A stretch of 44,184 nt of DNA from Bacteroidota bacterium (GCA_019455105.1 JACFMZ010000010.1:1-44184); one strand, 5' to 3'; positions 1 through 44,184 are shown, counted from the first letter of the stretch. Notes: generated from the letters alone by a model not told the origin. Numbers and translations: made by a program.

Positions 1-122
1 CTAACCTAAGATACGGATGCGCTTTTTTATTTACACAACTTTTGAAGGTAACTCCTCTGTTTATGCGAGAGTTGTTTTTTCGTATATTTTTTTGTTCTTA
101 CAATCTTCAGAAAGGTACACCG

Positions 123-2192
123 ATGAAAAAAATACTTATTATCCTGCTTTGCATTACAAGTTTCGGCATTGCACAAAAGCGCGCTTTTACTCTTGATGAT
201 CTCTACAAAATAAAAGGGGTCGGAGGTTTGACAATTTCTCCGGATGGAAAACAGATTGCCTTTGTGGTATCGGAAAGTTTTTTGGAAAAAGGAAAAACGA
301 ATTCTGAAATTTATCTTATCAATATGGATGGTTCCGGTTTAAAGAAATTAACTTCAAATCCGGCGGCAGATTTTTCTCCGAAATGGATGCCGGACGGAAA
401 GTCGCTTCTCTTTCTCTCTTCCCGAAAGGATGGAGTACAGGCATGGAAACTTCCGCTTGACGGAGGCGAGGCGGAACAGTTAACATCCATTTCCACCGGC
501 GTTTCTAATATTCAACCGGCACCGAACGGAAAAGGATTTATTTTCGCTACGGATGTCTATCCGGAATTCGGCGCCGATGATGCTATGAACAAAAAAACCG
601 ACGATGCGAAAAATAACGGACCGATTCAGGCGCACATGACGGATAAACTGCTCTATCGCCATTGGACATCGTGGGCAGACGGAAAGAGAACGCACACTAT
701 GTATTTTGATATTGATTCAAAAAAAGTTGCCGATTTAACGACCGGCGATTTTGATGCGCCGGGGTACGGAATGGGTGAAGCGGTAATTTCTCCCGAAGGA
801 ACGGAAGTCTGTTTCGTTTCCAATCACGACAAGGTAGAGGCACAGTCCACTAATAAAGATTTGTTTCTTGTTTCAATAAACGGCGGCGAAGCAAAAAATA
901 TTACCAAAGAAAATCCGGCGTATGATGATGAACCGGTGTACTCTCCCGATAAAAAATATATTGCATACAAAACGCAAAAAATTCCCGGCTATGAATCTGA
1001 TCTTATTCGGCTGGCGGTGTATGACAGAGCTTCGGGAAAAAGCGATGTCATTACCGAAGGAAAATTTGATAATTGGATAAATTCCTATCAATGGTCGCCG
1101 GATGCAAAAACAATTTACTTTACGGCACAGGTGCAGGGAAATGTTCCGCTGTATGCGATTGAGTTAAAAACAAAAACAATTACGCCCGTGTTAAATGCAA
1201 AATCCATTGATGCGTTTGAAATTTCTCCCGATGGAAAAACTGTTGTGTACACCAGACGCTCTGTCGGCGAACCGTCGGAAATGTGGAAAGCTTCGCTTGT
1301 TAAAGGCATTGCAAAAAATCCGGTGCGCTTAACGTTCTTCAACAAACCGGTGGAAGATTCGGTTGATATTCGCCCCGCAGAAGAGATGTGGATTGAATCG
1401 CCGACCGGAAAAAAGATTCATACATTTATTGTGAAGCCGCATAATTTCGATTCGAATAAAAAATATCCGTTCATCATTAATGTGCACGGCGGACCGCAGT
1501 CGCAATGGGCAGACGGTTTCCGCGGCGACTGGCAGGTGTATCCCGGTGCCGGTTATGTTTTAGTATTTCCCAATCCGCACGGTTCAACCGGATACGGACA
1601 GGAATTTACGGCGGCAATTTCCAAAGATTGGGGAGGAAAAGTTTATCAAGATGTTATGGCGGTAACGGATTACTGCGCGAAACTTCCGTTTGTAGATTCA
1701 ACCCGCATGGGCGCAATGGGCTGGAGCTACGGCGGGTATATGATGATGTGGCTTGAAGGACACACCGAACGATTTAAAGCTATTGTTGCCATGATGGGAG
1801 TGTATGATTTAACGGCAATGCACGGCGCAACAGAAGAGTTGTGGTTTCCTGAATGGGATTTAAATGGATTGCCGTGGACGAGCGATTTATATTTAAAATG
1901 GTCGCCGAATCAGTTTGTGAAGAATTTCAAAACACCCTGCTTAGTTATTACCGGTGAAAAAGATTACCGCGTGCCGTACACGCAAAGTCTGGAATTCTTT
2001 ACCGACTTACAATTAATGAATGTTCCTTCCCGCCTGATTGTTTTTCCGAATGACGGACATTGGCCCAACAATGTAAAATCAATGCCGCTGTATTACAATG
2101 CTCATCTCGATTGGTTTCACAAATATCTCGGAGGCGACCCCGCGCCGTATGATATGACAAAGATGGTAAGAAATCAGGCATTTGATAAATAA
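123..2192 (+). CDS. Secreted S9 family (prolyl oligopeptidase/DPP-like) serine peptidase
   Basis: Exported serine peptidase predicted to release di- or oligopeptides, acting in the periplasm or at the cell surface. The ATG at 123 is chosen over an upstream in-frame ATG at 42 because it begins a clean signal peptide (lysines, then a hydrophobic stretch ending near AQKR) and follows an AAAGG-like site. The N-terminal part holds WD40-like beta-propeller strands of the TolB type (repeated SPDGK motifs). The C-terminal alpha/beta hydrolase carries the catalytic triad: Ser535 in GWSYGGY, Asp614 in EKDYRV and His646 in NDGHW. At 689 residues it has the usual family length. It is a paralogue of the gene at 20934-22976. 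It is monocistronic, with a terminator directly downstream. Substrate preference cannot be read from the sequence. Confidence 0.93.
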   Translation: MKKILIILLCITSFGIAQKRAFTLDDLYKIKGVGGLTISPDGKQIAFVVSESFLEKGKTNSEIYLINMDGSGLKKLTSNPAADFSPKWMPDGKSLLFLSSRKDGVQAWKLPLDGGEAEQLTSISTGVSNIQPAPNGKGFIFATDVYPEFGADDAMNKKTDDAKNNGPIQAHMTDKLLYRHWTSWADGKRTHTMYFDIDSKKVADLTTGDFDAPGYGMGEAVISPEGTEVCFVSNHDKVEAQSTNKDLFLVSINGGEAKNITKENPAYDDEPVYSPDKKYIAYKTQKIPGYESDLIRLAVYDRASGKSDVITEGKFDNWINSYQWSPDAKTIYFTAQVQGNVPLYAIELKTKTITPVLNAKSIDAFEISPDGKTVVYTRRSVGEPSEMWKASLVKGIAKNPVRLTFFNKPVEDSVDIRPAEEMWIESPTGKKIHTFIVKPHNFDSNKKYPFIINVHGGPQSQWADGFRGDWQVYPGAGYVLVFPNPHGSTGYGQEFTAAISKDWGGKVYQDVMAVTDYCAKLPFVDSTRMGAMGWSYGGYMMMWLEGHTERFKAIVAMMGVYDLTAMHGATEELWFPEWDLNGLPWTSDLYLKWSPNQFVKNFKTPCLVITGEKDYRVPYTQSLEFFTDLQLMNVPSRLIVFPNDGHWPNNVKSMPLYYNAHLDWFHKYLGGDPAPYDMTKMVRNQAFDK

Positions 2193-2211
2193 AAAAAACT
2201 AAGAAAAAATT

Positions 2212-2244
2212 AACAAACCGTTGTTGTTACGACAGCGGTTTGTT
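2212..2244 (+). terminator. Rho-independent terminator after the S9 peptidase
   Basis: A perfect 9-bp inverted repeat (2212-2220 with 2236-2244, AACAAACCG/CGGTTTGTT) continues inward through further pairs including G-T wobbles, leaving a short loop at about 2226-2230. It is followed by TGTTTT. It lies 20 bases past the stop codon and closes the peptidase transcript. The remaining bases up to 2457 are AT-rich leader in which I recognise no convincing promoter. Confidence 0.8.
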
Positions 2245-2457
2245 GTTTTAAAAACAGCTATACTTTCCGCTTAAAAAGATTTTCAGCATAATCTCCGGCT
2301 CTTTCATTCTATTATTGTATAGGAAAAATCGTTTCTCACAACCGCATTTTTCCTCCTTTCTTTCTCACAAATAAAAATTATTTCTGCAAATTTGGGCGAT
2401 TTTTACAGATGGAAACTCGGCACAATAATGGTAGTTAATCGGGAAGGAGAAATTTTT

Positions 2458-3588
2458 ATGATACAAAATCGCATGGTTATCAGAACTGGAAATCAAATGA
2501 TTGCCGAAGGGGCATTGCAGGCAGGGTGCCAATTTTTTGCCGGTTATCCCATCACGCCCGCTTCGGGAATTTACAAAGCAATGATTGAACAGCTTCCTTC
2601 AAAAAACGGCGTGGCAATTTCGGCGCCGGATGAAATTTCTGCGCTTGCATATTGCGTCGGCGCTTCGGCGCGCGGTGCAAAAACAATGACGGCAACTTCC
2701 GGTCCCGGCTGGGCGCTGATGATTGAAACAGTGCAATATGCTTTGATGACTGAACTTCCCGTTGTTATTGCCATGGTGCAGCGTTTAGGGCCAAGCACCG
2801 GCGGCGCTACGCAGAATGCGCAGGGAGATATTTTATTTACGGAATTCTGCACTTCCGGCGGATATACCATACCAATGTTTGCGCCGAGCACTCCGCAGGA
2901 ATGTTTTGAAGTAACCACGATTGCCTTTAAATGGGCGGAACTGTTGCGAACGCCGGTGGTTATTCTTTCGGATAAAGAAGTCGGCATGATGGCGGAAGAT
3001 GTAAATTATGCGTTGTTGAACAGTGCGCCGCCGTGGTATCGCAAAGAATTTTCTTCCAAAAACGGCGAGCCGCATATTACGTACAATTTTAAAAACGGCG
3101 GTGATATTCCGTTCTTTGCTCCAGTCGGAGGAAAAGACAAAGTAACGATGACCGGTTCCGCACATAACAAGCAGGGCGCATTGCAGAAAAATTCTCCTGA
3201 AACATTGGAAGTCCTCCGCCATCTGCAGCAAAAAATAGACGTGCATAAAGAAGAGATGGCAATTGTTCGTCTTGATGAACAAGAGAAAGCCGATACGCTA
3301 ATCATCAGCTTCGGCATTACTCACCGCACGGCGCGCGAAGCCGTGAAGCGTGCGCGAAGCAGCGGAAAGCGGGTTCGCTTAGCCAACGTTATTTCTCTCT
3401 TTCCGATTCCGTCAAAACAATTAATTGAAGCGGCGAGCAATGTAAAACGAATAATTGTTGCGGAAGAAAACATGACGGGACAATATCGCAGTGTTATCCG
3501 GCATTTGTTCGACGGAAAAGAAATTATCGGCGTGAATGCCGTCGGCACAATGATTTCTCCGGAAATGATACTCAGCGAAATTCTCTAG
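2458..3588 (+). CDS. 2-oxoacid:ferredoxin oxidoreductase, alpha subunit (KorA-like)
   Basis: Alpha subunit of a thiamine-diphosphate 2-oxoacid:ferredoxin oxidoreductase, which oxidatively decarboxylates a 2-oxoacid (2-oxoglutarate or similar) to its acyl-CoA while reducing ferredoxin. The frame is open from a TTG at 2392, but the ATG at 2458 sits just after GGGAAGGAGA and begins right at the conserved domain, giving 376 residues. The pyrimidine-binding motif GYPITPAS is at residues 29-36, followed by the conserved SGPG and STGGATQNAQGD segments. A C-terminal transketolase-like domain ends the protein. The gamma domain often fused to the N-terminus of alpha subunits is absent here and is found on the next gene instead. 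Substrate specificity is not decided by the sequence; I avoid a firm gene symbol. Confidence 0.9.
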   Translation: MIQNRMVIRTGNQMIAEGALQAGCQFFAGYPITPASGIYKAMIEQLPSKNGVAISAPDEISALAYCVGASARGAKTMTATSGPGWALMIETVQYALMTELPVVIAMVQRLGPSTGGATQNAQGDILFTEFCTSGGYTIPMFAPSTPQECFEVTTIAFKWAELLRTPVVILSDKEVGMMAEDVNYALLNSAPPWYRKEFSSKNGEPHITYNFKNGGDIPFFAPVGGKDKVTMTGSAHNKQGALQKNSPETLEVLRHLQQKIDVHKEEMAIVRLDEQEKADTLIISFGITHRTAREAVKRARSSGKRVRLANVISLFPIPSKQLIEAASNVKRIIVAEENMTGQYRSVIRHLFDGKEIIGVNAVGTMISPEMILSEIL

Positions 3589-3623
3589 AAATTATTTTCT
3601 TAAAACATTGCGTAAAAAAAATT

Positions 3624-4970
3624 ATGGTTGGAACTGAAAGTAAATATCTTAAAGAAAACGCGTCGTTTCCGTTTTGCAAAGGATGCGGACATCATCACTA
3701 CGTGAATTATCTCGATGAAGCGTTGACGAAGCTGAATCTCGATCCGGAACACGTCTGCATTGTCAGTGATATCGGCTGTATCGGAATTTTAGACTCTCTT
3801 TTTTCTACGCCGCACACTTTCCATACAACTCACGGACGGTCAACGGCATTTGCCACCGGCATTGAACTTGCCGACGGAATTTTGAATGATTCAAAATTAA
3901 AATCCATCGTCGTTATCGGCGACGGAGGTTCAACAATCGGTCTGCTGCACATTGTAAATGCCGCGATGATGAATATTGACGTGACTGTTCTGGTTGCCAA
4001 TAATTTCCTTTACGGCATGACCGGCGGACAGCATTCGCATTTTTCGCCGCTGGATTTTGTTACGCCGACAACGCCGGCAGGAAACATTGTTCCGCCGCTG
4101 GATATTTGTTCTATTGTAAAAAGCTGCGGCGCGCAGTTTGTTAAACAGGCCGTTGTTACCGATAAAAATCTTTCTTCAATTGTTGCTGAGGCGATTCGTT
4201 ACCCCGGTTTTGCGCTGGTAGAAATTTTTGAACTCTGCACCGAATGGGCGACGCCGTTTAATAAGATTGACGGAAAAATGCTCTCTTCAAAAGTGCAATT
4301 TGCGGAAGAAGATCTTCCTGCTTTGCGAAAAGAATTTTCCGAATTGTATAAAGAAAAAATTCTCAGCGTGCCGCTCAAAAAGTCCGATGACGGCATTGAA
4401 CAGAAATATTCTTCACCGCTGCGCGGAACAAAACGGATTGTTTTTGCCGGAACAGCGGGGGAGAAAGTGCAGCTCGCTTCGTATTTAACTATGCGGGCGG
4501 CAATCGGCAGCAAGCTTCATGCAACGCAAAAAAATGATAATCCGGTAACACAGGGTTCGGGCTTTTCTCTTTCGGAAGTCTGTTTGAGCAGCGAAGAAAT
4601 TCTCTATACCGGCATTGATGTGCCGGATGTGGTGATTATTGCTTCGGCGGACGGATTAAAAGAAGTCCGCGCCAACGGAATTCTTCAGCGATGCAGAAAA
4701 AATTCGCTCGTGCTTGCGGAACAGACTCTGCCGGAGTTTGAATGCGGCGGAACGGTTCTCCGGCTCGCGCTTCGTTCGCTCTGCACGGGAAGCCGCGCTT
4801 CGCTCAGCGCCTTTGCCGCATTCAATGAAATAACCGGATGGATTCCGCGCGAAGCAATGAACGAAACATTTGAACAAAAATTTAAAGAAAAATCTGCGCT
4901 GTACGAAAAAGATATTGCTTCCTTAAAACCGGCGCTGGCAGCGCTTCTTCCGAAAGGAGTACCGGTATGA
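3624..4970 (+). CDS. 2-oxoacid:ferredoxin oxidoreductase, fused beta-gamma subunit
   Basis: Partner of the preceding alpha subunit, 35 bases downstream. Residues 1 to about 230 are the beta subunit: the CKGCGHH motif near the N-terminus and the SDIGCIG segment supply cysteines typical of the Fe-S-binding beta chain, and the thiamine diphosphate/Mg motif runs from GDGG at 99-102 to the paired Asn at 126-127, then YGMTGGQ. After a linker, residues from about 270 to the C-terminus match the gamma (catalytic accessory) subunit, with FAGTAGEKVQLASYL, then QGSGFSLSEV and PDVVIIAS. The reading frame is continuous with no sign of a frameshift, so the 448-residue fusion looks real. No ferredoxin-like delta subunit is nearby. 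The stop overlaps the next start as ATGA, implying translational coupling. Confidence 0.88.
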   Translation: MVGTESKYLKENASFPFCKGCGHHHYVNYLDEALTKLNLDPEHVCIVSDIGCIGILDSLFSTPHTFHTTHGRSTAFATGIELADGILNDSKLKSIVVIGDGGSTIGLLHIVNAAMMNIDVTVLVANNFLYGMTGGQHSHFSPLDFVTPTTPAGNIVPPLDICSIVKSCGAQFVKQAVVTDKNLSSIVAEAIRYPGFALVEIFELCTEWATPFNKIDGKMLSSKVQFAEEDLPALRKEFSELYKEKILSVPLKKSDDGIEQKYSSPLRGTKRIVFAGTAGEKVQLASYLTMRAAIGSKLHATQKNDNPVTQGSGFSLSEVCLSSEEILYTGIDVPDVVIIASADGLKEVRANGILQRCRKNSLVLAEQTLPEFECGGTVLRLALRSLCTGSRASLSAFAAFNEITGWIPREAMNETFEQKFKEKSALYEKDIASLKPALAALLPKGVPV

Positions 4971-5197
4971 ATACAATTGATGAATATACCTGCATGACTA
5001 CCGTTCTGGAAAAATTTATTGAACGGGAAAACGAATCCATTGCACTGATGGAACAGGCAATGCATAAGCTCGGCGATACGGCTGTTACGCCGGTGTTCCG
5101 GAATCTTCTTGCGGAGAAACACCGTCACCGCGAAATGCTGGAACAGGCATTAACCGAAATGAATGAACAATTTGAATTAGATGAAGCCATAATTTAA
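4967..5197 (+). CDS. Small two-helix ferritin/rubrerythrin-like protein (76 aa)
   Basis: A short, acidic, all-helical soluble protein translated from an ATGA overlap with the beta-gamma oxidoreductase gene and preceded by GAAAGGAGT. Two helices are apparent: residues 8-34, with Glu19, Glu21 and Glu23, and residues 40-68, with AEKHRHREML at 49-58. This resembles half of a four-helix rubrerythrin/ferritin-like bundle, so a dimer could build a diiron site. However, aligned to rubrerythrins the usual E-x-x-H ligand pair is not cleanly kept: Lys51 falls three residues before His54 and Glu50 falls four before it. Metal binding is therefore inference. Its tight linkage to the oxidoreductase and to the globin 11 bases downstream suggests a role in protecting or supplying the oxygen-sensitive enzyme. 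Real gene: high confidence; function: low. Confidence 0.75.
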   Translation: MNTIDEYTCMTTVLEKFIERENESIALMEQAMHKLGDTAVTPVFRNLLAEKHRHREMLEQALTEMNEQFELDEAII

Positions 5198-5208
5198 AGG
5201 AGAAGGCA

Positions 5209-5643
5209 ATGACACCGAAACAAAAAGATCTTGTCCGCGGAACATTTACGCTGCTGGAAACAAAAAAAGAAATTGTTGCGGACTTGTTGTATAAAAAATT
5301 GTTCGAGCTGGAGCCGAAAACACAGTCGCTGTTTCGCGGCGATATGCAGGAACAAAAAAGGAAGCTGATGCGCATGCTGGTGATTGCGGTGGAAAATCTT
5401 GATAATCCCGAAGAGCTTCGGCCGATGCTTTTCAATCTCGGACAGATTCATCATTCGTTCGGCATTGAAGGACATCAGTTTACGTCGTTCGGCGAAGCAA
5501 TGATGTTTTCCTTAAAAACCGTGCTGGGAAAAGATTTTACGCCTGATGTGGAAGACGCCTGGAAATCGGTCTATTTACATTTAGCTTCCACTATGCACAA
5601 TCATCCGCATCATGATGAAACGGTGCAGCTTCCGCACAATTAA
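5209..5643 (+). CDS. Single-domain globin (flavohaemoglobin-like haem domain)
   Basis: A 144-residue haem globin with no attached reductase. The three-over-three fold signatures are visible: YKKLFELEP with a B10-type Tyr28, the CD1 Phe42 after the proline, and the proximal histidine in LGQIHHSFGI (His81 fits the L-G-x-x-H-x-x-F-G pattern). Such single-domain globins bind O2 and NO and usually act in NO detoxification or oxygen sensing; which applies here is not visible. The start follows AAGGAG by a few bases. The C-terminal tail is His-rich (HNHPHHDE), which is unusual and could bind metal. It is probably the last gene of the oxidoreductase operon, ahead of the metal-efflux genes. Confidence 0.87.
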   Translation: MTPKQKDLVRGTFTLLETKKEIVADLLYKKLFELEPKTQSLFRGDMQEQKRKLMRMLVIAVENLDNPEELRPMLFNLGQIHHSFGIEGHQFTSFGEAMMFSLKTVLGKDFTPDVEDAWKSVYLHLASTMHNHPHHDETVQLPHN

Positions 5644-5696
5644 CGGGAACTTAAATTAAGCATCTTTCCGTTTTATTATGTAACTTTACGGGAGTT

Positions 5697-6077
5697 ATGA
5701 AAAAAGCCACTGTCATATTGTTTCTTGCGGTCTATACGCTGCTGATCGTCGGGGTGAATATTATGGTTCACACCTGCGGCGGTGAAACGGAATCCATTCT
5801 TGCGCCTCTTTCGGCTGAAGATCCGTGCGGGAGCGAAGATGGAACAATGCCGAACGATATGTGCTGCAAAACAGAAATTAAATCGGTAAAGATTAGCGAC
5901 GAGCAGTTAGCCGCAAGCGCCGCTTCCTGCGAACCGCTGACGGTCAGCAATATGCTGCCGGTTCTTTCTTCAACGGTTTCAATTCAGGAAACTGCCGTAC
6001 TCTTTTCTTCTCCCTATGAAATTTATCCGCCTCCAAAATTAGCATTATATATTTCTCATTCCGTGTTCCTTATTTAG
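5697..6077 (+). CDS. HYC_CC_PP family protein (metal-locus-associated)
   Basis: A 126-residue protein with one N-terminal hydrophobic segment (residues 4-24, signal anchor or signal peptide), so probably membrane-bound or periplasmic. It shows the trio that defines the Bacteroidota HYC_CC_PP family: a His/Cys element (HTCGG), a paired cysteine (MCCKTE) and a late PP motif (IYPPPK). Members of this family are commonly encoded beside heavy-metal efflux and HMA-domain genes, as here. The six cysteines suggest metal binding or disulfides after export. The biochemical role is unknown. It starts 53 bases after the globin gene, with CGGGAG ahead of the ATG, and probably opens the metal-efflux transcript. 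Confidence 0.72.
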   Translation: MKKATVILFLAVYTLLIVGVNIMVHTCGGETESILAPLSAEDPCGSEDGTMPNDMCCKTEIKSVKISDEQLAASAASCEPLTVSNMLPVLSSTVSIQETAVLFSSPYEIYPPPKLALYISHSVFLI

Positions 6078-6152
6078 GTAAAGGTATTTTTTTATCTCCT
6101 GTTACCTAAAAAATACCATTATGTTAAAAACACAATCAATAAAGGAACCGTT

Positions 6153-6485
6153 ATGAAAACGAAATTATTTTCAACTCTCATTATACTGCTGTTGTTTACA
6201 TCATTATCCTCTGCCGGCGAAACGGTGAAGGATACCACCTTCAAAGTCTTCGGAAACTGCGGAATGTGCAAAGCGCGCATTGAAAAAGCAATGAAGATCA
6301 GCGAAGTAAAAAAAGCATCGTGGGATAAAAATACAAAGATGCTTTCCGTTTCATTTGTTACCGGAAAAATTACCGTTGATTCGCTTCAGAAGATTGCGGC
6401 ATCCGTGGGACACGATACCGAACAATACAAAGCTTCGGATGAGGTGTACAACAATCTTCCGAAGTGCTGTCTCTATAGAAAATAA
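6153..6485 (+). CDS. Secreted HMA-domain metal-binding protein
   Basis: A 110-residue exported protein: signal peptide at residues 1-21 (hydrophobic run ending SSAGE), then a single heavy-metal-associated domain with the metal-binding loop GNCGMC (Cys36 and Cys39). A second cysteine pair, Cys105-Cys106, sits four residues from the C-terminus and is not part of the standard domain. Cytosolic CopZ chaperones lack a signal peptide, so this is best read as a periplasmic copper (or related soft metal) carrier that could hand metal to the efflux pump encoded just downstream. The start follows AAAGGA. Metal identity is inferred from the neighbours. Confidence 0.83.
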   Translation: MKTKLFSTLIILLLFTSLSSAGETVKDTTFKVFGNCGMCKARIEKAMKISEVKKASWDKNTKMLSVSFVTGKITVDSLQKIAASVGHDTEQYKASDEVYNNLPKCCLYRK

Positions 6486-6562
6486 CCAAAGAAATTATTC
6501 TCTTCTTTTTTTGAGTCGAAGATATTCTTCGCATTCAATAATTATTTTTTTAGGAGACAACA

Positions 6563-7807
6563 ATGAAATTTCTCTTTGGAGCGCTCTGCTCGCTTCTTTC
6601 AATTACGGCGGGAGCCCAATCAACCGATTCGCTCTATCTTGAACCGCTTCTTCAGGAAGTGATTAGTTCAAATCCTGCACTGCTTGCCGCACAGGCAAAT
6701 CACCGGCGCGAAGAAACAAAAATCAGCCAGGCACGGTCGTGGAATGCGCCGATGGTATCGGTGGAATTTATGGACAATCCGATAACGTCGCTGAACTTTC
6801 CGAAAAACGGAATGATGCGCCGATACGCTCTTGAACAAATGATTCCGTTCCCCGGAAAAATTTCTTCTGCGGAAACATCGGCGCAGGCTTCGGCGGCATC
6901 GGCGCACTCTTCCAGCGAAGCGTATAAAAGAACGCTAATTGCCGAAACAAAAAAACAGTACGCGATGCTCTATTCAATTCAACGGCGTCTTTCGGTAAAT
7001 CAGGAAAATCAAACGCTTCTTCAGCAGATGATTTCCGCCGTTCAGGCAAAATATTCCGTCGGGCAGGCAACGCAGGCGGATGTTTTACGGATGCAGATTG
7101 AATTAACAAAACTGGAAAATGAATTTTCTTCCTTACAACAGGAAGAGCGGATGGCGGAAGGAATGATCAATGCGCTCCGCTCAAAACCAACCGGAACACC
7201 AATCGGAACAATTCCTGTCATTGCACTGCCGCCGCTTCCGGAAAATGAAACAGCATTGGAACAAGATGCAATGTCAAAACGAAATGAACTTCATTCAATG
7301 CAGGCGGAAATTGAAATGTCTCGCGCCGATGTATCCATGTCGCAAAAAGAACAATATCCCGATTTGCAGATCGGGCTTGCCTATAAAGAACTGGCGGCAA
7401 TGCCCGATACCTGGGAATTGATGATCGGCATCAGCATTCCGTTTGCTCCGTGGGCGAGCGGAAAATATTCCGGGAAGATTGAAGAACAGCAGCTTGCCGT
7501 GCAGCAGAAAGAACATGAATTTGCCGACATGAGAAATATGATTCGGTTTGATGTGTACGATAAATGGAGCAAAGCAAAAGCGAGCTGGGAGAAATTACAG
7601 CGGTACGAAACTTCAGTGCTTCCTTCTACCCGCCAGACTTTTGAAGCGCTGCGCAGCGCATACATTGCCAACAAAGCAGATTTTCTTTCGCTCATTGATG
7701 CCGTTCGCATGGTGCAGATGTACACTATGGAATATTACGAAGAAGCGGCGCAGTATCTTTCTTACCGCGCGGATTTAGAACGCGCGGCGGGAACTGAATT
7801 ACCATAA
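6563..7807 (+). CDS. TolC/CusC family outer-membrane efflux protein
   Basis: Outer-membrane channel component of the tripartite efflux pump encoded with the next two genes. It starts with a signal peptide (residues 1-19, ending TAGAQS) and continues as two outer-membrane-efflux-protein repeats with long amphipathic helices; the PALLAAQANHRREE segment and the later EIEMSRADVSMSQKEQYPDL segment are the usual repeat starts. Its 414 residues match the CusC/CzcC group. The helical regions are rich in Met and Gln. The ATG at 6563 follows TTAGGAGA. Membership of the metal-pump subgroup rests on the adjoining CusB- and CusA-like genes. Confidence 0.9.
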   Translation: MKFLFGALCSLLSITAGAQSTDSLYLEPLLQEVISSNPALLAAQANHRREETKISQARSWNAPMVSVEFMDNPITSLNFPKNGMMRRYALEQMIPFPGKISSAETSAQASAASAHSSSEAYKRTLIAETKKQYAMLYSIQRRLSVNQENQTLLQQMISAVQAKYSVGQATQADVLRMQIELTKLENEFSSLQQEERMAEGMINALRSKPTGTPIGTIPVIALPPLPENETALEQDAMSKRNELHSMQAEIEMSRADVSMSQKEQYPDLQIGLAYKELAAMPDTWELMIGISIPFAPWASGKYSGKIEEQQLAVQQKEHEFADMRNMIRFDVYDKWSKAKASWEKLQRYETSVLPSTRQTFEALRSAYIANKADFLSLIDAVRMVQMYTMEYYEEAAQYLSYRADLERAAGTELP

Positions 7808-7826
7808 AAGTTTAAAGGATAAAACA

Positions 7827-9353
7827 ATGAAAGCAATTTATTTAGGAATACTCTCTGCGGTGCTTCTCTTTTCATCCTGCACAAAAAATGAAAAGACAAA
7901 TGACCGCGCTGCATCAGAAACGCAGCATGATGTGTACACCTGCCCGATGCATCCTTCCGTTATTTCAGATCGTCCCGGCGCGTGTCCTGTTTGCGGAATG
8001 GCGCTGGTAAAAAAATCCGCGCAGCACGAAATTCAAAACAGTGATTTAACGGCGCTTCAGCAGGTAAGTCTTTCACCGACGCAGCGGGTGCTTGCCAACG
8101 TGGAAACCGTTCCCGTTGAAATTCTGCCGATGGAACATATTATTAACGCCGTTGGAATTGTTGATGTTGCCGAAACACATCAGGCGACAGTTTCCGCAAG
8201 ATTTCGCGGACGGATAGAAAAATTATTTGTTAATGTTACTGGCGAAGCGGTAAAAAAAGGAGAGCCGCTGTTTGAATTATACAGTCCCGACCTGATTACC
8301 TCGCAGCAGGAATTTATTCTTGCGCTCGACGGTAAACAGCAATCGCTGATTGACGGCATGCGCGAGCGGCTGCAGTTGAATTTTGGAATGACGCCGGCGC
8401 AAATTGCTTCTCTTGAACAACAGCGCAAAGTGCAGACTTCCGTTATTTTTTATTCGCCGATTTCCGGAACGGTTGTATTAAAACAAGTGCAGGCAGGAGA
8501 ATATGTTGATGAAGGAACCGTTCTTTATCAGCTTGCCGATCTTTCCACCGTGTGGATTTATCTTGATGTGTATGAAAAAGATATTCCGTGCGTAAAAAAA
8601 GGAGAATATGTTCACATTCAAACGGAAGCTTACCCCGAAACAAAATTTTCCGGCAGAGTAACGTTTATCGACCCTGTTATTAATCCCGAAACGCGGACAA
8701 TTCGGGTGCGGACAACGTTTGAAAATAAACACGGCATGCTGAAACCAAAAATGTTTGTTACGGCATCCATTCACAGCGAAGGGCGAAAAACTTTAGCGGT
8801 GCCGTTAAACGCCGTTCTTCTTACCGGAAAAAAAGCTGTGGTGTGGGTAGAAACAAAACTCAATACGTTTGACCCGCGCGATGTAAAGCTCGGCGGCTCC
8901 ACCGATTCGTATTATGAAATTCTCTCCGGTCTTCAGGAAGGTGATATGGTTGCCGTTGCCGGCGGATTTCTTCTTGATTCCGAAAGCGCATTGCAGCACC
9001 CTGAACGTTCCTCGATAGAGCCGGCACATCACGAAACAATTTCGGCAGCAATGGAAACGCCTGTCGGGAAAAAAGAACATTCAGTAAAACCGCAGATTGT
9101 TAAAATTACGGTGGACGGATCATATTCGCCTGATGTAGTGCATGTAAAACTCGGAACACCGGTGCAATTGCAATTTCACCGCGTTGAAGATTCGGAATGC
9201 ACGGAAGAAGTTGTGTTTGAAGAGCTTCACCTTCGAAAAAAACTTCCGGCATTTAAAACAACAACCATCACCATTACGCCGAAAGAATTGGGAGAAATTT
9301 CCTTCTCCTGCGGAATGGCAATGGTACACGGTAAACTTATTGTTGACCGCTGA
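7827..9353 (+). CDS. cusB: CusB-like RND efflux adaptor lipoprotein with C-terminal cupredoxin domain
   Basis: Periplasmic adaptor (membrane fusion protein) linking the RND pump to the outer-membrane channel. A lipoprotein signal ends at Cys18 (LLFSSC). Residues 37-62 form a heavy-metal-binding motif, C-P-M-H at 39-42 and C-P-V-C-G-M at 53-58. The HlyD/CusB barrel-sandwich, hairpin and beta-barrel domains follow to about residue 400. The last 90 or so residues (about 420-508) form a cupredoxin-like domain starting KPQIVKITVDG, with candidate copper ligands Cys458, His468, Cys495, Met497, Met499 and His501. The 508-residue length exceeds classical CusB because of the two added domains. It lies 19 bases after the TolC gene and ends 11 bases before the pump gene. 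Copper or silver is the likely substrate; this is inference. Confidence 0.9.
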   Translation: MKAIYLGILSAVLLFSSCTKNEKTNDRAASETQHDVYTCPMHPSVISDRPGACPVCGMALVKKSAQHEIQNSDLTALQQVSLSPTQRVLANVETVPVEILPMEHIINAVGIVDVAETHQATVSARFRGRIEKLFVNVTGEAVKKGEPLFELYSPDLITSQQEFILALDGKQQSLIDGMRERLQLNFGMTPAQIASLEQQRKVQTSVIFYSPISGTVVLKQVQAGEYVDEGTVLYQLADLSTVWIYLDVYEKDIPCVKKGEYVHIQTEAYPETKFSGRVTFIDPVINPETRTIRVRTTFENKHGMLKPKMFVTASIHSEGRKTLAVPLNAVLLTGKKAVVWVETKLNTFDPRDVKLGGSTDSYYEILSGLQEGDMVAVAGGFLLDSESALQHPERSSIEPAHHETISAAMETPVGKKEHSVKPQIVKITVDGSYSPDVVHVKLGTPVQLQFHRVEDSECTEEVVFEELHLRKKLPAFKTTTITITPKELGEISFSCGMAMVHGKLIVDR

Positions 9354-9364
9354 GGAACAACGCC

Positions 9365-12300
9365 ATGATAGAAAAAATTATTGATTACTCCGCAAAAAAT
9401 AAATTCGTTGTTATTCTTATTTATCTCGTTGTAATCGGCTGGGGAATTTGGTCGGTAGTGAAGACGCCGCTGGATGCCATTCCGGACCTTTCGGAAAATC
9501 AGGTGATTGTTTTTTCGGAATGGATGGGAAGGTCGCCTCAACTGGTAGAAGATCAAATTACTTTTCCACTTGTTACGGCGCTGCAGGGAGTGCCGGAGGT
9601 GGAAGCAATCCGTGCGCAGTCCATGTTCGGCATGTCGTTTATTTATATCATCTTTAACGAACATACGGATTTGTATTGGGCGCGAAGCCGCGTGCTGGAA
9701 AAACTTTCCACCGTTCAATCCGCGCTGCCGCAGGGGGCAACGGTTGAACTTGGACCGGACGGAACTGGTGTCGGTCATGTATTTTGGTACACCGTTGAAG
9801 GAAAAAAAGATCTCGGCACGCTGCGCGCAATTCAAGATTGGTATGTAAAATTAAATCTGCAGGGAGTGCAGGGAGTGGCGGAAATAGCTTCCATCGGCGG
9901 ATATGTAAAGCAGTATCAAGTGGATGTCAATCCGAACAAGATGAAAGCATTCAGCATTTCACTGGCGGATATAAAAAATGCGGTGATGCGTTCCAATAAT
10001 GATGTCGGCGGAAAAATATTGGAAATTTCCGATGCGGAATATTTTATCCGCGGTCAGGGATACATTCAATCAACCAAAGATATAGAAAATATTGTTGTCG
10101 GCACCGGCGCGAATAATGTTCCCATCTATATAAAAAATATCGGCGCAGTGCAGATCGGCGGAGATCTTCGGCGCGGTTCGTTGGAGAAAGACGGCGAAGG
10201 GCAGGTGGTGGGGGGCATTGTTGTTATGCGCTACGGCGAGAATGCCAAAGATGTGATTGACCGCGTGAAGAAACGCATTGCAGAAATTTCTCCCGGTCTG
10301 CCGGAAGGCGTGGAAATTAAAACTGCCTATGATCGAAGCGATTTAATTTTAGCTGCCGTTGATACTTTAAAGCATGCGCTTTTTGAAGAAGCAATTGTCG
10401 TCAGCATTATTGTGCTGCTCTTTCTTCTTCACGTGCGAAGCGTTCTCCGCGTAATTATAGAAATTCCCGTTGCCGTGTTCATTGCCTTTATCTGCATGAA
10501 AACATTCGGCATCACTTCCAATATTATGTCGCTCGGCGGAATTGCGATTGCCATCGGCGTTATTGTGGATGCTTCCATTGTGCTGGTGGAAAATGCGTAC
10601 CGTAACGTTGCACGGGTGCAGGAAGAAAAAGGAGAACTTTCGAAAGAAGAATATATTGAAATTTCCATCCGCTCGGCAAAGCAGGTCGGTCCCGCAATAT
10701 TTTATTCAGTGGCAATTATGGTTGTTTCGTTTCTTCCGGTCTTTTTACTGGAAGGGCAGGAAGGAAAAATGTTTAAGCCGCTCGCTTTTACAAAAACATT
10801 TGTGCTTATCGGGTCGGCAATAATTTCCATTACGCTGGTTCCGATGTTAATGACAATGTTAACACGCGGAAAATTCCGGCGTGAAGATAAAAATCCGATT
10901 ACAAAATTTCTGAATAAAATCTATGAACCGGTGATTCACTGGGCATTGAAATACCGGAAGACAGCTATCGGATTAAATATTCTTGCGCTCCTTGTTACCG
11001 TGCCGATGATTCATTCTATGGGCTCGGAGTTTATGCCTCCGCTGGATGAAGGAAGTCTGCTCTTTATGCCGGTAACGCTTCCCTCGGCATCCATTACAGA
11101 AGTAAACCGCATTATGCAGGTGCAGGATGCCATTATTAAATCTGTTCCCGAAGTGGAACAGGTTCTCGGTAAAGCGGGCAAAGCGGAAACTTCCACCGAC
11201 CCTGCGCCCGTGAGTATGATTGAATCTATTATTCTGCTGAAGCCGAAAAGCGAATGGCGGAAAGGAATTACTAAAGACGATATTATTGCCGAGCTTGATG
11301 CTAAACTGCAAATTCCCGGCGTGCGAAACGGCTGGACGCAGCCGATTATTAACCGAATCAACATGCTTTCCACCGGCGTGCGAACTGATTTAGGCGTAAA
11401 AATTTTCGGTAAAAATCTCGATACGCTTGAACAGCTTGCCATTCATGCCGAAGAAATTCTCCGCACGGTTCCCGGCGCGGCGGATCTTTATGCGGAACGA
11501 ACGCAGGGAGGATTGTTTCTTGATATAAAAATTCACCGTGAAGCGGTTGCGCGTTACGGCATTAACGTCGGCGATGTTCAGGATATTATTGAAACAGCAG
11601 TCGGCGGAGAAAATATCGGAACGGTGATTGAAGGGAGAGAGCGGTTTCCCATTCGGGTGCGATACGAGAGAGATTGGAGAGATCATTTTGAAGATTTAAA
11701 AAATCTTCTTGTTCCGGTGAATATTAAACGGACAGAAAGCGGCGCATCGTTTATTGCTTCGCCGGCGCCTTCATCCAACGGCGGAATGAACGGAATGAAT
11801 TCAGGAAGCACAAGCACAATGAACCGTCAAACCGCGGCGTCTTCTTCTCTGCCAGCCGGCTCCGCAATGGTTTCCGAGAGAAGCTACATTCCGCTCGGTC
11901 AGCTTGCTTCCATAACTATTGCGCCCGGTCCGCCGATGATTTCCAGCGAAAATGCGCAGCTTCGCTCCATTGTCTTTTTAAATGTGCGTGGAAGAGATAT
12001 GGGAAGTTTTGTTGAAGAAGCAAAAACGGTTCTTGAAAAAAAACTTGCTCTTCCGCAGGGCTATACGCTTCAATGGAGCGGACAATGGGAAAATCAAATT
12101 CATGCAAAAAACCGGCTGCTGATTGTTATGCCGATTGTGCTGATAATAATTTTTGTGATGCTGTATTTTGTAACGAAAGATTTTAAAGAATCGTTTGTTG
12201 TTATGCTGTCCGTTCCCTTTGCCTTAATCGGCGGAGTGTATTTATTGTTTTTCCTCGGCTATAATTTTTCTGTTGCTGTATGGGTCGGCTTTATTGCGCT

Positions 12301-12688
12301 GTACGGTCTTGCGGTGGAAACCGGCGTAGTGATGATTGTCTATCTTCATGAAGCGCTGGATAAACGCCTGCACGACCACCAGCAGGGGCTGCGCGGAGAA
12401 ATTACCATGACCGATATTTATAATGCAACGGTAGAAGGTTCCGTGCTGCGCCTTCGCCCGAAAGTAATGACGGTTGCCACCAGCATGATCGGTTTACTTC
12501 CGATTATGTGGAGTTCGGGAGTCGGCGCGGATGTGATGAAACCGCTGGCAACGCCGATGATCGGCGGACTTATTACTTCCACCGTTCATGTATTGATTAT
12601 GACGCCGGTACTTTTCAGTTACATGAAAGAATATTCCTTAAAGAAAGGAACGCTGGAAATTTCCAAAATGGCGGGGTGGATGAAGTAG
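9365..12688 (+). CDS. cusA: CusA/CzcA family heavy-metal RND efflux pump
   Basis: Inner-membrane proton-driven RND transporter of the heavy-metal-efflux (HME) class, about 12 transmembrane segments, 1107 residues. The family marks are present: DAIPDLSENQVIV near residue 37, the TM4 segment GGIAIAIGVIVDASIVLVENAYRN carrying the proton-relay acidic residues, GKAGKAETSTDPAP, and INRINMLSTGV, all closer to the monovalent-ion (CusA) subgroup. An unusual Ser/Gly/Met-rich insertion occupies about residues 788-838 (Met808, Met811, Met819, Met835) in the second periplasmic porter region, just before IPLGQLASI. The start follows GAGGAACAACGCC. It ends the efflux operon at a hairpin shared with the convergent gene. 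Confidence 0.95.
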   Translation: MIEKIIDYSAKNKFVVILIYLVVIGWGIWSVVKTPLDAIPDLSENQVIVFSEWMGRSPQLVEDQITFPLVTALQGVPEVEAIRAQSMFGMSFIYIIFNEHTDLYWARSRVLEKLSTVQSALPQGATVELGPDGTGVGHVFWYTVEGKKDLGTLRAIQDWYVKLNLQGVQGVAEIASIGGYVKQYQVDVNPNKMKAFSISLADIKNAVMRSNNDVGGKILEISDAEYFIRGQGYIQSTKDIENIVVGTGANNVPIYIKNIGAVQIGGDLRRGSLEKDGEGQVVGGIVVMRYGENAKDVIDRVKKRIAEISPGLPEGVEIKTAYDRSDLILAAVDTLKHALFEEAIVVSIIVLLFLLHVRSVLRVIIEIPVAVFIAFICMKTFGITSNIMSLGGIAIAIGVIVDASIVLVENAYRNVARVQEEKGELSKEEYIEISIRSAKQVGPAIFYSVAIMVVSFLPVFLLEGQEGKMFKPLAFTKTFVLIGSAIISITLVPMLMTMLTRGKFRREDKNPITKFLNKIYEPVIHWALKYRKTAIGLNILALLVTVPMIHSMGSEFMPPLDEGSLLFMPVTLPSASITEVNRIMQVQDAIIKSVPEVEQVLGKAGKAETSTDPAPVSMIESIILLKPKSEWRKGITKDDIIAELDAKLQIPGVRNGWTQPIINRINMLSTGVRTDLGVKIFGKNLDTLEQLAIHAEEILRTVPGAADLYAERTQGGLFLDIKIHREAVARYGINVGDVQDIIETAVGGENIGTVIEGRERFPIRVRYERDWRDHFEDLKNLLVPVNIKRTESGASFIASPAPSSNGGMNGMNSGSTSTMNRQTAASSSLPAGSAMVSERSYIPLGQLASITIAPGPPMISSENAQLRSIVFLNVRGRDMGSFVEEAKTVLEKKLALPQGYTLQWSGQWENQIHAKNRLLIVMPIVLIIIFVMLYFVTKDFKESFVVMLSVPFALIGGVYLLFFLGYNFSVAVWVGFIALYGLAVETGVVMIVYLHEALDKRLHDHQQGLRGEITMTDIYNATVEGSVLRLRPKVMTVATSMIGLLPIMWSSGVGADVMKPLATPMIGGLITSTVHVLIMTPVLFSYMKEYSLKKGTLEISKMAGWMK

Positions 12689-12706
12689 CGGTACGAAGTC
12701 AATTAT

Positions 12707-12744
12707 CCAAACGCAATTCGACGAAAAAATCGGATTGCGTTTGG
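12707..12744. terminator. Hairpin between convergent genes, probable bidirectional terminator
   Basis: A perfect 11-bp inverted repeat (CCAAACGCAAT at 12707-12717 with ATTGCGTTTGG at 12734-12744), with CGA/TCG extending the stem inward around an A-rich loop. It lies between the converging ends of the efflux pump gene (+) and the yciH gene (-). The downstream T-tract is imperfect on both strands, so efficiency is uncertain. Confidence 0.6.
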
Positions 12745-12748
12745 CGTG

Positions 12749-13078
12749 TTAAATTATTTTCACAACGTAATTCACAGCGCGAAGTATTTCTGCAGCGCGC
12801 TCACGCTGATCTCCCTGAAGTTCAATATCGCCGTTCTTTACCGTTCCGCCCGCACCGCACTGCTGTTTCAAAGTTTTCGCCAGCTCTTCCATTGTTGCGG
12901 GATTATGCTGCAAGCCGGAAATGATTGTTACCGCTTTCCCTTTTCTTCCTTTGGTATCAAGAAAAAGTTTGAGAGATTTTCCTTTTCCATCGTGGCTTTT
13001 TTTTTCGTTCGCCGGAATTGTTTTTCGCTCGGATTCCGGAAGAAGCGATGCAAGTTCAGAAAGTGACGTAAGTTTCAT
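12749..13078 (-). CDS. yciH: YciH/SUI1 family translation initiation factor-like protein
   Basis: A 109-residue bacterial homologue of eukaryotic initiation factor eIF1 (SUI1). The C-terminal two thirds is the SUI1 fold: RKGKAVTIISGL, then MEELAKTLKQQCGAGGTVKNG and ELQGDQRERAAEIL, all strongly conserved in YciH. The basic N-terminal part (residues 1-40) is a low-complexity linker. In Escherichia coli YciH affects start-site fidelity and stress-time initiation; the same here is inference. No good Shine-Dalgarno is seen ahead of the ATG. It is the last gene of the block running from htpG on this strand, 39 bases after the VF530 gene. Confidence 0.9.
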   Translation of the reverse strand: MKLTSLSELASLLPESERKTIPANEKKSHDGKGKSLKLFLDTKGRKGKAVTIISGLQHNPATMEELAKTLKQQCGAGGTVKNGDIELQGDQRERAAEILRAVNYVVKII

Positions 13079-13117
13079 CGTGTCAATGATCGGTGCTTTT
13101 TAAAATTGCAGCATTGT

Positions 13118-13348
13118 TTATTCATTCGGTTGTTTTTTTATGCTGCGGAGATACAAATCTTCAACTTTTTTTCGCGCCCACGGCGTTGTGCGAAGAAATT
13201 TTAAACTCGATGGTATGCTTGGATTATCATTGAAGCATCGAATGGTAATTTTGCTTCCTAATTTTTTCCAGCCGTACCGCTGAACCAGAAAGTGAAGAAT
13301 CATCTCCAGCGTTACGCCGTGCATCGGGTTGTTCGGCTGTTCGCTCAT
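13118..13348 (-). CDS. VF530 family (DUF2132) small DNA-binding protein
   Basis: A 76-residue protein matching the VF530 family almost throughout: [18 protein letters not shown], then [20 protein letters not shown] and [11 protein letters not shown]. The family is named from a structurally solved Vibrio protein described as DNA-binding; its cellular role is unsettled. Its ATG overlaps the stop of the serine hydrolase gene as ATGA, so the two are probably translated together. Confidence 0.88.
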
Positions 13349-14901
13349 TGTTTACCGGCAGGTTTCAGCAACAGATCGTGAAAATCAAAACTAAAATCCG
13401 TTGCCGGCGAAACAGCTTTCATTTTTGCCGATTCAATACTGCCGTCCGGTTTTAATGAAAACGTAACAAACGCATCAGCGCGCATTTCCGGATCGCTCCA
13501 TCGCGCAATAAAAGTATCGTACTGGTAATGTTCTAAAAATCCGCCGAGTGACGGTGTTGCCGTCATCTGCATAAATAATTTTCCCTCTTTCATGGTTATG
13601 GAAATATCGCCGTACCACGCATCGCGATACATTCCCGCATATTTTTCTAACGGCAGCGAAGGATGAGAAAGCGAATCACGAAGAGAAGCGGTCTTCTTTT
13701 CCGCCGCCGCAGTCATGGAATCACTCCGCGCTTTCATCGCTTTGTATCCCGCAAGCCAGTCAAAATTTTCATTTAAGTACGCATCAAGCACGCGGTAACC
13801 GATAGAATAGAAGGCGCCGCTTTGTTCCTGATTTGTAAAAACGGCAACGCCGAGCCGCAGTTCGGGAATCATCGCAACGAATGAAACCATTCCGCTCAGC
13901 CCGCCGGTATGCCAGACAAGTTTTTTGCCGCGGAAATCACGCATAAAAAATCCTAATCCGTAGCCGGCAAAGTTTGCCTTCAGCGGCGCCAGTTCTTTTC
14001 TTGCCGGCGCAACAGGAATCGGTGTAACAAGCGTCCAAAGATTTTTTGACGTTGTCGCGCTGAAGAGCCGCTCGCCGCCCGAAATTTTTCCTGAATCTAA
14101 CTGACAGATCATCCACTTTGCAATATCTTCAGCGTTGCTGTTAATGCTGGCGGCGGGATTGGTTTTGTCGCTGTCCGAAGCGGCGACCGGACGAACGATA
14201 GTATTGATTTCACCGTGAGGCGTTGCGGCGTTTCCTTTTTTCACCGCATCAAAATAGGTAACGGTGGTGTTTTGCATTCCGAGTTTATCCAGAATTTTTT
14301 TCTGAATAAATTCTCCCCACGGCATACCGCTGACCGCTTCAATGACTTCACCCGCAACAAGATATAGCACATTATCGTACGCATACGTGCTGCGAAAGCT
14401 TGTTGCCAGCGGAACATTGCGGAGGCGCTTCACGACTTCTTTGTAGCTGTAAGTATTTGTGGGCCAGATAAGCAAATCACCCGCGCCGAGTCCGAGCCCG
14501 CTTCTGTGAACCAGCAGATCGGTAATGCGAAGCTCATTTGTTACATACGGATCGGAAAGACGAAACCACGGCAGGTAATCAATCACTCGGTCGTTCCATT
14601 GTAGTTTTCCTTCATCCACAAGAATGCCGAGCGCAGTTGCGGTAAATGCTTTGGAATTGGACGCAATGCTGAAATTTGTTTCAGCGTTGACTTTTTCTTT
14701 GGCGGTAATATTCTGCACGCCGTAACCTTTGGCAAGCACAACCTTTCCGTCTTTTACGACGGCAACGGCAACGCCCGGAACGTTGAATGCTTTCTGTACG
14801 CTTTCAACATAGGCGTCAAAATTTTTCGGAAGCTGTTGCGAAGGAAGCAGTGAAAAAAAACAGAATAACGCTGTTGCAAGAGAATAAAAATATTTTTTCA
14901 T
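13345..14901 (-). CDS. Secreted serine hydrolase, beta-lactamase class C/penicillin-binding family
   Basis: Exported active-site serine hydrolase of the class C beta-lactamase/esterase superfamily. I start at the ATG at 14901 because it begins a signal peptide ([13 protein letters not shown], cleavage near residue 22); an upstream in-frame ATG at 14988 overlaps the htpG stop as ATGA but would put 29 polar residues before the signal. The catalytic motifs are present: S-x-x-K as Ser81-Lys84, Y-x-N as Tyr175-Asn177, and HTG at 331-333. A C-terminal beta-rich region (about residues 420-518) resembles the DUF3471 tail of many such proteins. Likely substrates are peptides or esters rather than antibiotics; this cannot be settled here. 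Confidence 0.9.
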
Positions 14902-14984
14902 GAGGAGTTTCCTTACAAGCAAAAAAGTGATTGTAAAATTATTATGTTCGGCATCGCGTATGTTCTTTATGAACAATAATATTT

Positions 14985-16868
14985 TCATCGCGACGCCGTT
15001 TGCAGCAGTAAATCGTTAATCATCTTTGAAAGCGCCGTTGGGTCTTTCACTTTTGAACCTTCGGCAATAACCGCCTGATCGTACAGCAGCTTGGTGTAGA
15101 TTTCAATTCGTTTATCGTTTGCATCGGCTTCAAAAATATTCCGCAGCGCAATAACTACCGGATGTTCTATATTGAGTTCAAGAATCCGCTCGGTCTTTTT
15201 AGATTCATCCATCTGTCCGAGTTTCTGCATAATGCGTTCCATGTTTGCGCTCATTGCATTGGCATCATTCACCAGACAGGAAGCGCTCTCTTTTAACCGG
15301 GAAGAGACGCGGATTTCTTTTACGTGGTCGAGTTTCGCTTTCATGGCATCGAACAGCGGTGCAAAAATTTTCTGCGCTTCGTTCTGTTCTTTTTCTTTAT
15401 CGGAAGGAAGTTCCGCTTTATCCGCGCCGATAAGTTTTTTCCCTTTGTACTCCGTAAGATAGGGGAGAATAAACTCGTCAATCGGATCGGTCATCAGCAG
15501 CACGTTCCATTCTTTTGCTTTAAACGTTTCAAGGTACGGCGTGTGAAGAAGCGTCTCGCGATCTTCTCCGGTGAGAAAGTAAATTTCTTTTTGCTCGGAA
15601 GGCATCTGCTCGGCATACTGCGGAAGCGAAAGAAATTTTCCTTCTTCGGTCTTTACCGATTCAAACAGCAGCAGCTCGGAAAGCTGTTCTTTGTTCGTCC
15701 AGTCGCTGTGCACTCCTTCTTTAATGAACTGTCCGAATTCTTTGAAGAACGAAACATACTGCTCGTATTCATTGTTCTTCATTTCTTCAAGGTTTTTAAT
15801 AACGCTCTTAACGAGATTATTTTTAATTTTTTCAAGCTGCGGATTTTGCTGCAGCATTTCGCGCGAAACATTCAGCGGAAGATCGGCGCAGTCCACCACG
15901 CCTTTTACAAAACGCATATACGGCGGCAGAAGCTGCTCGCAGTGATCCATAATCAGCACGCGCCGGATATACAATTTCGGTCCCACTTTCGGTTCGCCGA
16001 ACATCATATCGAACGGTTTTTTGGACGGAATAAAAAGCAGCACTTTAAATTCCACCATCCCTTCGCCGGTGTAATGAATTACTTTTGCCGGCGGATTAAA
16101 ATCATTGGAAATCTGCTGATAAAACTGTTCGTATTCTTCTTTGGTAACATCGTTTTTGGAACGAAGCCAGAGCGCTTTGCGGGAATTCAGCGTTTCTTCC
16201 GCCACAGATTTCTTTTTGTCTTCTTCTTTTTCAACATCCATTACCACGGGATGCTCGATAAAATCTGAAAACTGTTTCACCAGCGAACGGATTTTCCATT
16301 CTTCCAGAAAATCTTTTTCTTCTTCTTTTAAATGAAGAATAACATCTGTGCCGCGCAGTTCTTTTTCTGCCGGCTCAACGGTATATTCGCCCTGTCCGTC
16401 CGAAACCCATTGAACGCCGCTGCTTTTTTCGCCGGCAGTCCGCGAAATTACCGTTACCGAATCTGCCACCATAAAGGCGGAATAAAAACCGACGCCGAAC
16501 TGACCGATTAATTCGGGGCGGAAAGCTGCTTCTGCTGTTTTTAATTTTTCAAGAAATTCTTTCGTTCCGGACTTGGCAATGGTGCCGAGATTTTCCATAA
16601 TAGTTTCGCGCGACATGCCGATGCCGTTATCGGAAATCGTGAGCGTATTGTTTTTCTTATCGGGAATAATTTTAATTTTCCACTCTTTATTGTTTTCCAG
16701 TAACGCTTCGTTGCCGAGCGAATCGAAACGGATTTTATCAATAGCATCGCTGGCGTTGCTGATGAGTTCGCGTAAAAATACTTCTTTGTTGGAATAGAGC
16801 GAGTGCGTAATAAGATTTAAGATTTGTTTTAACTCGCTTTTAAATTCTTTTTTTTCAACAGTGGACAT
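14985..16868 (-). CDS. htpG: Molecular chaperone HtpG (Hsp90)
   Basis: Full-length bacterial Hsp90, 627 residues, an ATP-dependent cytosolic chaperone. The N-terminal GHKL ATPase domain shows ELISNASDAIDKIRF, DNGIGM and GQFGVGFYSAFMVAD. The middle domain contains YIRRVLIMD and VVDCADLPLNVSREMLQ with the conserved arginine that contacts ATP. The C-terminal dimerisation domain ends at about residue 627 without an MEEVD tail, as expected for bacteria. The ATG follows AAGGAGAAAG. I saw no CIRCE or other heat-shock operator upstream. Confidence 0.97.
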   Translation of the reverse strand: MSTVEKKEFKSELKQILNLITHSLYSNKEVFLRELISNASDAIDKIRFDSLGNEALLENNKEWKIKIIPDKKNNTLTISDNGIGMSRETIMENLGTIAKSGTKEFLEKLKTAEAAFRPELIGQFGVGFYSAFMVADSVTVISRTAGEKSSGVQWVSDGQGEYTVEPAEKELRGTDVILHLKEEEKDFLEEWKIRSLVKQFSDFIEHPVVMDVEKEEDKKKSVAEETLNSRKALWLRSKNDVTKEEYEQFYQQISNDFNPPAKVIHYTGEGMVEFKVLLFIPSKKPFDMMFGEPKVGPKLYIRRVLIMDHCEQLLPPYMRFVKGVVDCADLPLNVSREMLQQNPQLEKIKNNLVKSVIKNLEEMKNNEYEQYVSFFKEFGQFIKEGVHSDWTNKEQLSELLLFESVKTEEGKFLSLPQYAEQMPSEQKEIYFLTGEDRETLLHTPYLETFKAKEWNVLLMTDPIDEFILPYLTEYKGKKLIGADKAELPSDKEKEQNEAQKIFAPLFDAMKAKLDHVKEIRVSSRLKESASCLVNDANAMSANMERIMQKLGQMDESKKTERILELNIEHPVVIALRNIFEADANDKRIEIYTKLLYDQAVIAEGSKVKDPTALSKMINDLLLQTASR

Positions 16869-16994
16869 TCTTTCTCCTTGTTTCTAATAAAATAAAAATA
16901 CCAATACAAATTTACGGCAGAGCAGAGACATTGGCAAGGAAACTGCACGATAGAAGAAAAATATTTTCTTTGGAATTAAAGAACTTTAAAAGAG

Positions 16995-17029
16995 AAAAAC
17001 CGCAGGAAGCTCTTTCTCCGGCGGTTTTT
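16995..17029 (-). terminator. Rho-independent terminator after the propeller T9SS cargo gene
   Basis: A 9-bp perfect inverted repeat (AAAAACCGC at 16995-17003 with GCGGTTTTT at 17021-17029). Read on the - strand the second arm runs into a T-rich tract (GGTTTTTCTCTTTT), giving a standard terminator 26 bases past the stop of the gene ending at 17056, upstream of htpG. Confidence 0.78.
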
Positions 17030-17055
17030 CGGTGTTTCAATTCCTATTGAATTTA

Positions 17056-18387
17056 TTACTTAATGTACAGCATCTTTTTGGTGATTTTAAGATCTTCGGT
17101 AATGAGTTCATAATAATAGGTGCCGCTCGGCAGACCGCCGGCATCAAAACGAATTTTGAAATTTCCCGGCTCTTTTACTTCATCATAAATTGTACGAATT
17201 TCCTGTCCGGCGGAATTATACACTTTCACCAGCACAAGAGAATTATTTTTTATTTCCGGCGGAATTGTAAATTCTATTATTGTTGAAGGATTGAACGGAT
17301 TCGGATAATTCTGTTTCAGTTCATAGCCTTTGGCAGCGGCTGCCTCTTTTTTTACCGCAGAAGCCGTTGACCAGTTTTGATATTTATAAATTGTCTGCCC
17401 CGTAGCAAACGTTACCGAATCGTTTATTCTTCGAAACCGGTTTACGCGGACGCCGAAGTTTGCATTGTGCCATGTTTCGCCGCCGTCGGTTGTTTCCAAT
17501 GAGGTGTAGGTGGAATTTCCGCCTGCCCATCCGACCAAATCATTAATAAAGCCGATTCCCTGCACGTAGTATCCGTTGGAACGAAGAAATTTTTCGTGCC
17601 AGGTTTTTCCTCCGTCTGTTGTTTTCACAAAATTAACCACCTTGCCGGTATCCCGCTGCAATGAAACGTAGCCGGTATTTCTGCTGGGGAAATCAATTTT
17701 CCAGCACCATTCGCCGGTCTGCGATGAGGTAAAAACATTCGTCCATGTTTCGCCTCCGTCTGTGGTGAAAAGAATAATACCGTTGGAAGTTTGATTCGGC
17801 GCTTTGTTTCCTCCCACGGCAAAACCGGTATCGGGCGAGAAGAAGTGCACATCCATAAGATCAACGGAATAGCTGCTCATATTTTTTGAAATCCAGGTTT
17901 CCCCTTTATCCGTGCTTTTTAAAAAATAGACCGGACCGCGGACTCTGCCGACGCCGACAATCATAGAATCGTTCACAACACTTACGCCGCAAATTCCCCG
18001 CGGCTTGGTGCCGATGAAATTATTGATAGGATTCCAGCTTGCGCCTCCGTTCGTTGTTCGGTAAATAAGATTGGTATCGGTCTGTCCGCCGAATTCATTG
18101 GTTCCTAAATTACACGCAACACCGGTGAGCGAATCAAAAAAACCGATTGAGCGAAAATAAATTGTTCCTTTGTTAAACTGCTCCGTCCATGAATTTCCGC
18201 CGTCTGTTGTTTTTGAAATTATTCCTCTGCCGACAACCCAGCCGAGATTTTCATTGATAAAATAGCCGTCGTCGTGCCGGGAATTGACAGGGGCGTTCGG
18301 CAGCGCTTTCCAGGAAAGCTGTGCCGGTGCCGTGTTACCGCTGAAATTAAAAATAACAGCAAATGCAGCAAGAAAAATTTTTTTCAT
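17056..18387 (-). CDS. Secreted Ycf48/BNR-like beta-propeller protein with T9SS sorting domain
   Basis: A 443-residue exported protein. The ATG at 18387 starts a signal peptide (MKKIFLAAFAVIF); an earlier in-frame ATG at 18426 would put 13 extra residues ahead of it. Six propeller-blade motifs of the T-T-D-G-G-x-x-W type are spaced through the protein, the pattern of Ycf48-like and sialidase-type beta-propellers. The C-terminus is a type IX secretion sorting domain: NYPNPFNPSTIIEF, then VKVYNSAGQEI and SGTYYYELITED, ending KKMLYIK. It is therefore predicted to cross the outer membrane by T9SS and stay surface-attached or be released. No catalytic residues are recognisable; a binding or adhesive role is only a guess. 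Confidence 0.88.
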   Translation of the reverse strand: MKKIFLAAFAVIFNFSGNTAPAQLSWKALPNAPVNSRHDDGYFINENLGWVVGRGIISKTTDGGNSWTEQFNKGTIYFRSIGFFDSLTGVACNLGTNEFGGQTDTNLIYRTTNGGASWNPINNFIGTKPRGICGVSVVNDSMIVGVGRVRGPVYFLKSTDKGETWISKNMSSYSVDLMDVHFFSPDTGFAVGGNKAPNQTSNGIILFTTDGGETWTNVFTSSQTGEWCWKIDFPSRNTGYVSLQRDTGKVVNFVKTTDGGKTWHEKFLRSNGYYVQGIGFINDLVGWAGGNSTYTSLETTDGGETWHNANFGVRVNRFRRINDSVTFATGQTIYKYQNWSTASAVKKEAAAAKGYELKQNYPNPFNPSTIIEFTIPPEIKNNSLVLVKVYNSAGQEIRTIYDEVKEPGNFKIRFDAGGLPSGTYYYELITEDLKITKKMLYIK

Positions 18388-18508
18388 GGTTTCTCCGATT
18401 GATTTTTTAGTGAAAGGAAGGGGCATCTTAAAAGTAATGATTATCGTTCATTATCGCAAGGAAGAGCTTAATATTTGGACAGCGGTAAAAAATATAGAGG
18501 CAAAAAAA

Positions 18509-18541
18509 ATGCCGTCACCATTTGTTACATGATGACGGCAT
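18509..18541 (-). terminator. Rho-independent terminator after the interrupted T9SS gene
   Basis: An inverted repeat of 12 bp with one G-T wobble (core ATGCCGTCA at 18509-18517 with TGACGGCAT at 18533-18541) and a loop of about 9 bases. On the - strand it is followed directly by a run of eight T. It sits 21 bases beyond the stop codon at 18563, so the transcription unit was laid out to include the region after the in-frame TGA. Confidence 0.85.
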
Positions 18542-18562
18542 AAGAAAAGTTTTTTACTATGC

Positions 18563-19606
18563 CTACTTCAACAAAAACATCTTCTTCATCAACTGTTTAC
18601 CGTTCGATGTCAGTCTGGCAAAATACACGCCGCTGGCAAGCTTCGAAGCATCAAACTGTTTCTGATAATACACTCCTGCCTCCAACACTTCATTCACCAG
18701 CACCGCCGCTTCTCTTCCCAGAATATCATACACCGCTAACTGCGTCAATCCTCATTTTTCTAACGTAAAGCCAATGGTTGTTGAAGGATTAAACGGATTG
18801 GGATAATTCTGTTCAAGCGAGAAAACAAGCGGCTGCGAAGTTGTTACGCTGACTTCCGAAGAATAATGGAAGCTCCCTGATTTATCAATTTGTTTTAAGC
18901 GGTAGAGGGAGGTTCCGGCAGTTGGTTTTTCATCAGTATAGCGGTATTGATGGGGCGCGCTGCTGGTTCCGGAGCCTAGAAGAAAGTCGAGTTTTTCCCA
19001 TTCGCTTCCATCTTTGCGTTCTATTACAAAGCCGGCGTTGTTGGTTTCAGTGGCAGTTTGCCAGGAGAGAAGAACTTTTCCTTCAGCATACTGTGCAGTG
19101 AAGGTGGAAAGTTCTACCGGTAATACTCTATCGGTGAAAAGAGCAAAGTTTGGAGAATAAGTATTATCAATATTGTTAAATCCTCCACCGATGTAAAGAT
19201 CATTACCACCAATGACAATACTGGTAATTGCGCCATCCGGGTCTGGAATCCAGTTTTCATCGACGCTTCCGTTTGAATCTAATTTTGCTAAATTATTTCT
19301 ATTATAACTGCCAACTTTTAAAAAATTTCCGCCGATAATCCAGCCCCCCTCTCCGTCAGCAACGATGGAATTAATCACACCATTGACAAGAGGAAACGAA
19401 AAATTTGCTGTAACATAATATATTTTTAGTTTTACTCCGCCTCCAACAGCGTAGCCGACGTAATTAAATCCACCGCCGATATAGGTATAATCTCCGTCAA
19501 CGGCTACGGCAGTTACAGCTAGGTTCGTGGTCATCATTTGTTGACTCGGCTGGCTAAAAAGAATACCGCCGAAGAAGAATACGCTCAAAAATAGTTTTGT
19601 TCTCAT
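18563..19606 (-). pseudogene. T9SS cargo protein (delta-60-repeat type) interrupted by an in-frame TGA
   Basis: Residues 1-19 are a signal peptide, followed by two or three short beta-propeller-like repeats (YIGGGFN at 42-48 and 138-144, DSNGSVDENW at 110-119) of the delta-60 type. An FN3-like module runs from about residue 162 to 255 (LPVELSTFTAQ to YRLKQID), then the sorting motif NYPNPFNPSTTI at 267-278. After Lys284 a TGA (18752-18754) stops the frame. The very next codons, in the same frame, continue the sorting domain without a gap: GLTQLAVYDILGREAAVLVN to MKKMFLLK at 18563. The first gene part has a strong AAAGGGGG site. The stop could be a point mutation, a sequencing error or a readthrough site. 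Truncated product would lack a working T9SS signal. Confidence 0.8.
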
Positions 19607-19805
19607 TGCTTGCCCCCTTTTAAAGTTGTAAAAGTTATATAAAGACAGAATAATCTATTTCATAAATCGATCCAGCGGCAGATGATTCTTTTCTGATAAA
19701 AATATCCTAAATCTATCGTATAGAAGAGACTTATGCAAGAAAGAAATGAACAGCCGTATCTTTATTGTTGATTTTCGACTTTTGATACAAGATATTATTT
19801 CTGCC

Positions 19806-20168
19806 ATGAAATTTTCTTTTGAACATCATTCGCAGCCTCTTCTTCCGGTACATTTATTTGTCCGCCGGATTCTGCTCTCGCTGGTTCTCGGTCTCGGTGT
19901 TATCGGAATTTCACTGTACATCGGCATGGCTGGCTACCATTGGTTCGAAAATCTTTCGTGGATTGATGCTTTTTTGAATGCGTCAATGCTTCTTTCCGGA
20001 ATGGGTCCGCTGGAACAGCCCCAGACGGAAGCGGGAAAAGTTTTTGCCGGAATGTATGCGCTCTACAGCGGTCTAGCGGTTATTCTTATTGCCGGAATTA
20101 TTTTCGGTCCTGTCTTTCACCGCTTTCTGCATAAATTTCATATTGAAGCAAAAGAAGATTCCGATTAG
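19806..20168 (+). CDS. Two-TM channel-like membrane protein with non-canonical pore loop
   Basis: A 120-residue inner-membrane protein. The ATG at 19806 is preferred to an in-frame ATG at 19746 because the extra residues have no role in the topology and conservation seems to begin at MKFSFEHH. Transmembrane segments are at about residues 21-41 and 80-102. Between them an amphipathic, pore-helix-like stretch ends in LLSGMGP (62-68), where two-TM potassium channels carry a TVGYG filter. The overall layout (TM, pore loop, TM) matches the Ion_trans_2 architecture, but the filter is not a potassium filter. Conduction is therefore unproven. It stands alone, divergent from the interrupted T9SS gene, with 199 bases between them in which I saw no clear operator. 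Confidence 0.7.
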   Translation: MKFSFEHHSQPLLPVHLFVRRILLSLVLGLGVIGISLYIGMAGYHWFENLSWIDAFLNASMLLSGMGPLEQPQTEAGKVFAGMYALYSGLAVILIAGIIFGPVFHRFLHKFHIEAKEDSD

Positions 20169-20230
20169 ACGAACTGCCTGCCGAACAGCGCGGCGCTTTT
20201 TTTTCATTCACCCGTTCAACAAAATTTGTC

Positions 20231-20770
20231 ATGATACTTTCCGATAAAAAGATTCTTGAAGAAATAAAAAAAGGAACGATCGTTATTACACCGTTCAACA
20301 GAAACTCTCTCGGCTCAAACAGTTACGATGTGCATTTGGGAAAACATCTGGCGGTGTATCATGATGAAATTCTCGATGCGAAAAAACACAACACGGTACA
20401 CCATTTTGAAATTCCGAAAGAGGGAATTATTCTTGTTCCGAGCAAATTGTATCTCGGTGTAACGGAAGAATATACCGAAACCCACGCGCACGTTCCGTTT
20501 CTGGAAGGAAAAAGCTCCATTGGCAGATTGGGAATTGATATTCACGCCACCGCAGGAAAAGGAGATGTCGGCTTTTGCAATACTTGGACATTGGAGATTT
20601 CCGTTCGGCAGCCCGTACGCGTCTATGCCGGCATGCCGATCGGGCAGTTAATTTATTTTACTGTGGATGGGGATATTGAAATTTCCTATAACAAAAAGAA
20701 AAATGCCAAGTACAACAAGCGCACCATCCGCCCCGTGGAAAGCATGATGTGGAAAAATTTTAAGAAGTAG
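20231..20770 (+). CDS. dcd: dCTP deaminase
   Basis: Nucleotide-metabolism enzyme converting dCTP to dUTP (and ammonia), feeding dTMP synthesis. The 179-residue sequence has the trimeric dUTPase-like fold: ILSDKKILEEI at the start, SNSYDVHLGK, the phosphate-binding GKSSIGRLGI, then HATAGKGD, and the catalytic Glu in TWTLEI. The C-terminal RTIRPVESMMWKNF closes as in Bacteroidota homologues. Archaeal relatives can also hydrolyse dUTP; nothing here shows that. It lies 62 bases after the channel-like gene. Confidence 0.93.
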   Translation: MILSDKKILEEIKKGTIVITPFNRNSLGSNSYDVHLGKHLAVYHDEILDAKKHNTVHHFEIPKEGIILVPSKLYLGVTEEYTETHAHVPFLEGKSSIGRLGIDIHATAGKGDVGFCNTWTLEISVRQPVRVYAGMPIGQLIYFTVDGDIEISYNKKKNAKYNKRTIRPVESMMWKNFKK

Positions 20771-20933
20771 TTGAATTGTGAAGTTAATGAATTTATAGAA
20801 AAATACGGCTTGAAGTTCATTAAAGAATAAATGCCGCTAAAGCGGACTGCAATAATCAAAATTGCCTCTCGACGTAATTTCTCTTACTTTTCACTTGTCA
20901 AAAATATTCTCGCCACTTAAAAAAGGAACGATT

Positions 20934-22976
20934 ATGAACACGCTAAAAAATATTTCGTTAATGGTTCTGTTTACCGTAGCCACGCTATTTGCTCAGACAC
21001 GACAGCCGATGCAGATTGAAGATTTGTTTCGGGCAAAACGGGTCAGCGATCCGCAGCTTTCTCCGGACGGCAAAACCGTTGCATTTGTTCTCAGTGTTGT
21101 GGATAAAGAAGCCAATAGATCCAACAGCGATATTTGGCTGATTCCGTCAGGCGGAGGAGAAGCAAAGCAGTTAACCAATTCACCCAAAGCCGATTTTCAT
21201 CCGCGCTGGTCGCCGGATGGAAAAACTATTGCCTTTCAATCGAATCGAAACGGTTCAATGCAGATTTATCGTATTGATGTTGCCTCCGGAAACACAACAC
21301 AGCTCACCAATATTTTTTCCGAAGCGGGAAGCGCGGTTTGGTCGCCGGATGGAAAAAAATTAGCGTTCGTTTCCGCCGTCTATCCAGAATTTTCCGCTCT
21401 GCCGTATTCCGAAGCAGATGCAATGAATAAAGCAAAAGCCGATTCTCTTGAAAAGAGCAAAGTAAAAGCGCGCGTGTTGACGAAACTTCTCTACCGTCAT
21501 TGGGATTCATGGGTGGATGGAAAGCGCCAGCATCTTTTTGTTCTCAATGCAGACGGAAGCAATCTGCGAAATGTTACTCCGGGCGACCGCGATGCTGTTC
21601 CGACTTCTTCCACATTTTCCGCCGGCGATGATTTTGATTTTTCGCCGGATGGAAAAGAACTTGCCTACACCGCCACTCCGATTCCCGTTCACGATGAATC
21701 GTGGAGCACTAATCACGATATCTATATTGTTAATCTGGAAAACGGAACACGCACGCAGCTAACTACAAATCCTGCGGCAGATGGTTTTCCGCGCTATTCG
21801 CCGGATGGAAAATATCTTGCATATCGCGCGCAGTCACGCCCCGGCTTTGAAGCTGACCGTTGGCAGTTGATGCTGGTTGATCGTTCAACAGGGAAAATAA
21901 AAAGTTTAACTTCTGCGTTCGATTCCAATGTCGGCTCGCCGGTGTGGAGCCGCGACAGCAAAATGCTTTACTTTGATGCTGAAGAAAAAGCCAACACGCC
22001 GATTTGGTCCGTTACGCTCGACGGAAAAATTTCTAAAATTATTAACAGCGCAACAAACAGCGATATCAACAGCTCCGCCGACGGCTCGTTATTTATTTTC
22101 TCTCATCAAACACTTTCCCGCCCGGCAGAAATTTATTCCGCTGATGCAAAGGGAGAATTGAAACCGCTGACACATTGTAACGATGCGCTGTTTTCGCACA
22201 TTGAATATTCCGATCCGGAGTATGTTTGGTTTGAAGGGGCGAACAAAGCAAACGTGCAGATGTGGATTTTTAAGCCGCCGTTTTTTGATGCAAAGAAAAA
22301 ATATCCGTTGGTGTATATGATTCATGGCGGACCGCAGGGCGCGTGGGGAAATTCCTGGTCGTATCGCTGGAATCCGCAATTGTGGGCGGCGCAGGGATAT
22401 GTTGTTGCCTGTCCGAATCCGCGCGGCAGCACCGGCTTCGGACAAAAATTTACCGATGAAATTTCCCGCGACTGGGGCGGAAAAGTTTATACCGATATTA
22501 TGAACGGTCTAGCGTCTATGGAAAAGCAGCCGTACATCAATACAAAAAAAATGGCGGCAGCCGGCGCCAGCTACGGCGGATATATGATGAACTGGCTGAA
22601 CGGGCATACCGATAAATTTAAAACAATTATCTGTCACGACGGCGTGTATAATTTTTATTCAATGTACGGTGCAACGGAAGAAACCTGGTTCGATGAATGG
22701 GAACACGGCATTCCGTGGGAGACAAAAGAATACGATAAATTTTCACCTCATAAATATGCGCAGAATTTTAAAACGCCCACGCTCATCATTCACAACGAAC
22801 TCGATTTCCGCGTGCCGGTGGGCGAAGGATTGCAGCTCTTTACCACATTGCAGCGAAAAGGAATTCCGAGCAAGCTTCTCTATTTTCCGGATGAAGGGCA
22901 CTGGGTTTTGAAGCCGCAGAATTCCGAGTTTTGGCATAAGACAGTGTTTGAGTGGCTGGCGGAGTATTTGAAATAA
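20934..22976 (+). CDS. Secreted S9 family (prolyl oligopeptidase/DPP-like) serine peptidase, second copy
   Basis: Paralogue of the peptidase at 123-2192, with the same architecture. The ATG at 20934 follows AAAAAGGAACG and begins a signal peptide ending near FAQTRQ; the frame is open further upstream from 20862 but that stretch is not signal-like. TolB-like propeller strands (repeated SPDGK motifs) precede the alpha/beta hydrolase. The triad is Ser546 in GASYGGY, Asp624 in ELDFRV and His656 in DEGHW. 680 residues. Together with the first copy and the M49 peptidase it suggests growth on extracellular peptides. The leader from 20771 to 20933 contains a small GC-rich hairpin near 20833 without a T-tract. 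Confidence 0.93.
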   Translation: MNTLKNISLMVLFTVATLFAQTRQPMQIEDLFRAKRVSDPQLSPDGKTVAFVLSVVDKEANRSNSDIWLIPSGGGEAKQLTNSPKADFHPRWSPDGKTIAFQSNRNGSMQIYRIDVASGNTTQLTNIFSEAGSAVWSPDGKKLAFVSAVYPEFSALPYSEADAMNKAKADSLEKSKVKARVLTKLLYRHWDSWVDGKRQHLFVLNADGSNLRNVTPGDRDAVPTSSTFSAGDDFDFSPDGKELAYTATPIPVHDESWSTNHDIYIVNLENGTRTQLTTNPAADGFPRYSPDGKYLAYRAQSRPGFEADRWQLMLVDRSTGKIKSLTSAFDSNVGSPVWSRDSKMLYFDAEEKANTPIWSVTLDGKISKIINSATNSDINSSADGSLFIFSHQTLSRPAEIYSADAKGELKPLTHCNDALFSHIEYSDPEYVWFEGANKANVQMWIFKPPFFDAKKKYPLVYMIHGGPQGAWGNSWSYRWNPQLWAAQGYVVACPNPRGSTGFGQKFTDEISRDWGGKVYTDIMNGLASMEKQPYINTKKMAAAGASYGGYMMNWLNGHTDKFKTIICHDGVYNFYSMYGATEETWFDEWEHGIPWETKEYDKFSPHKYAQNFKTPTLIIHNELDFRVPVGEGLQLFTTLQRKGIPSKLLYFPDEGHWVLKPQNSEFWHKTVFEWLAEYLK

Positions 22977-23003
22977 GTAACAGCAAATTAAGGAATAATC
23001 ATT

Positions 23004-23915
23004 ATGGCAATCCCAAATTCAGAAGAGCTTCTTCTTCCGCTGCTAACAATAATTCAAGATGAAAAAGAATATTTTATCGGCAATGTTACTTCTCTGCTTG
23101 CAAAAAAATTTTCTTTAACGGAGAAAGAATTAGCGTTAGTAATGCAAAGCGGCACGAAATTATTTGCTAATAGAGTTGCATGGGCAAAATCGTACTTAGT
23201 TTTTGCCGGGTATATTGCCGGAACGCGCCGCGGATATTTTAAAATTACCAAGGAAGGAATTAAGTTTCTTTCAACTAAACCTTCAACGTTAACAATAAAA
23301 GAACTGAGAACAACAAAAAAATTTGATCAGTTAACGCAAAAATGGAAAGCGCGGAGAAAAGAAAGTAATAATGAAATTCAGAATGAACCTGAAATTCAGC
23401 AAAATCCGACCGAGCTTTTTGAAACAAGTTATCAAAGTATTCGCCAGGCATTAGCACAGGAAATATTGGCAAAGGTAAAGTCCTGTTCGCCGCAGTTCTT
23501 TGAACAGCTTGTTGTCGATCTGCTTGTAAAAATGGGCTACGGCGGAACGTTACGCGACGCACGGGCGATTGGCAAAAGCGGCGACGGAGGAATTGACGGA
23601 ATTATTAAAGAAGATAAACTCGGGTTAGATGTTATTTATGTGCAGGCAAAACGATGGGATAATGTTGTCGGCAGACCAGAACTGCAAAAGTTTGTCGGCG
23701 CACTTGCCGGTCAAGGCGCGAAGAAAGGAGTGTTTATTACCACCTCCGAGTTTACAAACGATGCCTTAAATTACCAGCCGAGGAACGATACAAAAATTAT
23801 TCTGATAGACGGCGAGCAGCTTGCTGAATATATGATGGATTATGATGTTGGTGTTTCAAAAGATAAAAGCTACGATCTTAAAAAGATTGATTACGATTAC
23901 TTTGAAGAAGGATAA
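23004..23915 (+). CDS. mrr: Mrr-like type IV restriction endonuclease
   Basis: A 303-residue protein with the two Mrr parts. Residues 1-95 are the N-terminal winged-helix Mrr_N domain (RRGYFKITKEGIKFL near 75-89). Residues 155-280 are the PD-(D/E)XK catalytic domain, with Glu167 in FFEQLV, Asp198 in GDGGIDG and the Q-A-K element at 214-216 (VQAKRWDN), followed by the KGVFITTSEF strand. Mrr enzymes cut DNA carrying methylated adenine or cytosine. It is alone, with no methylase or other defence gene around it, as is normal for type IV systems. Translation starts 27 bases after the S9 peptidase, so it may be co-transcribed with it. Confidence 0.9.
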   Translation: MAIPNSEELLLPLLTIIQDEKEYFIGNVTSLLAKKFSLTEKELALVMQSGTKLFANRVAWAKSYLVFAGYIAGTRRGYFKITKEGIKFLSTKPSTLTIKELRTTKKFDQLTQKWKARRKESNNEIQNEPEIQQNPTELFETSYQSIRQALAQEILAKVKSCSPQFFEQLVVDLLVKMGYGGTLRDARAIGKSGDGGIDGIIKEDKLGLDVIYVQAKRWDNVVGRPELQKFVGALAGQGAKKGVFITTSEFTNDALNYQPRNDTKIILIDGEQLAEYMMDYDVGVSKDKSYDLKKIDYDYFEEG

Positions 23916-24037
23916 TATTCTGAAAATAAAATTAAAGGATAATAAGCGTTATATTTTTTACACATTATAATAATGCGCAGCGAAAAAAATAAATACGCTG
24001 TTTGAGGTATGGTGATAAACCACAGGCAATAAAAAAA

Positions 24038-24868
24038 ATGAATTTTATATCTAGACTCTACACTGCACAAAAAAAATCCCGTTCGCTTCTCTGTATCGGA
24101 CTTGATACCGACAGAAAAAAACTTCCGGTTCATCTTCAGTCAAAAAAGAACGGAATACTGGAATTTAATCGGCGCATTATTGAAGCAACGTCGGAATTTG
24201 TCTGCGCATATAAAATAAATTTTGCGTTTTATGAATCGCTGGGAAAAGCCGGATGGGAAATCATTGAGAAAACCAAAGCTCTCGTTCCTTCCCGCGCTCT
24301 CACCATTGCGGATGCAAAGCGGGGAGATATCGGAAATTCATCATCGTATTATGCCGATGCAATTCTGAACGCCATGGGATTTGATGCTGTCACCGTTGCG
24401 CCGTATATGGGAAAAGATTCCGTTGCGCCGTTTATGCAGTGGAAAGAAAAAGGTGTTTTTCTTCTGGCGCTCACTTCAAACGAAGGTGCGATGGATTTTC
24501 AAATGAAAAAAAACGGCAGACGAAAACTTTTTGAAGAAGTTGTTCTTACTTCACAGCAGTGGAATATCCGGCACAATCTGGGGTTTGTTGTCGGCGCAAC
24601 ACGAGCGAAGGATATTCACCGCGTGCGAACGCTTGCGCCGGACATTCCGTTTCTTGTTCCGGGAATCGGCTCGCAGGGAGGAAGCTTGAAGGATGTGGTT
24701 CAATACGGCTGCACAAACGATGGTTTCGGCGTGCTGATTAACGCCAGCCGCAGTATTCTCTATGCTTCTTCCGGAAAAAATTTTGCGGAAGCGGCGCGCG
24801 CCGAAGCGGAAAAATTAACCAACGAAATTAATTCATTGCGAAAAACAATTTTCAATCTTCGCGGATAA
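24038..24868 (+). CDS. pyrF: Orotidine 5'-phosphate decarboxylase (type 2)
   Basis: Last step of UMP synthesis, decarboxylating OMP. The ATG at 24038 is chosen because the family begins at MNFISRL; the open frame upstream from 24002 has no conserved residues. The catalytic D-x-K-x-x-D motif is DAKRGDIGNS, with Asp92, Lys94 and Asp97. FLVPGIGSQGG and the late NASRSILYAS segment form the phosphate site. The 276-residue length and GLDTD start mark the longer type 2 group. No other pyrimidine gene is adjacent, although dCTP deaminase lies 3.3 kb upstream. Confidence 0.94.
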   Translation: MNFISRLYTAQKKSRSLLCIGLDTDRKKLPVHLQSKKNGILEFNRRIIEATSEFVCAYKINFAFYESLGKAGWEIIEKTKALVPSRALTIADAKRGDIGNSSSYYADAILNAMGFDAVTVAPYMGKDSVAPFMQWKEKGVFLLALTSNEGAMDFQMKKNGRRKLFEEVVLTSQQWNIRHNLGFVVGATRAKDIHRVRTLAPDIPFLVPGIGSQGGSLKDVVQYGCTNDGFGVLINASRSILYASSGKNFAEAARAEAEKLTNEINSLRKTIFNLRG

Positions 24869-24922
24869 ATTTTCATTGAGAAAATATTTATTGTTGTCAC
24901 ACCGTTGAAAGGAAGCCGCCGA

Positions 24923-26404
24923 ATGCACGAAGATCTGCTTCGTCATATCTGGCTGAAACAGTTATTTGATGCCACGCGGCTGATGACTGCCGAGAAACAG
25001 AATGTCCGTATTCTGAATTTCGGAGTTCTTCACCGCGGCAGCGGTCCCGATTTTCAGCAGGCGAAAATTGAAATCGACGGAACAATGTATTCCGGCGATA
25101 TTGAATTTCATCGAACCGTTGATGATTGGAAACGGCATCGTCACCATCGCGATAAGCAGTACAATTCCGTTATTCTGCATGTTGTCCTTTCCGGAAAAGC
25201 GGAAGAAACAATTTCCCAATCCGGAAGAAAAATTCCGACGCTCATTCTTGAACCGTTTCTTCTTTCTCCGCTGCAGGAAATTGCCGATCAGTTATCGCGC
25301 GAAGAATTTTCATCAAAAAATAAAAACATACCCTGCGCTTCAAGAAATGATGCTCTGGAAAGTTTCGTGCTGCAGCAGACCATTACCGCAATGTATCGCG
25401 AACGCATCAATGAAAAAGTTCAGCGAATGTATGATGGGCTCTGCGATAGTATTATCCGCCGGCAGCGTGCGGTGAACGAGCCGCAGATGTTGTATGCGGA
25501 GATGCTCGACCCGGACGATATTCCGCTTCCGCACGCTTCGATCGATGAAAATCTCTTTAGGCAAAAATTTCCGTGGGAGCAATTGTTGTATGAGGAAATA
25601 ATGGACGGGCTTGGTTATTCCAACAATCGCAGGCCGATGAAAAAACTGGCGGAACAAATGCCTCTGTATCAGCTTACGGCTTTACGCGCCGGCAGAGCAA
25701 GCGAATTAACGGCGCTGGAACTGCAGTCGGCGTTATTCAAAACATCGGGGCTGCTGCCGGAAATTTCTTTGCTGAAAAATCAGGAGGTGAAAATTTTTAT
25801 TCATCAATTGCAGGCAGCATGGAATAATCTTCCGAAAAAACCGGCTGTTGTGCCGATGCAAAAAACGGAATGGAATTTTTCGCCGACACGTCCGTCGAAT
25901 TTTCCGACGATACGAATTGCGGCGGCGGCAAATTTATGTTACAAACTTCTCTACGGTTCATTGTTTAAATCGCTGATTACAGTCTGCGGCGGAAGTTATT
26001 CGGCGCCGAAAATAAAAATTGAACAGCTGTGCAGTCTCTTTAGAATTTCTGATGATGAATTCTGGAATTACCATTATTCGTTTACCGAAGCTGTTCAGGC
26101 AAAACACGCGGTACTCGGCGATTCGCGCATCCATGACATTATTGTGAATACGGTAATTCCGTTTGTCTGCCTGTATGCAAAAGTCTTCGGAAAGAGAGAC
26201 CTCGCCGAACACAGTCTTAACATTGCCGTTGAACTGCCGCCGCTGGAAGAGAACACGATATTGCGCCGGATGAAAAAACAGTTGGCAAAAAACAAAATAA
26301 AAATTACCGCCGCTTACCAGCAGCAGGGATTGATTCAATTATATAAAAATTACTGTACGGCGGCGCGGTGCAATGAATGTGAAATAGGGAAAAGAGTTTT
26401 TTGA
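24923..26404 (+). CDS. DUF2851 family protein
   Basis: A 493-residue soluble protein of the Bacteroidota-typical DUF2851 family, unknown function. It shows the family start HEDLLRHIWLKQLFD, then the very conserved VLHRGSGPDFQQAKI and SGDIEFHRTVDDWKRHRHHRD segments, with the His-rich stretch suggesting a metal or nucleic-acid site. The C-terminal tail has a C-x5-C-x2-C cluster (residues in CTAARCNEC). I place the start at the ATG at 24923 after GAAAGGAAG rather than the TTG at 24905. It has no signal peptide. Family assignment is firm; no function is claimed. Confidence 0.87.
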   Translation: MHEDLLRHIWLKQLFDATRLMTAEKQNVRILNFGVLHRGSGPDFQQAKIEIDGTMYSGDIEFHRTVDDWKRHRHHRDKQYNSVILHVVLSGKAEETISQSGRKIPTLILEPFLLSPLQEIADQLSREEFSSKNKNIPCASRNDALESFVLQQTITAMYRERINEKVQRMYDGLCDSIIRRQRAVNEPQMLYAEMLDPDDIPLPHASIDENLFRQKFPWEQLLYEEIMDGLGYSNNRRPMKKLAEQMPLYQLTALRAGRASELTALELQSALFKTSGLLPEISLLKNQEVKIFIHQLQAAWNNLPKKPAVVPMQKTEWNFSPTRPSNFPTIRIAAAANLCYKLLYGSLFKSLITVCGGSYSAPKIKIEQLCSLFRISDDEFWNYHYSFTEAVQAKHAVLGDSRIHDIIVNTVIPFVCLYAKVFGKRDLAEHSLNIAVELPPLEENTILRRMKKQLAKNKIKITAAYQQQGLIQLYKNYCTAARCNECEIGKRVF

Positions 26405-26446
26405 AAAAATTTAAAAGAATGATATTTATCAATAAAGGAAAACCCG

Positions 26447-28537
26447 ATGAAACTATTTCTTACTTTTGTATTATTCTATTTACTTACGCTTACTGCGCAG
26501 CAAAACGATAAACCAAAACAGCAAAATCTTATGGAACGCCAATACACAATCGAAAAACTGCAAATGGGAAATGTCGGACCTGTCCGTATTGTTCAGCTGT
26601 ATGCCGATGGATTTGAAAAACTTTCGTTGAAAGAAAAATTATTCATCTATTATTTATATCAATCCGCCGTTGCCGGACGCGACATCGCCGTTGACCAGCG
26701 CCATAAAGATGCGTTGGAAGTGCGCGAACTTCTAGAAGCAGTCTATACCCACTCTCAAGGTATTGCTCCGCATGTGCTTGAACAGATTACGCTCTACACA
26801 AAATTATTCTGGGTCAATAATTCCATGTATGATAATATTACCTCCCGGAAATTTATTCTTCACTGTTCGGCTGAAGAATTTCAGTCGGCGGTTGAACGCG
26901 CGGTAAAAAATGGAGCGGTAATTTCGCAAAAGCCCGGCGAATCGCTGGAACAGAAATTAGCACGTCTTCAGCTGCTTTTGTTTAATGAAAATTTTGAACC
27001 GGTGCAGACAAACAAAACTCCCGGCGCTGATATGATTGCTCAAAGCGCAAATAATCTTTATGAAGGAACCACGTTTGCGGAAGTTGATGCGTGGGCAAAA
27101 GCCGGAAAGGAAAAATATTCCCTGAATTCAAAAGTGGTGAAAAAAAATGGTGTGCTTGTTGAAGAAGTCTACCGCACCGGAACGCGTCATCTCGGCGGAA
27201 CAATTCCCAAAGGAATGTATGCGGAAGATTTACAATCCGTAATTTTTTATTTGGACAAAGCAAAAGAATTTGCTTCGAATCCGCTTCAAAAGGAAAATCT
27301 TGAAAAACTGATAACATTTTATCAAACCGGCGATGAGCAGGACTGGCGCAATTATAATATCGGCTGGGTGCAGGAAACAAAATCACCGGTGGATATGATT
27401 CACGGTTTTATTGAAGTGTATCTTGATGCGCGCGGCGCGAAAGGACAGTTTGAAGCAATTGTAAATTTCGCAAATCCCGAACTGACGGAAATGTTTCAAA
27501 AGATCGGCACCAACGCGCAGTATTTTGAACACAACACGCCGTGGCAGGATGCGTACAAAAAGAAAGACGTCAAGCCGCTGAAATATACCGTGATTAATGT
27601 GGTGGTAGAAACCGGCGATGCCGGACCGGTGAGCGCAATCGGCATCAATCTTCCGAACGAGCAGGACATCCGCGAGCATTACGGAAGCAAATCCGTAACG
27701 CTGTATAATATTGTTGATGCGTATGATAAAACAGGAGGGAAAGATATTCTCCGTGAATTTGCCGCGAGTCCGGAAGAAATTCAGCGCGCCGAACAGTACG
27801 CTTCGCTTGCCGATAATCTTCACACGGCGCTACACGAAGTGCTCGGCCATGCGTCAGGAAAAATGAGCTCGTCGCTAACCAAAGATCCGAAAGAATATTT
27901 TCCGGGATATTACTCCACGCTGGAAGAAACCCGCGCTGACCTTGTTGCCATGTGGCATATTTGGGATCCGAAACTTGTTGAGCTCGGTGTGCTTTCCAAC
28001 ACCGAAGAGACGGCAAAGGCAATGTATGATAAAGAAATCCGCAATGCCTGTTTAACACAATTGCAGCGCGTTCCGAAAGGGCACGACCAATTGGAAGAAG
28101 ATCACATGAAAAACCGCCAGCTTATTGCACATTGGCTTTGGAAAAATGCCGGCAGCATTGAACGTGCTCAGCAGAACGGAAAAACATTTTTCCGCATCAC
28201 CGATTATCAAAAAATGAAAGCGGGCGTCGGGAAACTGCTTTCGGAAATTCAACGAATAAAATCGGAAGGAGATTTCTCCGCTGCAAAAAATCTAATTGAC
28301 ACGTACGGATTAAAAATTGATACCGCGCTGCGCGACGAAGTGTTGGAACGAATGGAGAAATTGGACCGGGCGGTGTACACCGGTTTTGTTATGCCGAAAC
28401 TGGAACCGGAAAAAGATTCAAAAGGAACAATCACCGATATAAAAATTTCCTATCCGCTCGATTTGGCAAAACAGATGCTGGAATATTCTGCCTTTACGAA
28501 AGCAGAAAAAGAAAAAGCAAAAAAAATATTGAAGTAA
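26447..28537 (+). CDS. Secreted dipeptidyl-peptidase III-like metallopeptidase (family M49)
   Basis: Zinc metallopeptidase that removes dipeptides from peptide N-termini. A signal peptide covers residues 1-18 (LTLTAQQ), so the enzyme is exported, unlike cytosolic eukaryotic DPP III. The M49 zinc motif HEVLGH is at residues 463-468 and the downstream EETRAD motif at about 493-498 supplies the third ligand; SGKMSS follows the first motif as in the family. 696 residues. The AAAGGAAAACCCG leader gives a clear start. It would act on peptides produced by the S9 peptidases. A terminator lies 133 bases past the stop. Confidence 0.93.
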   Translation: MKLFLTFVLFYLLTLTAQQNDKPKQQNLMERQYTIEKLQMGNVGPVRIVQLYADGFEKLSLKEKLFIYYLYQSAVAGRDIAVDQRHKDALEVRELLEAVYTHSQGIAPHVLEQITLYTKLFWVNNSMYDNITSRKFILHCSAEEFQSAVERAVKNGAVISQKPGESLEQKLARLQLLLFNENFEPVQTNKTPGADMIAQSANNLYEGTTFAEVDAWAKAGKEKYSLNSKVVKKNGVLVEEVYRTGTRHLGGTIPKGMYAEDLQSVIFYLDKAKEFASNPLQKENLEKLITFYQTGDEQDWRNYNIGWVQETKSPVDMIHGFIEVYLDARGAKGQFEAIVNFANPELTEMFQKIGTNAQYFEHNTPWQDAYKKKDVKPLKYTVINVVVETGDAGPVSAIGINLPNEQDIREHYGSKSVTLYNIVDAYDKTGGKDILREFAASPEEIQRAEQYASLADNLHTALHEVLGHASGKMSSSLTKDPKEYFPGYYSTLEETRADLVAMWHIWDPKLVELGVLSNTEETAKAMYDKEIRNACLTQLQRVPKGHDQLEEDHMKNRQLIAHWLWKNAGSIERAQQNGKTFFRITDYQKMKAGVGKLLSEIQRIKSEGDFSAAKNLIDTYGLKIDTALRDEVLERMEKLDRAVYTGFVMPKLEPEKDSKGTITDIKISYPLDLAKQMLEYSAFTKAEKEKAKKILK

Positions 28538-28669
28538 ATAAATATAAAATCGACGGATGAAACCTAGAAAGCAAAAGCATAAAAGAACGTTTTTTTCGAT
28601 TAAGTCGATACATTTTCGTCCATTTGTTTCGTCTCTAAATTCTCGTTATCTTCATCTATAAATATCACC

Positions 28670-28700
28670 AAAGCGTCCCGACACTTCGGACGCTTTTTTC
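28670..28700 (+). terminator. Rho-independent terminator between the M49 peptidase and lon
   Basis: A 9-bp perfect stem (AAAGCGTCC at 28670-28678 with GGACGCTTT at 28688-28696) with a 9-base loop, followed by TTTT. It separates the M49 peptidase transcript from lon, so lon needs its own promoter in the 66 bases that remain. The stretch 28538-28669 is AT-rich and shows nothing else I can support. Confidence 0.82.
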
Positions 28701-28766
28701 ATCTTATTGTTCAACAATGAAACAGCAAAGGGAAGAATTTTCTCTTTTCGCATTTGATAAAAAGTT

Positions 28767-31160
28767 ATGGCACAAACATCCGGTTTTGATAACGACTCTG
28801 AAATTCAAACATTCGATAATATTCCGAGAACGCTTCCTGTTCTTCCGCTTCGCGATGTGGTCATTTTTCCGTACATGATTTTTCCCGTGCTTGTCGGAAG
28901 AGAATCGTCGCTGCGCGCGGCAAACTTTGCGCTGGAAAACGGAAAATTTATTTTTCTTGTAGCGCAGAAAGACCCTTCGGTTGAAGATCCCGGCGTTGAT
29001 TCGGTGTATGAAGAAGGAACCATTGCAAAAATTGTTCAAATCTTAAAACTGCCGAATAATTTAATGAAAATTCTTGTGGACGGCGTTGTGCAGGGGAGCA
29101 TAATAAAATTTCACAAGAACGAAAAATTTCTTTCGGCGGAAGTTGCCATTACGGTAGAACTTCCCGAGCACTCGGATGAAATGGATGCGGTGGTTCGCCA
29201 CGCCTCATCGCTCTTTGCAGAATATGTCCGCGCGAACCGCAACATTCCGCCCGAAGTGCTGGCGGCATTTGAAAATATCCGCGATGTGCAGCGGAAACTT
29301 TATTATATTGCGGCAAATATTTTACAAACGGTTGAAGTAAAACAAAAGATATTAAAGATCACCAATCTGCAAAAGCAATACACCGAAGTCATCCGCATTC
29401 TGCAGCAGGAAGTGAATATTTTAAAGATTGAACGGGAAATTGATACGAAGGTTCATGATAATATTCAAAAATCTCAGCGGAAATATTTTATTCAAGAACA
29501 GATTAAAATTCTGCAGGATGAACTCGGCGAAGACGAAGGCGCGCCGGAAGTTGCAAAGCTGAAAGATGATATTGAAAAAGCAGGCATGCCGAAAGAGGTG
29601 CTGGCGAAAGCGAATGAAGAGTTAACGAAGCTGAGAAAAACTCCTTCCATGTCGCCTGATTACGGCGTAACGCGGAATTATCTTGAATGGCTCGTCAGTC
29701 TTCCGTGGAAGAAAAAAACAAAAGACAATCTTGATATTGTAAATGTTAAAAAAGTTCTGGATGAAGATCACTTCGGACTGGAAAAACCGAAGGAAAGAAT
29801 TCTCGAACATATTGCGGTACTCAACCTTAACAAAGAGATGAAAGGGCAAATTCTCTGCCTGGTGGGTCCTCCCGGAACAGGAAAAACTTCTCTGGCAAAA
29901 TCCATTGCGCGCGCCTTGGAAAGAAAATTTGTCCGCATGTCGCTCGGCGGCGTTCGCGATGAAGCGGAAATCCGCGGACATCGCAGAACGTATATCGGTT
30001 CGATGCCGGGAAAAATTATTCAATCCATGAAACGTGCCGGCGTTGTCAATCCGGTAATTTTAATGGATGAAATTGATAAGATGAGTATGGATTTTCGCGG
30101 CGATCCGGCGAGCGCGCTTCTTGAGGTGCTGGATCCGCAGCAAAATTCCGCCTTCAACGATCATTATTTGGAAGTGGATTATGATCTTTCAAAAGTTATG
30201 TTTATCACCACCGCAAATGTGCGGTATGCCATTCCTCTTCCGCTGCTGGATAGAATGGAAGTGATTGAACTTTCCAGTTATCTGGATTTTGAAAAAAAGG
30301 AAATTGCCAAGCGGCATATTCTTCCGCGGCTCATTACCGAGCATGGATTATCGCCGAATGAATTAAAATTTTCCGACGAAGCAATTATGAAAATCATTTC
30401 CGAATATACACGCGAAAGCGGCGTAAGAAATTTGGAAAGAGAAATTGCTTCGGTCTGCAGAAAAGCGGCAAAAGAAATTGTGCTGGCGCGAAAGAAGAAC
30501 GGAAAAAAGAAAAAACAATCCGCCGTGGTTTCTGTGAATGAAGCAAAAATTGAAGAATATCTCGGCGTGCCGAAATATAGAAACAAAGCAGCGGATAAAA
30601 CGCCGCAAATCGGTTCCGTTACCGGTCTTGCATGGACAAGCGTCGGCGGCGATATTCTGCATGTTGATGTTACGCTGATGCGCGGCCCGGCGCGGTTAAC
30701 GTTAACCGGGCAGCTCGGCGAGGTGATGAAAGAATCGGCGCAGGCGGCGTTAAGCTACATTCGCTCTCATGCAAAAAAACTCCGCATCAATCCGGAAATT
30801 TTCGGCAAGCATGAAATTCATATCCATCTTCCCGAAGGCGCAATTCCGAAAGACGGACCTTCTGCCGGTATTACCATGACCATGGCAATGCTTTCAGCGT
30901 TAACGAAAAAGCCGGCGCGCGCCGATGTAGCCATGACGGGCGAAATTACATTACGCGGCGAAGTTCTCGCCATCGGCGGATTGAATGAAAAACTTCTTGC
31001 GGCAAAACGCTCCGGAATAAAGACCGTTCTTATTCCGAAAGAAAACACTAAAGACCTTTCGGAAATTCAGGAGAATATAAAAGAGGGATTAAAAATTATT
31101 CCGATAGAAAAAATTGAAGAAGCACTGCCGTTTGTGTTTCTCAAATCAAAAAAGAAATAG
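28767..31160 (+). CDS. lon: ATP-dependent Lon protease
   Basis: Cytosolic AAA+ serine protease of 797 residues that degrades misfolded and regulatory proteins. Domains in order: LON substrate-binding domain ([18 protein letters not shown] to about residue 220), a coiled-coil region (about 220-300), AAA+ ATPase with Walker A GPPGTGKT at 367-374 and Walker B around LMDEIDKM, then the protease domain with the Ser699-Lys742 dyad (KDGPSAG and GGLNEKLL). Length and motifs are standard. A Lys-rich linker (KKNGKKKKQ) joins the AAA+ and protease parts. It ends 35 bases before dnaX. Confidence 0.97.
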
Positions 31161-31195
31161 TTTTACATTTTCCATTTTGAAATTTACATTACACT

Positions 31196-32908
31196 ATGTC
31201 GTATCAAGTTACCGCCCGTAAGTGGCGCCCCTTAACGTTTGATGATGTTGTCGGACAGCAGCATGTTTCCAATACATTGCGCAATGCTATTTCGCAGGGA
31301 AGATTAGCGCACGCTTTTATTTTCAGCGGAACTCGCGGCTGCGGTAAAACCACAACTGCCCGCATTCTTGCCCGCGCAGTAAATTGTCTTAATCCGCAAA
31401 ATTTTGAACCGTGCAACGAATGTGAAATCTGCCGGGAAATTATCGACGGGCGCTCGCTGGATGTTATTGAAATTGACGGCGCTTCAAACCGCGGCGTGGA
31501 AGAAATCCGCAACCTGCGCGAATCTGTCCGCTATGCGCCGGCGCGCGCCAAAAAGAAAGTGTACATCATTGACGAAGTACACATGCTCACCAAAGAAGCC
31601 TTCAACGCACTTTTAAAAACACTGGAAGAGCCGCCGCCGCACGTTCTTTTTATTTTTGCCACAACGGAAATTCATAAAGTTCCCGCCACTATTCTTTCGC
31701 GCTGCCAGCGGTACGATTTTCGCCGTATTACCATTGAAGAAATTATCGGCAGATTAACCTTCATTGCACAACAGGAAAAAATTAATATCGATAATGATGC
31801 GCTGCTGATGATTGCCAAAAAAGGAGACGGCTCTATGCGCGATGCGCAGAGTATTTTTGATCAGGTTGTGTCGTTCTGCGGAATGACTATTTCCGGGAAG
31901 GATGTCGCCGAGGCGCTTAACATTGTTGACCTGGAATTATTTTTCCGTGTTTCTGAAATTGTAAAACAGCACGATACGCCCGGCAGTATTGCGCTGGTTG
32001 ACGAAGTCATTAAAAACGGTTATGATATAAAAGAATTTGTCGGCGGCATTGCGGAACATTTTCGCAACATTCTTATTGCCAAAACCACCGGCAATACAAA
32101 ATTGCTTGAAGAACCGGAACCGTTCCGCCTTCGGTATGCTGCTGATGCGGAAGAATTTTCACTGAATGATCTTCTTCGTATAATAAAAATGGTCACCGAT
32201 ACGGAAAACAGCATTCGATACGCCGTTCAGCCGAGATTTAAGCTGGAAGTACTGATGATTCAATTAACGAAAATGGATCAATCCATTCAGATTGAAATGC
32301 TGCTTGAAAAAATTGAACGCCTTTCTCCCGAAACTCTTCCAGAGAAAAAAAAAGTTCAACCCGTTAGCGTAGCCGCTTCGCCCGCAGTTCAAATTCCCAA
32401 ACAGTTGTCTTCTTCTGCGCCGCCGATACTGGGAGAATCCCGAAAAACATATAGTATATCAACCGCGAAAAAGACAAACGGAGAGCCGCCGGTTTCGTCT
32501 TCTTCATCCGGAGCAGTTTCACTCACCAGCATCTCTATCAATGAAATTCAAAATAGTTGGAATGTAATAAGAGATGAGATGCGAAAGAAAAGAATTTCCG
32601 TCGGCACGGTGCTGGGTGAATCGAAGCCGATTGAAATTATTAACGGTGTTTTAAAAATTGCAACGAACAATGAATTTCATCGCACGACACTTCAACGCAG
32701 TAAAGATGATTTGGAAGGACTGATTAATTCGTATTTCAAAACAAAATTACGCATTGATCCATTTATCGGCGAAGCCGGCATTCAGCAGACACCAAAACCG
32801 GCGCAGGAAATAAAAACGAACGCCGAGATTTTATCTCCCTCTTCGAATATCGAAGAACATCCGCTGATAAAAACTCTTTATAAAGATTTCGGCGCGGAAC
32901 GAATTTAA
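31196..32908 (+). CDS. dnaX: DNA polymerase III subunit gamma/tau
   Basis: Clamp-loader ATPase of the replisome, 570 residues. The AAA+ domain has Walker A GTRGCGKT at 45-52, a four-cysteine zinc module (Cys64, Cys73, Cys76, Cys79), DEVH at 126-129 and SRCQRYDF as sensor region. The collar domain follows to about residue 365. A Ser/Pro-rich linker (about 385-445) leads to a tau-like C-terminal domain. I saw no slippery A-run that would point to programmed frameshifting into a short gamma form. The usual recR/ybaB partners are not downstream. Confidence 0.95.
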   Translation: MSYQVTARKWRPLTFDDVVGQQHVSNTLRNAISQGRLAHAFIFSGTRGCGKTTTARILARAVNCLNPQNFEPCNECEICREIIDGRSLDVIEIDGASNRGVEEIRNLRESVRYAPARAKKKVYIIDEVHMLTKEAFNALLKTLEEPPPHVLFIFATTEIHKVPATILSRCQRYDFRRITIEEIIGRLTFIAQQEKINIDNDALLMIAKKGDGSMRDAQSIFDQVVSFCGMTISGKDVAEALNIVDLELFFRVSEIVKQHDTPGSIALVDEVIKNGYDIKEFVGGIAEHFRNILIAKTTGNTKLLEEPEPFRLRYAADAEEFSLNDLLRIIKMVTDTENSIRYAVQPRFKLEVLMIQLTKMDQSIQIEMLLEKIERLSPETLPEKKKVQPVSVAASPAVQIPKQLSSSAPPILGESRKTYSISTAKKTNGEPPVSSSSSGAVSLTSISINEIQNSWNVIRDEMRKKRISVGTVLGESKPIEIINGVLKIATNNEFHRTTLQRSKDDLEGLINSYFKTKLRIDPFIGEAGIQQTPKPAQEIKTNAEILSPSSNIEEHPLIKTLYKDFGAERI

Positions 32909-32951
32909 AAAGTACGTGCGAAGTTCATTTAAAATATTCTCTCACTGTTTT

Positions 32952-34211
32952 ATGAAAACGTTATTTGTCTTCTTCTTTGTCTGCTCTTCTCTTTTTGCCC
33001 AGCAGAAATTACTTATCCCCATGGATTTGAAACAAACGAATCATTTAAAAGCATACGGCGTTGCGTACTGGATTTTGACGAAAGGCATTGATGTTGAATG
33101 GCTTTTAAATTACCGCGGCGGTTCATTTATGGCGGATAATGTTTCGGGAATAGCAAACGAATGCCGAATCCGCGGAGTTGCGGTTGAAGAAATTTCCGGC
33201 GCGCAAGCCGCACAGATTCTCGGCGATGTTTCGCGTGAAGATAACAATATGGATGTAGTGCGTCTGGAAAAAGCGCCGAAAGTTGCCGTCTATGTGCCGC
33301 CGGGATTTAAACCATGGGATGATGCCGTAACGCTGGCGCTGGAATATGCCGAAATTCCGTATGCAAAAATCTGGGATCCGGAAGTGCTGGCGGGAAAACT
33401 TTCCGAGTATGACTGGCTTCATCTGCATCACGAAGATTTTACCGGGCAGTACGGAAAATTTTATGCGTCGCACAGAAATTCCGCCTGGTATATTGAACAG
33501 CAATTAAGTTACGAAAAAACCGCGCGCGAACTCGGTTTCAAAAAAGTTTCGGAAGAGAAAAAAGCTGTTGCGCGGGCAATTAAAGAATATGTCGGCAGCG
33601 GCGGCTTTATGTTTGCCATGTGTGCTGCAACGGACAGCTATGATATTGCTCTCGCCGCCGAGAATGTTGATATCTGCGAAACAATGTTTGACGGCGATCC
33701 GGCGGACCGCGACGCGCAGAAGAAATTAGATTTCAGCAAAACGTTTGCCTTTCAAAATTTTACTCTTGAAATGAATCCGTACCGCTACGAATTTTCCGAC
33801 ATTGACGATCCGCCGAGCGACCCGGTGCCGATTCGCGACCCGAATACCGATTACTTTACGCTTTTTGAATTTTCCGCAAAATATGATCCTGTGCCGACTA
33901 TGCTGACGCAGAATCATGTAAATATTTTAAAAGGATTTATGGGACAGACAACGGCTTTTAAAAAATCGTTGATTAAACCGAGCGTGATTATCCTCGGCGA
34001 GCGTGAAGGAACCGATGAAGTAAAATACATTCACGGCAGTTACGGGCGCGGCACGTTTACATTTTACGGCGGCCATGATCCGGAAGATTATCAGCATGCC
34101 GTCGGGGATCCGCCGACCGATTTGAATCTGCATAAAAATTCTCCCGGCTACCGGTTAATTCTCAATAATGTTCTTTTTCCTGCCGCAAAGAAAAAGCAGC
34201 AGAAAACATAA
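32952..34211 (+). CDS. Conserved secreted protein with glutamine-amidotransferase-like fold, function unknown
   Basis: A 419-residue exported protein. The ATG at 32952 begins a signal peptide (MKTLFVFFFVCSSLFAQQ); the open frame reaches back to a GTG at 32916. The mature part starts with the conserved IPMDLKQTNHLKAYGVAYW. An alternating strand/helix central region (KVAVYVPPGF, YDWLHLHHEDFTG, GSGGFMFAMCAATDSYDIALA) resembles a ThuA/class I glutamine-amidotransferase fold with Cys in MCAATD, but a full Cys-His-Glu triad is not evident. A late IHGSYGRGTFTFYGGHDPEDYQH segment is also striking. Relatives in databases are sometimes labelled asparagine synthetase B, as I recall; no such domain is visible, so I do not use that name. 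Confidence 0.75.
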   Translation: MKTLFVFFFVCSSLFAQQKLLIPMDLKQTNHLKAYGVAYWILTKGIDVEWLLNYRGGSFMADNVSGIANECRIRGVAVEEISGAQAAQILGDVSREDNNMDVVRLEKAPKVAVYVPPGFKPWDDAVTLALEYAEIPYAKIWDPEVLAGKLSEYDWLHLHHEDFTGQYGKFYASHRNSAWYIEQQLSYEKTARELGFKKVSEEKKAVARAIKEYVGSGGFMFAMCAATDSYDIALAAENVDICETMFDGDPADRDAQKKLDFSKTFAFQNFTLEMNPYRYEFSDIDDPPSDPVPIRDPNTDYFTLFEFSAKYDPVPTMLTQNHVNILKGFMGQTTAFKKSLIKPSVIILGEREGTDEVKYIHGSYGRGTFTFYGGHDPEDYQHAVGDPPTDLNLHKNSPGYRLILNNVLFPAAKKKQQKT

Positions 34212-34352
34212 CGGAGCGAGCGGTGGCTTCGGAATTTTTCCGTTCCACACGCCGTTCACCGATGTTCCCCGGCATTTCACCGAAAAGAAGGAAACTTTTC
34301 CGAATTTTTCCTGTATGTTTGCAGTAACAAAACATTACAAGAAGGAGTGCTT

Positions 34353-34709
34353 ATGCAGACAACAAAACAAAATTTCCGCAAAAAGACGACGACGGGAATT
34401 TTCTTTATACTGTTCGGCGCCGTGCTGCTGTTCAATCAGTTAAATATTATTTCTCTTTTTACAATCCGGAATATGTGGCCCTTCATTTTTATTGTTATCG
34501 GAATCGCGAAACTTCTTGCTGCGGAAGACCGACGGGAATTCGGCACCGGCATTTGGTGGACTTTTTTAGGCGCCTGGATTTATGTTTCAGCAAACCATCT
34601 CTGGGGTCTCGGCTTTCACGATACCTGGCCCGCAATGGTGATTGCTGTCGGCTTCAGTATAATTTGGAAATCAATGAATAACCATTCCTGCCGTTTGGCA
34701 AAGGAGTAA
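34353..34709 (+). CDS. LiaI-like four-TM membrane protein (DUF5668-type)
   Basis: A 118-residue inner-membrane protein with a short basic N-terminus and about four hydrophobic segments, containing the typical IFFILFGAVLLFNQLNII and MWPFIFIVIGIAKLL patterns of the LiaI/LiaF transmembrane module. The ATG at 34353 lies six bases after GAAGGAGTG. It is followed 2 bases later by a larger protein with the same module, and then by a zinc-ribbon membrane protein and a two-component system. In Firmicutes this module is linked to sensing of envelope stress; here that is inference from the family and context. Confidence 0.8.
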   Translation: MQTTKQNFRKKTTTGIFFILFGAVLLFNQLNIISLFTIRNMWPFIFIVIGIAKLLAAEDRREFGTGIWWTFLGAWIYVSANHLWGLGFHDTWPAMVIAVGFSIIWKSMNNHSCRLAKE

Positions 34710-34711
34710 GT

Positions 34712-35434
34712 ATGAAAACGAAATTCTTGCCGTCGTGGCTCTCGCCGCAGTTTATTTTCGGTATTGTTATTATTGCTCTCGGCATCATGTTTCTTGCCGA
34801 TAATTTCGGATATATTGAAGCGCGGGATTTCATCCACACCTATTGGCCTCTGCTGATTATTCTCTGGGGAATTGCGAAAGTCATGCAGTCGCCGGGAAGT
34901 CCGGGAAGAACATTCGGCGTCATTTTAATATTCTTCGGCGTCATGTGGCAGTTGGATAATCTTGATATTATTTATTTTCGCTGGCACGAATGGTGGCCCG
35001 TTATTCTCATTATTATCGGTATTAACTTTTTACGCGGGTCATGGTTCAGAAATCGTTTGAAACCGTCATCGCCGTATTCCGAAACACAAACCGGCAGTTC
35101 GGAAAATTATTTAAAACATTTTGTGCTGATGAGCGGAGTGAAACGAGCCGTTACAACAAAAAGTTTTCAAGGAGGAGAATTAACGGCGGTCATGGGAGGA
35201 ATTGACATTGATTTGCGCGATGCACAAATGGAAGGAAACGAAGCTGTTGTGGATATTTTTACAACCTGGGGCGGAATCCAACTTCGCGTTCCGGCACAAT
35301 GGACTGTTGTTGTGCGCGCCAATCCGATTATGGGAGGCGTTGAAGATAAAACATATCCGCCGAGAGAAGGAGAAGTGAAACGGCTGATCATCGTCGGAAA
35401 TGTTATTATGGGCGGCGTTGAAATAAAAAATTAA
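34712..35434 (+). CDS. LiaF-like membrane protein with C-terminal cell-envelope-response domain
   Basis: A 240-residue protein. The N-terminal half has about four transmembrane segments of the LiaI/LiaF type (IVIIALGIMFLADNFGYI, YWPLLIILWGIAKVM, WWPVILIIIGINFL). The C-terminal part (about residues 130-240) is a beta-rich domain of the DUF2154/LiaF type with repeated MGGI/MGGV turns (VMGGIDIDLRDAQ, IMGGVEDKTYPP, IMGGVEIKN). LiaF in Firmicutes inhibits a cognate sensor kinase; the LytS-type kinase 300 bases downstream is a candidate partner. It follows the previous gene by 2 bases with AAAGGAG at that gene's end as ribosome binding site. Confidence 0.82.
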   Translation: MKTKFLPSWLSPQFIFGIVIIALGIMFLADNFGYIEARDFIHTYWPLLIILWGIAKVMQSPGSPGRTFGVILIFFGVMWQLDNLDIIYFRWHEWWPVILIIIGINFLRGSWFRNRLKPSSPYSETQTGSSENYLKHFVLMSGVKRAVTTKSFQGGELTAVMGGIDIDLRDAQMEGNEAVVDIFTTWGGIQLRVPAQWTVVVRANPIMGGVEDKTYPPREGEVKRLIIVGNVIMGGVEIKN

Positions 35435-35460
35435 TATCAACATAGTTTCGGAGGTTTATT

Positions 35461-35730
35461 ATGTATGAATATTTAGAGTTAATGAACACTATTGTTAAGT
35501 ACGCTTCTCCTTTTTTTACAATTGTTCCGGTGATTTTTTCACTTGCTTGTGTTTATATTGCAGAACGTCGCGGCGGAATTCTATGGATATGGTTTATTTT
35601 GGGTTTGCTCTTTGGACCGCTTGCCTTTGTAATAGCATTAACTGCAGGCAGCAACTGCCCGCATTGTCAATCTAAAATTCCAAAAGATGCAAAAGTGTGT
35701 CGATATTGCAGTAATAATACCGGTTTTTAA
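35461..35730 (+). CDS. Small two-TM membrane protein with C-terminal zinc ribbon
   Basis: An 89-residue protein with two transmembrane helices (about residues 15-33 and 40-60) separated by a short AERRGG turn, then a zinc ribbon with Cys66-x2-Cys69 and Cys80-x2-Cys83. The ribbon should face the cytoplasm if both termini are inside. CGGAGG precedes the ATG. It sits inside the LiaF-like/two-component gene run, 26 bases after one gene and 12 before the next, so co-transcription is likely. Function unknown; it could be an adaptor or a metal-responsive membrane element. Its codon choice looks slightly more AT-rich than its neighbours. Confidence 0.75.
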   Translation: MYEYLELMNTIVKYASPFFTIVPVIFSLACVYIAERRGGILWIWFILGLLFGPLAFVIALTAGSNCPHCQSKIPKDAKVCRYCSNNTGF

Positions 35731-35742
35731 AGATTCAATCGC

Positions 35743-36813
35743 ATGCACCCCATACTTTCAGAACGAAAAAGAATTTTCATCTATCTTTCCGTATGGATTG
35801 GTTTGGGAATTCTTTTTTCATTTGTATTGAAAACATTGTCTGCAATTCCGGCAGCGTATGCCGCGGTTATAGCGCTTCCCATGTTTGTTGTGCTCAGTCA
35901 GTTGAATCTTTCCGCGTGGTTTCTCGCAAAAGTCTTTCCGCCGGATAAATCAGAACTCTGGAAATTATTTTCTGCGCTGGCTGTTTCTACACTGCTCATC
36001 AGCGGAATATGGGGAATGCTCTGCTGGGGCTGGGTAACACTTCTTGAGAGATATTTCTCCGTGCAATTATTTTCTGAAAAAACGGCGGTGCAATTCGGCA
36101 TTGTTGTACTTATCAGCGCGCAGTTATATCTTCTTTCCGTCGGGCTGAGTTATTTTTTTATGACCTTTGAAACATCGCGGACCGCCGAACGGAACGCTTT
36201 GGAATTGCAGCTGCTGGCGCAGAATGCCGAATTAAAAGCATTACGAATGCAGATTAATCCGCATTTTCTTTTCAACAGTTTAAATTCCATTAATGCGCTT
36301 ATTTCACGCAATCCGGAAAAGGCGCGGGAAATGACGACGCTGCTGGCGGATTTTTTCCGAAAGAGTCTGCAGTTCGGCGCGAAAGAAATGATTACGCTCG
36401 GCGAAGAAGTTTCTCTTCTTAATAATTATTTAGCAATTGAAACCATCCGCTTCGGCTCCCGCTTAACCATTGAACAGAATATTGAACCGCCGGCGCTTGC
36501 GGTTCGTGTTCCTCCGCTCATCTTACAGCCGCTGCTGGAAAATGCCGTGAAGCACGGAATTGCCGACTCGCTTTCCGGCGGAACCATCCGCATTTCCGCC
36601 GAACAAAAAAATGAACAAGTCTTTGTTGTCATTGAAAATCCTGTTGATGATGATGGTATGAAGAAAAAAGGAATCGGGCTCGGACTTGAAAATGTCCGCC
36701 GCCGGCTGCAGACGGTTTTTCATGATACCGCAGACCTGCAGACGTACCGCGAAGGTTCAACATTTCGCACGCTGGTCTACTTTCCGATGAACAATATTTT
36801 TGCAGAACAATGA
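35743..36813 (+). CDS. LytS-type sensor histidine kinase
   Basis: A 356-residue membrane sensor kinase of the LytS/YehU class. The N-terminal 140 residues contain four transmembrane segments and no extracellular domain of note, the layout of kinases that sense signals in the membrane or through partner proteins. A short coiled coil (about 145-168) leads to the phospho-acceptor His174 in INPHFLFNSLN, the His_kinase signature. The ATPase domain follows with PPLILQPLLENAVKHG and GIGLGLENVRRRL. Its stop overlaps the response regulator start as ATGA, so the two are coupled. Confidence 0.93.
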   Translation: MHPILSERKRIFIYLSVWIGLGILFSFVLKTLSAIPAAYAAVIALPMFVVLSQLNLSAWFLAKVFPPDKSELWKLFSALAVSTLLISGIWGMLCWGWVTLLERYFSVQLFSEKTAVQFGIVVLISAQLYLLSVGLSYFFMTFETSRTAERNALELQLLAQNAELKALRMQINPHFLFNSLNSINALISRNPEKAREMTTLLADFFRKSLQFGAKEMITLGEEVSLLNNYLAIETIRFGSRLTIEQNIEPPALAVRVPPLILQPLLENAVKHGIADSLSGGTIRISAEQKNEQVFVVIENPVDDDGMKKKGIGLGLENVRRRLQTVFHDTADLQTYREGSTFRTLVYFPMNNIFAEQ

Positions 36814-37556
36814 AACGCCAAACAATGAAAGCAATTATTGTAGATGATGAAGAACCGGCGCGGAACTTGGTGCGGGAATTTCTTTCTGCTCACCGCAATA
36901 TTGAAATTATCGCCGAGTGCGCCAACGGATTTGAAGCGGTAAAAGCCGTTACCGAACAGTATCCCGATATTATGTTTCTCGATATTCAAATGCCGAAGCT
37001 GAACGGATTTGAAGTGCTGGAACTTCTGGATGAACTTCCCGCCGTTATTTTTGTTACGGCATTCGACCAATATGCGCTGAAAGCGTTTGAAGTTCACGCG
37101 GCAGATTATTTGTTAAAACCGTTCACGCAGGAACGGTTCACCGAAGCGCTGAACCATGCGTTGAAACAATTTGAACACAACAAGCATTATTCCGTAAAAA
37201 ATCTTCTGGCGGATGTAAAACCGGAATCGGAAATCCGCGAGCGCATATTAATTAAAGAAGGATCAAAAGTTCTCGTTATTCCTGTTGAAAAGATTGATTA
37301 CATTGAAGCGCAGGATGATTACGTTAGTCTTCGGGTGGAGGGGAAATCGCACCTTAAACAGCAGCGCCTTTCGCTTCTTGAAGAACAGCTGCCGAAGCAT
37401 ATGTTTGTCCGCATTCACCGTTCGTATATTTTAAATATTGAGCGGATTGCTAAGATAGAATTACTCGCAAAAGATTCGCGGGCAGCGCTTCTTAAAAACG
37501 GAACAACGCTTCCCATCAGCCGCACCGGCTATGAAAAACTAAAAGAAATGCTGTAG
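36810..37556 (+). CDS. LytTR-family response regulator
   Basis: DNA-binding partner of the preceding kinase, 248 residues. Receiver domain at about residues 6-125, with the acidic pair Asp12-Asp13, phospho-acceptor Asp58 in MFLDIQMP and the FDQYALKAFEVHAADYLLKPF switch region. LytTR domain at about 145-248 (ILIKEGSKVLVIPVEKIDYIEAQDDYV, HRSYILNI). The start may be the coupled ATG at 36810 or the ATG at 36825; both lie at the very N-terminus. Targets are unknown, but the adjoining LiaF-like genes are good candidates for autoregulation. I could not pick out a LytTR direct-repeat operator in the leader of the operon. Confidence 0.93.
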   Translation: MKRQTMKAIIVDDEEPARNLVREFLSAHRNIEIIAECANGFEAVKAVTEQYPDIMFLDIQMPKLNGFEVLELLDELPAVIFVTAFDQYALKAFEVHAADYLLKPFTQERFTEALNHALKQFEHNKHYSVKNLLADVKPESEIRERILIKEGSKVLVIPVEKIDYIEAQDDYVSLRVEGKSHLKQQRLSLLEEQLPKHMFVRIHRSYILNIERIAKIELLAKDSRAALLKNGTTLPISRTGYEKLKEML

Positions 37557-37595
37557 CATTCTTTTTTTTCTTCTTTTACTTTCTTATACTTCCGT

Positions 37596-38210
37596 ATGAA
37601 TTTTCGCCTGCCATATTCGTCCATAATTACCTCGGGTTCAAATTATCTTATCGCGCTCTTGTTTCTTGTTACGTGGACACATCCGAACACGTTGGGAAAC
37701 GATATGCTGAACTCGCTCTCGGTAATTATTTTTATGGAATTTATTATCATTCACTCCGCGGCGTTTATGACGGTTGTGTTTTTTCTTGATAAACCCCCGT
37801 TGACAAAGCTCGCCGCTTTTTTCGGACTCGGCATTTTTTATTCAATTTTTGTTATTGCATATTCGGTAAGTTACGGAGAGTGGTGGCCCCTTTGGTCGTT
37901 TTGGCTCTTAATTATTAACCGGCTTATCGCCATGTTCAGCGGAAAGAAAGATGAGAACTTCATAACATCGGCGGTTGCCGTATGGGCGTCAAGCGTCTTT
38001 GCCTACATTATTGGAATTTTTGCTTTCTTGCTGCTGCCGGTTCCTGAATTCGGCATAACGGAAGAAGCGCGAAAACAATTTACCGCCAGCACATTATGGT
38101 TCAGCGATCCGGCATCGCTTCTGGCATTCGGCGTGTTTTATTATTTTTGTGTCGGAACGGCGCAATTTTTTATCTTAAAGAAGAAAAAAATTCTCGAACT
38201 TCCTGTATAA
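37596..38210 (+). CDS. Multi-pass membrane protein of unknown function
   Basis: A 204-residue hydrophobic protein with about five or six predicted transmembrane segments (SNYLIALLFLVTW, SVIIFMEFIIIHSAAFMTVVFFL, LAAFFGLGIFYSIFVIAYSV, WPLWSFWLLIINRLIAMF, AVWASSVFAYIIGIFAFLLL, LLAFGVFYYFCVGTAQFFIL). It ends in a short basic tail (KKKKI). No motif I recognise. It follows the response regulator by 39 pyrimidine-rich bases without a terminator, so it may belong to the same transcript and be a target of, or accessory to, the two-component system. A good Shine-Dalgarno is not obvious. Confidence 0.65.
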   Translation: MNFRLPYSSIITSGSNYLIALLFLVTWTHPNTLGNDMLNSLSVIIFMEFIIIHSAAFMTVVFFLDKPPLTKLAAFFGLGIFYSIFVIAYSVSYGEWWPLWSFWLLIINRLIAMFSGKKDENFITSAVAVWASSVFAYIIGIFAFLLLPVPEFGITEEARKQFTASTLWFSDPASLLAFGVFYYFCVGTAQFFILKKKKILELPV

Positions 38211-38237
38211 ATTATCTGCCGCATAGTTTCATCAAAA

Positions 38238-39140
38238 ATGAAATTCAAATATTACACATGCGATGTTTTTACGGAAAAGCGTTTCGGCGGAAATCAGCTT
38301 GCGGTATTTCCTTCTGCCGAACATATACCGGAAAAATTTTTACCGGCAATTACCAAAGAATTTAATTTTTCCGAAACGGCTTTTATTTATCCGCCGCAGA
38401 ATACGGCTCACACAAAACGCGTGCGTATTTTTACTCCCGGCGCTGAGCTGCCGTTTGCCGGACATCCAACCATCGGAGCGGCATTTGTTTTGGCGGCAAT
38501 CGGCGAGATTTCGCTTGAGGCGGAAGAAACAACGATTGTCTTAGAAGAAGGAGTAGGGAGCGTTCCGGTAAAAATAATTTCAAAAAACCGAACGCCCGAA
38601 TTTCTTCAACTAACGGCGGCAAAACGTCCGGAATTTTTTTCGGCACCGGACGGAAAAGCAATAATGGAATTTCTTTCGCTTTCGGCAAACGATTGGAATG
38701 ATAATTATCCGGTGCAGATTGTTTCGTGCGGAGTTCCTTTTCTTTTTGTTTCGGTAACCTCGCTTGAAGCGCTGCGGCGCATTTCAGTGAATGTGCAGAA
38801 ACTTGACCAAACGCTTCGTAATTATTCTTCACAGGATGTCTTTGTCTTTGCAGAACAGGAAGAGCAGTCTCATGTGGATTTCCGCGTCAGAATGTTTGCA
38901 CCGGTAATGGGAATTCCCGAAGATCCCGCAACAGGGAGCGCGGCGGCTTCGTTCGCAGGATATCTGGCGCAGCAGAATTCTCTTTACAACGGAACATTGC
39001 AGTGGAAGATTGAACAGGGAATTGAAATGGGGAGACCGAGTCAATTATTTCTTGAAGCAGAAAAAGCGAACGGAACAATCTCTGCAACTCGCGTCGGCGG
39101 TTCCGCCGTTTTGGTGTGTGAAGGTATACTGGAAATTTAA
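38238..39140 (+). CDS. PhzF family isomerase/epimerase-like protein
   Basis: A 300-residue member of the PhzF/diaminopimelate-epimerase-fold family. Two similar halves are visible: the first begins [20 protein letters not shown] with the catalytic Glu46 in NFSETAF and [15 protein letters not shown]; the second contains [22 protein letters not shown]. The family includes the phenazine isomerase PhzF and many enzymes of unknown substrate. No other phenazine genes occur here, so a phenazine role is unlikely; a house-keeping isomerase or metabolite-repair function is as plausible. Confidence 0.9.
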
Positions 39141-39163
39141 ATTTTTTTTGAAAGGAAAAGTCC

Positions 39164-39373
39164 ATGAAACGCTCGACGAAATTTTTTATTCTTACCATGG
39201 CGATAAATATATTTCTTTCCATTCTTACGGTGTTCAATTCGTGGCTGAAGGAAGTTCGGGTTATTGATTTGGTAACATTTTACGCTACCGCATTCGGTGC
39301 CGGCGCTTCGGCGACGGCTGTTGCCGTTACCTTTCTCAAGCCGAAATCTCCGCCGGAAAAAGAGACGCCGTAA
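39164..39373 (+). CDS. Small membrane protein of unknown function (69 aa)
   Basis: A short protein with a basic start (MKRSTK) and two hydrophobic stretches (about residues 7-24 and 35-60), followed by a Pro/Lys tail. GAAAGGAAAAG lies at a good distance upstream of the ATG, and the gene is 23 bases after the PhzF gene, so it is probably translated. No homology is recognised. It runs tail-to-tail with the carbonic anhydrase gene with only 8 bases between and no hairpin. Confidence 0.6.
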   Translation: MKRSTKFFILTMAINIFLSILTVFNSWLKEVRVIDLVTFYATAFGAGASATAVAVTFLKPKSPPEKETP

Positions 39374-39381
39374 CTTTTTTG

Positions 39382-40032
39382 CTATCGAACGCCGAGCCGC
39401 TGCACCGCTTTTTCGTAATACGGCAGAATCTGTTCGTGATTTTCTATGGTGATTTCCATATCGCGAAGCAGCCCGTCGGTAAGTCCGTAAATCCATCCGT
39501 GAACTGCCAGCGGCTGATTTCGTTCCCACGCATCCTGCACAATTGTCGTGCGGCAGACATTTACCACCTGTTCAATAACATTTAATTCGCACAAGCGGTT
39601 GGTGCGATGCTCCTCGGCGGATTCATCATCAACAAGAGATTTATGTTTTTGGTAGATATCCTGAATGTGCCGAAGCCAGTTATCAATCAGACCGAACTTT
39701 CCGTTCTGCATTGCGGCGCGGATTCCTCCGCAGCCGTAATGGCCTGTTACAATAATGTGTTTAACGTGCAGAACGTCAACGGCATATTGAAGAACGGAAA
39801 GACAATTCAAATCTGTATGCACAACAACGTTGGCAATATTGCGGTGAACAAACATTTCTCCCGGCAGCAGATCAACAATTTCATTTGCCGGAACGCGGCT
39901 GTCCGAACAACCGATCCACAAGTATTCGGGATTCTGCTGTTTGGAAAGCTTTTCAAAAAAATCTTTCTGCTCTTTTTTTTGACGCGCCGCCCATTGTACG
40001 TTATTTTCAAATAAATGATGAAGTAATCTCAC
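39382..40032 (-). CDS. Beta-class carbonic anhydrase
   Basis: Zinc enzyme interconverting CO2 and bicarbonate, 216 residues, cytosolic. All zinc-site residues are present: Cys42, Asp44 and Arg46 in the CSDSR motif, His98 and Cys101 in GHYGCGG. The sequence is close to the Can/type-A beta group (FVHRNIANVVVHTDLNCLSVLQYAV). Bicarbonate supply would serve carboxylases. It starts 4 bases after the glycogen synthase stop, so the two are likely co-transcribed. Confidence 0.95.
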   Translation of the reverse strand: MRLLHHLFENNVQWAARQKKEQKDFFEKLSKQQNPEYLWIGCSDSRVPANEIVDLLPGEMFVHRNIANVVVHTDLNCLSVLQYAVDVLHVKHIIVTGHYGCGGIRAAMQNGKFGLIDNWLRHIQDIYQKHKSLVDDESAEEHRTNRLCELNVIEQVVNVCRTTIVQDAWERNQPLAVHGWIYGLTDGLLRDMEITIENHEQILPYYEKAVQRLGVR

Positions 40033-40036
40033 CGAA

Positions 40037-41500
40037 TTATCTCCTTATGATCGCTTGTTCGTACAGCCGTTTATATTTTCGCGCCGAAGAATTCCACGAG
40101 AAGTCTCCGCGCATGCCGTTTTGTTGTATTCTCTTCCATTCGTCCGGAAGATGAAAAGAATCTATTGCGCGCTTTACGGCGTGAAGCAGCGCCTCGCCTT
40201 CTGCCGGCACAAACGAAAATCCGTTCCCTGAATAATCATTTTGCGCCGCATAGTCGTGCCAGTCCCGCACCGTATCGGCAAGCCCGCCGGTTTTGCGGAC
40301 AATCGGAACCGTTCCGTACCGCAGCGAATACATTTGATTGAGTCCGCACGGTTCATAATGCGACGGCATAAGAAACATATCGGCGCCCGCTTCAATGAGA
40401 TGCGCAAGTTCGTTGCTGAAACCGATATGACACCAGCACTGATGTGGAAATGTTTTACTCATTGTTTGAAAAAGAGTTTCATACTGCGGTTTTCCTGATC
40501 CAAGAATAATCCACTGTGCCGGAAGCGCAAGAAGCTCTTGAATTTTGGATTCAATAAGATCAAAACCTTTTTGCTCAACGAGGCGAGAAATAATTCCGAT
40601 GAGCGGAACAGCCTCATCAAAAGGAATGGTGGTTTTTGCAAGCAGTGTCTGTTTTATAATTTTCTTGTTTGAAAGATTCCCGGCAGAATAATGAACAGGA
40701 AGATACGTATCCGTTTCAGGATTCCATTCGTCAATATCAATTCCATTTAAGACGCCGTGCAGCACTGCTTCGCGGAGTTTAATAACATCTTGTAATCCTG
40801 CGCCGAAGTGCGGCGTGAGAATTTCTTTTGCATACATTTCGCTTACTGTACTGATAATTTCCGAAAAAAGAATTCCTCCTTTTAGAAACGAAACGCCTCC
40901 TTCAAAGCGCAGCGCATCAACGGCGCGCTCGCGCGAAGGATCAATTTCTGCTTTCCAAAGCGCGTCGTAGGAAAACTTTCCTTGATACCCGATATTGTGA
41001 ATGGACATCAGCGTTGCGGTCGCATCAAACATGCGATCCCAGGAATAATTTTCTTTCAGCAGAATCGGAATCAATCCCGTCTGCCAGTCGTTGCAGTGCA
41101 TAACATCCGGTTTCCATTGCAGGCGCTGCAATATTTCAATTACCGCTTTTTGAAAAAGAATAAACCGTTCGTCTTCGTCGGGGGCGTCGCTGTAGATTTT
41201 GCCGCGAAAAAAATATTCCCGGCAGTCAATAAAATATACTTCCACCGATGAATTGGAAATGCGCGCCGTATGCAGATACACAGCGCGCGGAATACCGGCA
41301 ACGCGCACGTTGGTAACGCCGAATTCCGATTCAAATTTTAGATTGAATTTTTTTTCATCAATCGAATCATACTTCGGAAGAAACACTTTAACGGCAATTC
41401 CCAATTCCGCAAGGTACCGGGGAAGGGTTCCGACAACGTCGGCGAGTCCGCCGGTTTTTACAAACGGAAAACATTCTGAAGAGAGTATGGCAATGTTCAT
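40037..41500 (-). CDS. glgA: Glycogen synthase (ADP-glucose type)
   Basis: Glycosyltransferase family 5 enzyme extending alpha-1,4-glucan from ADP-glucose, 487 residues. The family start SSECFPFVKTGGLADVVGTLP carries the substrate-binding Lys15 and GGL. Later marks are MHCNDWQTGLIPILL, the GIDIDEWNPETD segment, SRLVEQKGFDL and the C-terminal SHYEPCGLNQMYSLRYGT, which holds the catalytic-site glutamate. The start follows an AAAGG-type site. The other glycogen genes (glgB, glgC, glgP) are not in the window, but the partial glycosidase-like gene upstream fits the same pathway. Confidence 0.95.
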   Translation of the reverse strand: MNIAILSSECFPFVKTGGLADVVGTLPRYLAELGIAVKVFLPKYDSIDEKKFNLKFESEFGVTNVRVAGIPRAVYLHTARISNSSVEVYFIDCREYFFRGKIYSDAPDEDERFILFQKAVIEILQRLQWKPDVMHCNDWQTGLIPILLKENYSWDRMFDATATLMSIHNIGYQGKFSYDALWKAEIDPSRERAVDALRFEGGVSFLKGGILFSEIISTVSEMYAKEILTPHFGAGLQDVIKLREAVLHGVLNGIDIDEWNPETDTYLPVHYSAGNLSNKKIIKQTLLAKTTIPFDEAVPLIGIISRLVEQKGFDLIESKIQELLALPAQWIILGSGKPQYETLFQTMSKTFPHQCWCHIGFSNELAHLIEAGADMFLMPSHYEPCGLNQMYSLRYGTVPIVRKTGGLADTVRDWHDYAAQNDYSGNGFSFVPAEGEALLHAVKRAIDSFHLPDEWKRIQQNGMRGDFSWNSSARKYKRLYEQAIIRR

Positions 41501-41583
41501 AAAGGAAAGCGTTGTTGTAACAGAATATGAAGAAATTGCGTGAAAATGTAAAAGAAAAAATGTGCTGCAGAAATGAACCGGCG

Positions 41584-43641
41584 TTAATATTCACCCAGCC
41601 ATTCTTCGTCGGTGGAAACAAATTCGATGTTCAAATATTTTTCCGCCAGAAGAATCACCGGCGCGCAGACTGCCGGACTGCGTAATGCTTCGTTCAGCGC
41701 CCGCTGATATAACGCAACGGCTTCGCTCCGCTTTTTAACCGTTTCCAGCGTGTTTCCGTATCTCACTGCGCTTAATAAAGGATAGAGCTGCGGCGCATCG
41801 GAAGTTTTTGACTGCATTGCTTTGAAGAAATATTCCTGCGCCTTTTCCGTATTTCGCTGAAGCATGGAAATTTTTCCGAGAGAAAAAAGAGCGAGAGCAT
41901 TGGTTCCCGTGCCGTTATTCGGATCGAGTTCCAATGTTAATAACGCTTCCCGTTCCGCTTCTTCCAAGTTTCGACGATACATCCGATATAAAACCGACGT
42001 CCGTGCATGCGCCTGTATGCGGAGATCAACGAGCCAGCGTAATATTTTTAACTGCGGATCAAGTTCCAGCGAAGTCGGTGGCGAGGGGAAAACAAACGAC
42101 AGCTCCTGCCTTGCGCGGTCCAGAAAAATTCTCTTTTGCTGCACTCTGGTTCCGAATGAAAAGAAAAATGTTACGGGCACGGAAAATATTTCTCCCCGCT
42201 GCGAAACGGAAATTTTTGTTTCATACAGTCCGCGGGGCATACGCTGTGTTTCGTGCGAAAAAACAAATTCAGGAATTTCCGTTTTGGCAGTCCATTCCTG
42301 AAAGAACCACGAAAGAGAAGAACCATACCGGCGATCGCAGATGTTTTGGAGTTCCGTCAGCGAAGATATTTTTTCCGAAGAAAGAGACGTAATAACGTCC
42401 TCCATTAATTTTTCGCCGAGAACATATTCCAGCATAAGAAAGAGATATCTTCCTTTGAACAACGCCTGATGCCGCTCGTAGGCGCTATGCATTGTATTCT
42501 GTTGTAACGAAGGAGCGGGAAAGAAATCCAAAATGTTGGAAAGTACATCGCGCCGTTCACGAAGCTGAGCATCGGACGAATTGAAAAAAATATTTTGATA
42601 ATATTTTGTTGCCAGAAATCCGGCAAAGGCGCTCTTCAGCCACGGCAGCGAATCAGTGCTCGGGGGAGAAAAATTTCCCGCCAGTTGAACAATCCACGGA
42701 TTGCGGGCTGAGTATTGAAATGCCGACGAATCGAAAACGCTGTAGGCGGGAGAGCCGGATAAAACGGCAAGAGCGCCGCAGGAATCTTCATCGGTGCGGA
42801 GCGGCGGCGGCGAGAGAAAATATTGCAGCGAAAAAACTTTTTTTCCGGTGAGAGAAGAAAAATACTGTTCCGCATCAATCAGAAAATGATGAAGCGAATC
42901 GAGAAATAATTCGTTACAGGAATGATTAATAAAATATGCAGAAACCGAAAATGAAGAATCAGGCGAAACCGTCAGCCGGCGCTCAAGCTGTTCCGCGCCG
43001 AGAAATGAAAAAGCATTTTCCATTGACAGAGCGGTATCCGAAAGAAAAAGAAAATGCATCTTCGCGGAATCTGAAAGCGATTCACGAAGAGAGCCGTGAG
43101 CGAGAGTTTTCGGCGAAGAGAAATTCAATTTCAGCCGAGCCGATGCAATGGTTGAAACCGCCGAACCGTTTGAGAAAAGAGCAGGAAGCCAGCCGGAAAT
43201 GTTACGCTGACGCAGCAAGATACACTGGGAAGTAATTGTTTGAGCTGTTCCGGCGGAGGCTTCAAACTCTCCGTCGAATTCCAATCGGATGAAAAACGAA
43301 TCAGCGCGGAAAAAATAGTTGGGGAGTTCAACGATCAGCTCATTACTCTTTTCGCCGGGGAAAGATGCCAGTAATTTTTTGCTGTACTTTGAATTATTTT
43401 CATCAACCGCTTTGCTGAAATCAACATTAGGGGGAAAAATAAACGTGACGGAATTCAGTGAATCTGCAAGCGCGCGAATCCACAATGATGCTTCGGCGGA
43501 ATATTCTCCGCGGGATTCATTGAACGATGCGGTTACCTCATATCGGATAATTTCACAAGAATAATTCTGCGCCGTTCCTGCCGGAGAAAAAAGGAAGAAC
43601 AGAAAAACCCATAGTGCATAGCTGTAAAAAAAACGAATCAC
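41584..43641 (-). CDS. Secreted M1-peptidase-like protein lacking the zinc motif, with C-terminal TPR region
   Basis: A 685-residue exported protein (signal peptide about residues 1-24, ending AGTAQN). The N-terminal beta domain and the middle follow the order of M1 aminopeptidases, but key residues are gone. CGALAVLSGS (288-297) sits where the GAMEN motif belongs. PWIVQLAGNF (315-324) stands in place of the HEXXH-x-W element. WLKSAFAGFLATKYY (334-348) replaces W-L-N-E-G-F-A and loses its zinc-binding Glu. A later FKGRYLFLMLEYVLGE and SLSWFFQEW still match the family. Residues about 555-680 are helical repeats of the TPR type (EAEREALLTLELDPNNG; SEAVALYQRALNEAL). I infer a non-catalytic binding or scaffold protein. 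It lies upstream of glgA on the same strand. Confidence 0.75.
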   Translation of the reverse strand: MIRFFYSYALWVFLFFLFSPAGTAQNYSCEIIRYEVTASFNESRGEYSAEASLWIRALADSLNSVTFIFPPNVDFSKAVDENNSKYSKKLLASFPGEKSNELIVELPNYFFRADSFFIRLEFDGEFEASAGTAQTITSQCILLRQRNISGWLPALFSNGSAVSTIASARLKLNFSSPKTLAHGSLRESLSDSAKMHFLFLSDTALSMENAFSFLGAEQLERRLTVSPDSSFSVSAYFINHSCNELFLDSLHHFLIDAEQYFSSLTGKKVFSLQYFLSPPPLRTDEDSCGALAVLSGSPAYSVFDSSAFQYSARNPWIVQLAGNFSPPSTDSLPWLKSAFAGFLATKYYQNIFFNSSDAQLRERRDVLSNILDFFPAPSLQQNTMHSAYERHQALFKGRYLFLMLEYVLGEKLMEDVITSLSSEKISSLTELQNICDRRYGSSLSWFFQEWTAKTEIPEFVFSHETQRMPRGLYETKISVSQRGEIFSVPVTFFFSFGTRVQQKRIFLDRARQELSFVFPSPPTSLELDPQLKILRWLVDLRIQAHARTSVLYRMYRRNLEEAEREALLTLELDPNNGTGTNALALFSLGKISMLQRNTEKAQEYFFKAMQSKTSDAPQLYPLLSAVRYGNTLETVKKRSEAVALYQRALNEALRSPAVCAPVILLAEKYLNIEFVSTDEEWLGEY

Positions 43642-43703
43642 AATTTCTCCCCCAAAACTTTATTTGAACAATTATTCCGCCGCTTCGCGATGCGAACTTT
43701 TAT

Positions 43704-44184
43704 TCACCGATGATGATAATAATCCATTAACGCAAGAAGATACGTTCCCGCGCCGAAACCAACCATGGGAATTGCCCCTTCATACACGGCGCTGTTCCGA
43801 TCATACAATTCAGGAATTAGATGAAAATTTAATTCCGCCTGTGCGGTAATAAAATCCAGCATTACTTTGGCTTTCTGCGGTTCGTTAAAACAGCAGTATG
43901 CTGAAGCAAGACGGGTATCGAGAAAAACCCATTCCTGCCCGTCGTACCAGTCGTTGCTTGCCGTGCGGACAAATCCGCGCCGCTCATCGGAAACATGAAG
44001 CTTCGTTGTATATTCGGCAACATGCGAGCGAAAGAGGCTGTCGTTCTGAATAATTCTGGAAGCAAAAATTTCAAAAGTACCGGCATCATAATAATCGCCG
44101 TCGTGTTCCATCGCTTCAAAATTTCCTTTAATAAATTTTCTCTGTATAACAAGAGCCGTTTCAATTCCGTTCACAAGCCGGTCT
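43704..44184 (-). CDS. Six-hairpin (GH15-like) glycosidase-like protein, C-terminal part, cut by the window edge
   Basis: Only the last 160 codons are in the window; the frame is open to the right edge, so the true start lies beyond 44184. The GTG near 44174 is just an internal codon. The visible part has the helix-hairpin rhythm of six-hairpin glycosidases: YYDAGTFEIFASRIIQ, then DWYDGQEWVFLDTRLASAYC, KAKVMLDFITAQAEL, LIPELYDRNS and VGFGAGTYLLALMDYY, which recall the end of glucoamylase-like (GH15) barrels. The nearness of glgA supports an alpha-glucan role. Subfamily and catalytic residues cannot be judged from this fragment. Confidence 0.6.
   Translation of the reverse strand, partial: DRLVNGIETALVIQRKFIKGNFEAMEHDGDYYDAGTFEIFASRIIQNDSLFRSHVAEYTTKLHVSDERRGFVRTASNDWYDGQEWVFLDTRLASAYCCFNEPQKAKVMLDFITAQAELNFHLIPELYDRNSAVYEGAIPMVGFGAGTYLLALMDYYHHR

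Follow-up and report, generated by a model that had tools for sequence, protein, structure and literature searches.

2-Oxoacid:ferredoxin oxidoreductases hold a central place in anaerobic carbon metabolism and in the fixation of CO2, and it is an open question why some of them tolerate oxygen. Among the closest described systems are the two-subunit OFOR of Sulfolobus and the KorAB enzymes of Hydrogenobacter and M. tuberculosis (PMC5020499, PMC2773412), which belong to the single-cluster type and have no ferredoxin subunit. The four-subunit Vor/Kor enzymes (VorDABC, with VorB defined by NF005507) are members of the same superfamily. We know of no half-ferritin described for the two-subunit OFOR/KorAB enzymes, and in the literature that we searched for a ferritin-like protein linked to an oxidoreductase, including one beside VorDABC, nothing relevant turned up.

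The window analyzed here is a stretch of 44,184 nucleotides from a Bacteroidota bacterium. The genes that concern us are as follows.

2458..3588, + strand: 2-oxoacid:acceptor oxidoreductase alpha subunit, 376 aa (POR_N plus PFOR_II)
3624..4970, + strand: fused beta-gamma subunit, 448 aa (TPP_enzyme_C with GDGG, then the gamma (POR) domain)
4967..5197, + strand: hf, a putative half-ferritin-like accessory protein, 76 aa (predicted two-helix hairpin; no ExxH)
5209..5643, + strand: single-domain globin, 144 aa (co-directional; assigned to the downstream efflux cluster)
5697..6077, + strand: HYC_CC_PP family protein (still adjoins the globin where the oxidoreductase is missing)
6153..6485, + strand: HMA/MerP-like small heavy-metal-associated protein (efflux cluster)
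6563..7807, + strand: TolC-type outer-membrane efflux protein (efflux cluster; homologue-based)
7827..9353, + strand: CusB-type membrane-fusion protein (efflux cluster)
9365..12688, + strand: CusA/CzcA heavy-metal RND transporter (efflux cluster)

Alpha and beta-gamma are 35 bp apart, the hf ATG at 4967 overlaps the beta-gamma TGA at 4968-4970 (ATGA), and 11 bp separate hf from the globin. An earlier note on this DNA had described the first four ORFs in this order, on one strand and with this spacing, and recomputing the ORF coordinates gave the same picture. The families it named also held up: alpha, beta-gamma and the globin score above curated Pfam cut-offs, and "half-ferritin" is upheld by a profile built from 31 relatives. 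Its author knew of no described system with this arrangement, and our literature search found no description of one. Scans for promoters and terminators returned matches at chance level.

Alpha scores 179 bits for POR_N and 52 bits for PFOR_II (domain II), against cut-offs of 27, and beta-gamma scores 83 bits for TPP_enzyme_C; the gamma domain fused behind beta reaches 29.2 bits for POR (PF01558; cut-off 27.4). The GDGG motif at 99-102 and C18, C21, C52 and C205 are invariant in nine beta-gamma sequences, and these four cysteines are the ligand set expected for the single [4Fe-4S] cluster of two-subunit enzymes. We propose that the two polypeptides alpha and beta-gamma together make up a 2-oxoacid:ferredoxin oxidoreductase with TPP and probably one [4Fe-4S] cluster in beta, in which the gamma domain would have moved onto beta and which would work without a ferredoxin subunit of its own. 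The domains, the TPP motif and the four beta cysteines are shared with OFOR and KorAB (PMC5020499, PMC2773412), but those enzymes carry gamma on alpha (as KorA) rather than behind beta, and Vor/Kor enzymes differ in having separate beta and gamma as well as a ferredoxin subunit. On its domain order, we file alpha-betagamma as a new architectural variant among 2-oxoacid:ferredoxin oxidoreductases. As to the reaction (CoA-dependent oxidative decarboxylation with ferredoxin) and its substrate, neither subunit reached an NCBIfam equivalog cut-off. The window genome (3.03 Mb) holds three further POR_N genes: one of PFOR type, one in a KorA(gamma-alpha)/KorB pair, and one in a Vor-type alpha'-beta' set with ferredoxin.

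By itself, the hf sequence reaches no curated cut-off (24.1 bits for DUF2383, which requires 30.8; 16.2 for Ferritin, which requires 24.5), and no Pfam or NCBIfam family names it; sub-threshold Pfam matches to HipA and other families were set aside. The profile of 31 relatives, however, matches the ferritin-like protein TM1526 (1vjx, 4.8e-10), as well as EncB, symerythrin and sulerythrin (about 1e-3 to 1e-5) and designed di-iron bundles. From the same alignment, AlphaFold2 predicts a two-helix hairpin (residues 4-35 and 41-75, pLDDT 89). Foldseek lists EncB/EncC/EncFtn for this model, though only at E values of 1-2. Foldseek and VIA-align searches with the hairpin were uninformative, since every antiparallel coiled coil gives a match, and by themselves they say no more than "helical hairpin". 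The profile matches and the model place hf in the ferritin-like superfamily, as predicted paired helices related to known members.

The company that hf keeps suggests that it is probably an undescribed partner of 2-oxoacid:ferredoxin oxidoreductases in Ignavibacteria-type bacteria. We combined 80 beta-gamma loci from a scan of named genomes with the window, and ran an iterated HMM over the 12,742 six-frame ORFs of these 81 loci (E<0.05). Each of the 38 hf proteins recovered directly adjoins alpha or beta-gamma and shares its strand, with gaps mostly of -4 to 25 bp, and none was found elsewhere within the 81 loci at that threshold. In 21 loci, from the window's clade and a Kryptoniota-like clade, hf lies downstream of beta-gamma; in the other 17, from other clades, it lies upstream of alpha. 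These position labels need nine changes on a maximum-likelihood beta-gamma tree, implying that the order of hf and enzyme shifted while the linkage stayed. The enzyme can evidently do without hf, for alpha-betagamma pairs that lack it occur in Terriglobia, Myxococcota, Chloroflexi and one clade of Ignavibacteria. Most genomes compared are MAGs, and start codons were set by rule. Four loci (L097, L050, L057 and L065) were scored as lacking hf only because their contigs end there, and in the genome of L097 (G240) hf and most of alpha sit on another contig (L257). In L042 and L045 beta-gamma and hf look fused, but the joins run across stretches of N and were rejected as assembly gaps.

The linkage extends to a second oxidoreductase family. 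A search of 245 genomes of the class, blind to neighbours but using a profile seeded with oxidoreductase-linked members, found hf in 118. In the genome regions examined, 49 of 59 half-ferritins are no more than 3 kb from an oxidoreductase gene and every one of these shares its strand; the commonest layout is Fd-alpha'-beta'-gamma'-hf, in which alpha' is VorB by NCBIfam (552 bits vs a cut-off of 399). Class-wide (108 hf at E<=1e-10), 87 have VorB (67) or beta-gamma (26) no further than 6 kb away, and some of the others are at contig ends; since we estimate that such 6-kb neighbourhoods cover less than 1% of a genome, about one would be expected there by chance. The named-contig and genome sets overlap, and hf counts from the two are not independent replicates. 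The earlier note's idea of a small helical companion to the oxidoreductase is thus borne out far beyond the window. The window genome has a Vor-type hf of its own (C169:103-363); an MsrB-like gene comes next, just as it does in G093, whose Vor operon is closed by hf. In a phylum-wide sample, Vor-type hf is restricted to this class, where VorDABC operons often end with it. Viewed from the enzymes, hf is nearby at 61 of 150 VorB and 26 of 53 beta-gamma loci; the 89 and 27 loci with no listed hf partly reflect contig breaks. The many oxidoreductase loci without hf indicate that it is not essential for the reaction.

Linkage of alpha-betagamma and hf alone is no proof of binding. If hf were a co-regulated bystander, sharing a transcript with the enzyme but not a function, the many enzyme relatives without hf would be expected; its recurrence with two oxidoreductase families, on both sides of alpha-betagamma and always on the same strand, makes this improbable. 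Nor are oxidoreductases its only neighbours: at least six hf genes belong to clusters for leucine/isoleucine biosynthesis, and another is part of a cytochrome operon. As Vor is the 2-ketoisovalerate type by NCBIfam, and hf sits between citramalate/2-isopropylmalate synthase-type and IlvC/LeuCD-type genes in L217, L229, L253, L255, L259 and L260, hf could be a metabolic or regulatory adaptor of branched-chain 2-oxoacid enzymes generally. Such loci number about six, whereas the same sample has 49 with an oxidoreductase, and they belong to a divergent subgroup; we regard such a general role as quite improbable.

What hf might do chemically depends on its metal-site residues. The helix-1 glutamate, Glu21, is kept in 27 of 31 hf sequences, including that of the window, whereas the helix-2 pair Glu51 and His54 (ExxH) is complete in only seven, all from the Kryptoniota-like subgroup (B). 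In the window's clade, Glu51 is replaced by Lys or Gln in 9/9 and His54 by Gln in 3/9; the window protein has K51 where ExxH needs Glu, and so lacks the di-iron motif of ferritins and rubrerythrins. On these replacements, the canonical di-iron site appears to be no longer present in this clade.

The earlier note saw in hf and the globin a module handling oxygen, NO or iron for an oxygen-sensitive enzyme. For hf, this would mean a rubrerythrin- or ferritin-like protein that deals with iron, oxygen or peroxide and so guards the enzyme. The superfamily assignment by profile agrees with this, as do several of the relatives: subgroup B proteins beside alpha-betagamma keep Glu and ExxH in 7/7 cases, in L222, L240 and L244 the second tandem copy downstream of Vor keeps them too, and in the lineage of L025 and L088 a hemerythrin gene is joined on through an ATGA overlap. 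For the window's own hf, though, the idea is not supported, given the substitutions throughout its clade; upstream-type and Vor-type hf also lack ExxH, and the linkage outlasts the loss of the site. We therefore consider a protective role of this kind rather unlikely, although chemistry may matter in the subgroup with the full di-iron motif.

Vor-type hf proteins have a different signature: C8, C12, C16, C40 and Glu26 are invariant in 24 diverse sequences. Together with the [4Fe-4S] clusters of the partner enzymes, and with an hf-containing leucine cluster (L217) that also holds the Fe-S dehydratase LeuCD (presumably so, the name having been assigned by reading the sequence), this would fit an Fe-S or electron-transfer helper (a cluster carrier, repair factor or redox relay), with the cysteine-rich Vor-type as the ancestral working form and the window's as derived. 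But neither the window's clade nor any of groups B, C and D has a conserved Cys, and the hairpin model places C8-C16 and C40 at opposite ends of helix 1, too far apart for a site within one monomer, so that they could meet only in an oligomer. We find such a helper doubtful.

What appears to be conserved family-wide, judging from the alignments and the model, is the hairpin and its gene company rather than one metal site, and for this reason we think a structural partner likelier in the window than a scavenger of iron or oxygen. The tail of hf, NEQFxLDEAI, is also conserved. Our favoured reading, to which we would give about half of our confidence, is that hf is a ferritin-derived accessory subunit, or an assembly or stability factor, of 2-oxoacid:ferredoxin oxidoreductases and acts by direct docking; its chief competitors are the Fe-S helper and the oxygen-protective role. 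Alpha-betagamma-hf would then be one functional cassette. hf itself would probably be structural, and we infer that its hairpins associate into a dimer or a higher oligomer, that this oligomer binds the oxidoreductase, and that it thereby aids assembly or stability; the same family would serve the four-subunit Vor-type enzyme (Fd-alpha'-beta'-gamma'-hf) in the class. A broader version is possible but more tentative: hf would represent a widespread new type of subunit in which the ferritin fold is re-used, with cysteine-rich, di-iron and metal-free forms shifting with the partner enzyme, and it may set oxygen tolerance or Fe-S integrity.

The globin has a different history. It matches PF00042 at 63 bits, and Y28, Q49 and H81 are invariant in five sequences; we take H81 to be the proximal His, Y28 to be Tyr B10 and Q49 to be Gln E7. 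Its nearest solved relative is Hell's Gate globin I (3s1i), with which it has the fold and these three residues in common; unlike that globin, it heads a CusA/CzcA-type efflux cluster, which in the window extends to the pump itself. We found no relevant literature on a copper-linked single-domain globin.

The earlier note also counted the globin as part of the oxidoreductase module, and the four-gene order it described does recur in relatives: it is present in L037, L038, L040, L041 and L226, the last (G411) apparently being the same contig as L037. A protective module of all four genes, globin included, would account for this order and for the 11-bp gap in the window. In the relatives, however, that gap is 46-199 bp, and the globin adjoins the oxidoreductase in the window's subclade alone (the window, L037, L038, L040 and L041); in the sister loci L043, L044 and L046 hf has no globin next to it, and in L042 none was found. 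In G401, the sister genome that contains L044, globin-HYC-HMA-TolC-CusB comes immediately after an M49-peptidase gene, with no oxidoreductase in between (a small extra gene separates HYC from HMA); alpha-betagamma-hf is on another contig, without a globin. That peptidase gene shares about 81% identity with the one that precedes alpha in L037, L038, L040 and L041. All four close globins of the class adjoin HYC and HMA, and none of its remote globins (28-44% identity) is near alpha or beta-gamma. The globin thus comes apart from alpha-betagamma-hf, and a four-gene module is very improbable. We read it from its neighbours as the first gene of a separate metal-efflux cluster that is only transcriptionally downstream of hf in the window, where it may still be co-transcribed with hf, given that merely 11 bp lie between them.

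Among known half-ferritins, the encapsulated proteins (EncFtn, EncB/EncC; PMC5012862) resemble hf in being two-helix half-ferritins, and EncB is among its closest solved structures, but their ExxH site is absent from the window's hf. No encapsulin (PF04454) was found in the window genome (G000), whereas the same family was detected in three control genomes, so hf is no obvious encapsulin cargo. hf tracks two enzyme families, several operon layouts and much of the class, which makes it a concrete candidate for a subunit or stability factor that has been overlooked, and it may bear on the question of oxygen tolerance; its natural series of di-iron, cysteine-rich and metal-free forms may show what a ferritin fold does once its iron site is lost. 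Equating hf with the epsilon subunit found in the five-subunit enzymes of Hydrogenobacter and Aquifex was considered and dropped, as that subunit is a ferredoxin (PMC10052474). A precedent for an extra small partner does exist in Aquifex aeolicus, where Aq_1163, an uncharacterised protein of about 15 kDa encoded beside OGOR and reported only from a few Aquificales, co-purifies with that enzyme (PMC10052474); hf is likened to it by description, not by sequence.

The heavy-metal (Cu/Ag-like) efflux cluster of the window is headed by a single-domain globin gene, and this arrangement is conserved in the sister genome, there without the oxidoreductase (G401).

Window 5209-12688: Globin-HYC_CC_PP-HMA-TolC-CusB-CusA cluster

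In one lineage (L088 and L025), a hemerythrin gene shares an ATGA overlap with the beta-gamma stop, and a half-ferritin gene (hf) is also present, upstream.

L088:9320-9829: hemerythrin (HHE) gene, ATGA overlap with the beta-gamma stop

In L024, L025 and L227, what appears to be a single operon encodes two oxidoreductases one after the other, in the order alpha'-beta'-gamma'-hf-alpha-betagamma, with hf at the junction of the two enzymes. In one family of genomes (L239, L242, L243, L246), a pair of proteins, similar in type and predicted to be secreted, is encoded between gamma' and hf.

Half-ferritins also occur away from oxidoreductases: divergent ones are found in leucine/isoleucine biosynthesis clusters (L217, L229, L253, L255, L259, L260), mostly flanked by 2-isopropylmalate/citramalate synthase-type genes, and another lies between multihaem cytochrome-type genes.

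L220:5274-5531: half-ferritin with ExxH, part of the di-iron motif

Tandem pairs of unlike half-ferritin genes lie 3' of the genes for the four-subunit Vor enzyme in L222, L238, L240, L244 and L251. The first gene of each pair encodes a cysteine-rich protein and the second, in most cases, one with ExxH; the two products possibly form a heterodimer. Vor-linked half-ferritins (L204:4854-5123 and relatives) contain a CxHxCxxxC motif, its His missing from some sequences, plus a fourth Cys. All four Cys are invariant across 24 diverse sequences (alignment A6), and this pattern may mark an undescribed metal or Fe-S site.
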